From Imperialibacter sp. EC-SDR9 (GTDB lineage: Bacteria; Bacteroidota; Bacteroidia; Cytophagales; Cyclobacteriaceae), in assembly GCF_902498805.1 (NCBI RefSeq), contig NZ_LR701607.1:1-56993 (forward strand): DNA of 56,993 nt, written 5' to 3'. Position 1 is the first letter of the stretch. Each line of letters starts with the position of its first letter. A model generated the notes under the pieces. The model saw nothing but the letters and a program-made list of their open reading frames with translations, had not been told where the DNA came from and searched no databases. Position numbers and translations under genes: made by a program. Below are positions 1 through 56,993 of this stretch, piece after piece.

Positions 1-73
1 GCAGTTTTTTCATGAAAACCATCCCACTCCAGGGGGTGATTTCTTTGTCAGTAAAGGCCAGTTTTAAGTCCAT
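1..73 (-). mobile_element. 5' end of an IS1380-like transposase gene, cut by the window edge
   Basis: Reading the minus strand from the ATG at 73 gives an open frame of 24 codons running off the window. It begins MDLKLAFTDKEITPW and continues SGMVFMKKL. The pattern of charged residues followed by ITPWSGM and a hydrophobic helix is how many Bacteroidota IS1380-type transposases begin. The call rests only on this short N-terminus, so the family is an inference. The rest of the element would lie to the left of the window, and its right terminus should fall between 74 and about 200. Confidence 0.5.
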
Positions 74-170
74 CTGCCATGTAAGTTAAAATGACACGGA
101 AAATCGTGCAATTGTGGTCGAAAAAAACAACTCATAGCATTGATAATCAGTGATTTAAAACCTAAAAACC

Positions 171-187
171 CTAATGGCGGCCATTAG
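171..187. repeat. 17-bp perfect palindrome upstream of the first gene
   Basis: CTAATGGC, one central G, then GCCATTAG form a perfect palindrome. It lies between the putative transposase start and the outer-membrane protein gene, 50 bases before that gene's ATG. The words CCCTAATG at 169-176 and 196-203 flank it. It could be an operator or lie in the terminus of the insertion element. The sequence does not decide which. Confidence 0.5.
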
Positions 188-236
188 AAATTAAGCCCTA
201 ATGACAATTCTGGGTTTAAACTATTATCTTCGTTGT

Positions 237-890
237 ATGCGCATCATTTTTTCCCTTTTCCTTCTGATGTCTTTCAACAGTGCGGTCGCTCAGGACACGC
301 TAAAATGGCTGTCGGTTGGGTTCAATACGCAGGCATACAAAGGAGACCTGGGGGACAAATACAGCAAATGGACGGGTGGGCTGTACACGAGCCTGCAGTT
401 TAAGACTCAGAAGAAATGGAATGGCAGCGTGAATCTTATCATAGGTAATGTTACCGGACAAGACCTCAATCCGGTTTTCAACGTCAGCCCTGAAAGTGGC
501 AGACAGCCCAATACCTATTTCAGCAATTCCTTTGTAGCGGCCTACTACCAGCTTCACTGGAACGTTTATCTGAGGAGTCGTCTCAGGGTATTCCTGGGCC
601 AGGGAATCGGCTTGATGAGATACAATGCCAAAGACGAGCAGGGGGTCAGCCTGGCCAACCAAACGAACACCCGGGCCGCTAATGAGTCGGCAGGCAATAT
701 TGCTTTGCTTCTGCCTACCAGCCTCGGAACAGCCTATCGGTTTAAAAACAACTTTGGCGTAAGCTACAAATTCACCCTGCTGAACACAGCCACTGACTAC
801 CTGGACAACATTTCACAATTGGGGGGTGTCACGGGTGGCGACAATGTGCTGGCACATCAGGTTTCCTTACTGGTGCCCATTTATTTCTAA
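237..890 (+). CDS. Outer-membrane beta-barrel protein, function unknown
   Basis: The 217-residue product starts with a clear signal peptide (MRIIFSLFLLMSFNSAVAQ) cleaved after AVAQ. The body is rich in alternating aromatic and polar residues and ends in a terminal phenylalanine (PIYF), as beta-barrel outer-membrane proteins do. The frame is open from an ATG at 201, but that start would put twelve extra residues before the signal peptide, so I use 237. The tail converges with DUF3109 nine bases away. I see no enzymatic motif. A structural or porin-like role is inferred only from the barrel character. Confidence 0.75.
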   Translation: MRIIFSLFLLMSFNSAVAQDTLKWLSVGFNTQAYKGDLGDKYSKWTGGLYTSLQFKTQKKWNGSVNLIIGNVTGQDLNPVFNVSPESGRQPNTYFSNSFVAAYYQLHWNVYLRSRLRVFLGQGIGLMRYNAKDEQGVSLANQTNTRAANESAGNIALLLPTSLGTAYRFKNNFGVSYKFTLLNTATDYLDNISQLGGVTGGDNVLAHQVSLLVPIYF

Positions 891-899
891 CTGAAGCCC

Positions 900-1460
900 T
901 CAGCCTTCGATTTCTTCCACTAGCTGCTGATACCAGGCCTCTCCGTATTTTCGGATCAGCGCCTCTTTTAAGAACTTGTAGACAGGCACACCCAGCTCCT
1001 TGCCATGGTCACAGGCAGGCGCACATATTTGCCAGCGGTGGTAGTTAAGGGCGTCGTAGTTATCGTACTTCGATATCCTTATTGGGTACAAATGGCAAGA
1101 AATAGGTTTTCTCCATTTTGTTTTTCCTGCCAGCCAGGCTTGCTCAATGGCGCATTTTAAAATGCCTCTTTCGTCATAGATAGCGAAGGCGCATTCCTTA
1201 TTATTGATAGTAGTGGTCGAAAAGTCACCCTCCTCGTCGAGCAGGTAAGCCCCACTTTTCTCAATGGCCTTCACCCCAGCATCGGACATAAAAGGCTTCA
1301 CTTCATCCAAAATGCTATCAATTTGCTGAAGTTCGTCTTCCTCTAAAGGAGCGCCCAGGTCGCCTTCGACGCAGCAAGCGCCTTTGCACTTGGTAAGGTC
1401 ACATACAAACAACTGCTCTTTGATGTCGTCAGAGATGACGGCGTTTTCTACCAATATCAT
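900..1460 (-). CDS. DUF3109 family cysteine-rich protein
   Basis: This 186-residue protein matches the DUF3109 family, widespread in Bacteroidota and related to the YkgJ-type zinc/iron-chelating cysteine cluster proteins. Visible cysteine motifs are [11 protein letters not shown] near residue 20, a single Cys in the NNKECAF stretch, CAIEQAW, CHLYPIR and CAPACDHG. Together they could bind a metal ion or cluster. There is no signal peptide, so it is cytoplasmic. The start [12 protein letters not shown] fits family members. It converges on the upstream barrel gene and has its own promoter region of about 210 bases. The biochemical role is not known. Confidence 0.85.
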
Positions 1461-1673
1461 GGCACAAAGTTCTCGCTATTTACGGAGTAAAACAACGATT
1501 CACCCTAAGACGCTTACCATTTCCATATTATCTTCAACCTGTCAGAGCTCTAAGTGAATAGTTTAAAACGAGATATGCCGATCAAATTCAGAAAATATCG
1601 TTATTTGTAAATGACAAGAAAGAGAGGGCAGAGTGTAGAAACGCTTCTTATAAATTAACTGTTTACTGAAAGT

Positions 1674-1892
1674 ATGGCTTCCAACGACACATTCAACCTC
1701 AAAATAAGCCGAGCTCAGCTTTTCAATTTAGTGAGTAAAATGAGCAAGAAGGATCAGAGAGATCTGCTAAAAGCCCTTCAGGACAGAACCTATTTGCAGC
1801 GCTTCGAAGATTTACTTCAGAAATTCCACACAGACGATTTAACTATGGAAGAAATCTCCCAAGAGGTTGAATTGGTGAGACAAAAAAGGTAA
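1674..1892 (+). CDS. Small antitoxin-like protein of a PIN-type toxin-antitoxin pair
   Basis: The product has 72 residues, is charged and predicted all-helical, and has no signal peptide or membrane segment. Its C-terminal stretch LTMEEISQEVELVRQKR and the MSKKDQRDLL helix resemble small proteins placed directly upstream of PIN-domain toxins in Bacteroidota and cyanobacteria. One base after its stop an ATG opens a frame with the opening of a PIN domain, which then breaks off. The antitoxin role is an inference from this pairing. The start at 1674 is the first in-frame ATG and lies in an AT-rich leader. Confidence 0.55.
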   Translation: MASNDTFNLKISRAQLFNLVSKMSKKDQRDLLKALQDRTYLQRFEDLLQKFHTDDLTMEEISQEVELVRQKR

Positions 1893-1893
1893 G

Positions 1894-2007
1894 ATGAAGG
1901 GAAACATCAAGTACAAAGTAATAGTCGATACTAATACTATACAACCTGAAGAAAAACCTTTCGGCTCTGATTCGAGCCCTTTTTTAGAGTTGGTCTTAGC
2001 TCTTTAA
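1894..2007 (+). pseudogene. Truncated PIN-domain toxin remnant
   Basis: The frame starts one base after the stop of the antitoxin-like gene and encodes 37 residues beginning MKGNIKYKVIVDTNTI. The hydrophobic strand ending in DTN matches the first strand and first catalytic Asp of PIN-domain ribonucleases, which usually run to about 130-150 residues. After DTNTI the sequence no longer looks like the family and stops at 2005-2007. I see no downstream PIN remnants up to 2266, a stretch that otherwise holds nothing I can recognise. If read correctly, the toxin is dead and the antitoxin is left alone. Confidence 0.35.
1963..1986 (+). terminator. Possible rho-independent terminator
   Basis: GGCTC (1963-1967) pairs with GAGCC (1974-1978) across a six-base loop, followed by C and a run of six T. 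The stem is short. It lies inside the remnant PIN frame, which supports the idea that this frame no longer encodes a full protein. Confidence 0.4.
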
Positions 2008-2266
2008 TTTCGAACCTCCTAGCAAATCAATGTGGCACTAAACCTAAAATTCAAAGAGTGTCTTAAAAGTACTGATATACCCCAGCTTAATGAAGTTTCC
2101 AAACTCAAGGCCAATGCTTTTTGATGGCTTCCTTTCCTTCTTAGGTGAAACACTTGTTTTAATAAGTATCACATTAAACTAGCTGTTAATCTTCAGCTTG
2201 TTTTCGCACCTATACGGCGCTCAAATTTTGCTGGTCTTATCGCTGGAATGAATAATGGATAAAGTA

Positions 2267-2686
2267 TTACCTGCGCCGCAGAAACTGCCCTACAATTCCA
2301 GCCAACCCTACTGCGCCGATAATTGCTCCTCCAATCTCAAATCCTTGTAAAACAGTATAAAACCCACCAATGAGGGCAATCATGCATAAGATAAATGCAA
2401 ATACCTGACCAGTCCTTCTCAATAGAAAATCCTTATCTAAGTGTTTTTCATCAAGATTGTGCTGGTGTTTTTGCTCTTCTAATACCATCCTTTTCATTTG
2501 CCCAGTGAGATCAGGATCAATCTCATTGTAATAATCATAATCCTCTGGAGAAGGGTATGGCCCTGTTCTTATGCTGACCTGTTGAGAAACTATTTGAACG
2601 ATTTTTCTAGCTTCATTTCCACCAAGCTTAGGAAACTGTTGGCGAATCTGTTTTGTGATTAACTCACTATCAACCTTTTTAGCCAT
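2267..2686 (-). CDS. DUF2335 membrane protein
   Basis: The 139-residue protein has the DUF2335 layout: a charged N-terminus, a GPYPSPEDYDYYNEIDP segment near residues 42-58, a His/Glu-rich helix (EEQKHQHNLDEKH) and two closely spaced C-terminal membrane helices at about 90-135, ending in Arg residues. Members are small predicted inner-membrane proteins often found in mobile or accessory DNA. The biochemical role is unknown. It starts three bases after the stop of the 76-residue frame at 2690-2920, so the two are likely co-transcribed. The region is clearly more AT-rich than its neighbours, which suggests transfer. Confidence 0.8.
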   Translation of the reverse strand: MAKKVDSELITKQIRQQFPKLGGNEARKIVQIVSQQVSIRTGPYPSPEDYDYYNEIDPDLTGQMKRMVLEEQKHQHNLDEKHLDKDFLLRRTGQVFAFILCMIALIGGFYTVLQGFEIGGAIIGAVGLAGIVGQFLRRR

Positions 2687-2689
2687 TAA

Positions 2690-2920
2690 TTATAATGTAT
2701 CAAGGTCTTCAATAGAAAAACGATTATCAAATCCCTTTTTAATAGAGTTGCCACTTAACGCTCTCTTATAATATATGCCAACGTTATACCAACTAGATCT
2801 TAGATTATTGTTATTTCTTAACTCCAATCCATCTCCCATTATGCTAAAAGCAGACCAGGCTCCATTATTGAAGGATTTTCTTCTATTGTACATAGTTGAT
2901 TCTCTGAATGGTGAAAGCAT
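2690..2920 (-). CDS. Small hypothetical protein upstream of DUF2335
   Basis: A 76-residue frame on the same strand and tightly upstream of the DUF2335 gene. It is basic and Asn/Ser-rich, with no signal peptide, membrane helix or motif I recognise. The start could be the ATG at 2920 or the internal Met at 2893 (MYNRRKSF). Its spacing argues that it is translated. Against this, it is short, and the AT-rich context makes chance frames common. Confidence 0.4.
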   Translation of the reverse strand: MLSPFRESTMYNRRKSFNNGAWSAFSIMGDGLELRNNNNLRSSWYNVGIYYKRALSGNSIKKGFDNRFSIEDLDTL

Positions 2921-3043
2921 AATATTAAGTATCTACTTAACGATGTTGCAAATATATTAGTTTAATATACTAAAAGTATAACTAAAATAATAATACATTA
3001 AACTGAAGCCTCTTCATATCAATGCCATCAATAAGTTGAGAGC

Positions 3044-4426
3044 CTATTCCTCATACAAAGCAGCAATCTTCGACAACTCGCCGTCGATAAACTGCCTGTC
3101 CAGCAATTTGCCTCTTACCATCACCCACTGAATTTTGCTCATATTGGCAATATCATCTAGTGGGTTAGCCTTCACAAGCACCAGGTCGGCCGAAGCACCT
3201 TCACTCACCTCCCCAAACTTTCCTTTTTGATTGAAAAACACTGCACTGTTAATCGTGCCTGTTTTCAAAGCTTCATAAGGGGTTAACCCGCAGTCGATCA
3301 TCGACTTGAGCTCGTGGTGAGCCGAGAACCCGGGCACATTAAACACCTGCGGTGCGTCGGACCCCAAAATGATGGGCACGCCAGCCTCGTGCATCTTTTT
3401 GATCATTACTTTCCTGATCTCATTAAGTCTGTTGGCATTGGCTGCGCTAAAAGTAGGTCCACTCAAAAAGTTCTCTTTTGACCTTTTCCAGTTGGCCCTG
3501 GTCTGCTGCGACATGTAAATCATTTCTGGATCGGCCAGCAATGCATCAGCCGATTTGGTTGATATCCAACGATCAAACAGCGACTGAGTAGGCACTATTG
3601 CCACATTATTATCCAAAGTCTTTTGAATAAGCCCATCCAGAAGGCCCATGTCTGTATACGGCACCCAGTCGACGCCGAAGAACCCATTGCTTTCCGGATC
3701 GAGCCCTAAAGTGTCCGGCACCAGCCCCTCGACATAGCCGTCAACATGATCTACCGTTCCATACCCCGCCTCCAACGCATGACGTATGCCAACAAACACT
3801 GACACGTGGCCGCTGTACGTCTGCCCAACCTCTTTTGCTGCGGTTACCATTGAATCAAAAACCGACAACTTAATGCCGGGATGCAGCTTCATAAAATCGT
3901 AACCCATCTCCTTTTGTTCTTTCACCAGTTTCACGGCCGACTCTCCGGTAGGCACACTATTTCCATTGAAAGAAGGGCCTGATGTGAAAATCCTGGGCCC
4001 AAGTATTTCGCCGGCCATTACCTGCTCCCTGAGTTTCAAATGTTCGGGATGCCCAAGCATGCCCCTGATGGTGGTGACACCCTGAGAAAGATAAAGGAAG
4101 AGCGTTTCAAGGGTTTTATCAGGGCCTGGACCTGGCTGAGGTATGTGTGCATGCATTTCAGTGAGACCTGGCACCAGGTAGGCTTCTTTCGCATCAATGA
4201 TTGTAGCTGCCTGACTAGGCATGAAATGCTTTTCACTTACTATTTTGGCAATCAAACCGTCTTTCACATACACCACCTGCCCGGTTACCACCTTGTCAGA
4301 GGTCATTGTGACGAGGTTAGCATTGGTAATTGCAAAATCATAGCCATCGCCAACATTGGGGTCACCAACGCAGCCGCAGACAAAAAAAACAGCAATGAGG
4401 AGAAAGAATGGGTTCAACGATTTCAT
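3044..4426 (-). CDS. Lipoprotein amidohydrolase, imidazolonepropionase-like
   Basis: A 460-residue metal-dependent hydrolase of the amidohydrolase superfamily. The N-terminus is a lipoprotein signal with lipobox VCGC, so C19 would be acylated and the protein held in the periplasm or outer membrane. Metal-ligand motifs are visible: H92 and H94 in EMHAHI, then MKLHPG, SGHVS, the VDHVDG histidine and the C-terminal GSDAP aspartate. The C-terminal SADLVLVKANPLDD segment is the usual small beta domain. Secreted members often act on dipeptides or cyclic amides. The substrate here cannot be read from sequence. The upstream terminator at 4509-4539 separates it from the ABC permease. Confidence 0.85.
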   Translation of the reverse strand: MKSLNPFFLLIAVFFVCGCVGDPNVGDGYDFAITNANLVTMTSDKVVTGQVVYVKDGLIAKIVSEKHFMPSQAATIIDAKEAYLVPGLTEMHAHIPQPGPGPDKTLETLFLYLSQGVTTIRGMLGHPEHLKLREQVMAGEILGPRIFTSGPSFNGNSVPTGESAVKLVKEQKEMGYDFMKLHPGIKLSVFDSMVTAAKEVGQTYSGHVSVFVGIRHALEAGYGTVDHVDGYVEGLVPDTLGLDPESNGFFGVDWVPYTDMGLLDGLIQKTLDNNVAIVPTQSLFDRWISTKSADALLADPEMIYMSQQTRANWKRSKENFLSGPTFSAANANRLNEIRKVMIKKMHEAGVPIILGSDAPQVFNVPGFSAHHELKSMIDCGLTPYEALKTGTINSAVFFNQKGKFGEVSEGASADLVLVKANPLDDIANMSKIQWVMVRGKLLDRQFIDGELSKIAALYEE

Positions 4427-4508
4427 ATAAATGCCTGGTTAGTCCACTGAGTAAGTAGCACAATTTAATGAAACTATTGATTGAAAGTACTGGCTATGGG
4501 TTGGAGCC

Positions 4509-4539
4509 AAAAAAAGCCCTGACCAACGGTCAGAGCTTT
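4509..4539 (-). terminator. Rho-independent terminator after the ABC permease gene
   Basis: On the minus strand GCTCTGACC (4528-4536) pairs with GGTCAGGGC (4516-4524) across a GTT loop, with one mismatch, followed directly by seven T (4509-4515). It lies just past the stop of the permease at 4560. Confidence 0.85.
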
Positions 4540-4559
4540 ATCGCTATGCTTAAGAAAAT

Positions 4560-6983
4560 TTATTCATTTCGAAGCGCATTCACCGGATTGGCCGTAGCTG
4601 CCTTTATCACCTGTGAAACAATAGTAACCAGGCCAAGACAACCAACAATGAGCAAAGCCATCGCTATGACGCCAAACCCAATCGACACTCTGGTAGCCAT
4701 CAGGTTCAGCCACAAATCGCTGACCAGCACTGCAATGGGCACAAACACCACCACCGAAATGATAATTACCATGGAAAACTGGCGGGTGAGTGACATGACG
4801 AGGTATTGAGTGGTGGCACCAAGCACTTTTTTGATGCCAATCTCCTTCACTTTTGTTTGAAGATGGAAGCTCACCATGCCCAACAACCCAAGGCAGGAAA
4901 TAAAGATGGCAAAAAGTGAGACAGCAGTTACAATTGCCGTGATATCCCCCAGAAAAAAGTAAAAATGATCCATTTCCTGATCCAAAAAGCTGTATTTCAA
5001 CTCCCTTTTGCTGTCTATCGACTTCCACGCTTCCTGTAGGTCACTTATCACCGATGGCACATTGGCAGAACTAATTTTAAGGTTAATGTTCTCATAACTG
5101 TCCGGCATAAACCGCAGGGCCATCGGCTCTATGGATTTCATCAACGGCTCGAAGTGGTAGTCTTTCACTACGCCAATTATCTGCACCCGGTTTTCTTTGT
5201 CCAAAATAATCTCCTGTCCGATGGCCTCATGGGGAGTTTCAAAGCCGACCGTTTTTACAGCGGTTTCATTAAGGATGATGAATTTCTCTGTGCCTTCGCC
5301 GTCCCCAGGCGCATAGTCTCGTCCTGCCAAAAGCGTAATCCCGAACGTGGAAATGTAATTATCGTCGACAGAGAAGTGATTGAGCCCGAATCGCTCGCCC
5401 TCCATATCTCTTTGAAAATCGGCACCATGCGAACGGCCAATGGCAGGGTTGTGGGACGAAAAAGTGTAGGCAGTTACAGCCGGATTCTTACTAAGCTCAG
5501 CTGCCACTATCTCCGGTTTGCTGCCCTGCAATTCCACCACAAGCAAGTTCTCCTCATCGAATCCGTACTCAGAGTTCACCATCAGGCTGGTTTGCTCCCT
5601 CATCACAAGGATGGAGATGATCATAAAGATGGATAGGCCAAACTGAACGATCATGAGCACTTTTTTGAAAGAGAAGTTCGACATGAATCCCCTCTTACCT
5701 GCACCGCCCGAAACCCCATGATAGCCCTTCAATGCCTGAATGGGGCTAAACTTTGAAAGGAAAAGAGCAGGAAAAACACCCGCTATAAGTCCAACAAAAA
5801 CACTAAAGCCAACGAAGTAAGGAAAAGCGCCGTAGGAGAAATCAACACTCAGTTCTGCCAGAGTAAATATCTCCAGTCCATTGAAGGCGGGGATCATCAC
5901 TTTAAGAATACCCACTGAAAGAATGAGTGACAGCATGGCCATGATGACGGATTCGATGACAAACTGATGAATCACCTGACGCCGGGTGGCACCCGACACT
6001 TTGCGAATACCAATCTCCCGTGCCCGGGTCAGTGATTTTGCCAGCGACAAATTGGTGTAGTTGAACAGGGCAGTCACCATTACCACAAGGGCAAGAAACC
6101 CAAAGAACGCCAGCACAATGCTGGGAATGTAAAACCCCAGTTCGTTACCATACATATTGCCCATGGCAATTTTTGTCACCGGGGCCACGCCAAATGTGTA
6201 AGGCTGTCTGTCCTCAGCCCATTCGATGTTTTCTTCGGCTAGAGCAGTGACAGTAGCTGCTACCTGCTGAGGGTCTACACCCGGGTTCAGCTTGAAGTAA
6301 TTATAACCCACCCACAAGTTTGACCAGTTGTCGTTCTTCTGGTTCGAAAAAGGACCGTCGTCAGCCATCGAATTGAGTGTACTCATGGAACCGAGGGCCT
6401 CAAATTTCATGTGCGTACTAACTCCGTCCATATCAAGCACGCCGGTGATTTTGAAGGGTCCAACACCTGTATAATCAAGCACCAACCCGAGATAGGAATC
6501 CCTTTTTCCAAAAAACTTTTCAGCTGTTTCCTTGGTCACAACCACTGAAAAAGGGTCTCTTAACGCAGTTTCTTTATTGCCTTCCATCAGTGGAAATGAA
6601 AAAACCTTAAAGAAACTTTCATCCGCCAAAAGGCCATTGATATCCAACACCTTGTCGTCTGTTTGTGCCTCTCTCCGAAAATCAGAACGTAAATTGGTGT
6701 ATGCCTCAAAATAGGCATACTGATCAACCATCGCTTTCCTGAAAGGCAAAGGACTGCTGGCTGTTCCTGCGAAAATACGGGGTGCATTGGGGTTAAAGCT
6801 CTCGATCCTGTAAATACGGTCAGCGCCAGCATGAAACCTGTCGTAGTTGTACTGATTGTAAATGATGGTGATAAGCAGCAACGAAACCGACATCGCCAAT
6901 GACAATCCGGCGATATTAACAAAGCTGAACAGCTTTTGGCGAGCCATGCTCCTCAGAGCAATTTTGAGGTAGTTCTTAAGCAT
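4560..6983 (-). CDS. ABC transporter permease, MacB/FtsX type
   Basis: This 807-residue inner-membrane protein has the duplicated layout of Bacteroidota MacB-like permeases. There is an N-terminal helix at about 20-42, a periplasmic core at about 45-280, three helices with the FtsX motif NLSLAKSLTRAREIGIRKV near 310, a fourth helix near 425-465, a second periplasmic core, and a second three-helix FtsX domain with VKEIGIKKVLGA near 720. Such proteins couple periplasmic conformational change to ATP hydrolysis for export or envelope signalling rather than import. No ATPase gene is adjacent, so the partner must be encoded elsewhere. The substrate is unknown. Confidence 0.9.
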   Translation of the reverse strand: MLKNYLKIALRSMARQKLFSFVNIAGLSLAMSVSLLLITIIYNQYNYDRFHAGADRIYRIESFNPNAPRIFAGTASSPLPFRKAMVDQYAYFEAYTNLRSDFRREAQTDDKVLDINGLLADESFFKVFSFPLMEGNKETALRDPFSVVVTKETAEKFFGKRDSYLGLVLDYTGVGPFKITGVLDMDGVSTHMKFEALGSMSTLNSMADDGPFSNQKNDNWSNLWVGYNYFKLNPGVDPQQVAATVTALAEENIEWAEDRQPYTFGVAPVTKIAMGNMYGNELGFYIPSIVLAFFGFLALVVMVTALFNYTNLSLAKSLTRAREIGIRKVSGATRRQVIHQFVIESVIMAMLSLILSVGILKVMIPAFNGLEIFTLAELSVDFSYGAFPYFVGFSVFVGLIAGVFPALFLSKFSPIQALKGYHGVSGGAGKRGFMSNFSFKKVLMIVQFGLSIFMIISILVMREQTSLMVNSEYGFDEENLLVVELQGSKPEIVAAELSKNPAVTAYTFSSHNPAIGRSHGADFQRDMEGERFGLNHFSVDDNYISTFGITLLAGRDYAPGDGEGTEKFIILNETAVKTVGFETPHEAIGQEIILDKENRVQIIGVVKDYHFEPLMKSIEPMALRFMPDSYENINLKISSANVPSVISDLQEAWKSIDSKRELKYSFLDQEMDHFYFFLGDITAIVTAVSLFAIFISCLGLLGMVSFHLQTKVKEIGIKKVLGATTQYLVMSLTRQFSMVIIISVVVFVPIAVLVSDLWLNLMATRVSIGFGVIAMALLIVGCLGLVTIVSQVIKAATANPVNALRNE

Positions 6984-7093
6984 AATAGTCCTTTTTTAAG
7001 TTATGAGCTTTAGACTATTACTTTACGCTTTCAGTTACCCTGCCAGTAGACCTATTGTATTGAAATGAATAAATGAAGGATTGAACAGATTAT

Positions 7094-7648
7094 TCACTTA
7101 AGTGAGCTGATTGGCGGGTTCTCCCATTTGATAGGCACCCTGGTCAGCGTCCTGTTCCATTTGAAAAGAAGTTGGGTTCCGTTTTCATCGGGTTGAAACT
7201 CTATCGTCAACTGCTCTACTTCTTCTTTTGGGTTAAGCACCGGCACTTCCACCCTAAGCACATCCAGGTCGTAGTTGGGTTCGAACTTACCCCACTGGGC
7301 TAATTCACTGTTGAGTACTATTGTCCAGCGGGCAGATTCAGGAATAGTGTAGAGTCTATACCTCCCTTTTTTTACCGGCTTACCACCAAAAACCACATCT
7401 CTGCTAAACTCAATTTCTGTGGCTTCGTTGGCACCTGTGCGCCAGTACTCGCCGTATGGCACCAGCCCACCAAAAACCTTTCTCCCCCTTTTGTAGGGCC
7501 TGCCATAGTCAAGATCAATGGTAATGTTCTGCGTTTGGTAGGTTGCCTGCCCCCTTGGGCTCAGTCCCAGTGAATTATAGAATTCGTAAGCCGTATAGCC
7601 ACCGTAGACCAGCAGTGCCAAACCCAGTCCAAATAATACCTTTTTCAT
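7094..7648 (-). CDS. DUF2911 family protein
   Basis: A 184-residue protein with one N-terminal membrane helix (residues 3-20) acting as anchor or signal. The DUF2911 signature is present: LDYGRPYKRGRKVFGGLVPYGEYWRTGANEAT at about residues 46-77, which I identify by its GRP, FG.L.PYG and WRTGAN elements, then FGGKPVKKGRYRLYTIP. The fold is probably a small beta sandwich exposed in the periplasm. The function is unknown. It lies six bases downstream of the GNAT gene on the same strand, so the two probably share a transcript. Confidence 0.85.
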   Translation of the reverse strand: MKKVLFGLGLALLVYGGYTAYEFYNSLGLSPRGQATYQTQNITIDLDYGRPYKRGRKVFGGLVPYGEYWRTGANEATEIEFSRDVVFGGKPVKKGRYRLYTIPESARWTIVLNSELAQWGKFEPNYDLDVLRVEVPVLNPKEEVEQLTIEFQPDENGTQLLFKWNRTLTRVPIKWENPPISSLK

Positions 7649-7654
7649 TTCCTT

Positions 7655-8107
7655 CTACTTTAACCATTCGTACAATTGGTAGTGGTCGCCATTCATACCA
7701 AGTTTGCTGTACACGCCCTGAGCCGATGTGTTGGTTTTATCCACGTACAATCTCAGGCCTGCCAGAGAAGGAATCCTTTTAACTTTGTCGGAGAGAAACT
7801 GATACATTTTCTTAAAGACACCTTTTCCCCGGGACTCTTCTATCACAAACACCGACTGAATCCACCACACAGTGCTGTTTCTCCAGTCGGACCACTCAAA
7901 GGTGATCAGCAATGAGGCTACAATCTTACCTTCCTCCTCAGCTACAAAATACGTGCCCTTATTTGGATCGTTGAAAACAGAAATGACACCTTTTTCAACC
8001 ACGGCCCTGTCCAGATTCAACTTTTCTGTTTCCCAGGCCATTTTTATCTGGAAGTCGATAATAATCTTAGCATCTCCTAATGATGCCTCACGGATAGTCA
8101 AATTCAT
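7655..8107 (-). CDS. GNAT family N-acetyltransferase
   Basis: The 150-residue product has the GNAT fold signature: IREASLGDAKIIIDFQ at the N-terminus, a central strand, and the acetyl-CoA loop motif VIEESRGKGVFKKMY (the Q/RxxGxG/A-like RGKGVF). A C-terminal NTSAQGVYSKLGM stretch is typical of family motif B. The frame is open 25 codons further up, to 8182, but the extension looks unlike the family, so I use the ATG at 8107. The acceptor substrate cannot be predicted. It is followed closely by DUF2911. Confidence 0.85.
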   Translation of the reverse strand: MNLTIREASLGDAKIIIDFQIKMAWETEKLNLDRAVVEKGVISVFNDPNKGTYFVAEEEGKIVASLLITFEWSDWRNSTVWWIQSVFVIEESRGKGVFKKMYQFLSDKVKRIPSLAGLRLYVDKTNTSAQGVYSKLGMNGDHYQLYEWLK

Positions 8108-8238
8108 ACACTGCTCTTTGATAGAAGGCTGGCAAATTAATAAACGAGTAGAATAATCTGTCAGTATTAGAGGTATTATCAAAACATTCCAGCGCTAGCC
8201 GTCCTGCTAAACCCAGATTTCCACAGGCGTCCTCTCCT

Positions 8239-8246
8239 TAATTTTG
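8239..8246 (+). promoter_or_regulatory. Bacteroidota-type -7 promoter box for the helicase gene
   Basis: TAATTTTG fits the TAnnTTTG consensus of Bacteroidota housekeeping promoters. It lies 65 bases upstream of the helicase ATG. I see no strong TTTG -33 element at the right spacing, so this rests on the -7 box alone. Confidence 0.4.
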
Positions 8247-8311
8247 CAGATATCAAAATTCCTCCAAAAGTTTCCTCGCATGTGAAGCCCGTCATTTGTT
8301 AACTTGCGGTC

Positions 8312-10597
8312 ATGAGTCTAGATGCGGAAGAGGAATTTCTGAAAGAACTAAACGAACCTCAGCGAGAAGGGGTGATTAATACGGAAGGGCCGACCATGAT
8401 CATTGCGGGCGCTGGATCGGGAAAAACCAGGGTACTCACCTACAGAATCGCCTACCTGATCAAGTACAAGCATGTTGATCCTTTCTCAATAATGGCACTC
8501 ACCTTTACCAATAAGGCTGCCCGGGAAATGCGCAACCGGATAGAAAAAGTAGTGGACAATGATGCCCGAAACATTTGGATGGGCACTTTTCACTCCGTGT
8601 TTGCCAGACTTCTTCGTTCGGAAGCGCATCATATTGGCTATCCAAGCAACTTCACCATCTACGATGCCGACGACTCAAAGTCGCTCATCAAAGCAATAGT
8701 AAAAGAACAGGGCCTGGATGATAAAGTTTACAAAGCCAACGCTGTATTTAGCCGCATTTCTGGCGCCAAAAACAACTTGGTTTCGTGGAAAGACTACATC
8801 AACAACCCGTTGTATCAGGCCGACGACGAAAGCCAGATGCGGCCGCATATTGGCAAGCTCTACCAGCTTTATGTGCAGCGCTGTTTCAAGGCCGACGCCA
8901 TGGACTTCGACGACCTGCTCTTTAACACCAACCTGCTTTTCAAAGAACACCCTGACGTGCTCAACAAATACCAGCAACGCTTTCAATATGTGCTGGTGGA
9001 CGAGTTTCAGGATACTAATATTTCGCAGTACCTGATCACAAAAAGGCTCGCATCCGTTCGACAAAACATAGCTGTGGTGGGTGACGACGCACAGAGTATT
9101 TACGCCTTCCGGGGGGCCAATATTCAGAACATTCTCAATTTCGAAAAAGACTACCCCGACCTCAGGATCATCAAGCTGGAGCAGAACTACCGGTCGACAC
9201 AGAACATTGTCAACGCTGCCAACTCGGTGATTGTAAAGAACAAAGCGCAGCTCCACAAAAACGTTTGGACTTCCAACCAGGAAGGTCGGTTGATAGAGCT
9301 CATCAAGGCCGTGAGCGACAATGAGGAAGGGAAGCTGGTGGCTTCGACCATTTTTGAGCAAAAAATGAACCACCAGTACCATAATAGCGATTTTGCTGTA
9401 CTGTACCGCACCAACAGCCAGTCGAGGGCGATGGAAGAAGCACTCAGGCGGATGAACATCAAGTACAAGGTCGTCGGTGGATTGTCGTTCTACCAAAGGA
9501 AGGAGATCAAAGACCTGCTTGGGTACCTGCGCTTCGCTGTCAATCAAAATGACGAACAGGCACTTCGCCGTATTATCAATCTACCAAAGCGTGGCATTGG
9601 CGACTCCAGTGTAGATAAAGTTATTGTTGCAGCCGATGAGCAGGGTGTTTCCCTCTGGGAGATTCTTGAGAATATCCACCATTTTGTGGGTGGACGTGCC
9701 GGTGAAGCCATCAAAAACTTTGTCACCATGATCAAGAGCTTTCGCATCACGATGGAAAAAAGTGATGCTTACGACACTGCTCAATTGGTCGCAAAAAACT
9801 CCGGCTTGCTCAAAGAGCTTTACGAGGACAAAACGGTGGAAGGACTGAACCGGTACGAAAACGTGCAGGAACTACTCAACGCCATCAAAGAGTTCGTTGA
9901 CAATCCAGAAACGAACGACAAAACGCTTGGTGCCTTCCTGCAGGAGGTATCACTCCTTACTGATGCCGACGACAAAAACAAAGAGCTCGACGACGCCGTG
10001 ACACTGATGACCATCCACATGGCGAAGGGGCTGGAGTTTAAAAACGTATTTGTGGTGGGCATGGAAGAAGACCTTTTCCCCTCCCAAATGATGCTCAGCA
10101 GCCGGGCCGATCTGGAAGAAGAGCGCAGGTTATTCTATGTGGCCATTACCCGGGCTGAACAGCATCTGTTCCTTAGCTATGCGCTCAACCGCTATCGTTA
10201 TGGCAGACTAAAAACCTGCGAACCCAGCCGTTTTTTGTCCGACATCGACACGACTTATCTGCAGGTGAGCAAATCTATTGGCAACCACGAACCACTGCCG
10301 GGAGTGCAGGCGCAGCACTTTGGAAAGCGCTCGCTCATCGCCGGCTTCCCCGAGCAAAAACCACAAGCACCAAGACATTTTGTAAAACAAACTGCTCACC
10401 AACCTTCCTCCGACTTCAAACCAAGCGACACCAGCAATTTAATAGTCAGCAACAGGGTGGAACACCCGAAATTCGGCTTTGGGAAGGTAATAAGGATGGA
10501 CGTGGACGGTGCCAACAGGAAGGCCATCATTGATTTTGAGCAGTTTGGCGAAAAAACTTTGCTTTTAAGCTTTGCCAAATTGAGAATAGTAGAATAG
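8312..10597 (+). CDS. pcrA: ATP-dependent 3'-5' DNA helicase, PcrA/UvrD family
   Basis: The 761-residue protein carries the superfamily 1A helicase motifs in order: AGAGSGKT at 32-39 (Walker A), FTNKAA at 65-70, GTFHS at 91-95, VDEFQDT at 229-235 (Walker B), GDDAQSIYAFRGA at 257-269, LEQNYRS near 289-295, TIHMAKGLEF near 565 and the VAITRA motif near 610. The C-terminus has the conserved basic VEHPKFGFGKV segment of PcrA/UvrD-type helicases. It unwinds DNA in nucleotide-excision and mismatch repair and removes RecA or stalled polymerase. Length and order are normal. It is a stand-alone unit followed by a 116-base gap before DUF4290. Confidence 0.95.
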   Translation: MSLDAEEEFLKELNEPQREGVINTEGPTMIIAGAGSGKTRVLTYRIAYLIKYKHVDPFSIMALTFTNKAAREMRNRIEKVVDNDARNIWMGTFHSVFARLLRSEAHHIGYPSNFTIYDADDSKSLIKAIVKEQGLDDKVYKANAVFSRISGAKNNLVSWKDYINNPLYQADDESQMRPHIGKLYQLYVQRCFKADAMDFDDLLFNTNLLFKEHPDVLNKYQQRFQYVLVDEFQDTNISQYLITKRLASVRQNIAVVGDDAQSIYAFRGANIQNILNFEKDYPDLRIIKLEQNYRSTQNIVNAANSVIVKNKAQLHKNVWTSNQEGRLIELIKAVSDNEEGKLVASTIFEQKMNHQYHNSDFAVLYRTNSQSRAMEEALRRMNIKYKVVGGLSFYQRKEIKDLLGYLRFAVNQNDEQALRRIINLPKRGIGDSSVDKVIVAADEQGVSLWEILENIHHFVGGRAGEAIKNFVTMIKSFRITMEKSDAYDTAQLVAKNSGLLKELYEDKTVEGLNRYENVQELLNAIKEFVDNPETNDKTLGAFLQEVSLLTDADDKNKELDDAVTLMTIHMAKGLEFKNVFVVGMEEDLFPSQMMLSSRADLEEERRLFYVAITRAEQHLFLSYALNRYRYGRLKTCEPSRFLSDIDTTYLQVSKSIGNHEPLPGVQAQHFGKRSLIAGFPEQKPQAPRHFVKQTAHQPSSDFKPSDTSNLIVSNRVEHPKFGFGKVIRMDVDGANRKAIIDFEQFGEKTLLLSFAKLRIVE

Positions 10598-10713
10598 TTT
10601 CGCCAAAAGTTTCATTTCGGAGTAAGAAGACTCTACCTTTAGATGAAACTTTTCATTGCGATTTTTGTAAATTGCTAGGAACCCTGTTAGAGTAGCACCA
10701 AAACGGCGTTCCT

Positions 10714-11382
10714 ATGAATGACTTCGATGAAGATAAAAGCCCTTTAGTTTTGAGAGAATACGGAAGAAATGTCCAAAAGCTGGTCAACTATGTGAAGACC
10801 ATTGAGGACAAAGAAAAAAGGACCCGCTTTGCGGAGACCCTTGTGGATTTGATGAAGATGATCAATCCTAACACCAAAGATTATCCGGAGTACACACAGA
10901 AAGTTTGGGACGACCTGTATATCATGGCTGGCTTCGAGCTTGAAGTGGACGGTCCTTTTCCTATGCCTGAAAAGAGCATACTTGGTCGTAAGCCAAGAAA
11001 AATGGACTACAATACTCACAATGTCCGGTTTAAGCACTACGGAAAAAACGTGGAGCTAATGATTCAGAAGGCGCTGGCTTTGGAGGATGCAGAAGAGCGT
11101 GAAGCTGCTGTCATTTCCATTGGTAAGCTGATGAAAACTTTCCAGTTGGCCTGGAACCGTGACAATGTTGATGATGAAGTAATTCTTCAAAACATTGAGC
11201 AGCTTTCTAAGGGGGATCTTACGATTGGCATTGAGAAAGTAAAGGAGCAAAACCTTTTCGACCCGTTGGTGAAAGAAAGAGAATTTGCCACCAACCAACC
11301 CCGCCAACAACGAGAAAATAACAACAGAGGCGGCAACAACAACAGAAACAAACGTAATTTCCAAAAGCGCAGGAGAAACTAG
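10714..11382 (+). CDS. DUF4290 family protein, upstream partner of murA
   Basis: A 222-residue soluble protein matching the Bacteroidota DUF4290 family (VLREYGRNVQKLVNYV at the N-terminus). The body is helical. The last 30 residues are a low-complexity tail of Asn, Gly, Arg and Lys, which may bind RNA or DNA. The stop is directly followed by the murA ATG with no gap, so the two are translationally linked. This coupling is common in the phylum and suggests a role tied to cell-wall synthesis, but no biochemical function is known to me. Confidence 0.85.
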   Translation: MNDFDEDKSPLVLREYGRNVQKLVNYVKTIEDKEKRTRFAETLVDLMKMINPNTKDYPEYTQKVWDDLYIMAGFELEVDGPFPMPEKSILGRKPRKMDYNTHNVRFKHYGKNVELMIQKALALEDAEEREAAVISIGKLMKTFQLAWNRDNVDDEVILQNIEQLSKGDLTIGIEKVKEQNLFDPLVKEREFATNQPRQQRENNNRGGNNNRNKRNFQKRRRN

Positions 11383-12687
11383 ATGGCCTCTTTCAGGGTA
11401 AAGGGAGGGCAGCGCCTTAAGGGGGAAATACAACCTCAGGGTGCTAAAAACGAAGCTCTTCAGATAATTTCGGCAGTTTTACTTACAGCAGAACCAGTAC
11501 ACATCAAGAAAATTCCTGATATCAGGGATGTGAACAAACTCATAGAGTTGTTGGCTGATTTTGGTGTGCAAATAGAGAAAACGGGCCCTGAATCCTACAT
11601 TTTTACTGCCAAGGACGTTAACCTGGACTTTCTTGAGTCCGATCAGTTCAAGGAAAAGGCTGCATCGTTGCGTGGATCTATCATGATCCTCGGCCCTTTG
11701 TTGGCTCGGTTTGGAAAGGGAAAAATACCAAAACCAGGAGGTGATAAAATAGGCCGCAGAAGGCTCGATACGCACTTTATTGGTTTTCAAAAGCTGGGGG
11801 CTAAATTCGACTACCACCTTGGCACAGGCTTCTACAACGTGTCAGCCAAAGAGCTTACCGGCACCTATCTTCATTTGGATGAAGCTTCCGTTACAGGCAC
11901 CGCCAATATCATCATGGCAGCCTCAATGGCCAAAGGCACCACCACTGTTTACAATGCGGCTTGCGAGCCCTACATCCAGCAGTTGTGTAAAATGATTAAC
12001 CGGATGGGTGGCAAAATATCCGGCGTTGGCTCCAACCTGCTTGTGATCGAGGGTGTTGAGAGCCTGGGGGGTACCGAGCACACCATGCTGCCCGATATGA
12101 TTGAAATAGGCAGCTTTATTGGCCTCGCCGCCATGACCCAAAGCGAAATCACCATCAAAGATGCCCGCATTGATCAACTGGGCATCATACCCGACACCTT
12201 TAGAAGGCTGGGCATCAACCTAGAATTCAGAGGCGACGACATTTTTATTCCTGCTCAGGAGCATTACGTGATTGATTCCTTTATTGATGGCTCCATCCTT
12301 ACCATTGCAGATGCTATTTGGCCTGGCTTCACACCCGACCTCATCAGTATCATCCTGGTGACCGCCACCCAAGCCAGAGGAACGGTGCTTGTCCATCAAA
12401 AAATGTTCGAATCACGCCTTTTCTTCGTAGATAAGCTCATCGACATGGGCGCTCAAATCATCCTTTGTGACCCTCACAGGGCGACGGTGATTGGACTGGA
12501 CAGAGCATTTCCATTGCGCAGTATACAAATGACATCCCCGGACATCCGTGCAGGCGTATCGCTGCTCATCGCTGCGCTGTCTGCCGAGGGCATCAGCACC
12601 ATCCACAACGTGGAGCAAATCGACCGTGGTTATCAATACATAGAAAAACGTCTAAACGCCATTGGCGCACAAATAGAGAGGTTTTAA
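11383..12687 (+). CDS. murA: UDP-N-acetylglucosamine 1-carboxyvinyltransferase
   Basis: This 434-residue enzyme transfers enolpyruvate from PEP to UDP-GlcNAc, the first committed step of peptidoglycan synthesis. The substrate-binding GAKNEAL (K22, N23) is intact near the N-terminus. The mobile catalytic loop reads PKPGGDKIGRRRLDTH, with D121 at the position where most bacteria have the reactive cysteine (C115 in E. coli). An Asp at this position is known from other MurA proteins to keep activity and to remove the target of fosfomycin. It is translationally coupled to DUF4290, and lies far from the dcw cluster at 38-53 kb. Confidence 0.95.
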   Translation: MASFRVKGGQRLKGEIQPQGAKNEALQIISAVLLTAEPVHIKKIPDIRDVNKLIELLADFGVQIEKTGPESYIFTAKDVNLDFLESDQFKEKAASLRGSIMILGPLLARFGKGKIPKPGGDKIGRRRLDTHFIGFQKLGAKFDYHLGTGFYNVSAKELTGTYLHLDEASVTGTANIIMAASMAKGTTTVYNAACEPYIQQLCKMINRMGGKISGVGSNLLVIEGVESLGGTEHTMLPDMIEIGSFIGLAAMTQSEITIKDARIDQLGIIPDTFRRLGINLEFRGDDIFIPAQEHYVIDSFIDGSILTIADAIWPGFTPDLISIILVTATQARGTVLVHQKMFESRLFFVDKLIDMGAQIILCDPHRATVIGLDRAFPLRSIQMTSPDIRAGVSLLIAALSAEGISTIHNVEQIDRGYQYIEKRLNAIGAQIERF

Positions 12688-12773
12688 ACCCGTTAAATAA
12701 GCGTTAACACCTGACTTTGGGTCAGAAAAATATTTTTTTTATATATTCGATTTTTCTATCGACCTGTTCCTGC

Positions 12774-13553
12774 ATGAAACCAATGTCCCAACTACTCGCT
12801 AGGGTAGCCGTGTGCTATTTGATTACTCTGAGCGTTTCACAAATTGCTGTGGCTAAAATCAGCCTGAAGACCTTCTCAGAAATAACAACGGCTTCCATCA
12901 ACAACTCTGAAGAAGCGCCACCTGAAAACATCAAGCAAAATCCTAAGTTAACTTTGATAGTAGTCGACAGTGAAACAAAGAAAAACATCACTGCCAAAGT
13001 TAAAGTGCTCGACATGCTTAATAAAAAGGTGCTCCTTGCCAAAGAGCTTAGCGACACGCTTAAACTAAATCTTGCTGCAGGCGGAGACTATCGCATTGTC
13101 AGCAAAGCCGACAGCCATCTCTTTAACGAAGTAGAGTTCAATCTGGCAAAAGAAAACCTGGGGCCTGACATCAAAATAACGCTGGAACTAAGCCCTATTA
13201 AGGTTGGCATGAAGCTCCAGCTAAAAGAAGTTTTTTTTGAAACCAACTCGGCGAAAATGCTAGAAGAGTCTCTGGCAGAGATACAAGAGGTTTATGAGTT
13301 GCTGTGGGAGCACCCGAATCTGGTCGTTCAAATTGCAGCACATACGGACAATTCTGGCACTCACGATGATAACATGGAGCTTTCCGGTCGACGTGCACAA
13401 GCCATTGTTGAAGTGCTAAAGGACAAGGGCGTGCCCGAAAAAATGCTCGCAGCCAAAGGATATGGCGAAATGAAACCGCTCCTGCCTAATACCACCGAGG
13501 AGAACAAGCAAAAAAACCGACGGGTTGAGTTTATCGTGATTGATATTCTATAG
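12774..13553 (+). CDS. OmpA family protein
   Basis: The 259-residue product has a signal peptide (LLARVAVCYLITLSVSQIAVA), a small N-terminal beta domain (about 50-135) and a C-terminal OmpA-like peptidoglycan-binding domain. The latter shows VFFETNSAKM, the AAHTDNSG turn (TDNSG near residue 205), ELSGRRAQAIVEVL and the NRRVEF motif. It would sit in the periplasm or outer membrane and hold peptidoglycan. The frame is open from a TTG at 12717, but the ATG at 12774 gives a proper signal peptide. It does not encode a transmembrane barrel, so it is not a classical OmpA porin. Confidence 0.85.
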   Translation: MKPMSQLLARVAVCYLITLSVSQIAVAKISLKTFSEITTASINNSEEAPPENIKQNPKLTLIVVDSETKKNITAKVKVLDMLNKKVLLAKELSDTLKLNLAAGGDYRIVSKADSHLFNEVEFNLAKENLGPDIKITLELSPIKVGMKLQLKEVFFETNSAKMLEESLAEIQEVYELLWEHPNLVVQIAAHTDNSGTHDDNMELSGRRAQAIVEVLKDKGVPEKMLAAKGYGEMKPLLPNTTEENKQKNRRVEFIVIDIL

Positions 13554-13603
13554 ACGCCATAGTACGGTTTTCATGTCGTTGTATTAATATTGTATTCTTA
13601 AAT

Positions 13604-13685
13604 GCGGATGTGGTGAAATTGGTAGACACGCCAGATTCAGAGTCTGGTGCCGCAAGGTATGGAAGTTCGAGTCTTCTCATCCGCA
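13604..13685 (+). tRNA. tRNA-Leu (CAG)
   Basis: The acceptor stem GCGGATG (13604-13610) pairs with CATCCGC (13678-13684), with discriminator A at 13685. The D loop contains the GGTAGACACGCC element, the anticodon arm is CCAGA-TTCAGAG-TCTGG with anticodon CAG, and the long variable arm and the T arm (GTTCGAGTC) are typical of class II tRNA-Leu. CCA is not encoded. The stop codon of the gene on the opposite strand begins at the next base. Confidence 0.95.
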
Positions 13686-14435
13686 CTATTTTTTACTCCA
13701 AAGCTCGTAAAGCGGCAACCCCTGACTGCTTTTTCCTGTGTGAGTCCAGTTACTTCCCTCCAGCTTATACCTGAATCCAAGCGATTTACCGATCCTATCG
13801 TCCGCATTCGCATAAAATTCCAGACTCTCCACATAACCCGTCTGCGTGACAGAATAAGTGCCACCCGCCGTTGCCACAAACTTCCGGGAAATTGTGTCAA
13901 AGGCCACCCACTGGAAACGGGTGTCGGATAATATCTTGATGGTCTTTACTTTATAGTCAGTTCTGATTGTGTCGCCTGCTTCATTCCTATAAGCTGCGGC
14001 GTACCAAAGGCCAGCCATTTCGCTTTTACTGCCTGAGTCGATTCGCTTCCAATCGCCCAGCACCATGCCGTCCCGGGCCACCAGCTTATAGCCAGTCTCA
14101 GTCGGTTTTGCATGCAACACATGCTGTTTCCCTACCTGGTAGTGATCAGGAGAGTGGTACTCTATGGTCACCGACATTTTGCCGTCTTCCATCTTGTAGG
14201 TGCCTCCTGAAGTAGAAAGGAAATGATGATCTTTTGTCAGAAAGGAGGCTATAGTGAAGTACGTGTCGCTAACAATCAAAATCTGAGTGACAGGCCTCCC
14301 TTTGTCGACACTTTCGCTCATCCAGGCACCAACATATTCTTCATTGGCCAGGATTCCAGTGGGCGCATCAGGCGAGCTTTGCCATGAAAAAAAAACCGGC
14401 AAAACCAGCCAATATAAGATGCTCAAAAACTGCAT
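13686..14435 (-). CDS. Secreted protein, paralogue of the next upstream gene
   Basis: A 249-residue exported protein starting MQFLSILYWLVLPVFF with a signal peptide. It contains two similar halves: residues 30-130 and a C-terminal half with KTIKILSDTRFQWVAFDT, GGTY, LEFYAN and a final LYELWSKK. The same blocks occur in the next gene, so the pair arose by tandem duplication. The pattern resembles Bacteroidota 'membrane or secreted' proteins of DUF4488-like type with a lipocalin-like beta fold, but the family name is tentative. The stop abuts the tRNA-Leu 3' end. The 14513 start would add an unlikely 26 residues. Confidence 0.75.
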   Translation of the reverse strand: MQFLSILYWLVLPVFFSWQSSPDAPTGILANEEYVGAWMSESVDKGRPVTQILIVSDTYFTIASFLTKDHHFLSTSGGTYKMEDGKMSVTIEYHSPDHYQVGKQHVLHAKPTETGYKLVARDGMVLGDWKRIDSGSKSEMAGLWYAAAYRNEAGDTIRTDYKVKTIKILSDTRFQWVAFDTISRKFVATAGGTYSVTQTGYVESLEFYANADDRIGKSLGFRYKLEGSNWTHTGKSSQGLPLYELWSKK

Positions 14436-14445
14436 CGGAGAGCAA

Positions 14446-15198
14446 TCACCTCTTAGACCACACCTCGTAAATCGGGTCGCCTTTGCTGCTGAGTCCACTG
14501 TGGTGCCAGGCACCCTCCTTCAGCGAATAATCGAACTGCAAAGCAGCTCCTACCCTTGTATTGTCTCTGGAGAAAAACTCTATGTTTTCAGTGTACTTTC
14601 CACCTTTGGTGGTGTAATTGCCTCCACCGGTGCCGAAAAACTCTCCAGTAGAAGTGTTGAAGGCGATCCACTGGAAACGTGTGCCTGAAAGGATTTTCAT
14701 TGTTTTACGAGGGCCACTGGTGTCTCTGTTGGCGATGCTGCCATCATCCGCCTTGCGGCCTGACATCAGCCACGGGCCTGCCAGAGCACCTGGCTTTCCC
14801 TTATCTACATTGGTAAAGGCATAATAAATCGAGCCGTCTGAGCTGCTCACTGTAAAACCTTCTTTGGTTTCTTTCAAATTCAGCGTTGTTGGCTGGCCAA
14901 CAGAAGAAGGATCTGAGCTATTGAACTCCAAAGTGACTGATAGTGAGTTGTCAGTGTTAGAATAGCTACCTCCCAGCGTGGTGATAAAGGAGCCATCGGC
15001 CTCTGCATAGGTAGCCATGGAAAAGTATCCGTCGGTCATGACAAGCATATGTTTGGCAGGCTTGCCACTAACGGTAGCGGTGCTGCTCCAGGCTCCTGAA
15101 AGATCCAGCTCTCGAAATGAGTCAGCCTTGGTAAATGAAAGATTGATAGTGCCCGCCAAACCTATGCAAGCCATTACGAGTAAAGTGCGTCTTTTCAT
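14446..15198 (-). CDS. Secreted protein, DUF4488-like paralogue
   Basis: The 250-residue product has a signal peptide (MKRRTLLVMACIGLAGTINLSFTKA). The C-terminal block KTMKILSGTRFQWIAFNT, FFGTGGGNYT, YTENIEFFSRDNTRVGAALQF and DPIYEVWSKR is conserved with its downstream neighbour, ten bases away, and is closer to the family norm. The internal repeat of a GGSY/GGNY strand pair suggests a duplicated beta fold. No catalytic residues stand out. A periplasmic binding role is possible. The start at 15198 is preferred over 15246 because it opens the signal peptide. Confidence 0.75.
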   Translation of the reverse strand: MKRRTLLVMACIGLAGTINLSFTKADSFRELDLSGAWSSTATVSGKPAKHMLVMTDGYFSMATYAEADGSFITTLGGSYSNTDNSLSVTLEFNSSDPSSVGQPTTLNLKETKEGFTVSSSDGSIYYAFTNVDKGKPGALAGPWLMSGRKADDGSIANRDTSGPRKTMKILSGTRFQWIAFNTSTGEFFGTGGGNYTTKGGKYTENIEFFSRDNTRVGAALQFDYSLKEGAWHHSGLSSKGDPIYEVWSKR

Positions 15199-15308
15199 GG
15201 GTATTTGTTTGAGTTTATTACTCAAATTAATGAAAAACAATGACACACTAAAGCATCAGCAGAGGCTACTTACAGTAAAAGATATGACCGGTATAAAACG
15301 AGGTTCGC

Positions 15309-16433
15309 TTACACGTAATTGTTGAGCATTACCGGCATTACAAGCATGAGGAGGTCTTCATTCTCATCCTTGTCTACCGGCACCAATAAGCCTGCTTTGT
15401 TGGCAGCCTGAAGTTTAAACGAAATCTTTTTCGACTCCAGGTTACTCAACATCTGAATGAGGAACTGAGCATTGAATCCGATTTCAATATCTTCTCCGTC
15501 GTGCTCACATGAAAGTCTTTCGTTGGCTTCATTGGAAAAGTCCAGGTCTTCAGCCGAAATCATCAGCTCACTGCCAGTGATTTTAATCCTTACCTGGTGA
15601 GTGGTTTTGTTGGCATAAATCGCAATCCGCTTCATGGAGCTAAGGAACTCCAGGCGGTCGATGGTCATGATGTTATTGTTTTCCGCCGGGATCACATTGT
15701 CGTAGTCTGGGAAGCGCTCATCAATGAGTCGGCAAATCATCTTAACATGATCAAACTTGAAGTAGGCGTTTGACACGTTGAACTCCACACTTACGTTGGT
15801 GTTTGCCACCGGCAAAGTTGTTTTCAGCAGGTTCAAAGCCTTTCTCGGGATGATCATTGAGTTGGTTACATCCGCAGCCACATCCACCCTGCGGTAGCGC
15901 ACCAGGCGGTGACCATCAGTGGCTACAAAAGTGGTGTTGGTTTCGTCAAGCTTAATGTATACACCCGTCATGGCAGGACGAAGCTCGTCGTTGCTGGTAG
16001 CGAAGAAAGTATTGTTAATGGCTGTTGAAAGCACGTCAGAAGATATATTCACAGAAAAACCATTGGTTACTTCCGGCACCTTAGGGAAGTCGGTGGCGTT
16101 TTCGCCTGAAAGTTTGTAGCGCCCGTTGTCGGAGCTGATCTCGATGCTGTAGGTGTCTTCGTCAACAGAAATGGTTACTGGCTGCTCAGGGAGGTTAGAA
16201 AGGGTTTCCAGCAAAATCTTAGCCGGAACAGCGATGCTGCCATTTTCTTTGGCCTCCACTTCTATTTCGGTGATCATAGAAGTTTGCAGATCCGAAGCCG
16301 TCACTTTCAAGGTTCCGTCGGTAATCTCAAATAGAAAGTTTTCAAGGATAGGTACTACCGGATTAGTGGTAATCACTCCCTTGATAGCTGATAGTTGTTT
16401 GAGTAGATATGATGACGAAACAATGAATTTCAT
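15309..16433 (-). CDS. dnaN: DNA polymerase III subunit beta (sliding clamp)
   Basis: The 374-residue protein is a normal-length beta clamp with three repeated domains. It begins MKFIVSSSYLLKQLSAIKGV. The conserved DGHRLVRYR motif (near residue 175) and the C-terminal VMPVMLNNYV match the family, the last resembling the clamp's LVMPM-R/V-x end. The dimeric ring tethers replicative polymerase to DNA. It is monocistronic here, with a TAnnTTTG promoter box 38 bases upstream of the start. It is not next to dnaA or recF in this window, as is common in Bacteroidota. Confidence 0.95.
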   Translation of the reverse strand: MKFIVSSSYLLKQLSAIKGVITTNPVVPILENFLFEITDGTLKVTASDLQTSMITEIEVEAKENGSIAVPAKILLETLSNLPEQPVTISVDEDTYSIEISSDNGRYKLSGENATDFPKVPEVTNGFSVNISSDVLSTAINNTFFATSNDELRPAMTGVYIKLDETNTTFVATDGHRLVRYRRVDVAADVTNSMIIPRKALNLLKTTLPVANTNVSVEFNVSNAYFKFDHVKMICRLIDERFPDYDNVIPAENNNIMTIDRLEFLSSMKRIAIYANKTTHQVRIKITGSELMISAEDLDFSNEANERLSCEHDGEDIEIGFNAQFLIQMLSNLESKKISFKLQAANKAGLLVPVDKDENEDLLMLVMPVMLNNYV

Positions 16434-16470
16434 AGAATTTCTGTATTGTAAGGTAAGATTGTTAACCCGG

Positions 16471-16478
16471 CAAAGTTA
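16471..16478 (-). promoter_or_regulatory. Bacteroidota-type -7 promoter box for dnaN
   Basis: On the minus strand the bases read TAACTTTG, an exact TAnnTTTG match, 38 bases upstream of the dnaN ATG. The -33 element is not clear. Confidence 0.45.
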
Positions 16479-16899
16479 TAACAAAAATTAGATTTGAGGG
16501 TAATAAAATGCTATTCCAGTCATCGTTGTCTGGGGAAATTTTACTTCCATAAAAAAAGTGCTTAATCAAGTTGTAAAACCGCTTTTATCAGATTCCCGAA
16601 GAAGGAGGTCTGATTCAGTTTAAAGGATACAATTTACCCTAGATAAATTTGTCAGAGACAACCCTTTTGTCCTAAAGCCGGACTGGCTGTTACTTTTCCT
16701 TGATGAAAAGTAACCAAAAATCATCGAAAAATTAACGCAAAGGCCAATTGCCCGCACCCTTCCGCCATTTTTCTCCCGCCCTCCTTAATTGGGCACGATG
16801 CGCTAAAAGGATTTGATTTCCTTGAAGCCTTCATCCCTCAAAAATTGAGAAGAGACATTACTTTGTTCCAGTTTTTAACCAGGAAACAGGCAATCTGGT
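16479..16899. other. 421-base stretch without a gene, carrying a repeat-like hairpin
   Basis: I find no coding frame with codon use or motifs that support a gene here. It holds the hairpin at 16689-16714. The following bases, up to about 16805, resemble an interspersed non-coding block I associate with Bacteroidota chromosomes. The last part is the 3' flank of the DUF4340 gene. Confidence 0.5.
16689..16714. repeat. Perfect 10-bp hairpin
   Basis: GTTACTTTTC and GAAAAGTAAC form perfect 10-base arms around CTTGAT. There is no T-run typical of a terminator. The word pattern is one I associate with dispersed Bacteroidota intergenic repeats, which is an inference from memory and not something the window can show. 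Confidence 0.6.
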
Positions 16900-17838
16900 C
16901 TAATTTTCAGGCCTCAAATCATCCAGAGAAATCAATAGCGAACGCACCCGGCCGGCATCGCAAACAGAGTAGTTTCCCTCCGCATCCTTTAGCAGCACAT
17001 AGGGTTGATCTGCTGGGCCGGGGTAGACATCAAGCTCCGTATTCTTCGCAGCGTCAATGTCCCTCAACCTGATAGTTGCCACAGGCATTGCGTCCATCAA
17101 GCTGTCGTAAACAGGGATTTGCCCTTCGCTGATGAACTCATTGGTAAAAAAAGATTCGTACTGCTGGATGTAGTTTTCCAGCACGAGGGTGTCTGCTTCT
17201 GGCAAGTCAACCACTTTCAGGGTGGTCTTATCAAAGGCAATGGTTACATCTTCCTTCTGGTCATCGGCATAGTCGACTGTTAAAGACTGGATTGAGCGCC
17301 AGTCGCTGGAAAACAGCAGCCTGTTGCGCCACTGGTTTTCAGTGAATTCAAAGATGCCGGAGACATAGTTGGGATAGCCGGGCAGTTCCACCTGATACAC
17401 CTTGCTGTCACCAGCCAAAGTGAAGTAAGATTCGGTTTTCGAGGGGTTGCCTGTAGCGGTGAACTCTGCGAGCACACCTTGCTCCCCGCTAACAATTACT
17501 TTTCTGCCTGTGGCCATCCACTGCCTTACTTCAGCCAGCTGACTTGGCCCCACTTCTCTTTTCACCCTCACCAGCTTCAGCACTCCCACCAGGAAATTTC
17601 GGATAGATCGATCAACTTTGTACTTGTCATTGACCAGCCACTTATCGTTCGCTTTGCTCAATACCACACTATTTTCAGGCGAAATCATCTCAATGCGTGA
17701 GATTTTGGTCGTGTCGGATAGCTCCAGTAAATCGTATCCTACAATGGATGTTTCGGATGGACGGCCAGCCCACCATGTGCCGGCAATTAGCAGCAACAAA
17801 ACGCCCAGAGAGATAAGTAGTGTGGTGTTTTTATGCAT
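16900..17838 (-). CDS. DUF4340 domain protein downstream of gldG
   Basis: The 312-residue product has one N-terminal membrane helix (residues 7-24, TTLLISLGVLLLLIAGTWW) and a long periplasmic beta-rich region with DUF4340 features: the KISRIEMISPENSVVLSK opening, KWLVNDKYKVD near 65-76 and FFTNEFISEG. Its start overlaps the end of gldG by eight bases, so it is translationally coupled to the gliding ABC genes. This suggests it works with the GldFG membrane complex, perhaps as a periplasmic accessory. That role is an inference from context. Confidence 0.8.
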   Translation of the reverse strand: MHKNTTLLISLGVLLLLIAGTWWAGRPSETSIVGYDLLELSDTTKISRIEMISPENSVVLSKANDKWLVNDKYKVDRSIRNFLVGVLKLVRVKREVGPSQLAEVRQWMATGRKVIVSGEQGVLAEFTATGNPSKTESYFTLAGDSKVYQVELPGYPNYVSGIFEFTENQWRNRLLFSSDWRSIQSLTVDYADDQKEDVTIAFDKTTLKVVDLPEADTLVLENYIQQYESFFTNEFISEGQIPVYDSLMDAMPVATIRLRDIDAAKNTELDVYPGPADQPYVLLKDAEGNYSVCDAGRVRSLLISLDDLRPEN

Positions 17839-19528
17839 GGCCTTGGAACCTGGTGTATTTTCTCTTTCTTAGGAACATTTTAGCGATACCGAAGAGCAGC
17901 AAAAGCACCAAAGGTCCTGCCAGATTCAGCACCTGCCAGAATGTGCGGCTTTCATCTATCTTCTGCTTGTCCAGCGGTCGTATCTTCACTTCACGGTTTC
18001 TGGCCAAAATCAATCCATCATCGTCCATGAGGTACTCAAGGGCATTCACAATGAAGTCTTTGTTGGCATACACTTTTTGAGAAATGGGGTCGATACCCAG
18101 CTCCATTGGCTGCCCGTTTTCAGGGTTCAGCTCATTGCGAATGAAATCGCCATCTGCTACCACTACTATTTTTGAGGGTACACCTTTTTCCCTGAAACCG
18201 GTTTTATTGACTCCTCTTGGCAGTGTTCTGTTTCTGTAAAGTGAGCTAAATGGCCCCTCCAGCAAATAGGCCACAGGCTGACTACCCTGATTGAAAGTTT
18301 CAGGATTGATGCCTCCCCGGATATCGTTGAGGTTGACCCTGACGGGTGATGACAGCACCCTCGATCTTTCGGAAGTAAACATCAAAGGCGTCTTCACTAT
18401 GCCATCGGCCTTTACCGTGTCGATAGTAGACGTGAATCGGAAAATGACAGCGTCCAGGTTTTTGACCACAGGGTGATCAGAGAAACGGTTAACTTCGGGA
18501 AAAAACGGCCAGGGGATCAATTTCACTTGAGGCTGGTCGCCCACCATGCCATCGATGACCAGAAACTCACCGCAACTTAAATCTTGCACAAAGTCCTGGT
18601 TGATGCGGGCCCCGTAGTTGAAAAGCAGATCGGTAAGGTTGTGTTCAATTGGAAAAGCGATGGTGCCTGCTCCCTCCGCCCCTGCCATGTCGACGCTGAG
18701 CGCATCAATGAAAAACAGCAGCTTGCCTCCACTCATGACGTACTGATCGAGCAGGTATTTTTCATTTTCGCTAAACTCTACCGAGGGTTTTGCCACAACA
18801 ATGGCATCGAAGCCAGCCAATGGTTGCACCTGACTGGCCAGCTGTATGGCACTCACCTCATACTTTTCCATCAACAACGACTGGAAACCAGCCAGCGCCA
18901 GTGTGTCAATGGAGTAATGATCAACGACCACCCCTACCCTCTTTCTGTCGTTGTTTACTAGCTGTTTGATGGCATAGGCCAGATTGTATTCCACCCCTTC
19001 TATCGACTGATTGAGCAGTTCCTCGTTGCCGTCGCCTTTGTTGCCTTTGAGCAGCATCACACCAGCTTCTAGACCTCCGTAGGAAATCAGTGCACCGGGA
19101 TACAACCGACGACGGACAGTATTGCCGTCTTTGGTATAGCTCAGGTCGGTGGGCTGAATGCCTTTAGCGCTCAACTCCATCATCATTTTTTCTTGCGCCT
19201 GACGAGAACCACCTGCCACTGGATTCTTGAAAGTGAACTCCAGGTTTTTACCGCCATACACGCTGAACTCTTCCAACGTCTCCCTGATCGATTTCTGAAG
19301 CCTTTTCAGGTTGGAAGGCAGCTCTCCTTCGAGATACACCTCCACATACACCACCTCGTCGAGGTTACGCAACAGTTCTTTGGTGGGCTCAGAAATAGAA
19401 TACCTTCCTTCCTCGGTCAGGTCAATGCGCACCGGCCAGGTTTCAGCCAGCATATTCACCCAAACAACCAGAAAAAGGCCATTGAGCAATATCAACCATC
19501 GGGTCATCTGTCTGCTTTTCCAGTTCAT
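17831..19528 (-). CDS. gldG: Gliding-associated ABC transporter substrate-binding protein GldG
   Basis: A 565-residue GldG protein with an N-terminal membrane helix (about 10-28), the VRIDLTEEGRYSISEPTKE motif that opens GldG, a large periplasmic ABC-type uncharacterised domain and a C-terminal membrane helix (about 535-555, LNLAGPLVLLLLFGIAKMF) before a basic tail. With GldA and GldF it forms the ABC complex first linked to gliding motility in Flavobacterium. It overlaps gldF by four bases (ATGA) and the following DUF4340 gene by eight. The length is usual for the family. Confidence 0.9.
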   Translation of the reverse strand: MNWKSRQMTRWLILLNGLFLVVWVNMLAETWPVRIDLTEEGRYSISEPTKELLRNLDEVVYVEVYLEGELPSNLKRLQKSIRETLEEFSVYGGKNLEFTFKNPVAGGSRQAQEKMMMELSAKGIQPTDLSYTKDGNTVRRRLYPGALISYGGLEAGVMLLKGNKGDGNEELLNQSIEGVEYNLAYAIKQLVNNDRKRVGVVVDHYSIDTLALAGFQSLLMEKYEVSAIQLASQVQPLAGFDAIVVAKPSVEFSENEKYLLDQYVMSGGKLLFFIDALSVDMAGAEGAGTIAFPIEHNLTDLLFNYGARINQDFVQDLSCGEFLVIDGMVGDQPQVKLIPWPFFPEVNRFSDHPVVKNLDAVIFRFTSTIDTVKADGIVKTPLMFTSERSRVLSSPVRVNLNDIRGGINPETFNQGSQPVAYLLEGPFSSLYRNRTLPRGVNKTGFREKGVPSKIVVVADGDFIRNELNPENGQPMELGIDPISQKVYANKDFIVNALEYLMDDDGLILARNREVKIRPLDKQKIDESRTFWQVLNLAGPLVLLLLFGIAKMFLRKRKYTRFQGHA

Positions 19529-20250
19529 ATCCGTTGGTTGAGTTTAAGCCTGGTGATAAGCAGAAAGATGAAAATCACACTTAGGAAATAAACAATATCC
19601 CGGGAGTCGAGCAGGCCCTTGCTTAGCGAGTTGTAATGCGTAAGCATGCCCAGCTGCTCAAGGAACAATGAATAGCTGCCCCACACGTTGATGGCGGCGA
19701 TAGATGTGAAGCCAGTAAAAAGGAAGAAGCAGAGGAACACTGCCAGTATAAAAGCAATGATTTGGTTTTCTGACAACGACGATGCCATTAAACCAATCGA
19801 TGTGAAAGCGGCCCCCAACAAAACCAAACCAACATAAGACCCCAGAATGCCAGCGGTGTCGAGGTTACCCGGCGGATTGCCCAGCGACGAAATAGAGAAA
19901 TAGTACAGGGCCGTGGGCAGCAAAGTAAAGACAACGAGAAAGAGGCCTGCCAGGTATTTGCCGCCTATAATCTGCACTTCAGAAAGCGGCCGGGTCAGCA
20001 GCAACTCAAGCGTCCCTCCCTTTTTCTCCTCTGCAAAAAGCCGCATAGTAATAGCAGGAATTAGAAACATCAGCACATAGGGCCCGAGGCTGAACAGCGT
20101 TTCCATGTCGGCATATCCATAGTCGAGCACGCTGGTTTCGGGAAACACCCACATGAGCAGGCCAATGCCCGTAAGGAACACGGCAATGACCACATAGGCG
20201 ATGAGGGAATTGAGGAAGCTATTGACTTCTTTGCTGAAAACTGTCCACAT
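19525..20250 (-). CDS. gldF: Gliding-associated ABC transporter permease GldF
   Basis: The 241-residue integral membrane protein has six predicted helices and the ABC-2 type permease pattern. The sequence LIPAITMRLFAEEKKGGTLELLLTRPLSE at about 60-88 is the cytoplasmic loop typical of such permeases. It begins VFSKEVNSFLNSLIAYVV. It is encoded three bases after gldA, with an ATGA overlap into gldG. It would form the membrane channel of the Gld ABC complex. Confidence 0.9.
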   Translation of the reverse strand: MWTVFSKEVNSFLNSLIAYVVIAVFLTGIGLLMWVFPETSVLDYGYADMETLFSLGPYVLMFLIPAITMRLFAEEKKGGTLELLLTRPLSEVQIIGGKYLAGLFLVVFTLLPTALYYFSISSLGNPPGNLDTAGILGSYVGLVLLGAAFTSIGLMASSLSENQIIAFILAVFLCFFLFTGFTSIAAINVWGSYSLFLEQLGMLTHYNSLSKGLLDSRDIVYFLSVIFIFLLITRLKLNQRI

Positions 20251-20253
20251 AGG

Positions 20254-21180
20254 CTAAGAAACAGTTTCTTGTGTGAGTTCCTTAAATATATTTTCCAGAG
20301 AGTTCTCCTCTTGCTGGATGCCCAACAGCGGCCAGCTATTTTCACCCGCCAGCTTGAGCAGCGACGGTCGAATGTCCTTGTCGGCATCGATTGTAAGCCG
20401 AATCTTCCTGGCGTCGATGGTCTCTATATTGACTACTTCTTTCATTTCATCCAACCCGGCAAAGCTGCTCATTTCGTCCGAAAACTCCAGCACCACAAAG
20501 GTTTGTCCTTTGGCCTGCTTACCCAGCTCTTTCACCGTACTGTCGGCCACTTTTTTGCCCTTATTGATAATGATGACCCTTTCGCAGATGGCAGTTACCT
20601 CCTGCATGATGTGGGTAGAAAACACGACTGTCTTTTCTTTTCCTATCTCTTTGATCACCTGGCGGATTTCCAGGATTTGGTTAGGGTCAAGGCCGGTGGT
20701 CGGTTCATCGAGGATAAGTACCGGCGGATTGTGGATGAGTGCCTGCGCTAAGCCCACCCGCTGGCGGTAACCTTTGGAAAGCTGGCCGATCAGTTTGTTT
20801 TGCTCTACGCCAAGTCCGCACAGGTCAATCATTTCCTTTACCCGATTGGAGAGGGCATTGCCTTTGATTTTATGCACCTGGCCAATGAAGGCTAGGTACT
20901 CATGCACGTACATGTCGAGATAGAGCGGGTTGTGCTCGGGCAGGTAGCCCACGTGGTTGCGCACTTCAGCCGATTGGGTTTCCACGTCGTAACCAGCCAC
21001 GGAAATCGTTCCTTCCGTCGGAACAAAATAAGTGGTAGCCATTTTCATGGTGGTAGACTTGCCAGCACCATTGGGGCCTAAAAACCCGAGAATTTCTCCT
21101 TTCTTAGCCGAAAAAGAAAGATGATCAACCGCTCTCTGAGCGCCGAAAACCTTACTTACATTTTGTACCTCTAGCGACAT
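20254..21180 (-). CDS. gldA: Gliding-associated ABC transporter ATP-binding protein GldA
   Basis: The 308-residue ATPase has Walker A GPNGAGKST at 35-43, signature LSKGYRQR at 134-141, Walker B LILDEP at 155-160 followed by TTGLDPNQ, and the switch histidine in VVFSTHIMQE. The C-terminal 80 residues form the accessory domain seen in ABC-2 ATPases. It energises the GldFG membrane complex. It is the middle gene of a five-gene run starting with an SDR enzyme 24 bases upstream. Confidence 0.9.
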   Translation of the reverse strand: MSLEVQNVSKVFGAQRAVDHLSFSAKKGEILGFLGPNGAGKSTTMKMATTYFVPTEGTISVAGYDVETQSAEVRNHVGYLPEHNPLYLDMYVHEYLAFIGQVHKIKGNALSNRVKEMIDLCGLGVEQNKLIGQLSKGYRQRVGLAQALIHNPPVLILDEPTTGLDPNQILEIRQVIKEIGKEKTVVFSTHIMQEVTAICERVIIINKGKKVADSTVKELGKQAKGQTFVVLEFSDEMSSFAGLDEMKEVVNIETIDARKIRLTIDADKDIRPSLLKLAGENSWPLLGIQQEENSLENIFKELTQETVS

Positions 21181-21204
21181 ATCCTGAATGCAACCCCAAA
21201 AATA

Positions 21205-21909
21205 TTATTTTTTAGGCTTTCCTTGTGGTCTTAAGGGTCTTAATTCAATATCGCCTGGTAAGTAATTTGGGTGGGTGTCCAATAACTCAACTACCGACTT
21301 GGCAATATCCTCAGGCCGCATCATGTTTTCAGGTGGTGTAGAGGTATGTCTGCCTTCGAAGAAATGGGTATTGGTCGAGCCCGGATATACCCCGGTGACC
21401 TTGATCCCAAAGTCCCGGAGCTCCATCATCATGGAATGTGTGAGTCCGGTTACCGCATGTTTGGTAGCACTGTAGGCTGCGTACCCTTTCACCCCATTGA
21501 GCCCGGCAATAGAGGAAATATTAATGATATGGCCGAAGTCGTTTGTTTTCATTTGCGGCACCAGCAACCTGGAGATGTAGAAGATGCTGTCGACATTAGT
21601 GCGAAACATTGTCTGCCAGTCTTCTGGCTTGGTGTCTTCAAAAGCCGAAGGAATGCCGAGTCCGGCGTTGTTGATCAGAAAGTCGATAGTGGTACCGAAC
21701 TTTGCCACTGTGGCCTTGTAGGCAGCTTCAATCGACTCGACCGATTGCACATCGGCTTCAATAAATTGAAAGTCGTTGTCTGAAATTCCGGGGTCTGTTC
21801 TGCTCCAGCCAGCCACCTTCACTCCCCTCTCTAAAAGTTCCTCTACAATGGCAAGACCTATTCCCTTGCTCGCTCCTGTTACAATTGCCGTTTTACCTTT
21901 CAAAACCAT
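21205..21909 (-). CDS. Short-chain dehydrogenase/reductase (SDR), 3-ketoacyl reductase-like
   Basis: A 234-residue classical SDR with cofactor motif TGASKGIG at 11-18, NNAG at 80-83, catalytic Ser132/133 and the YSATK active site (Y146, K150). The R at the end of the second strand (GWSR) points to NADP(H). The closest named relatives are probably FabG-like reductases, but the substrate is unknown. It is divergent from the PagL-like gene by 24 bases and is followed after 24 bases by gldA, so it may lead the gld transcript. Confidence 0.9.
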   Translation of the reverse strand: MVLKGKTAIVTGASKGIGLAIVEELLERGVKVAGWSRTDPGISDNDFQFIEADVQSVESIEAAYKATVAKFGTTIDFLINNAGLGIPSAFEDTKPEDWQTMFRTNVDSIFYISRLLVPQMKTNDFGHIINISSIAGLNGVKGYAAYSATKHAVTGLTHSMMMELRDFGIKVTGVYPGSTNTHFFEGRHTSTPPENMMRPEDIAKSVVELLDTHPNYLPGDIELRPLRPQGKPKK

Positions 21910-21933
21910 ACTTTTGAGTCTTTCACTTGTTCG

Positions 21934-23019
21934 ATGCGCTATACGCTTGCAATAATCTTTATTTTCAATCTACTATCAAATGTTTTCGGACAAAGCATTA
22001 GTTCCATCGCAGCATCACAAAGTATTGAATTGACCGGTGAGCACGGCGCCTTCTTTTTCAATAAAAAAATCCCTCACCTGACCAACACCTCCCTTAGCGG
22101 CTTTAGCCTCAGTTATCAAAAAACACCCATTCCTTTATATAATTGGGCCAACACACCCAAACACTTTGCCTTCCATGCAAAATTGACTTATCTCGACTTC
22201 CACAATAAAAACCTGGGTAAGGCCGTCGGCTTGCAGGCCTTCCTCGACATACCTATCATCCAATCTGGAAAATCTACGTTTTACGCCAACACAGGCGTAG
22301 GGCTGCTCTACTCCGGCTCTCATTTCAGCATAAAAGAAAGCAATCTCAACTTTGCCATCGGCGCTCCGCTTAGCTACAAAATCAACTTTGGTGTTGGCTT
22401 CAAAAGACACTGGGGCCAGAGGTGGTACAGCCGGGCGGAACTGTCCTTCATGCACATTTCGAACGGAGGCATTAGGGTTCCGAACCTGGGACTGAATAGT
22501 GCACAAATGGCCGTTGGGGCTGGCTACGTTTTTTCACAAAAAGAAAAGGGGTTTGAAGCGCCTAAACCTGGCCTGCAGCTGGTAAAAAAAAGCCATTGGC
22601 TTCTTCAGCTTGGTGGGGGACTGAGGCAACCGGAGTGGCTTCTTGCAAAAAAGTATGCGCTGGTTTACCTCGGGGTTCTGAGAGAAAGGTTGTTTTTTGA
22701 AAAAGTCTATCTTGGCATAGGCGTCGACTACTTCTATGATTGGGCGACGAAGTATGAGGTGAACACAGGAATTGTGACGGGAAACAGCCTTCAGTACAGA
22801 GTAGGCATCCACGCTCAGCAAGAATGGCTGTTTGGGCGAATAGGCTTGCAGGCAGGGCTTGGCTACCATGTGGTGAAGCAAACAGCCGACCCCGACTGGT
22901 ACCAGAAGGCAGGGCTGAAATTCCATATCAACGACAAGTTCTCGGTGGCCAGTCACCTGATTGTCAGGAATTTCAAGGGATCTTACGCAGTAATTTGGGG
23001 AGGTGCCTATGCGTTTTAG
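21934..23019 (+). CDS. PagL-like acyloxyacyl hydrolase family outer-membrane protein
   Basis: The 361-residue protein has a signal peptide ending VFG and a C-terminal aromatic residue as in outer-membrane barrels. The first half carries the lipid A 3-O-deacylase (PagL) signature FMHISNGGIRVPNLGLN, with H174 and S176 of the catalytic triad. The position of the catalytic glutamate (14 residues after the His) is N188, so hydrolytic activity is not assured. The second half is an additional barrel-like region that extends the protein beyond the usual PagL length of about 150-200. It overlaps the next gene by eleven bases. Confidence 0.75.
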   Translation: MRYTLAIIFIFNLLSNVFGQSISSIAASQSIELTGEHGAFFFNKKIPHLTNTSLSGFSLSYQKTPIPLYNWANTPKHFAFHAKLTYLDFHNKNLGKAVGLQAFLDIPIIQSGKSTFYANTGVGLLYSGSHFSIKESNLNFAIGAPLSYKINFGVGFKRHWGQRWYSRAELSFMHISNGGIRVPNLGLNSAQMAVGAGYVFSQKEKGFEAPKPGLQLVKKSHWLLQLGGGLRQPEWLLAKKYALVYLGVLRERLFFEKVYLGIGVDYFYDWATKYEVNTGIVTGNSLQYRVGIHAQQEWLFGRIGLQAGLGYHVVKQTADPDWYQKAGLKFHINDKFSVASHLIVRNFKGSYAVIWGGAYAF

Positions 23020-23761
23020 TAGTAGACACATCTTGCAGTTACTAATGATGACGCTTGGTGGACTAACCGGGTCAGCCTGTCAGGATGGGTTTGTTGATCG
23101 GTGCTTTGAAAAATACGGCAGGGAGATAGTAGAGGAGATAGAATTGAAGAAGTTCACCAGCCTGGAGATCATGGATGACATTGAAGTAGAGCTGGTAAGC
23201 GGCGCCTTTCAACAGGTAGTACTTACTACTTATGAAGAGTTGCTGCCCAACGTGGTGTTTACAGAAATTGACCAGGGTTATCAGGTGGAGAACACAACGA
23301 CTTGCCTTTGGAACAGCCACTATAAGAGCCCAAAGCTGACGATTTCTTCGCCTGACCTGAACTTCATTGTTCACCGAAGCACCAGCCCGATGTACAGCAA
23401 AGACACCATACAGCTCAACCGGCTTTGGCTGGCTATCCATCTCAGCTATACTGAGATTAACCTCACCATAAAAACAGGTGGATTTGTGCTGAGAAACTAC
23501 GGCAAGTCCAACGTAAAAATTAGTGGCGCCAGCGACTACGCCGACCTGTTTGTCAACCAGCAGGTGTCGTTGGTTGACTGTAGCCAGCTTAAGGCAAAGG
23601 TGGTGGTGGTGGAGCACGAAGGACTGAACGATATGAAAGTGTTTCCCACAGACACGCTGAGAGGTACAATGAGCGGCTATGGAAATCTTATCTATTTCAA
23701 TGAGCCAAAAGCAATTAAGGTAAGAATCAGCGGCACCGGAAAACTTCTCTCTTATGATTAA
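23009..23761 (+). CDS. GIN domain (DUF2807) protein
   Basis: The 250-residue product is a putative adhesin-head beta-helix protein. After a signal region with a lipobox-like GSAC, the sequence repeats short strands (KFTSLEIMDDIEVELVSG opening, then VKISGASDYADLFVNQQ and LRGTMSGYGNLIYFNEP) typical of DUF2807. The ATG at 23009 sits six bases after GGGGAGG. A GTG at 23003 is an alternative. It overlaps the PagL-like gene, so both are probably one transcript that ends at the following hairpin. Likely a surface or periplasmic protein of unknown partner. Confidence 0.8.
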   Translation: MRFSSRHILQLLMMTLGGLTGSACQDGFVDRCFEKYGREIVEEIELKKFTSLEIMDDIEVELVSGAFQQVVLTTYEELLPNVVFTEIDQGYQVENTTTCLWNSHYKSPKLTISSPDLNFIVHRSTSPMYSKDTIQLNRLWLAIHLSYTEINLTIKTGGFVLRNYGKSNVKISGASDYADLFVNQQVSLVDCSQLKAKVVVVEHEGLNDMKVFPTDTLRGTMSGYGNLIYFNEPKAIKVRISGTGKLLSYD

Positions 23762-23799
23762 AGAGGTTGCTCTGATTTTCTGCACGAAGCAACCTCTTT
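23760..23799 (+). terminator. Hairpin terminator after the GIN-domain gene
   Basis: AAAGAGGTTGCT (23760-23771) and AGCAACCTCTTT (23788-23799) are perfect 12-base arms with a 16-base loop, starting in the stop codon of the upstream gene. The A-rich left arm and T-rich right arm fit a terminator, although no long T-run follows. Confidence 0.7.
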
Positions 23800-23847
23800 A
23801 ATGACTACATTGGGGCACTTTTCGTGGCCATAAACTATTAGTAAACT

Positions 23848-24495
23848 ATGGAAGCTTCAGCACATCGACCGCAAACCCTCAAAGAGGAAATAGCCAATAG
23901 CCTCACGCACGGCATCGGCATCCTCTTCAGCGTGGTGGCCATCTCCTTGTTAGTCACTTTCTCGGTCTTAAATGGCTCAGCCATTCATGTGGTGAGCAGC
24001 AGCATTTTTGCAGGGTCGTTTCTCTTGCTCTACACCTTTTCGACGCTCTATCACGCCTTTCAGCACGAGCAGGTGAAAAGACTCCTCCGCACGTTCGACC
24101 ACATCAGCATTTATATTCTGATTGCGGGCACCTACACACCTTTTCTTTTATTGGGAGTAGGCGGAGCACTCGGATGGGTGTTTTTCGGAATCATCTGGCT
24201 GCTGGCCGTGCTGGGCATCATCTTTAAGGTGTACTACCAGTACCGTTTTCCCAAGGCATCGCTGATATTTTACCTGGGCATGGGATGGATGGGTGTTTTT
24301 CTTATCAAACCACTTTTCGCTTCGCTCGACGCCACCGTTTTGTCATTGATTCTTGGCGGCGGCGTGAGTTATACCCTTGGCACCATCTTTTTTGTGCAAA
24401 AGAAAATGATGTATGCCCACGCAATCTGGCATTTGTTTGTGCTTGGAGGCACCATCACTCATTTTATTGCTATGATGTTTTTGCTGCAGGCGTAG
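23848..24495 (+). CDS. Hemolysin III (PAQR) family membrane protein
   Basis: A 215-residue seven-helix inner-membrane protein of the YqfA/hemolysin III branch of the PAQR family. Conserved features: EEIANSLTHGIG near the N-terminus, STLYHAF with the metal-binding His, FDHISIYILIAGTYTPF, and the C-terminal HAIWHLFVLGGTITHF. The four His residues are probably ligands of a zinc ion. Family members may have ceramidase-like hydrolase activity. Despite the name, a toxin role is unlikely in this chromosomal context. It converges on the purine nucleoside phosphorylase gene. Confidence 0.9.
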   Translation: MEASAHRPQTLKEEIANSLTHGIGILFSVVAISLLVTFSVLNGSAIHVVSSSIFAGSFLLLYTFSTLYHAFQHEQVKRLLRTFDHISIYILIAGTYTPFLLLGVGGALGWVFFGIIWLLAVLGIIFKVYYQYRFPKASLIFYLGMGWMGVFLIKPLFASLDATVLSLILGGGVSYTLGTIFFVQKKMMYAHAIWHLFVLGGTITHFIAMMFLLQA

Positions 24496-24565
24496 TTAGA
24501 TTGGGATTTCTGATCCATTTACTCTGTCTCTAACGGTGGGCATCAGAAAATTGCTATGGTGCAGT

Positions 24566-25393
24566 TTAAGTTGCCGTCGCTTCCACCATCCGGCTCACCA
24601 TTTTTCTAAGCAAGGGCTCGGCCTTCTGGGCAGCATCTACTATCTCCTGAAGGTTTACCTTCTTAATCATTCCCGGCACGCCCATGTCGGTGATGATGGA
24701 AAGGGCAAACACCGGGATTTCCATGTGCCGGGCTACGATCACCTCAGGAACGGTAGACATACCGACCGCATCGGCACCAATAATTCTGAGGTATTTGTAT
24801 TCTGCTGGCGTTTCCAGGTTCGGTCCCTCAACTCCGGCATACACTCCTTCCTTCAAATCGATGCCTTCCTCTTTCGCAATCTGTCTCGCCAGCTTCATCA
24901 TGCCCCTGTCATAAGCCTCGCTCATATCGGGGAAGCGGTCGCCCAGTGTATCCAGGTTTTTACCTCTCAGCGGGTTTTCCGTGAATAGGTTAATGTGGTC
25001 GGTCACCATCATCATGTCGCTGTTTTGGAAGCCAGGGTTGAGTCCGCCTGAAGCATTCGACACGAACAGGCGCTTAATGCCCAGCAGCTTCATCACCCTC
25101 ACCGGCAGGGTCACCTGCTGCATGCTGTAGCCTTCGTAAAAATGAAACCGGCCCTGCATCACCACTACAGGCACTTTCCCAATGTGCCCAAATATCAACT
25201 TGCCTTTGTGAAACTCAACCGTTGAAACAGGAAAGTGCGGAATGTCTTTATAGTCAATCACATCGGCAATTGTCACCTCATCTACCAGGCTATGAAGGCC
25301 AGTACCCAGGATGATTCCCGTTTCCGGAACAACGGAGGTTTTGCTCTGAATAAAATGAGCAGCTTCCTGAATTTGATTGAGATTAATGGACAT
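24566..25393 (-). CDS. Purine nucleoside phosphorylase
   Basis: The 275-residue enzyme cleaves purine nucleosides with phosphate to a free base and ribose-1-phosphate. It belongs to the trimeric inosine/guanosine PNP class: GIILGTGLHSLVDEV with the phosphate-binding loop at 26-40, GRFHFYEGYSM (His and Tyr in the active site), VSNASGGLN at about 114-122, and VYAGVEGPNLETPAEYK near 188-204. The GADAVGMSTVPEVIVA segment is the family signature. There is a single start with no extension. It is a stand-alone salvage gene. Confidence 0.95.
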   Translation of the reverse strand: MSINLNQIQEAAHFIQSKTSVVPETGIILGTGLHSLVDEVTIADVIDYKDIPHFPVSTVEFHKGKLIFGHIGKVPVVVMQGRFHFYEGYSMQQVTLPVRVMKLLGIKRLFVSNASGGLNPGFQNSDMMMVTDHINLFTENPLRGKNLDTLGDRFPDMSEAYDRGMMKLARQIAKEEGIDLKEGVYAGVEGPNLETPAEYKYLRIIGADAVGMSTVPEVIVARHMEIPVFALSIITDMGVPGMIKKVNLQEIVDAAQKAEPLLRKMVSRMVEATAT

Positions 25394-25538
25394 CAGAAAC
25401 AGTGATAGATAGAATTTTTGGTCAATCTAATTCTGTCAAATCGTATTTGAAATAAAAGCATCGGATTTCATCACGCACAGCGCTATATTAGCCTACTGTT
25501 CTAATGCCCAGGCATGTTACTTTATACTCTCTCCTTCT

Positions 25539-27575
25539 ATGAAAAAGCTCCTTCTTTTTTTCCTTTTAACAGCTCCCTCCATCGCTTTGCACAGCCAATC
25601 GCTAAAAAACCCTTCCTTTGAAGAAGTGCTGTCACTGCAATCTGCGGGCAGCCCCGAGATATCTCCCGATGGAAAAAATGTCGCCTTCACCGTTAATTCC
25701 ACCGACTGGGAAGAAAACAGGTTTGATACGGAAATTTGGCTGTCAAAAAATGGTGGCGCCCCCTTTCAGCTAACTAACAATGTAAAAAGTAGCAGCACCA
25801 GTCCGAAGTGGTCGCCCGACGGGCAATGGATAGCTTTTTTGTCGGACAAAACCGGAAAAACGCAGATACAAGTGATACGGCTGGAAGGTGGCGAATCAGT
25901 GCAGGTGACTGATACGAAGGGAAGCATCTCTGGTTTCGAATGGGCACCTGATGGCAAGCGAATTGCTTTCACACAAGCAGAAGACAAAGAGAAAGCCGAG
26001 AAGGCCAGAAAAGAAAAGTTTGGTGGCTTTGAGGTGGAAGATGCGGAATACAACCTCAGCAGGTTGTGGTTAACGACGTTTGATCCTGAAGAATTGTTTA
26101 AGCCCGAGCTCCCAAAAGATAAAAAGGATACGACGAAAAAAGACGAGACTACCAAAATTTTGCTGGACAGTGTGAGCTACACGGTGACCAGCTTTCTATG
26201 GTCACCCGATGGAACCAAGATCGCTTTCAATCACCAGCCAGATCCCATTATCACTTCTTTTATTAAATCGGATATCTCCATTGTGGAGGTGGCAACCAGG
26301 AAGGTGACGCCGCTGGTTAAAAACGAAAGCTCCGATGGGCTTGAGGCCTGGTCGCCTGACGGACAGTGGATTCTCTACAGCAGCTATCTGAGCGACACCA
26401 CTTCAAATTTCTACAAAAATGAAAAGCTGTTTAGAATAAAACTGGATGGATCGGAAAACACACAACTGGCCAAGTCATTCGACGAAAACATGGGCTCACT
26501 GGTGTGGAACGCACAAGGGATCTTTGGTATTGCCTACCAAAAAACAGTGCGACGCATTTTCTTTATCGACCCTGACAACGGAAAGTTCAAGCCCATCTTT
26601 ACTACCCCCGCAAGGATTTACGCTATGTCTTTCACCGGAGATGGCGAAGCTGTCGCTTTCTCAGGTGTGGAAGACAATTCCCTGACCGAAATCTACACGA
26701 GCCCCATCAAGGCCGTGGCGCAAAAGAAGCTCACCCATTTTACCGGGCAGCTTTCTGGCTGGGCCACTGCCGACAGCGAAGTGATCAGCTGGAAAAGCAA
26801 GGATGGCGCTACCATTGAGGGAATTCTCAGCAAGCCAAAGGATTATGATCCAAAAAAGAAGTATCCGCTGCTGGTCATTATCCACGGCGGCCCGACGGGC
26901 ATCTCCACTCCGTCACCCGTCGCCAGCTATGTTTATCCCCTGAACCAGTGGATCAACAAAGGTGCGCTGATTTTACAGCCCAACTACCGGGGCTCCGCAG
27001 GTTACGGTGAGGCCTTCCGCTCGCTCAACGTGGAGAACCTGGGCGTAGGCGATGCCTGGGATGTGATATCGGGTGTGGAATCGCTGGAGAAAAAAGGCAT
27101 GATCGACAGCGACAAGATAGGCTGCATGGGCTGGAGCCAGGGTGGCTACATTTCTGCCTTTCTCACTACCAATTCTGATAAGTTCAAAGCTATTTCCGTT
27201 GGAGCAGGTATTTCCAACTGGGTCACTTACTATGTGAATACCGACATCCACCCGTTCACCCGGCAGTACCTCAAAGCCACGCCCTGGGCCAATATGGGCA
27301 TTTACCTGAAGACATCGCCCATGACCAACATCAACAACGCCAAAACGCCCACGCTTATCCAGCATGGCGAGTTCGACAAACGGGTGCCTATTCCCAACGC
27401 CTATGAGCTATACCAGGGCTTGCAGGATGTGGGCGTTGAAACAAGGCTGGTTGTGTACAAAGGCTTTGGCCATGGCATCACCAAACCCAAAGAAAGGCTG
27501 GCCGCCGTGTGGCATAACTGGCAGTGGTTTGGCGAGTACATCTGGAGCGAGGAAATCGAGGTGCCGGAGGAGTAA
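25539..27575 (+). CDS. S9 family prolyl oligopeptidase, secreted
   Basis: A 678-residue serine peptidase with a signal peptide (LLLFFLLTAPSIALHSQS), an N-terminal seven-bladed WD40-like PD40 propeller (repeats such as SPDGKNVAF, SPDGQWIAF, APDGKRIAF, SPDGTKIAF) and a C-terminal alpha/beta hydrolase domain from about residue 435. The catalytic triad is S533 in GWSQGGY, D613 in GEFDKR and H645 in GFGHG. The oxyanion HGGP motif is near residue 448. It would degrade short peptides in the periplasm. The length is normal for this class. Confidence 0.95.
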   Translation: MKKLLLFFLLTAPSIALHSQSLKNPSFEEVLSLQSAGSPEISPDGKNVAFTVNSTDWEENRFDTEIWLSKNGGAPFQLTNNVKSSSTSPKWSPDGQWIAFLSDKTGKTQIQVIRLEGGESVQVTDTKGSISGFEWAPDGKRIAFTQAEDKEKAEKARKEKFGGFEVEDAEYNLSRLWLTTFDPEELFKPELPKDKKDTTKKDETTKILLDSVSYTVTSFLWSPDGTKIAFNHQPDPIITSFIKSDISIVEVATRKVTPLVKNESSDGLEAWSPDGQWILYSSYLSDTTSNFYKNEKLFRIKLDGSENTQLAKSFDENMGSLVWNAQGIFGIAYQKTVRRIFFIDPDNGKFKPIFTTPARIYAMSFTGDGEAVAFSGVEDNSLTEIYTSPIKAVAQKKLTHFTGQLSGWATADSEVISWKSKDGATIEGILSKPKDYDPKKKYPLLVIIHGGPTGISTPSPVASYVYPLNQWINKGALILQPNYRGSAGYGEAFRSLNVENLGVGDAWDVISGVESLEKKGMIDSDKIGCMGWSQGGYISAFLTTNSDKFKAISVGAGISNWVTYYVNTDIHPFTRQYLKATPWANMGIYLKTSPMTNINNAKTPTLIQHGEFDKRVPIPNAYELYQGLQDVGVETRLVVYKGFGHGITKPKERLAAVWHNWQWFGEYIWSEEIEVPEE

Positions 27576-27840
27576 CCTTACGAAAAACCATCGTAGCCAA
27601 TCAGCAGTAAAGTTTGTTTTACCGGCTATTGTAACATTAAATTCTTTCGACTAGATTTCCCTCAGTTTCCCGTACTGCCGCAAGCAGATTAGCCTTTATT
27701 TTTATAACAGCCAGCCCATTCGGCGTGGCAATTTATTTTGTTTTAGCAAGGCTATCCAATGCTGTCATTGACACAAAACGCTATGTAGGCAACGCTACGC
27801 AATAGCACCGACTACAACTCAACTGAACCGTTCCATTCAT

Positions 27841-29019
27841 ATGAAAAAATCATTTTATCTGCTTTTCCTTGGCCTTGCCGGCATGGGGATTACTGCCTGC
27901 AACAGTGGCCAAACGAGCGAAAAAACAAGCCATGCTATTGTTGATGAATTCATCTCACTCCGAAAAAGCAGCTTTTCCGCTCCTAATCACACCATCTCCA
28001 AAACTGATTCGATCCTGGCTGACGGGTTCACTTTCTACGGCTTAAAGGAAAGCATACAGGACTCCAGCAGCTACTACACGGTTTTATTCGGCGCTGAGAT
28101 AGAGGGAAAGTTTGTCACGCCTGATCAATTCCGCCAGGTGCAATCTCAGCTGGTGTCCATAGCCAATATCGTCCAACTAATTCCTGGTACAGTAAAAGAA
28201 ATCGAAGATGTTTCCGGGGAAGGCAAAAACGATTTTCTATCCACCTATGAGTACAACCGAAACGGTGAAAAGATGAAAGAGTCGGCTTTCTGGGTAAGAA
28301 GCGACTCGATCACGTTGATTTGGGCAGCAGAGCCTCAGTTGGTAACAAAATGCGTGGCCAGTTGCTCAGAAGAAGACGGTGGAGAGCGACAGTATCCAGG
28401 TGACTGTATTGGCACCGTCACAACTTATGCGGTGGAAGGCGGCGGCGATGGCACCTTGCCCCAGATAGTCGTGACAACAACGAATATTTTAGCTGATGCC
28501 CGGTGCAATAACTGGGGAAATGTGGCTTCGGCAAGAGTTTATCAATGGCTAGGCGACAGGGACAACGGCATCGACTTCATCTTTCTGGCTGACCGAATGA
28601 CACCGGAAGAGGAATTGGAAGGCTCAGGGGAGGTAATGGAAATTGACCCGGATGCGGAAAATCCACTGGATTTGTTAGCTGACCTCCAGGGTCTGGAAAT
28701 CGAAATGCTCACTGAAAAAGACGGGCAGCTTGTAAGGTTTCTGATATGCGGCGGCGGTGTGCCCCGGCTGACGTTTGATAACGACGACAACGGCTGGGTG
28801 ATGAGAACTGTCTGGTACCAGGATGCTTTTGTCTATCGGATAAAAACGATTTCAGCTGTAGATAACACCTACACCATTTCAACAGACAATGAAGCTATTC
28901 CAAAGGTGGATTTCGTTTATCACCCTGACCATGAAACCATAGAATTCGACGGCAATACCTACGCCATTCACTCCGACAATTACCCCATTGTGGAAGAAGC
29001 CCCTTGCGACAATGAATAG
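27841..29019 (+). CDS. Hypothetical lipoprotein
   Basis: The 392-residue protein has a lipoprotein signal with lipobox ITAC (C20). The mature part has two stretches, an N-terminal half with alternating charge (residues 25-165) and a Cys-bearing half (CVASCSEEDGG, CIGTV, ARCNNW, and a final PCDNE) that could form disulfides in the periplasm. I do not recognise the family. Its last eight bases overlap the start of the next gene, so the two are co-translated and may work together at the envelope. Confidence 0.7.
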   Translation: MKKSFYLLFLGLAGMGITACNSGQTSEKTSHAIVDEFISLRKSSFSAPNHTISKTDSILADGFTFYGLKESIQDSSSYYTVLFGAEIEGKFVTPDQFRQVQSQLVSIANIVQLIPGTVKEIEDVSGEGKNDFLSTYEYNRNGEKMKESAFWVRSDSITLIWAAEPQLVTKCVASCSEEDGGERQYPGDCIGTVTTYAVEGGGDGTLPQIVVTTTNILADARCNNWGNVASARVYQWLGDRDNGIDFIFLADRMTPEEELEGSGEVMEIDPDAENPLDLLADLQGLEIEMLTEKDGQLVRFLICGGGVPRLTFDNDDNGWVMRTVWYQDAFVYRIKTISAVDNTYTISTDNEAIPKVDFVYHPDHETIEFDGNTYAIHSDNYPIVEEAPCDNE

Positions 29020-30034
29020 TCTTACATCACAAGTCGAATCTATCACCGACAAAGTAGCTATTGACCTGGCCTACCTGGAGGAGCAGCGCCTGGAAATCAT
29101 GCAGCGCTACAATTATCGAGTCTACAAAAGGGCGATGGCTGCACTCGGCATTTTATGCGTGAGTACCATTGTCTTGCTAGTCTCTTTTCCTGCGCTGCCT
29201 AAAGTCTTCATCGCTGTTATACCTCTGACAGGTCTCTTTGCCATGAGCTACCCCATCTACATCAGCTATCATCGCCATAACAAATTCAAAAAACTTCAGT
29301 TGCTGCTTAAAACAGGCATTTACGAGGCATTTGGTGAAGCCCGTGGGTTCCATACGAGGACTGAACCTTTGTCGCCCGACTTTTTCGAAGAAACATATCT
29401 ATCGAGAGAGCGGCGTTACATGAAGGTTGAAACTGAGTTGCAGCTGGAGGGTACTGCCAACGAACGACCAATAACAATAGCCGAAACCAAAGTCACCGGA
29501 GCTAGCACAACTACCCGGTCTCAGTCAAACAGTAACAAGGGTGTTATTCAATTCCACGGGCCCGTAGGCACACTGGTGCTAAAGCAATCTTGCTTTCCCC
29601 AACCAGTAGTGATCGGGTCTAAAGAGAAGGTGGCAGGCAGCGTCTTGATAGACAGGGCTGTAGACGGCCTGCTCGGTGCGACCCTCTCCAAAAAACTTGA
29701 TGAGCTATTTTCGAGCGAGAAAGAGCTGAGCAGAAACGAAACACAAAAGAAGTTCCACGATCTGTTTTATGTGGTACCCAACGAGAACAAGTTGGTGGAA
29801 CAGTTTCTTGACGATTCGATCATGAATGTGATGGTTGAGTCAAAATCGCTGATGACATCGCTCGACGTATCAGTTGTTGGGCCAAATATCCATGTAGCGG
29901 CCTATCCGGCTATAGGGCTCGCCCTGCAATATAATGAGCCCATTATGAACAAAGAGGAAATCAGGCAGCATGTACTGAACCTGGTGTTGGTTGAGAAAAT
30001 ACTGCTTTATATAGGAGGAAAGCTGGCTTCGTAG
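29012..30034 (+). CDS. DUF3137-like membrane protein
   Basis: A 340-residue protein with two adjacent membrane helices (about 45-63 and 68-85) near the N-terminus, then a cytoplasmic domain. The closing part LDVSVVGPNIHVAAY with the earlier QLEGTANERPITIAETKV is like DUF3137 proteins, whose function is unknown. The family assignment is tentative. The ATG at 29012 overlaps the stop of the upstream lipoprotein gene. An upstream start at 28988 is possible but lies deeper inside that gene. The pairing of lipoprotein and membrane protein is the only context clue. Confidence 0.6.
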   Translation: MNSLTSQVESITDKVAIDLAYLEEQRLEIMQRYNYRVYKRAMAALGILCVSTIVLLVSFPALPKVFIAVIPLTGLFAMSYPIYISYHRHNKFKKLQLLLKTGIYEAFGEARGFHTRTEPLSPDFFEETYLSRERRYMKVETELQLEGTANERPITIAETKVTGASTTTRSQSNSNKGVIQFHGPVGTLVLKQSCFPQPVVIGSKEKVAGSVLIDRAVDGLLGATLSKKLDELFSSEKELSRNETQKKFHDLFYVVPNENKLVEQFLDDSIMNVMVESKSLMTSLDVSVVGPNIHVAAYPAIGLALQYNEPIMNKEEIRQHVLNLVLVEKILLYIGGKLAS

Positions 30035-30123
30035 GTGGCTTAAAGTGGTGGCGAAATAAATAGCCAAAAGGGTGGTGCCTAATCATTAGTGACTAGTCAA
30101 ATTATATTCATTAAATTTGATAC

Positions 30124-30351
30124 ATGAAGCAATTCACCATCACTATTCCTGACGGAGTTACCCTCGACGAAAGAGACACAAAAAGATTCCTGGCAGCGAA
30201 AATGTATGAGTCAGGCAAATTATCGCTTGGGCAGGCAGCTGAGATGGCTGGGCTATCGAAGGTGGCTTTTTCTGAGATACTGGCTGACTATGATGTTTCT
30301 CTGATTAATTACCCGCCTGAATATATCCTCAAGGATGCCGCTCAGTTCTGA
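30124..30351 (+). CDS. UPF0175 family small protein, antitoxin-like
   Basis: The 75-residue protein matches UPF0175, a family thought to act as antitoxins or DNA-binding partners of PIN-type toxins. The central helix-turn-helix-like part reads KLSLGQAAEMAGLSKVAF, and the C-terminus INYPPEYILKD is a family trait. No PIN gene follows: the next gene is a DUF1080 lipoprotein. A TAAATTTG box at 30112-30119, matching the TAnnTTTG -7 consensus, ends four bases before the ATG, so the message could start at or close to the start codon. Confidence 0.85.
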   Translation: MKQFTITIPDGVTLDERDTKRFLAAKMYESGKLSLGQAAEMAGLSKVAFSEILADYDVSLINYPPEYILKDAAQF

Positions 30352-30407
30352 GCTGAAGCACACACATACGAAGCATGCGGGAGAATAAAATTGTAAGATG
30401 CCAGACT

Positions 30408-31037
30408 ATGACTCAACACAAAACTACCACAATATCGTTTTTTTGTTTGGCCGTGATGCTTTCCTGCTCCTCCCCTTCTCCCACTACCCTCTTCGACGGC
30501 AGCACCCTCACCGGCTGGGAAGGTGATGCCAATACCTGGCGTGTAGAAAACGGAGCTATCGTGGGTGGTTCGCTGACCGAAACGGTTCCGCACAACGAAT
30601 TCCTCTGTACCCTTCAGCCGTACGGCGACTTTAAACTCACCCTTAAATACAAACTCGAAACCGGAGGTGGCTTCACCAACGCCGGTGTGCAGTTCAGGAG
30701 CGTCCGTGCCACCGAACCCGCTTACGAAATGATCGGCTACCAGGCCGATATCGGCAATGGCTACTTTGGTTCGCTGTACGACGAGTCCAGAAGAGACAAA
30801 GTGCTGGCGGGCATCGATTCCCTGGCCGGTGTGCAACTCTTCAAACCCAACGACTGGAACGACTACCAGATTATTGCCGAGGGAAAACGAATCCAGATCT
30901 TCCTGAATGGCGTTCAAACCGTAGATTACACGGAAGCGGACAACGACACCCCACAAGCGGGCCTTATCGGCTTACAGGTGCACGGAGGCGGAAAGGTGAA
31001 AGTGAGCTATAAGGACATTGAATTGACTGAGCTTTAA
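30408..31037 (+). CDS. DUF1080 (3-keto-disaccharide hydrolase-like) lipoprotein
   Basis: The 209-residue lipoprotein has lipobox MLSC and one DUF1080 domain of concanavalin-like fold. It opens TLFDGSTLTGWEGDANTW and continues with WRVENGAIVGG, FKLTLKYKLETGGGFTNAGVQFRS (only the pattern is quoted) and ends VSYKDIELTEL. Members bind or split carbohydrates, and some cleave 3-keto-glucosides. The ATG at 30408 is used because 30375 would give a poor signal peptide. The DinB gene starts 24 bases after its stop. Confidence 0.85.
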   Translation: MTQHKTTTISFFCLAVMLSCSSPSPTTLFDGSTLTGWEGDANTWRVENGAIVGGSLTETVPHNEFLCTLQPYGDFKLTLKYKLETGGGFTNAGVQFRSVRATEPAYEMIGYQADIGNGYFGSLYDESRRDKVLAGIDSLAGVQLFKPNDWNDYQIIAEGKRIQIFLNGVQTVDYTEADNDTPQAGLIGLQVHGGGKVKVSYKDIELTEL

Positions 31038-31061
31038 TTGAAAACGAACACAGCTTCTTTT

Positions 31062-31544
31062 ATGAACACCATCAACTACTGGCTGGACGAGTTGAACAGG
31101 TATGAATTTGAGCAAATGCTTGAAAAACCACAGCCGGACAAATGGTCGCTGGGGCAGGTGTACATGCACCTGATCGACGCCACGGGGTTCTTTCTGAGCC
31201 AAGTGGAAGCCTGCTTGCAAACCAATGATCATGCCGAAGGCGAGATGTCGGAAGTGGCAAAATCGATGTTTGCCAACGACGAGTTTCTCGATAAAATGAT
31301 TGAAGGGCCTCCGTCGAACGCCGCTACCCCGCAGCCTGCATCGAAGGAAGAGATCGTCAGAGGACTCGAAATGTTAAAAGAGAGAATTTTGGCACTCGGC
31401 CATTCAAACAGTACGAACAAAGGAAAGACCAAACACCCTGGCCACCAGTACTTCAATGCGGCTGAATGGCTGCAATACGCTCATATGCATTTCCGGCACC
31501 ACGAGCGTCAGAAAGGCAGGATTGAAGTGTTTTTGGAGGGGTGA
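31062..31544 (+). CDS. DinB-family protein
   Basis: A 160-residue four-helix DinB/YfiT-like protein. Metal-ligand histidines are seen in VYMHLIDATG and in the C-terminal YAHMHFRHHERQ motif, which together make the typical three-His site. These proteins are related to thiol-dependent transferases, but no substrate is known here. The frame is open from a TTG at 31038 right after the DUF1080 stop. I prefer the ATG at 31062, which starts the helix MNTINYWLDELNRYEF. Confidence 0.8.
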   Translation: MNTINYWLDELNRYEFEQMLEKPQPDKWSLGQVYMHLIDATGFFLSQVEACLQTNDHAEGEMSEVAKSMFANDEFLDKMIEGPPSNAATPQPASKEEIVRGLEMLKERILALGHSNSTNKGKTKHPGHQYFNAAEWLQYAHMHFRHHERQKGRIEVFLEG

Positions 31545-31560
31545 AGTTGGCAGATACCGC

Positions 31561-31658
31561 AGATTACAAAAGTTTCGGAAAAGGCTTCGAGCCCTCTGCT
31601 CTCACTAACGATGGAGGCGGCACGAACCAGAGTAGAACCTGCCAAACTTTTGTAATCT
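31561..31658. repeat. 98-bp element with perfect 15-bp terminal inverted repeats
   Basis: AGATTACAAAAGTTT (31561-31575) returns as its exact reverse complement AAACTTTTGTAATCT (31644-31658). The inside has no coding frame of note. No clear target-site duplication is seen. It could be a miniature transposable element or a transcript-end hairpin of the DinB gene. Confidence 0.6.
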
Positions 31659-31909
31659 TTCAACCCAAACGTTCTATGCCCAGGCCTGTTTCTTCATGGC
31701 CTCTGAGGAAGCTGATAAAGACAAAAGCAGAGGCACAAACGGGTAGTAATTTTTTTTTACTCTTCCCAAACCTTCTTTTAAAGTTTACGTCTGTAGATGA
31801 GGCTCAGGCGATCCAACTTCCTCAAATTTTTTAGACTGTTGACCGTCTGGCTCCTGCTATCAATTTCAGATGGCAAATTTTTTTAACAATTAGTAAAGGT
31901 CAAATAACT
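31659..31909. other. Non-coding stretch between the inverted-repeat element and a lipoprotein gene
   Basis: I see no convincing gene here. The open frame crossing 31541-31834 has no start site, motif or composition to support it. The last 50 bases should hold the promoter of the lipoprotein gene at 31910. Confidence 0.5.
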
Positions 31910-32443
31910 ATGAAAAAGGTGTTCACTGGATCCCTGCTGGCAGGGATGGTTCTATTTTTTTGCGCTTGCAGTTCTGACGACACAGGCGACCCCGTTGGCA
32001 ATGAAAAGATTGAGTTGACGATAGGCAGCGCTGACCCGATTGTCTTCTCCGGATCATGCATGAAGCTGTCGGACAACACTTATCAGCTCTCTGGCAACGC
32101 TAACGACGACAGCGGTCTCTCGTTCACTATTTCATGGCAAGGCGAAGAGCCAAAAGGCACCTTCGCCTGGGATGCCAACTTCGAAACCAGCGTGGCAGGC
32201 ACCTGGCTGCTGATGGCCAATGACGACATGACAAAGTCGTACTATAGCTATGATGCAGCCAACGGCGAGGTTACAGGCAACCGCTCAGGAAGCCTGGTGA
32301 TTGAAAAGTTTGGTGGCGTTGATGGATTCGTTGAGGGCACTTTCGAAGTAACCAATGCGAGGCTGCTCGAAGTGAGCAATGCAACGGCCAATGAAAGCAA
32401 TGTAAAAATCACTGCTAAATTCAAGGTAAGCCGCTCAATTTAA
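31910..32443 (+). CDS. Hypothetical lipoprotein
   Basis: A 177-residue lipoprotein: signal GSLLAGMVLFFCAC, with FCAC as the lipobox. The mature part is beta-rich (strands such as FTISWQGEEPKGTFAW and GTFEVTNARLLEVSN) and looks like the small single-domain beta-sandwich lipoproteins common in Bacteroidota. I do not recognise a named family. A rho-independent terminator 24 bases after the stop confirms a monocistronic unit. Confidence 0.7.
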   Translation: MKKVFTGSLLAGMVLFFCACSSDDTGDPVGNEKIELTIGSADPIVFSGSCMKLSDNTYQLSGNANDDSGLSFTISWQGEEPKGTFAWDANFETSVAGTWLLMANDDMTKSYYSYDAANGEVTGNRSGSLVIEKFGGVDGFVEGTFEVTNARLLEVSNATANESNVKITAKFKVSRSI

Positions 32444-32466
32444 GGGCGTAAGCAAACGATTTGAAG

Positions 32467-32501
32467 AACCACCGGACTGGAGCGCTTCGGTGGTTTTTTT
32501 T
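32467..32501 (+). terminator. Rho-independent terminator
   Basis: AACCACCG (32467-32474) and CGGTGGTT (32488-32495) pair perfectly across a 13-base loop and are followed by six T. It closes the lipoprotein gene. Confidence 0.85.
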
Positions 32502-32982
32502 GTGGACGGACCAGGCATCGGTAGTAGCCGTCACAGTCCACCAGCTGGCAGAGAGAAGTCTCCACGGTGTTTGCAGTTTTCTTTTCTGAGCCACTGCTAC
32601 TATCCGGGGGATGCCGTTCCACGTCGGCTCCCTCGTACCTCGCCATCGGCATGACGCTGGCCTGGATACGGTGGATGTGCTCATACCAAAAAACTGGGTA
32701 CTAGCAAATAAGCGATACAATCGCCAGTCTCATACGTCCTCCCGGGCGGGTAGCCGTTTGGGCTGATGCTCAAATAAGGTCGGTGGAGGAATTCCGTAAA
32801 CCGGGTTTGAAACCCGGCGAACTGCCTTCGGTTTTCTCGCTCAGCGGTTGAAATTTCGAAGAGTCGGATATCGGCGATGCAATCGCCAGTCTCCTACGCC
32901 CTCGTTTCCGCTATCGCTCAAACGAGGGCGATTAGAAATCATAATTATTAATTACGATATCGAATAAAATGAGCTTCTTGCG
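32502..32982. repeat. Repeat-rich stretch next to the HNH gene
   Basis: Two direct copies of a 30-base unit (32712-32741 and 32874-32903, 27 of 30 identical, beginning GCGATACAATCGCC and GCGATGCAATCGCC) lie here, 162 bases apart. Between them is a palindrome CCGGGTTT-G-AAACCCGG at 32801-32817. The second copy runs into an 11-base perfect inverted repeat CGCCCTCGTTT/AAACGAGGGCG (32897-32907 and 32920-32930). On the minus strand about 32440-32690 has a coding-like frame without a start, possibly a gene remnant (YPVFWYEHIHRIQASVMPMA). I see no intact gene. Confidence 0.6.
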
Positions 32983-33738
32983 CTACGCCCTAGTTTTCTT
33001 CATTTGATCTCTCAATTCGTCAATTTCTAATGGCGGGTTTGTCCTATGCAACATTGAGTGGCAATTGGGGCAAACTGGTCGCAAATCGTTAATAGGATCC
33101 ACGTTATAGGCTTCTCCAACTTCCGAAATAGGGATTAAATGATGAACGTGGATAAATCCTCTCCCCAATTCTCCATATACATTCCCAAAGTCGAAGTCAC
33201 AAACGCTGCAAGATGGAGACCAATGTTCAATGCATCTTTTTCTGGCTACCGAATTCCGCTCGTATGTATTTACAACTATCGTTTTTTTAGATCCTTCGTG
33301 TAGCTTCGTCAATCCCTCTATTTGAATTTCTTCAGGATATTTTTCTTCACCTGTCTGGCCCATTTCCTCCAGCGCCTCAATAAGTTCATTTCTCATTTTC
33401 CAGATAAACAATCCTGAATTGGCGTCAGTCCAACCATCAAAAAAAATATCCCACTTTCTTTCAGTCCCATCCCCTCTCTTAGTAAATCTGACTGGAAATT
33501 TCTTCGCTAGTCGTTTCCCCCAATTTCCAACTTCCGAATTAATTGGAGCGGAAGCATTAGCACCGATAGCTCCAGAGATTATTATGCCGATTTGACTAGA
33601 CGAAGCTTGGTGCTCTTCAAATCCATACATGGTTTGCAGGATCAATAAGTCTTTTTCCTTTGTAACTTCCTTGTCGTGAAGAACTTCAATCCATTCGATC
33701 CGACTAAGAGTTATTCCGGTGTGATAATTCTCTCTCAT
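32983..33738 (-). CDS. HNH endonuclease with N-terminal recognition-like domain
   Basis: A 251-residue nuclease. The C-terminal HNH domain has Cys pairs C177/C180 and C223/C226, the core FIHVHH (H199/H200), N217 in INDLRPVC and H231, all present. The N-terminal part (ITLSRIEWIEVLHDKEV to about residue 122) ends FIWKMRNELIEAL. It resembles the N-terminal domain of McrA-like, modified-DNA-directed HNH restriction proteins. It has no methylase neighbour, which would fit a stand-alone modification-dependent nuclease, but that is an inference. The gene is more AT-rich than its neighbours and borders a repeat block. Confidence 0.8.
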   Translation of the reverse strand: MRENYHTGITLSRIEWIEVLHDKEVTKEKDLLILQTMYGFEEHQASSSQIGIIISGAIGANASAPINSEVGNWGKRLAKKFPVRFTKRGDGTERKWDIFFDGWTDANSGLFIWKMRNELIEALEEMGQTGEEKYPEEIQIEGLTKLHEGSKKTIVVNTYERNSVARKRCIEHWSPSCSVCDFDFGNVYGELGRGFIHVHHLIPISEVGEAYNVDPINDLRPVCPNCHSMLHRTNPPLEIDELRDQMKKTRA

Positions 33739-33907
33739 TATACTTTAGTCTTGCATTGATTGGCCCAAACAACAGGCTCTTACCACTGGTCAAACGTTTT
33801 ACGCTTCAGATATTTCCAATTTACCAATTTTGCTCCGTAAACATATTCCTCAAAGGCGTAAATTGCCACTTATCATAAGTAACCTGCTCTCAATACTTTG
33901 GCCTACA

Positions 33908-35449
33908 ATGAAACAGTACGCACCCTACGTCTTCTCCTTTTTTCTCTTTCTTCTGATAACGGCCTGCGGCCCTACAGAACCCAAATACCCTCCCATCACC
34001 GAAGACTTCTGCTCGCAGCTCCCGGATGCAGCGCCGGTAAAACTGTCGGACTACCTGGCGCCGTACGCTGAGCTGCTGGCCACTAAAACCGGTGTGCATT
34101 CGCTGGAGGAAGGCGACGTTTCCATGATTACCCGGGCGTGGCTCACCGAAGCGGCAGAGCAAACGATCGACATTCAGTACTTCATTTTTTCTACTGACAA
34201 TGTTGGGTTGATAGCCGCCGACTTCCTCTTGGGTGCCGCCGACCGGGGCGTGAAGATCAGGATCATTGTGGACGACATCATGGTAGAAGCAGAGGAAGAC
34301 GACCTGCTGGCCATCGATGCCCACCCCAACCTGGAAGTGAAAATTTACAACCCCAATGCCAATATCGGCAAAAACCTACCAGGCAAGCTGTTGTCGCTTG
34401 CCACCGACTTTCAGGGTTTCAACCAGCGCATGCACAACAAAACATTCATTGTCGACCAGCAGGTGGTGATCACTGGCGGCAGAAACATTGCCGATGAGTA
34501 CTTCGACTACGACCATGAGTACAACTTCCGTGACCGTGACGTGCTGCTGGTGGGCAAGAAAGTGCGGGACGTGCAGCAGTCGTTCAACCTATTCTGGGAA
34601 AGCGGGCTCAGCGTGCCTGTAGGTGAGCTCGCCCAGGTAACCGATGAGGAGCTCAACCTGGATGTGAAGTACGCCTACCTGCACCAGTACGCCTGCAACC
34701 CGGAGAACTTCTGGCCCGAGGTAAGGGAAAAGGTAAAGCAGGTGCCGAAAGAATTTCAGAAAGCACAGGCCTCGGGCTCCCTGGTGTGGACCGACAGCGT
34801 GCATTTCATTTCCGACCTGCCCGGTAAAAACGATGGCAGCCAGGGCTTGGCGGGTGGTGGTGTGGCTACCGATTCGCTGGTCAGCCTGATCCGGCGGGCA
34901 AAGTCGTCCATACTGATTCAGTCGCCTTACCTGATTACAACAGAGGTCAGCCAGCAGCTCTTCAAAGCAGCCGCAGACCGTGGGGTAACCGTCAAAATCC
35001 TCACCAACAGCCTCTCTTCGACTGACAACCTGGAAGCATTCAGTGGCTACCAACGAGATCGGGAAAAGCTGCTGGAGGCTGGCGTAAAAATTTACGAATT
35101 CAAACCAGATGCTGCCGTCCGCTTTGAGGTGATGACCGGCGCCCTGCAAAGGCAAGTGAACTTCACCCCTGTCTTTGGCCTCCATGCCAAGTCGATGGTG
35201 ATCGACGATAACATTGCTGTGATTGGCACCTTCAACCTCGACCCACGCAGCGCCAACCTCAACACGGAATGCATGGCGGTCGTTTATGACACCAAAGTGA
35301 CTGCTGACCTTCGCCACGCCATGGAGGTAGACATGCGGCCAGAAAACGCCTGGGAGACAACGTTGGACTATAACCCCGATGCGGAGGCCGGCAGGGCCAA
35401 GCAATTCAAAGCATGGCTAAGGGGTTTGGTGCCCAAGTCGATTCTTTGA
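33908..35449 (+). CDS. Phospholipase D/cardiolipin synthase-like lipoprotein
   Basis: The 513-residue product has a lipoprotein signal (lipobox ITAC) and two HKD motifs of the phospholipase D superfamily: H176-K178-D183 in HNKTFIVDQQ and H426-K428-D433 in HAKSMVIDDN, followed by GTFNLDPRS. Each half has the IDIQYFIF/ILIQSPYL strand ahead of it. Members split or transfer phosphodiesters in phospholipids, and two-domain forms include cardiolipin synthases, but the lipid anchor points to the envelope. The ATG at 33908 is chosen because it opens the signal. The earlier frame to 33830 looks random. Confidence 0.9.
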   Translation: MKQYAPYVFSFFLFLLITACGPTEPKYPPITEDFCSQLPDAAPVKLSDYLAPYAELLATKTGVHSLEEGDVSMITRAWLTEAAEQTIDIQYFIFSTDNVGLIAADFLLGAADRGVKIRIIVDDIMVEAEEDDLLAIDAHPNLEVKIYNPNANIGKNLPGKLLSLATDFQGFNQRMHNKTFIVDQQVVITGGRNIADEYFDYDHEYNFRDRDVLLVGKKVRDVQQSFNLFWESGLSVPVGELAQVTDEELNLDVKYAYLHQYACNPENFWPEVREKVKQVPKEFQKAQASGSLVWTDSVHFISDLPGKNDGSQGLAGGGVATDSLVSLIRRAKSSILIQSPYLITTEVSQQLFKAAADRGVTVKILTNSLSSTDNLEAFSGYQRDREKLLEAGVKIYEFKPDAAVRFEVMTGALQRQVNFTPVFGLHAKSMVIDDNIAVIGTFNLDPRSANLNTECMAVVYDTKVTADLRHAMEVDMRPENAWETTLDYNPDAEAGRAKQFKAWLRGLVPKSIL

Positions 35450-35481
35450 CCTTTTTGTCTCCAACTTATAACTTTACTCAA

Positions 35482-36060
35482 ATGAAAAATCTTTTGTCCC
35501 TCGCTTTTGTCATTTTTATCGGCTGCACCTCGAGTACTCAAAAGCGGTCATTTGATGGCATTGCGGCTACCAAAACGTATTTCGAGGCTTTAAACGAATC
35601 GAACTATGGCAAAGTCACCTCGCTTTTCCTGGACAGCATAAGAATGAGGGAAGGTATCTATGCAAACGTCCTTTCGAAGCAGGATTATAAACAGATGTTC
35701 CAATGGGACTCTACCTTCCATCCCACCTACGCCATACAGGAAATAGAGCAGTCCGGTGACACGGTGCTAATGCAAGTATCCAAAACATGCCCCAGAATTC
35801 ACTTTTTGCATGAAGAGCCCACGGTCACCAAAGAACGGGTGGTGTTTCAAAACGGAAAGATTTTCAGCATTGAAATAGTAGACTTTGTGGTCTTCAACGA
35901 CGATAGATGGTCTACCAACCGAGCCAACCTTGTTTCCTTTGTTGAGACCAAACACCCGGAGCTCAACGGCTTTTTGCATGATCAAACAAAAGCAGGTGCG
36001 ATCAAGTACCTAAAGGCGATTGAGCTGTATCAAAGCCATGTGGCTCCCCCTGAAAAGTAA
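35482..36060 (+). CDS. Hypothetical lipoprotein, NTF2/SnoaL-like
   Basis: A 192-residue lipoprotein with lipobox FIGC at the end of the signal. The first mature part AATKTYFEALNESNYGKVTSLF is like the opening helix of NTF2/SnoaL-type small cone folds. The family is otherwise not recognised. The frame is also open over the end of the phospholipase gene, but the ATG at 35482 fits the signal. It is followed by a 195-base gap. Confidence 0.65.
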   Translation: MKNLLSLAFVIFIGCTSSTQKRSFDGIAATKTYFEALNESNYGKVTSLFLDSIRMREGIYANVLSKQDYKQMFQWDSTFHPTYAIQEIEQSGDTVLMQVSKTCPRIHFLHEEPTVTKERVVFQNGKIFSIEIVDFVVFNDDRWSTNRANLVSFVETKHPELNGFLHDQTKAGAIKYLKAIELYQSHVAPPEK

Positions 36061-36255
36061 GGCAGTGTTTTCATCGGCTTCCCTCGTTCAAAAGTATTTG
36101 ATCGGCCACTTACCTCCTTCAAAAGAAGAAATATGGAATTGTATCAGTTGATAGATAATTAGAAATTTATCTTATATTCGTACTGAGCGATTCATTCCAC
36201 AACCATTTACTTTGATTGTGGACTTATTTTTCCCTATTCTCTAAACTATTTTAGA

Positions 36256-36987
36256 ATGAAGTCGATAGCCCGGTTTCTAGCAATTGTTGTGTTTTTCATG
36301 ACCTCACTTGAGGCAGTCGGGCAACGCAAGACCTACCTGGGGTTCGAATATGGGCCCAAACACGACGTATCCAGAGTCATCGGCGGCGGAAATTCGGTCA
36401 ATGAATATCGAGAGAATGATGGAATAGTTGGAGGAGTAATACTGGGCCAGGAGATTGGAGAAAAACTTCTCCTTGAAACAGGTTTCTATGCGTACAGGTA
36501 CACAGCCAGGGTCAGTATGGACTCCTACGGCTCAGCAGGGATCAGAGCGTATGGTGCATCTCAAATTCCATTCCACCTCAAAGCTCCGATCCCCCTTTTT
36601 GGCACCAGGCTAAGGCTTACGCCAGCAGCAGGTTTTTCCGTCGTGTTTCAGAACAACTATGGTAATGTTTTTACTAGCAGTGGCACGTCACTCGGCTATT
36701 ATCCGGATGGTGATTATGTGAATGTTGGTGCCCCAACAAACTTTAGAAAAGTGTTTGTGTTGCTGGATGCCGGACTCTCCCTTGAATGGGAATTCAAAAG
36801 CACATTTATCGTTTACCTATCCGGCAACTATTTTGGTGGCCCTCAAAGAGTAATTGAGTCAGACCTGACATCCAAAACGGGTAGTGAGCCGCTCGAATAT
36901 GGACAGCTTTACTCCAATGGAAGTTACTTTTCAAAAATACTCGGTGTGAAGTTTCCTATTAGCCCCATTTGGCAGTATAAGAAATAG
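36256..36987 (+). CDS. Outer-membrane beta-barrel protein
   Basis: The 243-residue product has a signal peptide ending EAVGQ and an alternation of aromatic and small residues with Gly-rich turns (VGGVILGQEIGEKLLLETGFYAY pattern, AGFSVVFQNNYGNVF). The barrel pattern is like small Bacteroidota porin-like proteins. It ends IWQYKK and does not have a terminal Phe, so membership is a judgement from the overall pattern. There is no enzymatic motif. Confidence 0.65.
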   Translation: MKSIARFLAIVVFFMTSLEAVGQRKTYLGFEYGPKHDVSRVIGGGNSVNEYRENDGIVGGVILGQEIGEKLLLETGFYAYRYTARVSMDSYGSAGIRAYGASQIPFHLKAPIPLFGTRLRLTPAAGFSVVFQNNYGNVFTSSGTSLGYYPDGDYVNVGAPTNFRKVFVLLDAGLSLEWEFKSTFIVYLSGNYFGGPQRVIESDLTSKTGSEPLEYGQLYSNGSYFSKILGVKFPISPIWQYKK

Positions 36988-36997
36988 TAAACAGCAT

Positions 36998-37162
36998 ATG
37001 CCTTTAAAAAAGCCAAAAAAGCCTTCACGAGTCGAAAAACTAAGAGGGATTGTAGAAGCAACCCCTGACTTCGACTATAAAAAAGTGCTAGATGAAGAGA
37101 GAGTGAAGAAGCATTTGGTCTTGCGTATGTCCGACGATGCTAATAATCGTCAGCCAGGCTAA
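36998..37162 (+). CDS. Small basic protein of 54 residues
   Basis: A short ORF starting at 36998, ten bases after the stop of the barrel gene. It opens MPLKKPKKPSRVEKLRGIVE and continues ATPDFDYKKVLDEERVKKH. The codon use is like that of neighbouring genes and the product is strongly basic. It has no known motif. It may be a real small protein or a chance frame. Confidence 0.4.
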   Translation: MPLKKPKKPSRVEKLRGIVEATPDFDYKKVLDEERVKKHLVLRMSDDANNRQPG

Positions 37163-37262
37163 CCCGCCATTCGGTCTTCCAGGCTAAATACTACATTTCT
37201 TTTTACCTTAGCTCCAGAAACTTTTGCCTCCATCAACTGTTGTAAGGAAAACGAATCGACCA

Positions 37263-37796
37263 TTGACCAACCCCATCACCATTATCGTCGGCACTAACCG
37301 TGAACCGGCCAATTCCCGACACATCGCTCAGACCTATACTGATATTTTGACTTCCAAAGGCGTAACGTCAGAGATCATCGACCTGGCCGACCTCCCAGAA
37401 GACTTTATCTTTTCGGCCCTTTACAAAAACAATGGCAAAAACGAGGCGTTCAACCGGTTCCGCCAGCAAATGAAGGACTCTCAAAAGTTTGTGTTTCTGG
37501 TGCCGGAATATAACGGTTCCTATCCCGGTGTTTTGAAGGCGTTCATCGACGGAATGGAGTATCCTGGCACCTTCAGAGGCAAAAAGGCGGCCCTGGTTGG
37601 TCTCAGCTCCGGCGGACAGGGCGGTGGATTGGCCCTCTCCCATTTTACGGATGTGCTCAACTATTGTGGCACGCATGTGCTGGCGTTTAAACCCAAGTTG
37701 CCGTTTATTGAGAAGCATCTCACAGGGCAGCAGATTACGAACGATGCCTACCTGAAGGAGTTAGAAATCCAGGCGGAGCAGTTGATTGGGTTTTAG
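37263..37796 (+). CDS. NADPH-dependent FMN reductase family protein
   Basis: The product is a 177-residue flavodoxin-like protein. It opens NPITIIVGTNREPANSRHIA with the phosphate-binding loop GTNREPANSR, then has the flavin-binding VPEYNGSYPGVLKAFIDGM segment and the GLSSGGQGGG loop. It probably reduces FMN or quinones with NADPH. No ATG precedes the first strand. The reading frame extends up to a TTG at 37224, and the TTG at 37263 (Met before TNPITII) sits close to family starts and is used here. It stands alone. Confidence 0.75.
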   Translation: MTNPITIIVGTNREPANSRHIAQTYTDILTSKGVTSEIIDLADLPEDFIFSALYKNNGKNEAFNRFRQQMKDSQKFVFLVPEYNGSYPGVLKAFIDGMEYPGTFRGKKAALVGLSSGGQGGGLALSHFTDVLNYCGTHVLAFKPKLPFIEKHLTGQQITNDAYLKELEIQAEQLIGF

Positions 37797-38164
37797 TTTT
37801 GCTGCTGCAAAGGGCTGCACCCTTTGCGGTTGGATTACGCCCTTTCAGGGCTTGACAAACTCTCCGCAGGGACGGTAATTGCGAGGCTGAACATACTATT
37901 TTCTCTATGTAGTTAAACCACAACAGCCCTGGCAATCCGCTGGCTTCTGCTGTGAGCCCGGCAGATTGCTACGGAGGCACTCAGATTCTTCACACAATTG
38001 GGAATAAGGCAAGCATCCTCGCAATTACCGAAGAAGGGTTCTGTATCATGAAATCTATAGAAAAATCGCCGTGCTCAGCCCCGACAAAGTCGGGGCATGA
38101 GACAGCTCACAAAAGTTAGACAGGAATAAAACCTTTGCAATTATTAACTGTAAAACAAAAAAAA
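37797..38164. other. Non-coding stretch between the reductase and the dcw cluster, with hairpins
   Basis: No gene is seen. A perfect 8-base hairpin GCAAAGGG/CCCTTTGC (37807-37827) lies ten bases after the reductase stop, followed by GCCCT-TTC-AGGGC at 37841-37853. Near the other side CCCCGAC-AAA-GTCGGGG (38079-38095) is a 7-base stem 70 bases beyond the ftsZ stop. It may mark the end of the dcw transcript, though the T-run is weak. Confidence 0.5.
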
Positions 38165-39733
38165 CTAGTCCACGTTGTCGTGCAGGAAGCGATTGTTGCC
38201 CAAAATCTGGTTGTCGTCATTCAAGTTGAATTTTGAAATCTTCCTTTCAGATGAATGAGGCACTTCCTGCAGTTTCACTTTCTTTCTCATATAAGCAGGC
38301 ACTTCCAGCTTCTCTTTAAAAGAATCACTATCCAAAGTTGATGGGCTTTTCAGGTTAGCCAGCTTACGCTCTCTTTCCCTTGCCTGCTCCATCAGCTCCA
38401 CCTTCTTACTCATTTGATGCGCCGAACCTTCCAACTCTTCGAGGAAAGCGTCGTCTGGGTCAAGGTCGCTGCCTTCCACTACCTCGTACTCTTCTCCGAA
38501 TTCAAACAGCCCATTATCATCGTCGTCCTTTTTCTTAGGCGTCGGCGGGGGGGTGTCTTTCTTCTTGAAATCAAAAACATAACTCCGCTCCTCAGCCTCC
38601 TCCTCTTCTCTTATCTCATCTTTCAGCTTCTTGATCACCGGTTCGCTAATCGGCCTTTCGGGCTTCTTAGGCTGGTGCTCAAAAAGATCAATCTGTTTAG
38701 CTTTCTCCAGATCGTGTACTTTTTTCTCTGACTTCTCTTCTAGTATCTTCGAAATGGACTCCTGGTCAAAACCTGTAGCAATGATGGTGACCCTGATGCA
38801 GTCGCCCAGCTCAGGGTCGACACCGTGGCCAAAGATTACCTCTGCATCGTCGCCGGCAGCTTCCTGCATGTATTCGGTAATGGCAGTCAGCTCGTCCATT
38901 TGCAGCTCAGCCTGCTCACCGGAAATGATGGAAAGCAAGATTTTCTGTGCACCAAGAATGTTGGTGTTGTTCAACAGCGGTGAAGAAATGGCCTCCTCAG
39001 CCGCACGAATGGCTCTGTTGTCGCCGCTGGTAACGGCCGATCCCATCACGGCTGCGCCACTGTTCTTCATGACTGTTTTTACATCCTCAAAATCGACGTT
39101 GACATAGCCTGGTACAGTGATAATTTCCGCAATGCCCTTGGCAGCGGTGGTCAACACATTGTCGGCTTTGGAGAAAGCTTCAGAAATGGACTGATTGCCG
39201 TAAATCTCCCTCAGCTTGTCGTTGAGGATCACCAGCACGGTGTCGCAGTTCTCCTTCAGCGCTCTGATTCCCTCTTCAGCTTGCTGCGTCTTCTTTTTGC
39301 CTTCGAAAGCAAAGGGAGCCGTCACAATGCCAACCGTGAGGATGTCCAGTTCCCGGGCCACTTTGGCGATGACAGGCGCTGCACCAGTACCTGTGCCACC
39401 GCCCATGCCTGCGGTGATAAATATCATGCGGGTGTCTTCACTCAGAAGCTCCCGAATATCTTCTTTGCTCTCCAACGCTGCATTCTTTCCCTTTTCGGGG
39501 TTGGCACCCGCCCCAAGGCCGCTCGTCAGGTTGGCACCTATCTGCAGTTTGATGGGTACAGGGCTGCTGTTGAGCGCCTGAGAATCGGTATTGCAAATGA
39601 CGAACTCAACGTCTTTGATACCCTGGTTAAACATGTGGTTGACAGCGTTGCTGCCACCGCCCCCAACGCCGATCACCTTAATGATCGACTTATGATGCTG
39701 GGGTAGATCGAACTTGTATGCGTTTCCTGTCAT
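38165..39733 (-). CDS. ftsZ: Cell division protein FtsZ
   Basis: The 522-residue tubulin-like GTPase has GVGGGGSNA at 22-30, the nucleotide loop GGGTGTGAAP at 111-120 and the catalytic T7-loop NVDFEDVK at 212-219. The globular core ends near residue 325. A long charged linker follows (KKDTPPPTPKKKDDDDN) and then a C-terminal stretch. The 522-residue length, longer than the usual 380-400, comes from this linker. It polymerises into the Z ring and recruits the division machinery. It is the last gene of the cluster, 65 bases after ftsA. Confidence 0.97.
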   Translation of the reverse strand: MTGNAYKFDLPQHHKSIIKVIGVGGGGSNAVNHMFNQGIKDVEFVICNTDSQALNSSPVPIKLQIGANLTSGLGAGANPEKGKNAALESKEDIRELLSEDTRMIFITAGMGGGTGTGAAPVIAKVARELDILTVGIVTAPFAFEGKKKTQQAEEGIRALKENCDTVLVILNDKLREIYGNQSISEAFSKADNVLTTAAKGIAEIITVPGYVNVDFEDVKTVMKNSGAAVMGSAVTSGDNRAIRAAEEAISSPLLNNTNILGAQKILLSIISGEQAELQMDELTAITEYMQEAAGDDAEVIFGHGVDPELGDCIRVTIIATGFDQESISKILEEKSEKKVHDLEKAKQIDLFEHQPKKPERPISEPVIKKLKDEIREEEEAEERSYVFDFKKKDTPPPTPKKKDDDDNGLFEFGEEYEVVEGSDLDPDDAFLEELEGSAHQMSKKVELMEQARERERKLANLKSPSTLDSDSFKEKLEVPAYMRKKVKLQEVPHSSERKISKFNLNDDNQILGNNRFLHDNVD

Positions 39734-39798
39734 AACTATAGAAGTTGAGGTGTAGTCCTTTTGTCAGATGGCCCAATGAAGCCCTCCGAAAAAGCGAC

Positions 39799-41112
39799 CT
39801 ATTCCATTTTATCGTCAAAATCATCAATCAACATTTTCTTTGTTTTCTCCAGCATATTGTTGAAGAAGTTCTTTGGTACAGTCAAGTCCTTGCGGGTAAT
39901 TGACTTTCCAGTCACCGTTTTGTGCAATGACTTCTCATTGTACCGGTTTTCACGCTCATCGAGGGCCCGGAAGCCGCTCAATACCAAACCAACTGTGGTA
40001 GCATACATGGGGCTTTTCACTGTTTCCAGCTTGCCTTTGCCAAGGTGCTCGTTAGGGTAGCCTATTCTGCTATCCATGCCCGACATGTACTCAAACAACT
40101 GCTGCACACACGCTAGCTGGCTACCACCACCGGTGACCACAATGCCTCCTGCCAGCTTGTGCTGGAAGCCTGAGGTAATGATTTCGGTGTGCACCATTTC
40201 TATGATCTCCTCCATGCGGGCTTCGATCACATGCGCCAGGTTCTTTACAGAAATCTCCTTGGGAGCACGGTTTCTAAGGCCGGGAATTGAGATAATTTCG
40301 TTAGGGTTTGCCTCTTCAGCGATGGCTTTACCAAACTTGGTTTTCAATAGCTCAGCCTGGTGTTCCATCACCATGCAGCCCTGCTTGATATCGGTTGTCA
40401 GTATGTTGCCTCCAAAAGGAATCACAGCCGTGTGGCGAATGATATTGTCGTAGAAAATGGCAATGTCTGTGGTACCGCCACCTATGTCGACCAGGCAAAC
40501 GCCCGCTTCCTTTTCTTCCTCGCTGAGCACTGCCAGGCTTGACGCCAGCGGCTCAAGGATGAGGTTCTCGATCTCAAGACCTGCTCTGCGCACGCACTTA
40601 TTGATGTTGTTAATAGCGTTCGTCTGTGCCGTGATCACGTGGAAGTCAGCTTCGAGCTTCACACCCGACATACCTACGGGATCTTTGATACCTTCCTCAT
40701 AGTCGACGATGTAGTCCTGGGGCATCACGTGGATGATCTCGCTCCCTGGTGGGATCACGATCTTGTACATGTCGTTGGTCAGGCGATTCACGTCCTCCAC
40801 GGTGATCTCATCGTCGTTGGACTGACGGGTGATCGACCCATGGTGGATAGAGCTGCGGATGTGCTGACCAGCAATGCCCACATTCACCACCCGGATGTCA
40901 ATACCCGAATGCTCCTCTGCTTCAGCCACGGCCTTTTCAATGGCGCTCACCGTCTTGTCGATGTTGGTCACAATGCCACGGATCACCCCGTCGGAAACGG
41001 CCTTACCCATGCCCATCACTTCGAGCTTTCCATATTCATTTTTACGGCCGACAATGGCACATATCTTGGTGGTGCCTATGTCGAGGCCAACAATAATTTT
41101 ATCGTTTTGCAT
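39799..41112 (-). CDS. ftsA: Cell division protein FtsA
   Basis: An actin-like ATPase of 437 residues that anchors FtsZ filaments to the membrane. It starts MQNDKIIVGLDIGTTKICAIVG, the phosphate-1 loop. The phosphate-2 motif VCLVDIGGGTTDIAIF and the adenosine motif GGIVVTGGGSQL are present. A C-terminal helix with basic residues (KSITRKDLTVPKNFFNNMLEKT) could bind the membrane. The frame extends to a GTG at 41127, but the ATG at 41112 leaves a seven-base gap after ftsQ and fits the family. Confidence 0.95.
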   Translation of the reverse strand: MQNDKIIVGLDIGTTKICAIVGRKNEYGKLEVMGMGKAVSDGVIRGIVTNIDKTVSAIEKAVAEAEEHSGIDIRVVNVGIAGQHIRSSIHHGSITRQSNDDEITVEDVNRLTNDMYKIVIPPGSEIIHVMPQDYIVDYEEGIKDPVGMSGVKLEADFHVITAQTNAINNINKCVRRAGLEIENLILEPLASSLAVLSEEEKEAGVCLVDIGGGTTDIAIFYDNIIRHTAVIPFGGNILTTDIKQGCMVMEHQAELLKTKFGKAIAEEANPNEIISIPGLRNRAPKEISVKNLAHVIEARMEEIIEMVHTEIITSGFQHKLAGGIVVTGGGSQLACVQQLFEYMSGMDSRIGYPNEHLGKGKLETVKSPMYATTVGLVLSGFRALDERENRYNEKSLHKTVTGKSITRKDLTVPKNFFNNMLEKTKKMLIDDFDDKME

Positions 41113-41119
41113 AGGAGTA

Positions 41120-41881
41120 TTATTCACAGACGATTTGGTCTTTATATTTCACGTTCACTTTTTCGTAGGTATTCCAGCCTTTTTCGGGCAGGATTTTGGT
41201 ATAGAAAATATGGAGTTTACTGAACTTCGTTTCAATGTCCTCCGCTTTTCCGAATTCGATATATTGCCTGGTCACCTGAGGGTAGAGTATCATTTCCCCT
41301 CTTTTGTCCATCGAAATCTCTGCTATTTGCGCTTTCCAGAACTTGCTTGCTTCCAGATAGCTCACCATTTCAAAGAGCCCTTTGCCCTGCTCGTCTTCCT
41401 CAATAGAAACTTTGTACTTTTTGGATGACGGTATTTTCACCAACACCACCCGGGCTGTGTAATTGTCCGAAAGAGGAATTACCTCACCTGCATCGGTAAT
41501 GTAGGCACCAAAACCTCCGTTGTTGATAATTCTGGCAATGGGCTTTTTCTGCTTAATCTTCGCCTTTATATTGCCCCGCAAATCCCTGAAAACCTCGGCT
41601 TCCTTCACAAAAGGATGCTTCTCAATCTTCGTTTCAATATTCCTCAGGTTGATGTCACCAGCAAAAGATCCTGTCAGCACCTCGTTGCCTAGGGCATTGA
41701 TCAGCTTCCTGATGTCGTTCTCGTGGATGAAATAATTTCCCTGGCTATAGTCGATATCAATATACACTTCGCTGAAAGGCTTGTCCATTTGCTTTTTGCT
41801 CACAAAGCCAATCAGTACGAACAGCAGGATGGCACCTGCCACGAAATACACTCCTCTTTTTATTTTAATTTTACGCAGCAT
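41120..41881 (-). CDS. ftsQ: Cell division protein FtsQ/DivIB
   Basis: The 253-residue bitopic protein has an N-terminal basic stretch (KIKIKRG), one membrane helix (VYFVAGAILLFVLIGFV, about residues 10-27), a POTRA-like domain (VYIDIDYSQGNYFIHENDIRK pattern and VKEAEVFRDLRGNIKAKI) and a beta domain. It bridges FtsA/FtsZ-ring assembly with the septal peptidoglycan machinery. Its start overlaps the end of the murG-murC fusion by eleven bases. Bacteroidota FtsQ is weakly conserved, so the call rests on the layout and position in the cluster. Confidence 0.85.
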   Translation of the reverse strand: MLRKIKIKRGVYFVAGAILLFVLIGFVSKKQMDKPFSEVYIDIDYSQGNYFIHENDIRKLINALGNEVLTGSFAGDINLRNIETKIEKHPFVKEAEVFRDLRGNIKAKIKQKKPIARIINNGGFGAYITDAGEVIPLSDNYTARVVLVKIPSSKKYKVSIEEDEQGKGLFEMVSYLEASKFWKAQIAEISMDKRGEMILYPQVTRQYIEFGKAEDIETKFSKLHIFYTKILPEKGWNTYEKVNVKYKDQIVCE

Positions 41882-44381
41882 AGCTCTTCGTCTTTAAAAT
41901 TTCCGCCAGCGGCTTGACCATTTTATCAATATCACCTGCCCCTATCGTGAGCAGTACTTCCGGATCGTGGCTCTTCGTCCACGCCAGTAATTCGTCCTTG
42001 CTAATCACCTGCTTCCTGGAATGCGAAATTTTGGAAGCAATCATTTCGGCATCTACTCCAGGGATAGGTTTCTCCCTTGCTGGGTAAATAGGCAGTAGAA
42101 TCACCTCGTCGGCCATAGAAAGGCTTTCGGCAAAACCATCAGCAAAATCCCTGGTGCGGGTGTACAAATGCGGCTGAAAAATAGCCGTTAGCTCTTTGGA
42201 AGGATACAATTCCCTCACCGAACGAAGGAACTGCCGGATTTCCTCAGGGTGATGCGCATAGTCGTCGATGAAGACATGGTGATCATCTTTCAGAATGCTC
42301 TCAAACCTGCGTTTCACGCCTATGTAGCTAGCCACTCCCTGTCTGATGGCTTTTTCATCAATGCCCAGTTGTAAGGCCACACCAATGGCGGCCGTCATGT
42401 TCTCCACGTTGTGGAAGCCAGGCACCTGAAGCCTCAGGTCGGTCATTTTGCCCTCGGGATATACCATATCAAAGGCAAACTGTCCGTCGACTACTTTTAC
42501 ATTTTCAGGACGGTAGTCAAATGAATCGCCATAGTGATTAACAGACGCTCTGCGGGCAGGTAAAATAAGTGTTTGCTGCAGCTTACCCTGGAGGAAGATG
42601 CTTCCAGAAGGGATTACCTGCCCGGCAAAAGCGCTGTATGTCTTTATCATTTCTTCAGCGGATCCGTAGATATCAAGATGATCCGGATCGACTGAAGTGA
42701 TTACTGCTATGTTGGGATGAAGGCGCAGGAAGGACCTGTCGAATTCATCTGCTTCCGCCACCAAAAGCGACTCGGGGTCGTCAGAAAGCAGCAAGTTGCT
42801 GTTGTAGTTGGCCGTGATGCCACCAATAAATGCTTCTACCGGCTTGCCTGCCGACTTCAGCAAATGAGCAATCATCGAAGACGTTGTCGTCTTTCCATGC
42901 GTGCCAGCCACCGCTATGGTGAACTTGCTCTTAGAAATCAATCCGAGCACTTCAGAGCGCTTCTTGATATCAAAGCCTTCCCCTTTCAAATAAGCCCACT
43001 CTGTATGTTCAGCTGGAATGGCTGGTGTCAAAACCACCAATGTCTTGGCTTTGTTGGCTTTAAAGTTGTCGGGGATCAGGGAAACATCATCCGTAAAATG
43101 AATATCGATGCCCTCTTTCTTCAGGTCGTCAGTAAGTGCCGTCGAGGTAAGGTCGTAACCCACCACTTTTTTGCCCTGGTTGTTGAACCAGCGAGCCAAA
43201 GCACTCATGCCTATGCCGCCTATACCCAGGAAGTAAACATTGTCTATGCGCAGGAATGGACGGCTTTCGGCTGCACCTAATAGCTCCGCCAATTGATCAA
43301 CGATGTCTTCGGTAGCCGCAGGCCTGGCCATTGCCTTGATGTTTGCAGAAAGCATTAACTGCTTTTCACTGTCCTTCAAAAGCAACAGCACTTCCTGCAC
43401 CAGTTGTTGCCTGGCGTCTATATCTCTAATGGCGATGGCAGCATCTTTCCTCACAAGCGCCATGGCATTGCTTGTTTGATGGTCTTCCGCCACATTGGGT
43501 GAAGGCACAAAAATGACAGGCTTGCCAACTACGCAAAGCTCGGAAATCGACAGCGCCCCTGCCCTTGAAATTACCACATCGGCAGCGGCATAAGCCTTGT
43601 CCATTTCTTTGATGAACTCAAGCAGCACAATGCCGGTCATGTCCATCGATGCCGTTTGCTGCTTCATTTGCTCGAAATAGAAACGGCCGCACTGCCACAG
43701 CACCTGAACGCCGGCCTTTTGGAATTCTGCTAGCCCCGCAAGCACACTTTCATTCAAGGTTTTAGCACCAAGGCTGCCACCAAACACCAGCACCACTGGT
43801 TTTGTGGCATCAAGTCCGTAGAAGGAAGCGGCCGTCGCTTTTGTAATATTTCCAGCAGTGATGTCTTTTCTGATGGGATTGCCGGTGATGGTCAGCTTCT
43901 CTTTAGGGAAGAACTTCTCCATGCCCTCGTAGGCCACACATATTTTCTGTACTCGCTTGGCCAACCATTTATTGGTGAGGCCTGCGTATGAATTCTGCTC
44001 CTGGATAAGAGAAGGAATGCCTTTGGACGTAGCAGCGTACAACAATGGCCCACTGGCATAACCGCCTACGCCCACGACTACGTCAGGCTTAAAGTCGTTG
44101 ATGATTTTCCTGGATTTCCATACGCTGGAAATTACCTTGAAAGGAAACATGAGGTTGCTGAGAGACAGGCTGCGCTGCAGTCCACTGATCCAAAGCCCAA
44201 TGATCTTGAAGCCCGCCTCCGGCACTCGTTGCATTTCCATTTTCCCTTCAGCACCCACAAAGAGGATATCAGCATCAGGGAATCGCTCCCTGAAAGCAGT
44301 ACCAATAGCGACTGCCGGGAAGATATGTCCCCCGGTGCCTCCTCCACTGATAATGATCCGATATGCTCCTGTTTTTGTCAT
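41871..44381 (-). CDS. murG-murC: MurG-MurC fusion: lipid II GlcNAc transferase and UDP-MurNAc:L-alanine ligase
   Basis: One open frame of 836 residues joins two enzymes. Residues 1 to about 370 are MurG: GGGTGGHI at 13-20, GVGGYASGP at 104-112, and the UDP-GlcNAc site SRAGALSISEL at 272-282. Residues 376-836 are MurC: Rossmann GIGGIGMSA at 386-394, ATP loop GTHGKTTT at 493-500, then DEFDRSFL and the DDYAHHPEE site. The junction (EDIVDQLAELLGAAESR then PFLRIDNVYFLG) has no in-frame start codon, so MurC cannot be made independently. MurG acts on membrane lipid I and MurC in the cytoplasm on UDP-MurNAc. The fusion would put both on one chain. A sequencing frameshift is the main alternative, yet both halves are complete. 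Confidence 0.9.
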   Translation of the reverse strand: MTKTGAYRIIISGGGTGGHIFPAVAIGTAFRERFPDADILFVGAEGKMEMQRVPEAGFKIIGLWISGLQRSLSLSNLMFPFKVISSVWKSRKIINDFKPDVVVGVGGYASGPLLYAATSKGIPSLIQEQNSYAGLTNKWLAKRVQKICVAYEGMEKFFPKEKLTITGNPIRKDITAGNITKATAASFYGLDATKPVVLVFGGSLGAKTLNESVLAGLAEFQKAGVQVLWQCGRFYFEQMKQQTASMDMTGIVLLEFIKEMDKAYAAADVVISRAGALSISELCVVGKPVIFVPSPNVAEDHQTSNAMALVRKDAAIAIRDIDARQQLVQEVLLLLKDSEKQLMLSANIKAMARPAATEDIVDQLAELLGAAESRPFLRIDNVYFLGIGGIGMSALARWFNNQGKKVVGYDLTSTALTDDLKKEGIDIHFTDDVSLIPDNFKANKAKTLVVLTPAIPAEHTEWAYLKGEGFDIKKRSEVLGLISKSKFTIAVAGTHGKTTTSSMIAHLLKSAGKPVEAFIGGITANYNSNLLLSDDPESLLVAEADEFDRSFLRLHPNIAVITSVDPDHLDIYGSAEEMIKTYSAFAGQVIPSGSIFLQGKLQQTLILPARRASVNHYGDSFDYRPENVKVVDGQFAFDMVYPEGKMTDLRLQVPGFHNVENMTAAIGVALQLGIDEKAIRQGVASYIGVKRRFESILKDDHHVFIDDYAHHPEEIRQFLRSVRELYPSKELTAIFQPHLYTRTRDFADGFAESLSMADEVILLPIYPAREKPIPGVDAEMIASKISHSRKQVISKDELLAWTKSHDPEVLLTIGAGDIDKMVKPLAEILKTKSYAA

Positions 44382-44382
44382 A

Positions 44383-45549
44383 TTATGCCATTGCGGCTAC
44401 TTTCCTTTTTCCGTTTCCTTTCACGTCGCTGGGGAACTCATCCAATTCTCCCCTGCTCACGCTTAGTATGATGCCTATTGAAATCCCCATAAATAGCTGC
44501 GATGTACCTCCCATGCTCACCAGCGGTAATGGTAGCCCGGTAATTGGCCCCAGCCCCACGGCAACGCCCATATTGATGAAGGCCTGCATGACCAGTGCAA
44601 AACTCAGTGCAGCACTTAGCAAACCACCATAGGCCCTCTCGCTCTGCATGAACACAATCATGCCCCTGTAGAGCAGCGCCAGATAGAGCAGGATCACTGT
44701 CACCCCTCCTATCATGCCATATTCCTCGATGATGATGGCGTAGATGAAATCAGAATATGGATGAGGCAGAAAATTTCTTTGGTCACTCTGGCCTGGTCCT
44801 TTGCCTACGATTCCTCCGCTGGCAACAGCGATGTAAGACTGCTGCGCCTGAAAGGGTAGCGCTGATTCATCGTCAGAAAGGAAGGACTGCACCCGGCTGA
44901 TTACCGTTTGTCCTCTTTGGCCCAGGGTTAGCGCCACGGCTCCGGAGAGCGCACCAATCATGACCAGCATGGCCAGGTATTTCACTGGCACACGGCCAAT
45001 GAACATCAGCAGCATGCAGGTAGCGAAAATCAATACGGCTGTGGAGAAGTTGGACATGGCGATCAGGCCGCAAATGACGCCACACCACAGCAGGATGGGG
45101 ATCAGCGATTCCTTGAGCTCTTCTTCACTCTGCTGCCGCTTCGACAAGATGCTGGCTATGGTCACAAACAAGGCCAGCTTGGCCAAATCGGATGGCTGGA
45201 AAGCCTGGTTGATAACTGGAATGGTTAACCACCGGGAAGCTTCGTTCATCGTGTTTCCAAACAGGTAGGTGATCATCAGCAACGGTACCGACACCCATAG
45301 AGCGAGCTTTGAAAGCTTCGAATAGTATCTGTAGTCAATTTTATGCGCACCCCAAATAGCCACAAGGCTGAGTATGGTCAAAACAGAGTGCTTCATCAGG
45401 TAATACTCAGTATCTCCACCCATTTTTGCATAGGCGAGCGTGCCGGTGGCGCTGTACACTACCAGGATGCTCAGTACAGACAAAGCAAGAACGATGGCCC
45501 AAATAATCGGATCACCTTTAAGGTTGTTCTCTATCCATTCCTTTATCAT
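44383..45549 (-). CDS. ftsW: Peptidoglycan glycosyltransferase FtsW
   Basis: A 388-residue polytopic SEDS protein with about ten membrane helices. Family marks include VVYSATGTLAYAK near the N-terminus, LTIPVINQAFQPSDLAKLALF (pattern of the conserved Q-P-S-D/E-x-x-K loop), the periplasmic segment with GQSDQRNFLPHPYSDFIY and the terminal PLVSMGGTSQLF. It polymerises lipid II at the septum together with the transpeptidase FtsI. Its start overlaps the end of murD by four bases, and the murG part follows one base later. Confidence 0.95.
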   Translation of the reverse strand: MIKEWIENNLKGDPIIWAIVLALSVLSILVVYSATGTLAYAKMGGDTEYYLMKHSVLTILSLVAIWGAHKIDYRYYSKLSKLALWVSVPLLMITYLFGNTMNEASRWLTIPVINQAFQPSDLAKLALFVTIASILSKRQQSEEELKESLIPILLWCGVICGLIAMSNFSTAVLIFATCMLLMFIGRVPVKYLAMLVMIGALSGAVALTLGQRGQTVISRVQSFLSDDESALPFQAQQSYIAVASGGIVGKGPGQSDQRNFLPHPYSDFIYAIIIEEYGMIGGVTVILLYLALLYRGMIVFMQSERAYGGLLSAALSFALVMQAFINMGVAVGLGPITGLPLPLVSMGGTSQLFMGISIGIILSVSRGELDEFPSDVKGNGKRKVAAMA

Positions 45550-46925
45550 ACGCTTTGCCCCCTTTCTACATGATTTTTTAACCCGACAACTGCATCTTTG
45601 AACTGCTCACCACGGTCTTCATAGTTTCGGAACAGGTCGAAACTGGCGCAAGCCGGTGACAACAGCACCACATCACCCGGGGCCGACAAATCTGCCCCCC
45701 AACGGGCGGCATCATTTACCGACTGTGTCTGCCTGATGGTAGCCACCTTGCCAGTGAAGTAGTCCGTCAGCTTGGTATTGTCTTTTCCCAAACAGATCAG
45801 GGCTTTGACCTTTTCTTTCACCAAAGCCTCTATCCTATCGTAATCATTGCCTTTGTCGAGGCCGCCAGCAATCCACACTATGGGAGCCTCAATCCCTTCC
45901 AGAGCATAGTAAACAGAGTCTACATTCGTGGCTTTGGAGTCGTTGATGAACAGCACATCGTCTATGGTCGCTACTTTCTCCAGGCGGTGAGGCGCATTTT
46001 TGAATGTCTTTAGCGCTTTTACCACTTTTTCCATGGGAGCTTCCATGGTTAGCGTTGTCAAAACCGCCGCCATCGAATTCACCATGTTATGCTTACCGAT
46101 AAGCGACACCTGATTAACAGGAATTTTGTGGGATTTCTTCTTCGACTCTATGTTGAACACCAGATGGTCTTCGTCGAGGAAGGCACCGTTTTTCACATTC
46201 TCAACCAAAGAGATGGCGAAAATTGACGCCTCCACATTTCTTCTGGCCAGCTCTTCCTCAATTGGCCCTTTGTCTGCGAAATAGATAAAGCACTCTTCAT
46301 GGGTCATTTTCTCGATGATCCTGAATTTGCTATTGACATATTTTTGGAAGCTATAGTCGTACCTGTCGAGGTGATCTGGTGTGATATTCAGCAGAATAGC
46401 CACATCGGGTTTGAAGGTATTCATCCCGTCGAGCTGGAAGCTGCTCACCTCCAAAACGTAGATGTCGAAATTGTCCTTTATCACCTGACGGGCAAAGCTG
46501 TGGCCTACATTGCCAGCCAAGCCGACGTTATAACCTGCTTCTTTCAGTAAATGGTAGGTAAGCAGGGTGGTGGTGGTCTTTCCGTTGGTGCCTGTAATGG
46601 CTATTTTTTTCGCCTTCGTATACCTTGAAGCGAATTCTATCTCGTCAATGATTTCAACACCCTTTTCCCTGGCCTTCTTTACAATATCTACCTTGTCGGC
46701 AATGCCGGGGCTCTTGATGATCAGGTCAGCTTCCAGGATTTGTTTGACTGTGTGCTTCCCTTCCTCAAACTCGATGCCGGCAGCATTGAGGTCTTTGCGA
46801 TAGCGTTCTTTCAGCACGCCGCCGTCGGACACAAACACATTGAATCCCTTGTGCTGCGCCAGCAAGGCCGCTCCCACGCCGCTTTCACCAGCACCTAAAA
46901 TGACGATATTTTTCACTGCTTCCAT
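45546..46925 (-). CDS. murD: UDP-N-acetylmuramoyl-L-alanine:D-glutamate ligase
   Basis: The 459-residue ligase adds D-Glu to UDP-MurNAc-L-Ala in the cytoplasm. It starts with a Rossmann loop LGAGESGVGAA, has the ATP loop TGTNGKTTT at 111-119, the ITPDHLDRY motif near residue 180 and NDSKATNVDS with the catalytic Asn/Lys pattern near 325. The C-terminal domain ends SPACASFDLFRNYEDRG, a typical MurD signature. It lies one base downstream of mraY. The length is normal. Confidence 0.97.
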   Translation of the reverse strand: MEAVKNIVILGAGESGVGAALLAQHKGFNVFVSDGGVLKERYRKDLNAAGIEFEEGKHTVKQILEADLIIKSPGIADKVDIVKKAREKGVEIIDEIEFASRYTKAKKIAITGTNGKTTTTLLTYHLLKEAGYNVGLAGNVGHSFARQVIKDNFDIYVLEVSSFQLDGMNTFKPDVAILLNITPDHLDRYDYSFQKYVNSKFRIIEKMTHEECFIYFADKGPIEEELARRNVEASIFAISLVENVKNGAFLDEDHLVFNIESKKKSHKIPVNQVSLIGKHNMVNSMAAVLTTLTMEAPMEKVVKALKTFKNAPHRLEKVATIDDVLFINDSKATNVDSVYYALEGIEAPIVWIAGGLDKGNDYDRIEALVKEKVKALICLGKDNTKLTDYFTGKVATIRQTQSVNDAARWGADLSAPGDVVLLSPACASFDLFRNYEDRGEQFKDAVVGLKNHVERGQSV

Positions 46926-46926
46926 C

Positions 46927-48126
46927 TTAGCGTAGTTTGAGGGTTACAAGTGAGAAAATGGCCAACAAAATGCCGACAGTCCAGAAGCGGGCCACAATCT
47001 TGGCCTCGTGAATACCTTTTTTCTGGTAGTGATGATGCAAAGGAGACATCAGGAAAACTCTCTTTCCTTCTCCGAATTTCTTTTTGGTATACTTGAAATA
47101 GCTAACCTGAATAACCACCGATAGGTTTTCCACTACGAAAATGCCACACATGAAAGGGATCAGCAGCTCTTTTCGCACGATGATGGCCAACACGGCGATG
47201 ATGCCACCAAGGCTCAGGCTGCCCGTGTCGCCCATGAATACCTGAGCGGGATAGGCATTGTACCACAAAAAGCCGATGCAAGCTCCCACCAGGGCGGTAC
47301 AGAAAATTACCAGCTCGCCTGAGTTGGGAATGAACATCACATTCAGGTACTGGGAGAAAGTGACGTTGCCGGAAACGTAAGCGAAAATGGCAAGGGTGAG
47401 GGCGATGATGGCAGACGTGCCAGCTGCGAGACCGTCGACACCATCGGTGATGTTGGCACCGTTGGAAACGGACGTGAAGATAAACACCACTAACAGCACA
47501 TAAAGTACCCAATCGAACTGTCCAAGGAGGCCGAACAATACGTGGTAGTCCAGCTCATTGTCCTTGATAAAAGGGATCGTCGTTATCAATGCCTTCACAT
47601 CGTTGAACGAGGAAATAATTTGACCATTCACTGATTTGTAGGTGAACTCACGAACAGTCACATCGTCGTTAAACACCAAAACCAGACCTACAAGCAGGCC
47701 TACGCTAACCTGACCGATGATTTTGAATTTTCCGGCCAGCCCGTCTTTGTTTTTCTTTTTGAGCTTGAGGTAGTCGTCCAAAAAGCCAATCGATCCCATG
47801 CTAATGGCTGTGACCAGCATAAGTATGATGTAAATATTTTCCAGCTGAGCAAACAGCAACGTGGGAATAACGATGGCCATGATGATGATGATGCCCCCCA
47901 TGGTTGGCGTGCCTTTCTTCTCCATTTGCCCCTGCAGGCCCAGGTCTCTGATTTCTTCGCCCAGTTGGTATTTGTGGAGCATGCCGATAAGATACTTGCC
48001 AAAAGTGACCGTGATTAGCAGAGAAATGAGCGCAGCCATGCCGGCCCTGAAGGAAATGAAGCGAAAAACGCTTGCACCCATCAGGTTGAACTCACTCTCC
48101 AGATAATCAAACAAGTAATACAGCAT
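46927..48126 (-). CDS. mraY: Phospho-N-acetylmuramoyl-pentapeptide transferase
   Basis: A 399-residue ten-helix inner-membrane enzyme that transfers phospho-MurNAc-pentapeptide to undecaprenyl phosphate, making lipid I. Conserved motifs: [16 protein letters not shown], the [12 protein letters not shown] motif near residue 225, [10 protein letters not shown] and the cytoplasmic [11 protein letters not shown] loop. The extra residues between helix 4 and 5 ([11 protein letters not shown] stretch) are usual for Bacteroidota. It lies six bases after murE. Confidence 0.97.
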
Positions 48127-48132
48127 ACTTGG

Positions 48133-49596
48133 TTATTCACTAAAAGCTTTTAAAACTTCGGTCACTACTTTTTTATCGTCAAAAGGGTGCTTCACGCCCT
48201 GAATCTCCTGGTAGGTTTCATGCCCCTTGCCCGCCACCAGCACAATGTCTCCCGGATGTGAGATGCTAATCGCTGTTTTGATAGCCTCTTTCCGGTCTGG
48301 CACGATCAGCGTTTTTCGGTAGTTGCTTGGGCCTACACCCGTTTGCATATCTTTAATGATCTCCATAGGATCCTCAAACCTTGGGTTGTCCGATGTAAGG
48401 ATCACCTTATCGCTAAGCTGGCAAGAAATGGCGGCCATAAGTGGTCGCTTTGTCTTGTCACGATTGCCGCCGCAGCCTACTACCGTTACCACTGTTTCGT
48501 TGCCTGTGCGGAAACTTTTGATCGTCTTCAACACGTTTTCCAGCGCATCAGGCGTGTGTGCGTAGTCGACTATTGCGACAATGCCAGTAGTTGATGGCAC
48601 AAGCTGGAACCTCCCTCTAGCCGGATCCACATCAGAGAGTTGTGTCAGCACTTCCTCCGTCGGCTCATCGAGCAACACAGCAGTTCCATACACAGCCAGC
48701 AAATTGTAGGCATTGAAGTCTCCTACCAGCTTGAACCACACGTCTATATTGTCGATTTGGAGCTCCAGACCCTGAATGGAATTGCTCAACACCTTTGCTC
48801 TGAAGTCACTCATGTGCTTCAGTGAGTAGCTTTTTTTCGCAGCTTTTGTATTTTGGAGCATAATGGCTCCCCGCTTATCGTCTTCATTTACCAACGCAAA
48901 CGCTGAAGACGGAAGCCCATCAAAAAGCATTTTCTTGGCTTTGATGTACTCATCAAAAGTGCCATGGTAGTCGAGGTGGTCGTGGCTGATATTGGTAAAC
49001 ACCGCACCAGCAAACTGCAATCCGGCAACCCTGTGTTGCACAATGGCATGAGAGCTGGCTTCCATGAAGCAGTGTGTGCAGCCCTGGTCGGCCATTTCTT
49101 TCAACAGCCTGTTCAGCGCAATGGCGTCAGGCGTTGTATGTGTAGCCGGCAGCACTTCTTCGCCGATCTTGTTTTCTACGGTAGACAGCAGCCCCGATTT
49201 GTAGCCCAGCTTGCCAAACAATTGGTGAAGCAGGGTGACTGTCGTCGTTTTGCCGTTAGTGCCGGTTACTGCCACCAGCTTAAGCCTGGAAGACGGGTTG
49301 CCATAAAAATTGGAGGCAATAAAGCCCAATGCCCTGGCCGAGTTGTCGACCTTCACATAAGTAACTGTGTCGAGCAGCTTTGCTGGCAAGTCTTCACAAA
49401 CCACCACGCTGGCTCCTTTGGCTATCGCCTGATCTATATATTGATGACCATCAGTTTGGGTTCCACGAACAGCAATAAATAAGCAGCCCTGCTTCGACTC
49501 TCTTGAGTCGAAGCAGATGCCGCCTAAGTCAGTATTCATATCACCTGCAACTGAGATTAGGTTAGTCTTGTATAATATGTCTTTTAACAGGGCCAT
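48133..49596 (-). CDS. murE: UDP-MurNAc-L-alanyl-D-glutamate:2,6-diaminopimelate ligase
   Basis: The 487-residue ligase adds the third amino acid of the stem peptide. The ATP loop is TGTNGKTTT at 111-119. The carbamylated-lysine and substrate regions (EASSHAI, ISHDHLDYH) are intact. The specificity motif reads TSDNPRFEDP, and DNPR is the form associated with meso-diaminopimelate rather than lysine. It lies one base from ftsI and six from mraY, so it is co-transcribed. Confidence 0.96.
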   Translation of the reverse strand: MALLKDILYKTNLISVAGDMNTDLGGICFDSRESKQGCLFIAVRGTQTDGHQYIDQAIAKGASVVVCEDLPAKLLDTVTYVKVDNSARALGFIASNFYGNPSSRLKLVAVTGTNGKTTTVTLLHQLFGKLGYKSGLLSTVENKIGEEVLPATHTTPDAIALNRLLKEMADQGCTHCFMEASSHAIVQHRVAGLQFAGAVFTNISHDHLDYHGTFDEYIKAKKMLFDGLPSSAFALVNEDDKRGAIMLQNTKAAKKSYSLKHMSDFRAKVLSNSIQGLELQIDNIDVWFKLVGDFNAYNLLAVYGTAVLLDEPTEEVLTQLSDVDPARGRFQLVPSTTGIVAIVDYAHTPDALENVLKTIKSFRTGNETVVTVVGCGGNRDKTKRPLMAAISCQLSDKVILTSDNPRFEDPMEIIKDMQTGVGPSNYRKTLIVPDRKEAIKTAISISHPGDIVLVAGKGHETYQEIQGVKHPFDDKKVVTEVLKAFSE

Positions 49597-51696
49597 TTAG
49601 CCTAGTTTAATTTTGATTTCACTTCCTTCCGAAACCCTTGTTCCGGCCATTCTCGACTGACTCTCCACTCTCCCATCTCCTTCTATCCGCACCTTCAGTC
49701 CCGCATTTTCCAAAACAAAGAGAGCGTCTCTCAGAGTCATTCCGGCTACATCAGGCACAAGGCCTTCTTTCACCTTGTTGGCAGTCCAGCCAATGCTCTT
49801 GCCCACAAGTCTCGTTTTCACCCATTCCTCGTCGTCGGCCATTTCATGGTTCGAAACGCCAAATTCATTGCAGATCATCGACAGTTCTGGTAAAAAGCCA
49901 GCTCTTACAACAGGAAATACTTCCGTTTGATACGCAACTGCAGGGCGATATTCCTTGTGCACGTCGATATCCTGCGAGTAAATCTTGTCAGCAATTTCCT
50001 TGAACACGGGCGCCGCTACGTCGCTACCATAAATCCGGTAGTTTTTCGGGTTGTCAATCACTACGATGCAGCTGTACTTAGGCGCATCGGCCGGAAAATA
50101 GCCAGCAAACGATGCGTAGTACTGGTTGACGTATTTCCCGTTGACATACTTCTTGGCAGTGCCTGTTTTGCCGGCGATCTTATAGTGTGTTCCATTGATG
50201 TTGGAAGCGGTGCCTCTTTCCACAACCCCCTCAAGGAGCTCTCTCAAATTCGCCAGCGTTTCTTTGGAGCAAATCCTTTTATTGATGACTCTGGGTTCAA
50301 ATTCCTCCACCACCTTGTCAGCCTTGCGCACCGACCTGACTATAATAGGGGTGATCATTTTTCCATCGTTGGCTACCGCATTGAACATGGTGAGCGTTTG
50401 CAGCGGGGTAAGCTTCAGCTCGTAGCCGTGCGAAATCCAGGGCAGCGAAATACCACTCCAGGACGAGTCGGAGGGTGATTTTATGTAAGGCTTGCCCTCA
50501 CCCGCCATCTGAAAGCCAAGCGGCTGACCAACGCCCATTTCCTTTACGAAGTCGATAAACTCAGAAGGTTTCTTTCCGAAATGCTCTACTACCAGCTTGG
50601 CAATACCAATATTGGACGACGATTCGAACATCTGCTTCACGGTGATGGTGCCGTATCCCCCAGGCTTATGGTCCTTCATTACCTGGTTGTAGAACTTATA
50701 CTCGCCGTTGCCAGTCTGCACGGTATCGGTCAGCTTCAAGTCGGTTTCTTCCAGCAGTGCCATCATCGAGGCTAGTTTGAAGGTAGAGCCCGGCTCCACA
50801 GCGCCCTGGCTGCCTACGGCATAGTTGTAGCGTTCCCAATAGTTGCCTTCAGGGTTCTTGCTTAGGTTCGACATGGCTTTGATCTCGCCTGTTTTCACCT
50901 CCATCAACACCACGCTACCGTAATCAGCGTTGTGATCAGAAAGGGCCGCCAGCAATGCCGACTCGGCCACGTCCTGCAAGTTGACATCAATTGTAGTTTC
51001 TATATCGAGACCATCCTTCGCCTTTACTTCAGTACCATCAAATACGGGCCGCCAGCTACCAGCCATTTTTTGAAAAAGTGCTTTGCCGTCGATGCCGCCC
51101 AGCTGGTTGTTGAAGCTGTACTCTAAACCAACTGTCCCTTTTTCGGTCTCGTCTACACTACCGATGGTTCTGTAGCCCAACGTGGAAAACGGATGGTATC
51201 TCTTTTCTACTTTTTCAAAGATGATTCCGCCCTTGTTCCTGCCTTCTCTGAAGACAGGCCACTCCATAATTTTCTTCTTTTGCTGATAATTGATTTCAGC
51301 CCTGCTTAACAACAGGTACTGCCTCTTGTCTTTTCTGGCTTCCAGTATCCTTCGGCGATACTCCTTTGCTGAGTTGTCCTTGAAAGTTCTTGAAAGCAAG
51401 TACGTCAGCGAGTCGAGGTTCTTCTTCAGCAATTCGTCACTTGGCTGCGAAGGATCAAAAGCAACTTTGAAAAAAGGCAGGGAGGTGGCGAGCAAGCTGC
51501 CATTATCGGAGTAAATATTGCCCCTGGTGGCCTTCACTGGTAAATAACGAAGGCTGATTTGCTCCGCCATCTTATTCCATTTATCCCCTTGAATGCGCTG
51601 CAAATAGAAAATACGGTATACCACCGCTCCTGCAAAAAGAACGACCAATAAAAAGGCCACCCGGACTCTCAGCAATATGGAGCTCTTGATATTCAA
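49597..51696 (-). CDS. ftsI: Septal penicillin-binding protein with PASTA domain
   Basis: The 699-residue class B transpeptidase has an N-terminal membrane helix (about 10-29), a pedestal domain (NIYSDNGSLLATSLPFFKV near 60-78), the catalytic S304-T-F-K307 motif, S360-S-N362 and K510-T-G motifs. The last 60 residues (from about 637) form a PASTA domain: VPDVAGMTLRDALFVLENAG and a terminal SEGSEIKIKLG. It cross-links septal peptidoglycan with FtsW. A PASTA extension is usual in Bacteroidota. murE follows immediately at the stop. Confidence 0.96.
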   Translation of the reverse strand: MNIKSSILLRVRVAFLLVVLFAGAVVYRIFYLQRIQGDKWNKMAEQISLRYLPVKATRGNIYSDNGSLLATSLPFFKVAFDPSQPSDELLKKNLDSLTYLLSRTFKDNSAKEYRRRILEARKDKRQYLLLSRAEINYQQKKKIMEWPVFREGRNKGGIIFEKVEKRYHPFSTLGYRTIGSVDETEKGTVGLEYSFNNQLGGIDGKALFQKMAGSWRPVFDGTEVKAKDGLDIETTIDVNLQDVAESALLAALSDHNADYGSVVLMEVKTGEIKAMSNLSKNPEGNYWERYNYAVGSQGAVEPGSTFKLASMMALLEETDLKLTDTVQTGNGEYKFYNQVMKDHKPGGYGTITVKQMFESSSNIGIAKLVVEHFGKKPSEFIDFVKEMGVGQPLGFQMAGEGKPYIKSPSDSSWSGISLPWISHGYELKLTPLQTLTMFNAVANDGKMITPIIVRSVRKADKVVEEFEPRVINKRICSKETLANLRELLEGVVERGTASNINGTHYKIAGKTGTAKKYVNGKYVNQYYASFAGYFPADAPKYSCIVVIDNPKNYRIYGSDVAAPVFKEIADKIYSQDIDVHKEYRPAVAYQTEVFPVVRAGFLPELSMICNEFGVSNHEMADDEEWVKTRLVGKSIGWTANKVKEGLVPDVAGMTLRDALFVLENAGLKVRIEGDGRVESQSRMAGTRVSEGSEIKIKLG

Positions 51697-51701
51697 TCTA
51701 T

Positions 51702-52079
51702 TCAGCGTTTATAATCGTCTTCATTAACCACTATCTTATAAGGAGGTATTCTTGTCTCCTGCAATCCTATTTTCTTCACCTTTCTGGCCACTTCTGATTG
51801 CTTACTAGCAAACATGTATTCAGACTTCAGCGTGGTGAAATCTGCTCTCAAGTCTTCTACTTCAGCTTCCATGTTGTCGATCTTTCTGATCGTTCTATCA
51901 GAAAAATGCCTGTTGCCTATGTAGATAATGCCCATTACAGTAATGAAAAGGGCATAGGGCGTAAAACGTGCCGGAAGTGTATCATCAAGCACACCTTCCA
52001 GTTTGAGCCAGCGGCTAAGCACCGCAAAGGGTCCTTTGCCACCGGGCTCATTTTTACTGTTTCTTACTCTATTTTCCAT
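51702..52079 (-). CDS. ftsL: FtsL-like division protein
   Basis: A 125-residue bitopic protein: a cytoplasmic N-terminus of about 45 residues, one membrane helix (YALFITVMGIIYIGN, residues 43-57), then a coiled-coil stretch (IDNMEAEVEDLRADFTTLKSE) and a short C-terminal tail with the KIGLQE motif. This layout and the place between rsmH and ftsI are what FtsL has. It would form a trimer with FtsQ and FtsB and activate FtsWI. Sequence similarity between FtsL proteins is low, so the call depends on layout and context. Confidence 0.85.
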   Translation of the reverse strand: MENRVRNSKNEPGGKGPFAVLSRWLKLEGVLDDTLPARFTPYALFITVMGIIYIGNRHFSDRTIRKIDNMEAEVEDLRADFTTLKSEYMFASKQSEVARKVKKIGLQETRIPPYKIVVNEDDYKR

Positions 52080-52086
52080 TTTCCTA

Positions 52087-53004
52087 CTACTTCTTTTCTG
52101 CTATCCTCAGCTTGGCACTTCGTGCCCGGCTGTTCCTGGCGATTTCATCGTCACCAGCTACTATCGGCTTCCTGTTCACAGGCTCCAGCGGCCTGATCAC
52201 ATTGCCATAAAAGTCTTTCTCATCCTTCCCTTCAAAGTTGCCTTTGTTGATGAAGTTCTTGGCCAGTCTGTCTTCCAGCGAGTGGTACGACATCACCACC
52301 AGCCTTCCACCCGGCTTCAGCACTTCAGCACATTGCCCCAGCATTTCCTCCAACACCTCCATCTCCTCGTTCACCTCCAGCCTGATGGCCTGAAACAGCT
52401 GAGCCAAAAACTTGGCTTCCTTTCCTCTGGGCGCAAACCTGGCTACCGCCTCCTTCAACTGCTCTATGGTCTCCAGCGGCTTGTTCACCCTATAGGCCGT
52501 AATGGCCCTTGCTATCTTCATGGGCTGGTTCAGCTCTCCGTACATGCCGAAGATCTTAGCCAGGTCCCTTTCTCCGTATTCATTCAGCACCTCTTTGGCC
52601 GACACCTCGCTGTTTACATTCATGCGCATGTCGAGTGGCCCCTGAAAGCGTGTACTGAAACCTCTTTCCGGCACATCGATCTGGTGCGACGAAATGCCCA
52701 GGTCGGCCAGAATCCCATCTACCGCCTGCACTCCATGGAACCTGAGGTACTTTTTCAGGTTGCGGAAATTGCTTGGCACAAATGTGAAAGAACGTTTGTC
52801 AAACCCTTCGGCATTGACTTTGGCATCAGCGTCCTGATCAAATCCATATAAGTGTCCGGTGGTAAGCTTTTCTACTATCGCTCTCGAATGTCCGCCGCCG
52901 CCGAAAGTCACATCGACATAAATACCGCCGGGTTGAATAGCCAACCCCTCCAGGCATTCTTTGAGCATCACCGGTATGTGGTAGTTTTCCTGGGCCATAG
53001 GCAT
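52087..53004 (-). CDS. rsmH: 16S rRNA (cytosine-1402-N4)-methyltransferase
   Basis: A 305-residue SAM-dependent enzyme that methylates N4 of C1402 in 16S rRNA. It starts MPMAQENYHIPVMLKECLEG, with the SAM loop DVTFGGGGHS at 31-40, DLGISSHQID near residue 108 and VMSYHSLEDRLAKNF near 235. The start could be 53004 or the second Met at 52998. The frame extends to 53094 but inside mraZ. It begins five bases after the mraZ stop, the second gene of the cluster. Confidence 0.96.
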   Translation of the reverse strand: MPMAQENYHIPVMLKECLEGLAIQPGGIYVDVTFGGGGHSRAIVEKLTTGHLYGFDQDADAKVNAEGFDKRSFTFVPSNFRNLKKYLRFHGVQAVDGILADLGISSHQIDVPERGFSTRFQGPLDMRMNVNSEVSAKEVLNEYGERDLAKIFGMYGELNQPMKIARAITAYRVNKPLETIEQLKEAVARFAPRGKEAKFLAQLFQAIRLEVNEEMEVLEEMLGQCAEVLKPGGRLVVMSYHSLEDRLAKNFINKGNFEGKDEKDFYGNVIRPLEPVNRKPIVAGDDEIARNSRARSAKLRIAEKK

Positions 53005-53009
53005 GTGGA

Positions 53010-53477
53010 TTATTCGTCCAGCAGCTTTTGCGCCAATTGAGAGTACTCTTCGGGATTGTTGATCAAATGCTTTTGATATACCCCAGGATCCCAAATCTCA
53101 ATGCTGGATCCCACTCCTACCACCATCGCCTCCTTTTCAAGAGAAGCGAATTTCATAAAGGTCTTAGGGATTAGTATTCGGCCAGCGCTGTCCATCTCTA
53201 TCTGGGCAATGCTTCGGAAAAAATTCCGCTTCAAGGCCCTGTTCTCAGGAAGAAATTCGTTGAGCGAAGAAATCTTCGACTGGATCTTTTTGAATTCACC
53301 CATTGGGTACAAGATCAGGTTAGGCTCAAATCCCATCCTCAGCACAAGCTCATTCGCCGGCTGACCGGGAGCAGACGCTCCGGGAGCTTCGGGAAGATTG
53401 ACCTTAATGCGGGCCGGAAGAACCAGCCTGCCCTTGGCATCAATCTTACATTCGAATTCGCTAGTAAAGAATGACAT
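53010..53477 (-). CDS. mraZ: Transcriptional regulator MraZ
   Basis: The 155-residue protein has two SpoVT/AbrB-like beta folds. The DNA-binding motif of the first domain is KIDAKGRLVLPARIK at 11-25, and the second has EMDSAGRILIPKTFM near 95-109. MraZ binds direct TGGGN repeats upstream of its own gene and regulates the dcw cluster. Such repeats are seen at 53542-53615. It is the first gene of the twelve-gene run. The residue spacing and length are normal, with a small Pro/Ala insert (PEAPGASAPGQPANE). Confidence 0.95.
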   Translation of the reverse strand: MSFFTSEFECKIDAKGRLVLPARIKVNLPEAPGASAPGQPANELVLRMGFEPNLILYPMGEFKKIQSKISSLNEFLPENRALKRNFFRSIAQIEMDSAGRILIPKTFMKFASLEKEAMVVGVGSSIEIWDPGVYQKHLINNPEEYSQLAQKLLDE

Positions 53478-53513
53478 AATGGATTACAGGAAAAACTACA
53501 GCAACACTTTCAA

Positions 53514-53542
53514 CAAATGTAATAAAATTATGACACTTCCAA
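53514..53542 (-). promoter_or_regulatory. Promoter of the mraZ/dcw operon
   Basis: On the minus strand TACATTTG (53514-53521) matches the Bacteroidota -7 box TAnnTTTG exactly. A TTGG element at 53539-53542, 17 bases further up, is in the -33 region. The -7 box lies 37 bases before the mraZ ATG. Confidence 0.6.
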
Positions 53543-53615
53543 CCACTCTCTCCCACTTTCTTACACTTTACTACTAAAAAAGAGAATATTTCCCACTTTT
53601 ACCCACTATCGACCA
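53542..53615 (-). promoter_or_regulatory. MraZ operator: five TGGK boxes in 10-bp phase
   Basis: On the minus strand TGGG or TGGT occurs at 53612-53615, 53602-53605, 53592-53595, 53552-53555 and 53542-53545. All five lie on one 10-base grid, with a 40-base gap between the groups. MraZ is known to bind TGGGN repeats with 10-base periodicity upstream of mraZ. The nearest box overlaps the -33 region, so bound MraZ could hinder polymerase. Confidence 0.6.
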
Positions 53616-53788
53616 CACAGTTTACCACCATGCGCATGTAATGAATGGGCGTCAAAGCGATAAAAAAGGCGGGAAACAGAAAATCAAATGCCTATTAACC
53701 AGCCAGATAAGGCTGGAATAATTGAAATTCCGGAGGAGCAAACGCAGGCTTGTGCCTACTCACGGCCCACGAGAAATGACGAAGAAAG

Positions 53789-53805
53789 TGGTGGGGGAAA
53801 GTGGG
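53789..53805 (+). promoter_or_regulatory. Second MraZ-like repeat pair, opposite orientation
   Basis: On the plus strand TGGT at 53789 and TGGG at 53792 and 53802 form a pair with the same 10-base period, embedded in AAAGTGGT and AAAGTGGGA words. It lies about 118 bases upstream of the phosphatase gene and 310 bases from mraZ. The rest of the 53616-53922 gap shows no gene. Confidence 0.3.
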
Positions 53806-53922
53806 AGGCACCAGCGACCATCGACTAAAAAATTGGCATTTGGCCGTTAACCGATGGTCAATTATTGAAGCAATTCACCGTTACTCTCCTTACCTTGTTA
53901 CTCCACTATTCGCTGAGTTGAT

Positions 53923-55143
53923 ATGAAAAATTTGCTGGTCTTTCTTGTGTTCATCATGGCTTCGGCCGATGCTTTTTCTCAAAAAGTGGTGTTTGTCATT
54001 ATCGACGGTGTAGAGGCAGAAATCTTCGAAAGGGTTGCCACTCCCAACATGGATGCCATCGCCAAAAGCGGCGGCTATACCCGAGCCTATGTGGGTGGTG
54101 AAAGAGGTGGCTATTCAGAGACTCCGACCATCTCAGCGCCTGGCTACAACAACCTCATTACCGGCACCTGGGGCAACAAACACAATGTGTGGGGCAATAG
54201 CATCAAAGCTCCCAACTACAACTACTGGTCAGCTTTCAGGTTCGTGGAAGAGCTCGCACCAGAGAAGGAAACGGCCATCTTTTCGACGTGGCTCGACAAC
54301 CGCACCAAGCTCGTAGGCGAAGGCCTGCAAGCCGCAGGAAATGTGATGATCGATTACCACTTTGATGGCTTTGAGCTAGACGAAAAAGCCTTCCCGCACG
54401 ACAAGGAGAGGCTGTTCATACACAATATAGACGAGCATGTAGTGAATGAAGCCAGCCGCTACATCAAAGAAAAAGGCCCCGACTTTTCGTGGGTGTACCT
54501 GGAGTATACCGACGACATGGGGCACGCCCACGGCAACAGCGAAAAGACCGATGAGGCCATTCGCATGGCAGACGAGCAGATGGGTAGCATCTGGGAAGCC
54601 GTTCAGTATCGGCAAAAAGAGAAAGACGAAGACTGGATGATATTCATTACCACTGACCATGGGCGCAGTGCAGAATCAGGTGGGAAAGATCACGGTGGAC
54701 AATCCGACAGGGAGCGCACCACCTGGATGGTAATGGGGGGAGGACAGCCCAATGCCTATTTCACCAAAGAACAGAACGCCATTGTGGACATTCTGCCGAC
54801 TGCTTTGCGTTTTATGGGAATTGAGCCAACAAAAGAAAGGATGTATGAGTTGGATGGAGTGCCACTGACGGGCCCTGTTTCGGTCTCTAACCCGGGTGCA
54901 ATATTGGCAGACAACAAAATCAAGGTCACCTGGAAGGCCATTGACCAAGCCGAAGAAGTGAAAATATCGCTGGCCACGACTAACAACTTTGAAACGGGTG
55001 GAACCGACACTTACACCCAGGTAGGGTCAGTGAAAGCAGGTAAAGAAGCCTTTGAAATAGACTTGAAGAAGTACCCATCTGACTTTTATAAAGTGGTGAT
55101 AGAGGGGAAGTACAATAGTGTGGGGAGGTGGGTGAAGAGGTAG
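53923..55143 (+). CDS. Secreted alkaline-phosphatase-superfamily phosphodiesterase
   Basis: A 406-residue protein with a signal peptide (LLVFLVFIMASADAFSQ). The alkaline-phosphatase fold is shown by metal and nucleophile motifs: VIIDGV (metal Asp), ETPTISAPGYNNLITG (Thr/Ser nucleophile), YTDDMGHAHG, ITTDHGRSAESGGKDHGG with metal ligands Asp-His and His. The family includes nucleotide pyrophosphatase/phosphodiesterases. The last 90 residues form a fibronectin-like beta domain (IKVTWKAIDQAEEVKISLATT pattern). The substrate is not known. It is the last chromosomal-type gene before the cassette-like region. Confidence 0.85.
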   Translation: MKNLLVFLVFIMASADAFSQKVVFVIIDGVEAEIFERVATPNMDAIAKSGGYTRAYVGGERGGYSETPTISAPGYNNLITGTWGNKHNVWGNSIKAPNYNYWSAFRFVEELAPEKETAIFSTWLDNRTKLVGEGLQAAGNVMIDYHFDGFELDEKAFPHDKERLFIHNIDEHVVNEASRYIKEKGPDFSWVYLEYTDDMGHAHGNSEKTDEAIRMADEQMGSIWEAVQYRQKEKDEDWMIFITTDHGRSAESGGKDHGGQSDRERTTWMVMGGGQPNAYFTKEQNAIVDILPTALRFMGIEPTKERMYELDGVPLTGPVSVSNPGAILADNKIKVTWKAIDQAEEVKISLATTNNFETGGTDTYTQVGSVKAGKEAFEIDLKKYPSDFYKVVIEGKYNSVGRWVKR

Positions 55144-55162
55144 GCGGCGCCGCTTTCATCAC

Positions 55163-55220
55163 AACGTTTCAATACAATGCCGCAGGCTGAGCGCAGCAAG
55201 GAATTATTCGAATGTTATAC
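55163..55220 (+). other. Possible first cassette boundary
   Basis: An AAC (55163-55165) faces the GTT of GTTATAC at 55214-55220, and the bases between carry a GC-rich mini-hairpin (GCTG-AGCG-CAGC at 55187-55198). This resembles a boundary site, but the left partner sequence has no match further up that I can find. It could equally be the array's entry site. Confidence 0.3.
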
Positions 55221-55340
55221 GCATAATATGGGTTCACAAACGGATAAATTATCTTTATTGGGTTTATTTAGACATTTTAATTAATACCTTGACCGGTAGA
55301 TATAATGGGTATAACACGCACTAGTGCGTGTTACTCAATG
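55215..55340 (+). mobile_element. Cassette-like unit 0 (126 bases, no gene)
   Basis: It starts after a G with TTATACGCATAATATGGG and ends before GTTATAG. Its right side has GTATAAC at 55309-55315, the exact inverse of its own GTTATAC start at 55214-55220. The match extends to 14 of 17 bases outward (GTTATACGCATAATATG against GTTATACCCATTATATC). The inside is AT-rich with no coding frame. Confidence 0.55.
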
Positions 55341-55346
55341 TTATAG
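55309..55346 (+). repeat. Short attC-like site with a 22-bp perfect palindrome
   Basis: Between GTATAAC (55309-55315) and GTTATAG (55340-55346) lies the perfect 22-base palindrome at 55312-55333, whose core is CACGCACTAGTGCGTG. As a single strand it would fold into a stem. At 38 bases it is shorter than usual attC sites. Confidence 0.5.
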
Positions 55347-55764
55347 TGAAGGACTGCGGGACTTGACTACAGATACGGATAGAAAAAGAGAGCGGCCTTT
55401 CTCAGCTGCTTGCAAACATTGGTGAAACTTTCTGTCGACCCCTTGGAGGCAGCAAAAAATAGACGCCTACGGATGTCAGGATTTGCTGCGGCTCGACTTG
55501 CCACTTCCGACGGACCAGACCGACGCAGGATTCAGCGGTACTCCATGGATTTGATGTCTGGGCAGGCGGACGACCTGGCGGACGGACAGACGGGCAGACG
55601 GAAAATCACTATAACACAAGGCTAAAGCGAATGCGGGCCTCGCTGGTTTTCGGTCGTAGTTTGGCTTGGATTGTCCGCCACAAAGTATAATTTTATCATC
55701 GGCGTGGCTAAGTGATAGTGGAAAGGGAGCTGCATTGCACTCCCACACTCGCCTTAGCCGAGCG
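55341..55764 (+). mobile_element. Cassette-like unit 1 (424 bases, no convincing gene)
   Basis: The unit starts GTTATAGTG (55340-55348), and the exact inverse CACTATAAC stands at 55607-55615 at the start of its own 3' site. The payload 55349-55606 has an open frame from a TTG at 55410 to 55625, but the frame is repeat-rich (GGCGGACGGACAGACGG) with no start signal or motif, so I do not call it a gene. It may be a non-coding or decayed cassette. Confidence 0.55.
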
Positions 55765-55770
55765 TTGGCA
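55607..55770 (+). repeat. Long attC-like site A
   Basis: The site runs from CACTATAAC to GTTGGCA. It folds: AAC pairs with GTT, GGCTAA (55620-55625) pairs with TTAGCC (55754-55759), and GCGAATGCGGG (55627-55637) pairs with CCCACACTCGC (55742-55752) in 9 of 11 positions. The centre has a 45-base block (55662-55706) which recurs at 56745-56789 with a single mismatch. Confidence 0.65.
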
Positions 55771-55785
55771 TGCATAGACTGCGTG

Positions 55786-56226
55786 ATGAAAAAAATTCTA
55801 CCTCTTCTGTTCATGGTTATCTCGATTGCTTGCGGAGCTGGCAAGGATTCCCGTCCACAGACTCCTCTCAGAATAGACGCTCCTTTGTTATCAGAGTTTT
55901 CGACAAACAATAGTGATCTTACAAGGGCACTCGATCAGATTATTACTTACCTGGACTCGAAAAATGCGCCAACGGACAGCCTGTATTTGACGGACTACCA
56001 AACGGACTCAATTCCGTGGGCTTTTAGAATTGATCATTACAGAGCTTTTGTAGAACAAGATAAATTTGACAGAGAAATGGCTAAAGAGGATTCTCTTAGG
56101 CAGCTACCCTCTGGGGGACGGGGCGAAATAGTCTATGTTCCTAAGTCGGGCAATCAAAGTGGACATGATCGTTGGATCACCTACAATCCGAAGACAAGTG
56201 AAATTAATGACTATCTAGACCAGTAG
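55786..56226 (+). CDS. Hypothetical lipoprotein in cassette-like unit 2
   Basis: The 146-residue product has a lipoprotein signal (MKKILPLLFMVISIAC, lipobox SIAC). The mature part is acidic with a helical segment (LTRALDQIITYLDSK) and ends with a Gly/Ser-rich loop (LPSGGRGEIVYVPKSGNQSG) before NPKTSEINDYLDQ. I do not recognise the family. The frame is also open upstream to 55666, but that runs into the boundary site, so the ATG at 55786 is right. The next gene starts nine bases after its stop. Confidence 0.7.
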   Translation: MKKILPLLFMVISIACGAGKDSRPQTPLRIDAPLLSEFSTNNSDLTRALDQIITYLDSKNAPTDSLYLTDYQTDSIPWAFRIDHYRAFVEQDKFDREMAKEDSLRQLPSGGRGEIVYVPKSGNQSGHDRWITYNPKTSEINDYLDQ

Positions 56227-56235
56227 CCGCAAGAA

Positions 56236-56685
56236 ATGACGTCTTCTGTTAAAAAAGAAAATCGCAATTATGAGCTTTCGGATATCTACTCCCTAATCCG
56301 TGACTTCATTTCGAATGAACCCATCAATCCAAACACTGACATCTTCAAAGATTTGTGGTTAGTAGGTGATGATTTTCATGAGCTAATTGAGGGATATGCA
56401 AAAAAGTTTGATGTGGATATGACCAGTTATTTGTGGTATTTTCATGCCGACGAAGAAGGCCATAATTTTCCGGGTGGACTTTTCTCAGCGCCTCCATATG
56501 AACGAGTCAAGCGAATACCAGTGACTCCCGAACTTCTGCTCGAATTTGCTCGAACTGGGCTTTGGAACTTCCCCTACCCAGAGCATTCAATTCCGAAACG
56601 GAGGTACGACTTGCTGATCAATTCCGGCTTTTTCTGGCTGATAGTTGTTCTGATTGTCTTGAGCTTGTTAATCTGGCGGATTTGA
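56236..56685 (+). CDS. DUF1493-like protein with C-terminal membrane helix
   Basis: The 149-residue protein has an acyl-carrier-like N-terminal fold with the pattern DIFKDLWLVGDDFHELIEGY, YAKKFDVDM and a following YLWYFHADEE, as seen in DUF1493 proteins. The phosphopantetheine serine is replaced by Asp (GDD). The C-terminus is one membrane helix (FFWLIVVLIVLSLLIW, residues 132-147). The function is unknown. Together with the lipoprotein it makes a two-gene cargo that could act at the cell envelope. Confidence 0.65.
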   Translation: MTSSVKKENRNYELSDIYSLIRDFISNEPINPNTDIFKDLWLVGDDFHELIEGYAKKFDVDMTSYLWYFHADEEGHNFPGGLFSAPPYERVKRIPVTPELLLEFARTGLWNFPYPEHSIPKRRYDLLINSGFFWLIVVLIVLSLLIWRI

Positions 56686-56687
56686 AA

Positions 56688-56873
56688 GCATGCCAACACA
56701 GCGGTAAAAATGAATGTGGGCTTCAGCAGTTATCAAAGGTCAGATGGCTTGGATTGTCCGCCACAAATTATAATTTTATCATCGGCGTGCCTGCCTGTCG
56801 GCAGACAGGGCTAAGATGTAGTGGAAGCGGAGCTGCATAAAACTCCCACACTCATTTTACCGAGGCGTTGAAC
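56688..56873 (+). repeat. Long attC-like site B
   Basis: The site runs from GCATGCCAAC to GTTGAAC. CGGTAAAA and onward (56702-56720) pairs with the right arm ending TTTTACCG (56845-56862) in 17 of 18 positions with one bulged A. The stem sequence differs from site A, but pairing is retained. The inner 45-base block is nearly the same as in A, and 20 extra bases (56790-56809) with a CCTGTC/GACAGG hairpin are present only in B. Confidence 0.65.
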
Positions 56874-56993
56874 GAAACCTCCTTACGGAGGTAGCTTTTC
56901 GAAATCCGTATCTTGAAGTGAATCATCAAACTTCAAATGTTATGAAAAAAAAGAAAAGCTAAGCCAGCGGTTCGTTCGTGAGTTGACCTTCCG
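56868..56993 (+). mobile_element. Start of cassette-like unit 3, cut by window edge
   Basis: The unit starts G/TTGAACGAAACC (56867-56879). A hairpin ACCTCC-TTAC-GGAGGT (56877-56892) and another, TTGAAGT/ACTTCAA (56913-56936), follow. Near the end, GGTTCGTTC (56970-56978) is close to the inverse of its start but is not exact. No gene is visible up to the edge. Confidence 0.45.

Follow-up and report, generated by a model that had tools for sequence, protein, structure and literature searches.

In integrons, the end of an attC site complements the first bases of its own cassette, not those of the next cassette. Chromosomal integrons place a tyrosine recombinase beside an attachment site and a long one-way array of small ORF cassettes, with own-start complementarity, breakpoints between G and TT, palindromic sites and integrase-free satellite arrays, and the system described here resembles them in all of these respects. 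It differs from them in that the enzyme has no IntI insert, scores under the cut-off of the IntI model and falls into a separate clade, in that cores rarely read GTTRRRY, and in that a Zn-ribbon gene is conserved and palindromic docking sites occur at several places of the genome. With clusters of attC sites lacking an integrase (CALIN), the array studied here shares the lack of an integrase on its contig, but it begins at an attI-like site and an integrase is coded elsewhere in the same genome. XerA, XerC and XerD share with the present enzyme the catalytic residues and the absence of the I2 region, and its best structural matches are XerA-like, whereas Xer proteins form a clade of their own and four Xer loci carry no chain of units above length 1.

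A passage of PMC7790495 presents the I2 helix as the key innovation enabling recombination of folded single strands and states that it is absent from any other protein, and an excerpt of PMC9668308 calls the additional domain IntI-specific. As described in part of PMC2426708, IntI was selected by the additional domain or patch, and hence I2-less enzymes would have been excluded by that selection. A section of PMC8138268 reports that the insert is not fully conserved in an 'integron-like' subgroup of simple tyrosine recombinases; in that section, no cassette arrays are assigned to the insert-less members. Bacteroidota are listed among the integron-bearing phyla in a passage of PMC8618304, and the relevant portion of a 2022 survey with the standard finder (PMC9024848) gives one complete integron for Bacteroidetes proper, in Salinibacter ruber. 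In our own phylum sample, a canonical IntI over the cut-off was found in 84 of 296 genomes, and among 86 listed genomes with an IntI match one was marked as belonging to the class of the genome studied here. A search of titles and abstract openings in the open literature, a scope that leaves subscription papers and preprints outside, returned none describing the present system, which may be in print elsewhere.

Here we analyse a stretch of 56,993 nucleotides (the window), which is the entire contig C19 of a 6.8-Mb draft genome. The nearest named relatives of the recombinase of this genome, MAGs of Flammeovirgaceae and Cyclobacteriaceae, place the host in Bacteroidota. Judged from sequence, the window very probably carries a satellite array of cassettes belonging to an integron-like system of gene capture, the recombinase of which would be coded elsewhere in the genome.

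Layout of the window and its docking site

The window contains one attI-like docking site, two complete cassettes and the start of a third, at which the array runs into the contig end (Table 1). No Rfam family matched within 53000-56993, and the 146-aa ORF of cassette 2 matched no Pfam or PHROG family. The attC-like sites of the two cassettes were matched by the site profile at 55613-55766 (E 1e-42, this site being itself in the profile seed) and at 56695-56869 (E 3e-46).

Table 1. Features of the window and of the related loci (G000, the window's own genome; G001, a genome of the same genus, sister species; C-numbers, contigs of G000; L-numbers, fetched loci used for coordinates; positions with neither prefix refer to the window)
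Feature	Position	Strand	Remarks
Phosphodiesterase-like gene, upstream flank, outside the cassettes	53923..55143	+	PF01663, E 5.8e-17; G001 ortholog with 83% DNA identity
Leader before the docking site	55203..55312	+	Sequence matches; contains GTTATAC of the first unit initially proposed
attI-like docking site	55313..55342	+	20-bp palindrome AACACGCACTAGTGCGTGTT at 55313-55332, 7 nt, core GTT at 55340-55342
Cassette 1, 424 nt, no convincing gene	55341..55764	+	Starts TTATAGTG behind G; outer arm of own site CACTATAAC
attC-like site of cassette 1	55607..55766	+	Profile; outer arm 55607-55615, core GTT 55764-55766
Cassette 2, 1103 nt	55765..56867	+	Starts TTGGCATGC behind G; outer arm GCATGCCAAC; 10-base match
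ORF in cassette 2, 146 aa	55786..56226	+	Signal- or lipoprotein-like by eye
ORF in cassette 2, 149 aa, DUF1493	56236..56685	+	PF07377, 30.4 bits, cut-off 21
attC-like site of cassette 2	56688..56869	+	Outer arm 56688-56697, core GTT 56867-56869, 20-nt insert
Start of cassette 3, 126 nt	56868..56993	+	Cut by contig end
Recombinase homolog in G000	C23:54904-56034		74% identity to the G001 enzyme
Second recombinase in G000, 321 aa	C20:65909-66874		49% identity
Zn-ribbon genes, upstream of recombinase	L072:4434-4820; L078:15811-16239; L058:5459-5872	-	

The initial annotation had proposed three consecutive units, each ending in a reverse copy of its own first bases, and all three matches are present: GTTATAC at 55214 with GTATAAC at 55309-55315, GTTATAGTG at 55340 with CACTATAAC at 55607-55615, and GTTGGCATGC at 55764 with GCATGCCAAC at 56688-56697. 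The second and third matches mark cassette boundaries. The first delimits no cassette, and the count becomes two complete cassettes and a partial third, the first 'unit' being the leader together with the attI-like docking site. That unit was rejected as a cassette because GTATAAC sits in an attI-like palindrome which also lies directly behind the C23 recombinase gene, and because GTTATAC is missing from the aligned leader position of the sister species. The statement that the window holds no integrase was borne out, as no tyrosine recombinase matched on its contig; the recombinase expected beside the array was found on contigs other than the window's, beside the arrays on C23, on C20 and in G001.

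Docking sites recur in both genomes. A core and a palindrome follow just behind the recombinase gene on C23, on C20 and in G001, on C23 directly behind it, and the C23 palindrome is also present in the window, on C38 and on C17, and one base shorter on C52; on these last four contigs, the window's included, no tyrosine recombinase was matched. Since several docking sites are present in the genome, one enzyme probably serves several arrays. The leader of the window matches G001:571933-572074 and C38:125-245 over most of its length and also aligns with G001 at 4220.9 kb. The window docking site and one site of G001 both lie behind the same phosphodiesterase gene, the G001 ortholog being followed by the aligned leader and palindrome, and the C38 docking site and another G001 site both lie behind one other common gene. 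At such orthologous docking sites, gene ends, leaders and palindromes align and the sequence that follows differs, which is the outcome of the comparison between strains that had been suggested.

Behind the palindromes of C38 and C52, one common sequence without a GTT core extends up to the contig end (L229:1-150 and L230:1-150); this is perhaps an element that targets the palindrome. The sequence at the start of cassette 3 recurs after the C23 docking site and after a site on C20. Contigs C19, C20 and C23 all end at one point inside this shared cassette (56868-56993), as a multi-copy cassette that breaks the assembly would explain.

Cassette boundaries and attC-like sites

The two long sites of the window are homologues of one another (78% over 86 nt, 76% over 62 nt). 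The initial annotation had called for a search for further sites in the genome, and one of the two, site B, has 32 matches on 11 contigs of G000, itself included. In a DNA search of 29 genomes, the own one among them, matches were confined to G000 and G001, the latter with at least 28, and the other 27 genomes gave no match at DNA level. A profile search of G001 found 44 sites in one direction at 868.4-908.0 kb, behind a tyrosine recombinase gene, with two weak partial matches past 908.0 kb and smaller groups of sites near 570, 3778 and 4222 kb.

The own-start rule was measured on 77 neighbouring site pairs of the two genomes, of which 66 had both cores readable and 11 were unreadable. Over the 66 cassettes, the exact match between the outer arm of a site and the start of its own cassette (GTT included) averaged 8.86 bases. 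With the core that follows, measurable in 56 cases, the average was 4.23 bases, and under random pairing it was 4.04; none of 20,000 shuffles attained the observed sum; copies of the same cassette are among the pairs, and these are thus not all independent. Own starts were matched by 9-10 bases in 57 of the 66, and the rule was broken in the other nine (3-7 bases). Moreover, 15 pairs of near-identical cassettes in eight families match over exactly TT...G, 14 of them inside G001 at 97-100% and one between G000 and G001 at 94%. The 40 bases past GTT are only 17-40% identical in these pairs, with the break exactly at GTT. Movement as exact unit spans, which had been named as a check, is supported by cassettes that recur exactly before different neighbours.

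An alignment of 32 sites, 30 from G001 and the two from the window, has 25 predicted pairs, 10 of them with changes on both sides, and 97.0% of the cells in the stem are paired. The covariation score of this inner stem was 0.276 against 0.083 in shuffles, none of 500 being as high, and at most 0.060 when partners were slid. Pairs with double changes are less striking, with 10 against 7.7 in shuffles, a number reached by 16 of the 500. Folded alone, site B was no more stable than shuffles on either strand; the array partner of its outer arm is the far end of the cassette, which lay outside the folded stretch. The 20-nt insert in the site of cassette 2, GCCTGCCTGTCGGCAGACAG at 56792-56811, is palindromic and missing from the other 31 aligned sites.

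Cores were said to lie mostly off the GTTRRRY consensus, and this applies widely: 7 of 76 cores fit in the two genomes, and 11 of 174 in 29 relatives, in which GTT itself was a requirement of the core search. Judged from the letters, the cassettes follow the rule of integrons, and the tests that define IntI integrons fail. The suggestion of a divergent cassette-exchange system in Bacteroidota is supported by the further sites, the adjoining recombinase and the recurrence of exact spans.

A recombinase without the I2 region

The G001 recombinase has 376 aa. From its stop codon it is about 45 nt to the first core, GTTAGAGCC, whose match is GGCTCTAAC of the first site. On C20, the enzyme gene is followed by a palindrome-like stretch, the core GTTACCCTC and a cassette ending in GAGGGTAAC; this enzyme is without most of the N-terminal domain. 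With the integron integrase model TIGR02249, the two G000 enzymes score 207.7 and 206.8 bits, below the cut-off of 265, and the middle of the model was unmatched. With NF040815 of NCBIfam, named site-specific tyrosine recombinase/integron integrase, the C23 enzyme passes (231 bits, cut-off 220) and the C20 enzyme fails (214.5); hence, annotation may already label such proteins integron integrase.

When aligned to the solved IntI 2a3v, 61 IntI residues stand opposite 18, and the recombinase is without an IntI insert of about 42 residues (I2 region). Across 121 aligned proteins, the spacing between the catalytic Lys and His has a median of 64 and is at most 65 in 84 Bacteroidota rows (one row being without letters there), against 106 in all 31 IntI and 68-72 in four Xer proteins. 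Each of the six catalytic positions is conserved in 81-83 of these 84 rows, and the remainder are gaps. A tree built from 38 of the proteins after removal of the I2 columns separates IntI (100/100) from the Bacteroidota enzymes (18 rows, 99/98) and both from Xer (100/100), and the grouping is the same with the I2 columns kept; the recombinase is placed outside the IntI clade and apart from the four Xer rows, two of which are long branches. By these measures the enzyme is not a standard IntI, having a clade of its own, no I2 region and a Zn-ribbon gene alongside.

The best solved-structure matches are XerA-like (4a8e, 5hxy). For the N-terminal ~100 residues, no covering Pfam family was evident among 25 of 42 weak families listed and the best solved-structure match had an E of 0.35; this part may resemble a HARP domain. 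In a phage collection, 1128 records match the recombinase, all below 60% identity. A grouping with two Rhizobiaceae recombinases was not rejected (AU p 0.249), and the recombinase group of a Rhizobium Ti plasmid may stand near the root of these enzymes; the related recombinase on the Ti plasmid (L200:3043-5098) is annotated next to an IS91-family transposase.

These data bear on the explanation that the system descends from a canonical integron through degeneration of its IntI and loss of I2, and that its arrays are inert remnants of the CALIN kind. Such a descent would agree with the score of 207 bits to the integron integrase model, with a possible position of IntI as sister of the Bacteroidota enzymes (88/29), with the absence of any canonical IntI over the cut-off in the genome and with the likeness of satellite arrays to CALIN, but we consider it highly improbable, given that the Bacteroidota enzymes retain the catalytic residues and fall into a supported clade of their own, and that the near-identical cassettes show recent movement.

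Arrays behind related recombinases

A scan of genome contigs returned 409 stretches that encode relatives of the recombinase. By record titles, the best 80 of these are all from Bacteroidota, mostly Flavobacteriaceae, with some Cytophagales (Cyclobacteriaceae, Marivirga, Fulvivirga), Crocinitomicaceae and one MAG labelled Bacteroidales. The attC profile of the own genus matched in only one of the 80 (L143), so site sequences vary between lineages and the rule is kept. Chains of units with exact 9-base own-start matches were searched free of any model in the 45 relatives that remained when the 35 with less than 1200 nt behind the gene were left out. Downstream of the gene, chains of three or more occur in 29 of the 45 and chains of two or more in 36, and 16 have no chain of three. 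Upstream, in control stretches at most as long and shorter at several loci, the corresponding numbers are 0 and 5. The best of five shuffles gave three or more in 2 of 45 and two or more in 18, and some short chains may accordingly be due to chance; a control on the reverse complement is void because the definition of a chain is symmetric. The distance from the gene to the chain is about 31-67 nt in 22 of these 29 loci and larger in the other seven, of which four length-3 chains starting kilobases away may have arisen by chance. By titles, and for some genera by their usual family placement, 28 of the 29 are Flavobacteriaceae and one is Fulvivirga, a cytophagalean.

As a positive control, canonical IntI loci had chains of three or more in four of eight cases. 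Relatives, too, often have a palindrome behind the gene, e.g. ATAAACTCCCTTAGGGAGTTTAT and CCAATT before the core; of 32 loci chosen by hand, 17 show perfect arms of at least 8, a count taken without control.

Among 395 genomes of the class, the own one included, 101 match the recombinase group at E <= 1e-90, and a large pool of mobile genes may hence have gone uncounted. Of these matches 17 score above 540 bits and the others 304-396, the lower-scoring part being mixed and partly without a link to arrays. From 28 hand-picked class loci, 24 had at least 1200 nt, and 12 of the 24 carried chains of three or more (without control); these 12 come from both score ranges, and one (L263) has odd cores. 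The recombinase family is not definable by score alone.

Of the 76 relatives with enough upstream sequence for the search, 74 have a divergent gene for a Zn-ribbon protein of ~130 aa, which is read from the opposite strand and lies at most 2.5 kb upstream of the recombinase. CxxC motifs were seen by eye, and no match was found in Pfam, NCBIfam or (for one copy) PHROG. The protein is a candidate regulator or accessory factor. An HU-like gene (PF18291) lies upstream near the recombinase copies of G001 and C20, and it was rejected as part of the general system, as a two-sequence profile matched in 0 of the 76 relatives.

Two further explanations can be weighed against these arrays. The units might be blocks of genes that homologous recombination has copied from one repeated intergenic hairpin to another, with no site-specific step. 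In favour of this, the sites are alike enough to recombine and several cassettes are exact copies; we nevertheless give it almost no credence, because those bases of the core which are complementary to the far end are not part of the repeat and vary between cassettes, the breaks fall at GTT and not within the repeat, and one recombinase type precedes arrays in relatives with differing site sequences. That a real cassette system is driven by another cell recombinase of the Xer type, with the adjacent enzyme a passenger, is just as hard to believe, since the other tyrosine recombinases that the genome does hold (C23:23388 and C27) have no chain above length 1 at 9-base matches, nor do any of four Xer loci, and adjacent enzyme, docking site and arrays go together in relatives.

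For the favoured explanation, an integron-like system with a satellite array in the window, the recombinase on C23, and the second one on C20, would act from other contigs. A free circular cassette would be captured when the enzyme joins its folded attC-like site to the palindromic docking site of attI type, the cut being placed between G and TT of the core. After such a cut, one end of the cassette would carry its first bases, and the site at the opposite end would carry their complement. Of the several docking sites, one lies beside the C23 integrase and others beside host genes. We infer the recombination itself, its catalysis by this enzyme, a single folded strand as its substrate, the use of docking sites in trans and any contribution of the Zn-ribbon protein.

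A broader proposal, for which we see the chances as evenly balanced, is that gene-cassette capture through folded sites extends beyond IntI to a separate I2-less lineage of tyrosine recombinases in Bacteroidota, as an independent invention or a pre-I2 state. This lineage would have a Zn-ribbon protein as its dedicated partner and would use several fixed attI-like sites in some species, so that one integrase would feed distributed arrays. Cassette arrays behind an I2-less enzyme would make the claim that I2 is essential directly testable, and would offer a natural comparison for how integrons arose.

Concerning cassette content, 49 distinct cassettes (some being near-copies) were compared: the longest ORF follows the orientation of the array in 45 and is reversed in two, and two have no ORF of 50 aa. 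Of the array-oriented ORFs, 25 of 45 start within 40 nt of the cassette start. By eye, many cassette proteins are of small secreted, lipoprotein or membrane type, and 2 of 10 tested had a Pfam family over the cut-off (DUF1493 and AbiJ_NTD4). The latter cassette gene (L060:846-1697) has an AbiJ N-terminal domain (PF18863, E 8e-27), which is known from phage abortive infection. In G001, a long span resembling a cassette (L085:10376-13325) encodes what by eye seems to be an IS256-type transposase, and thus elements land inside arrays.
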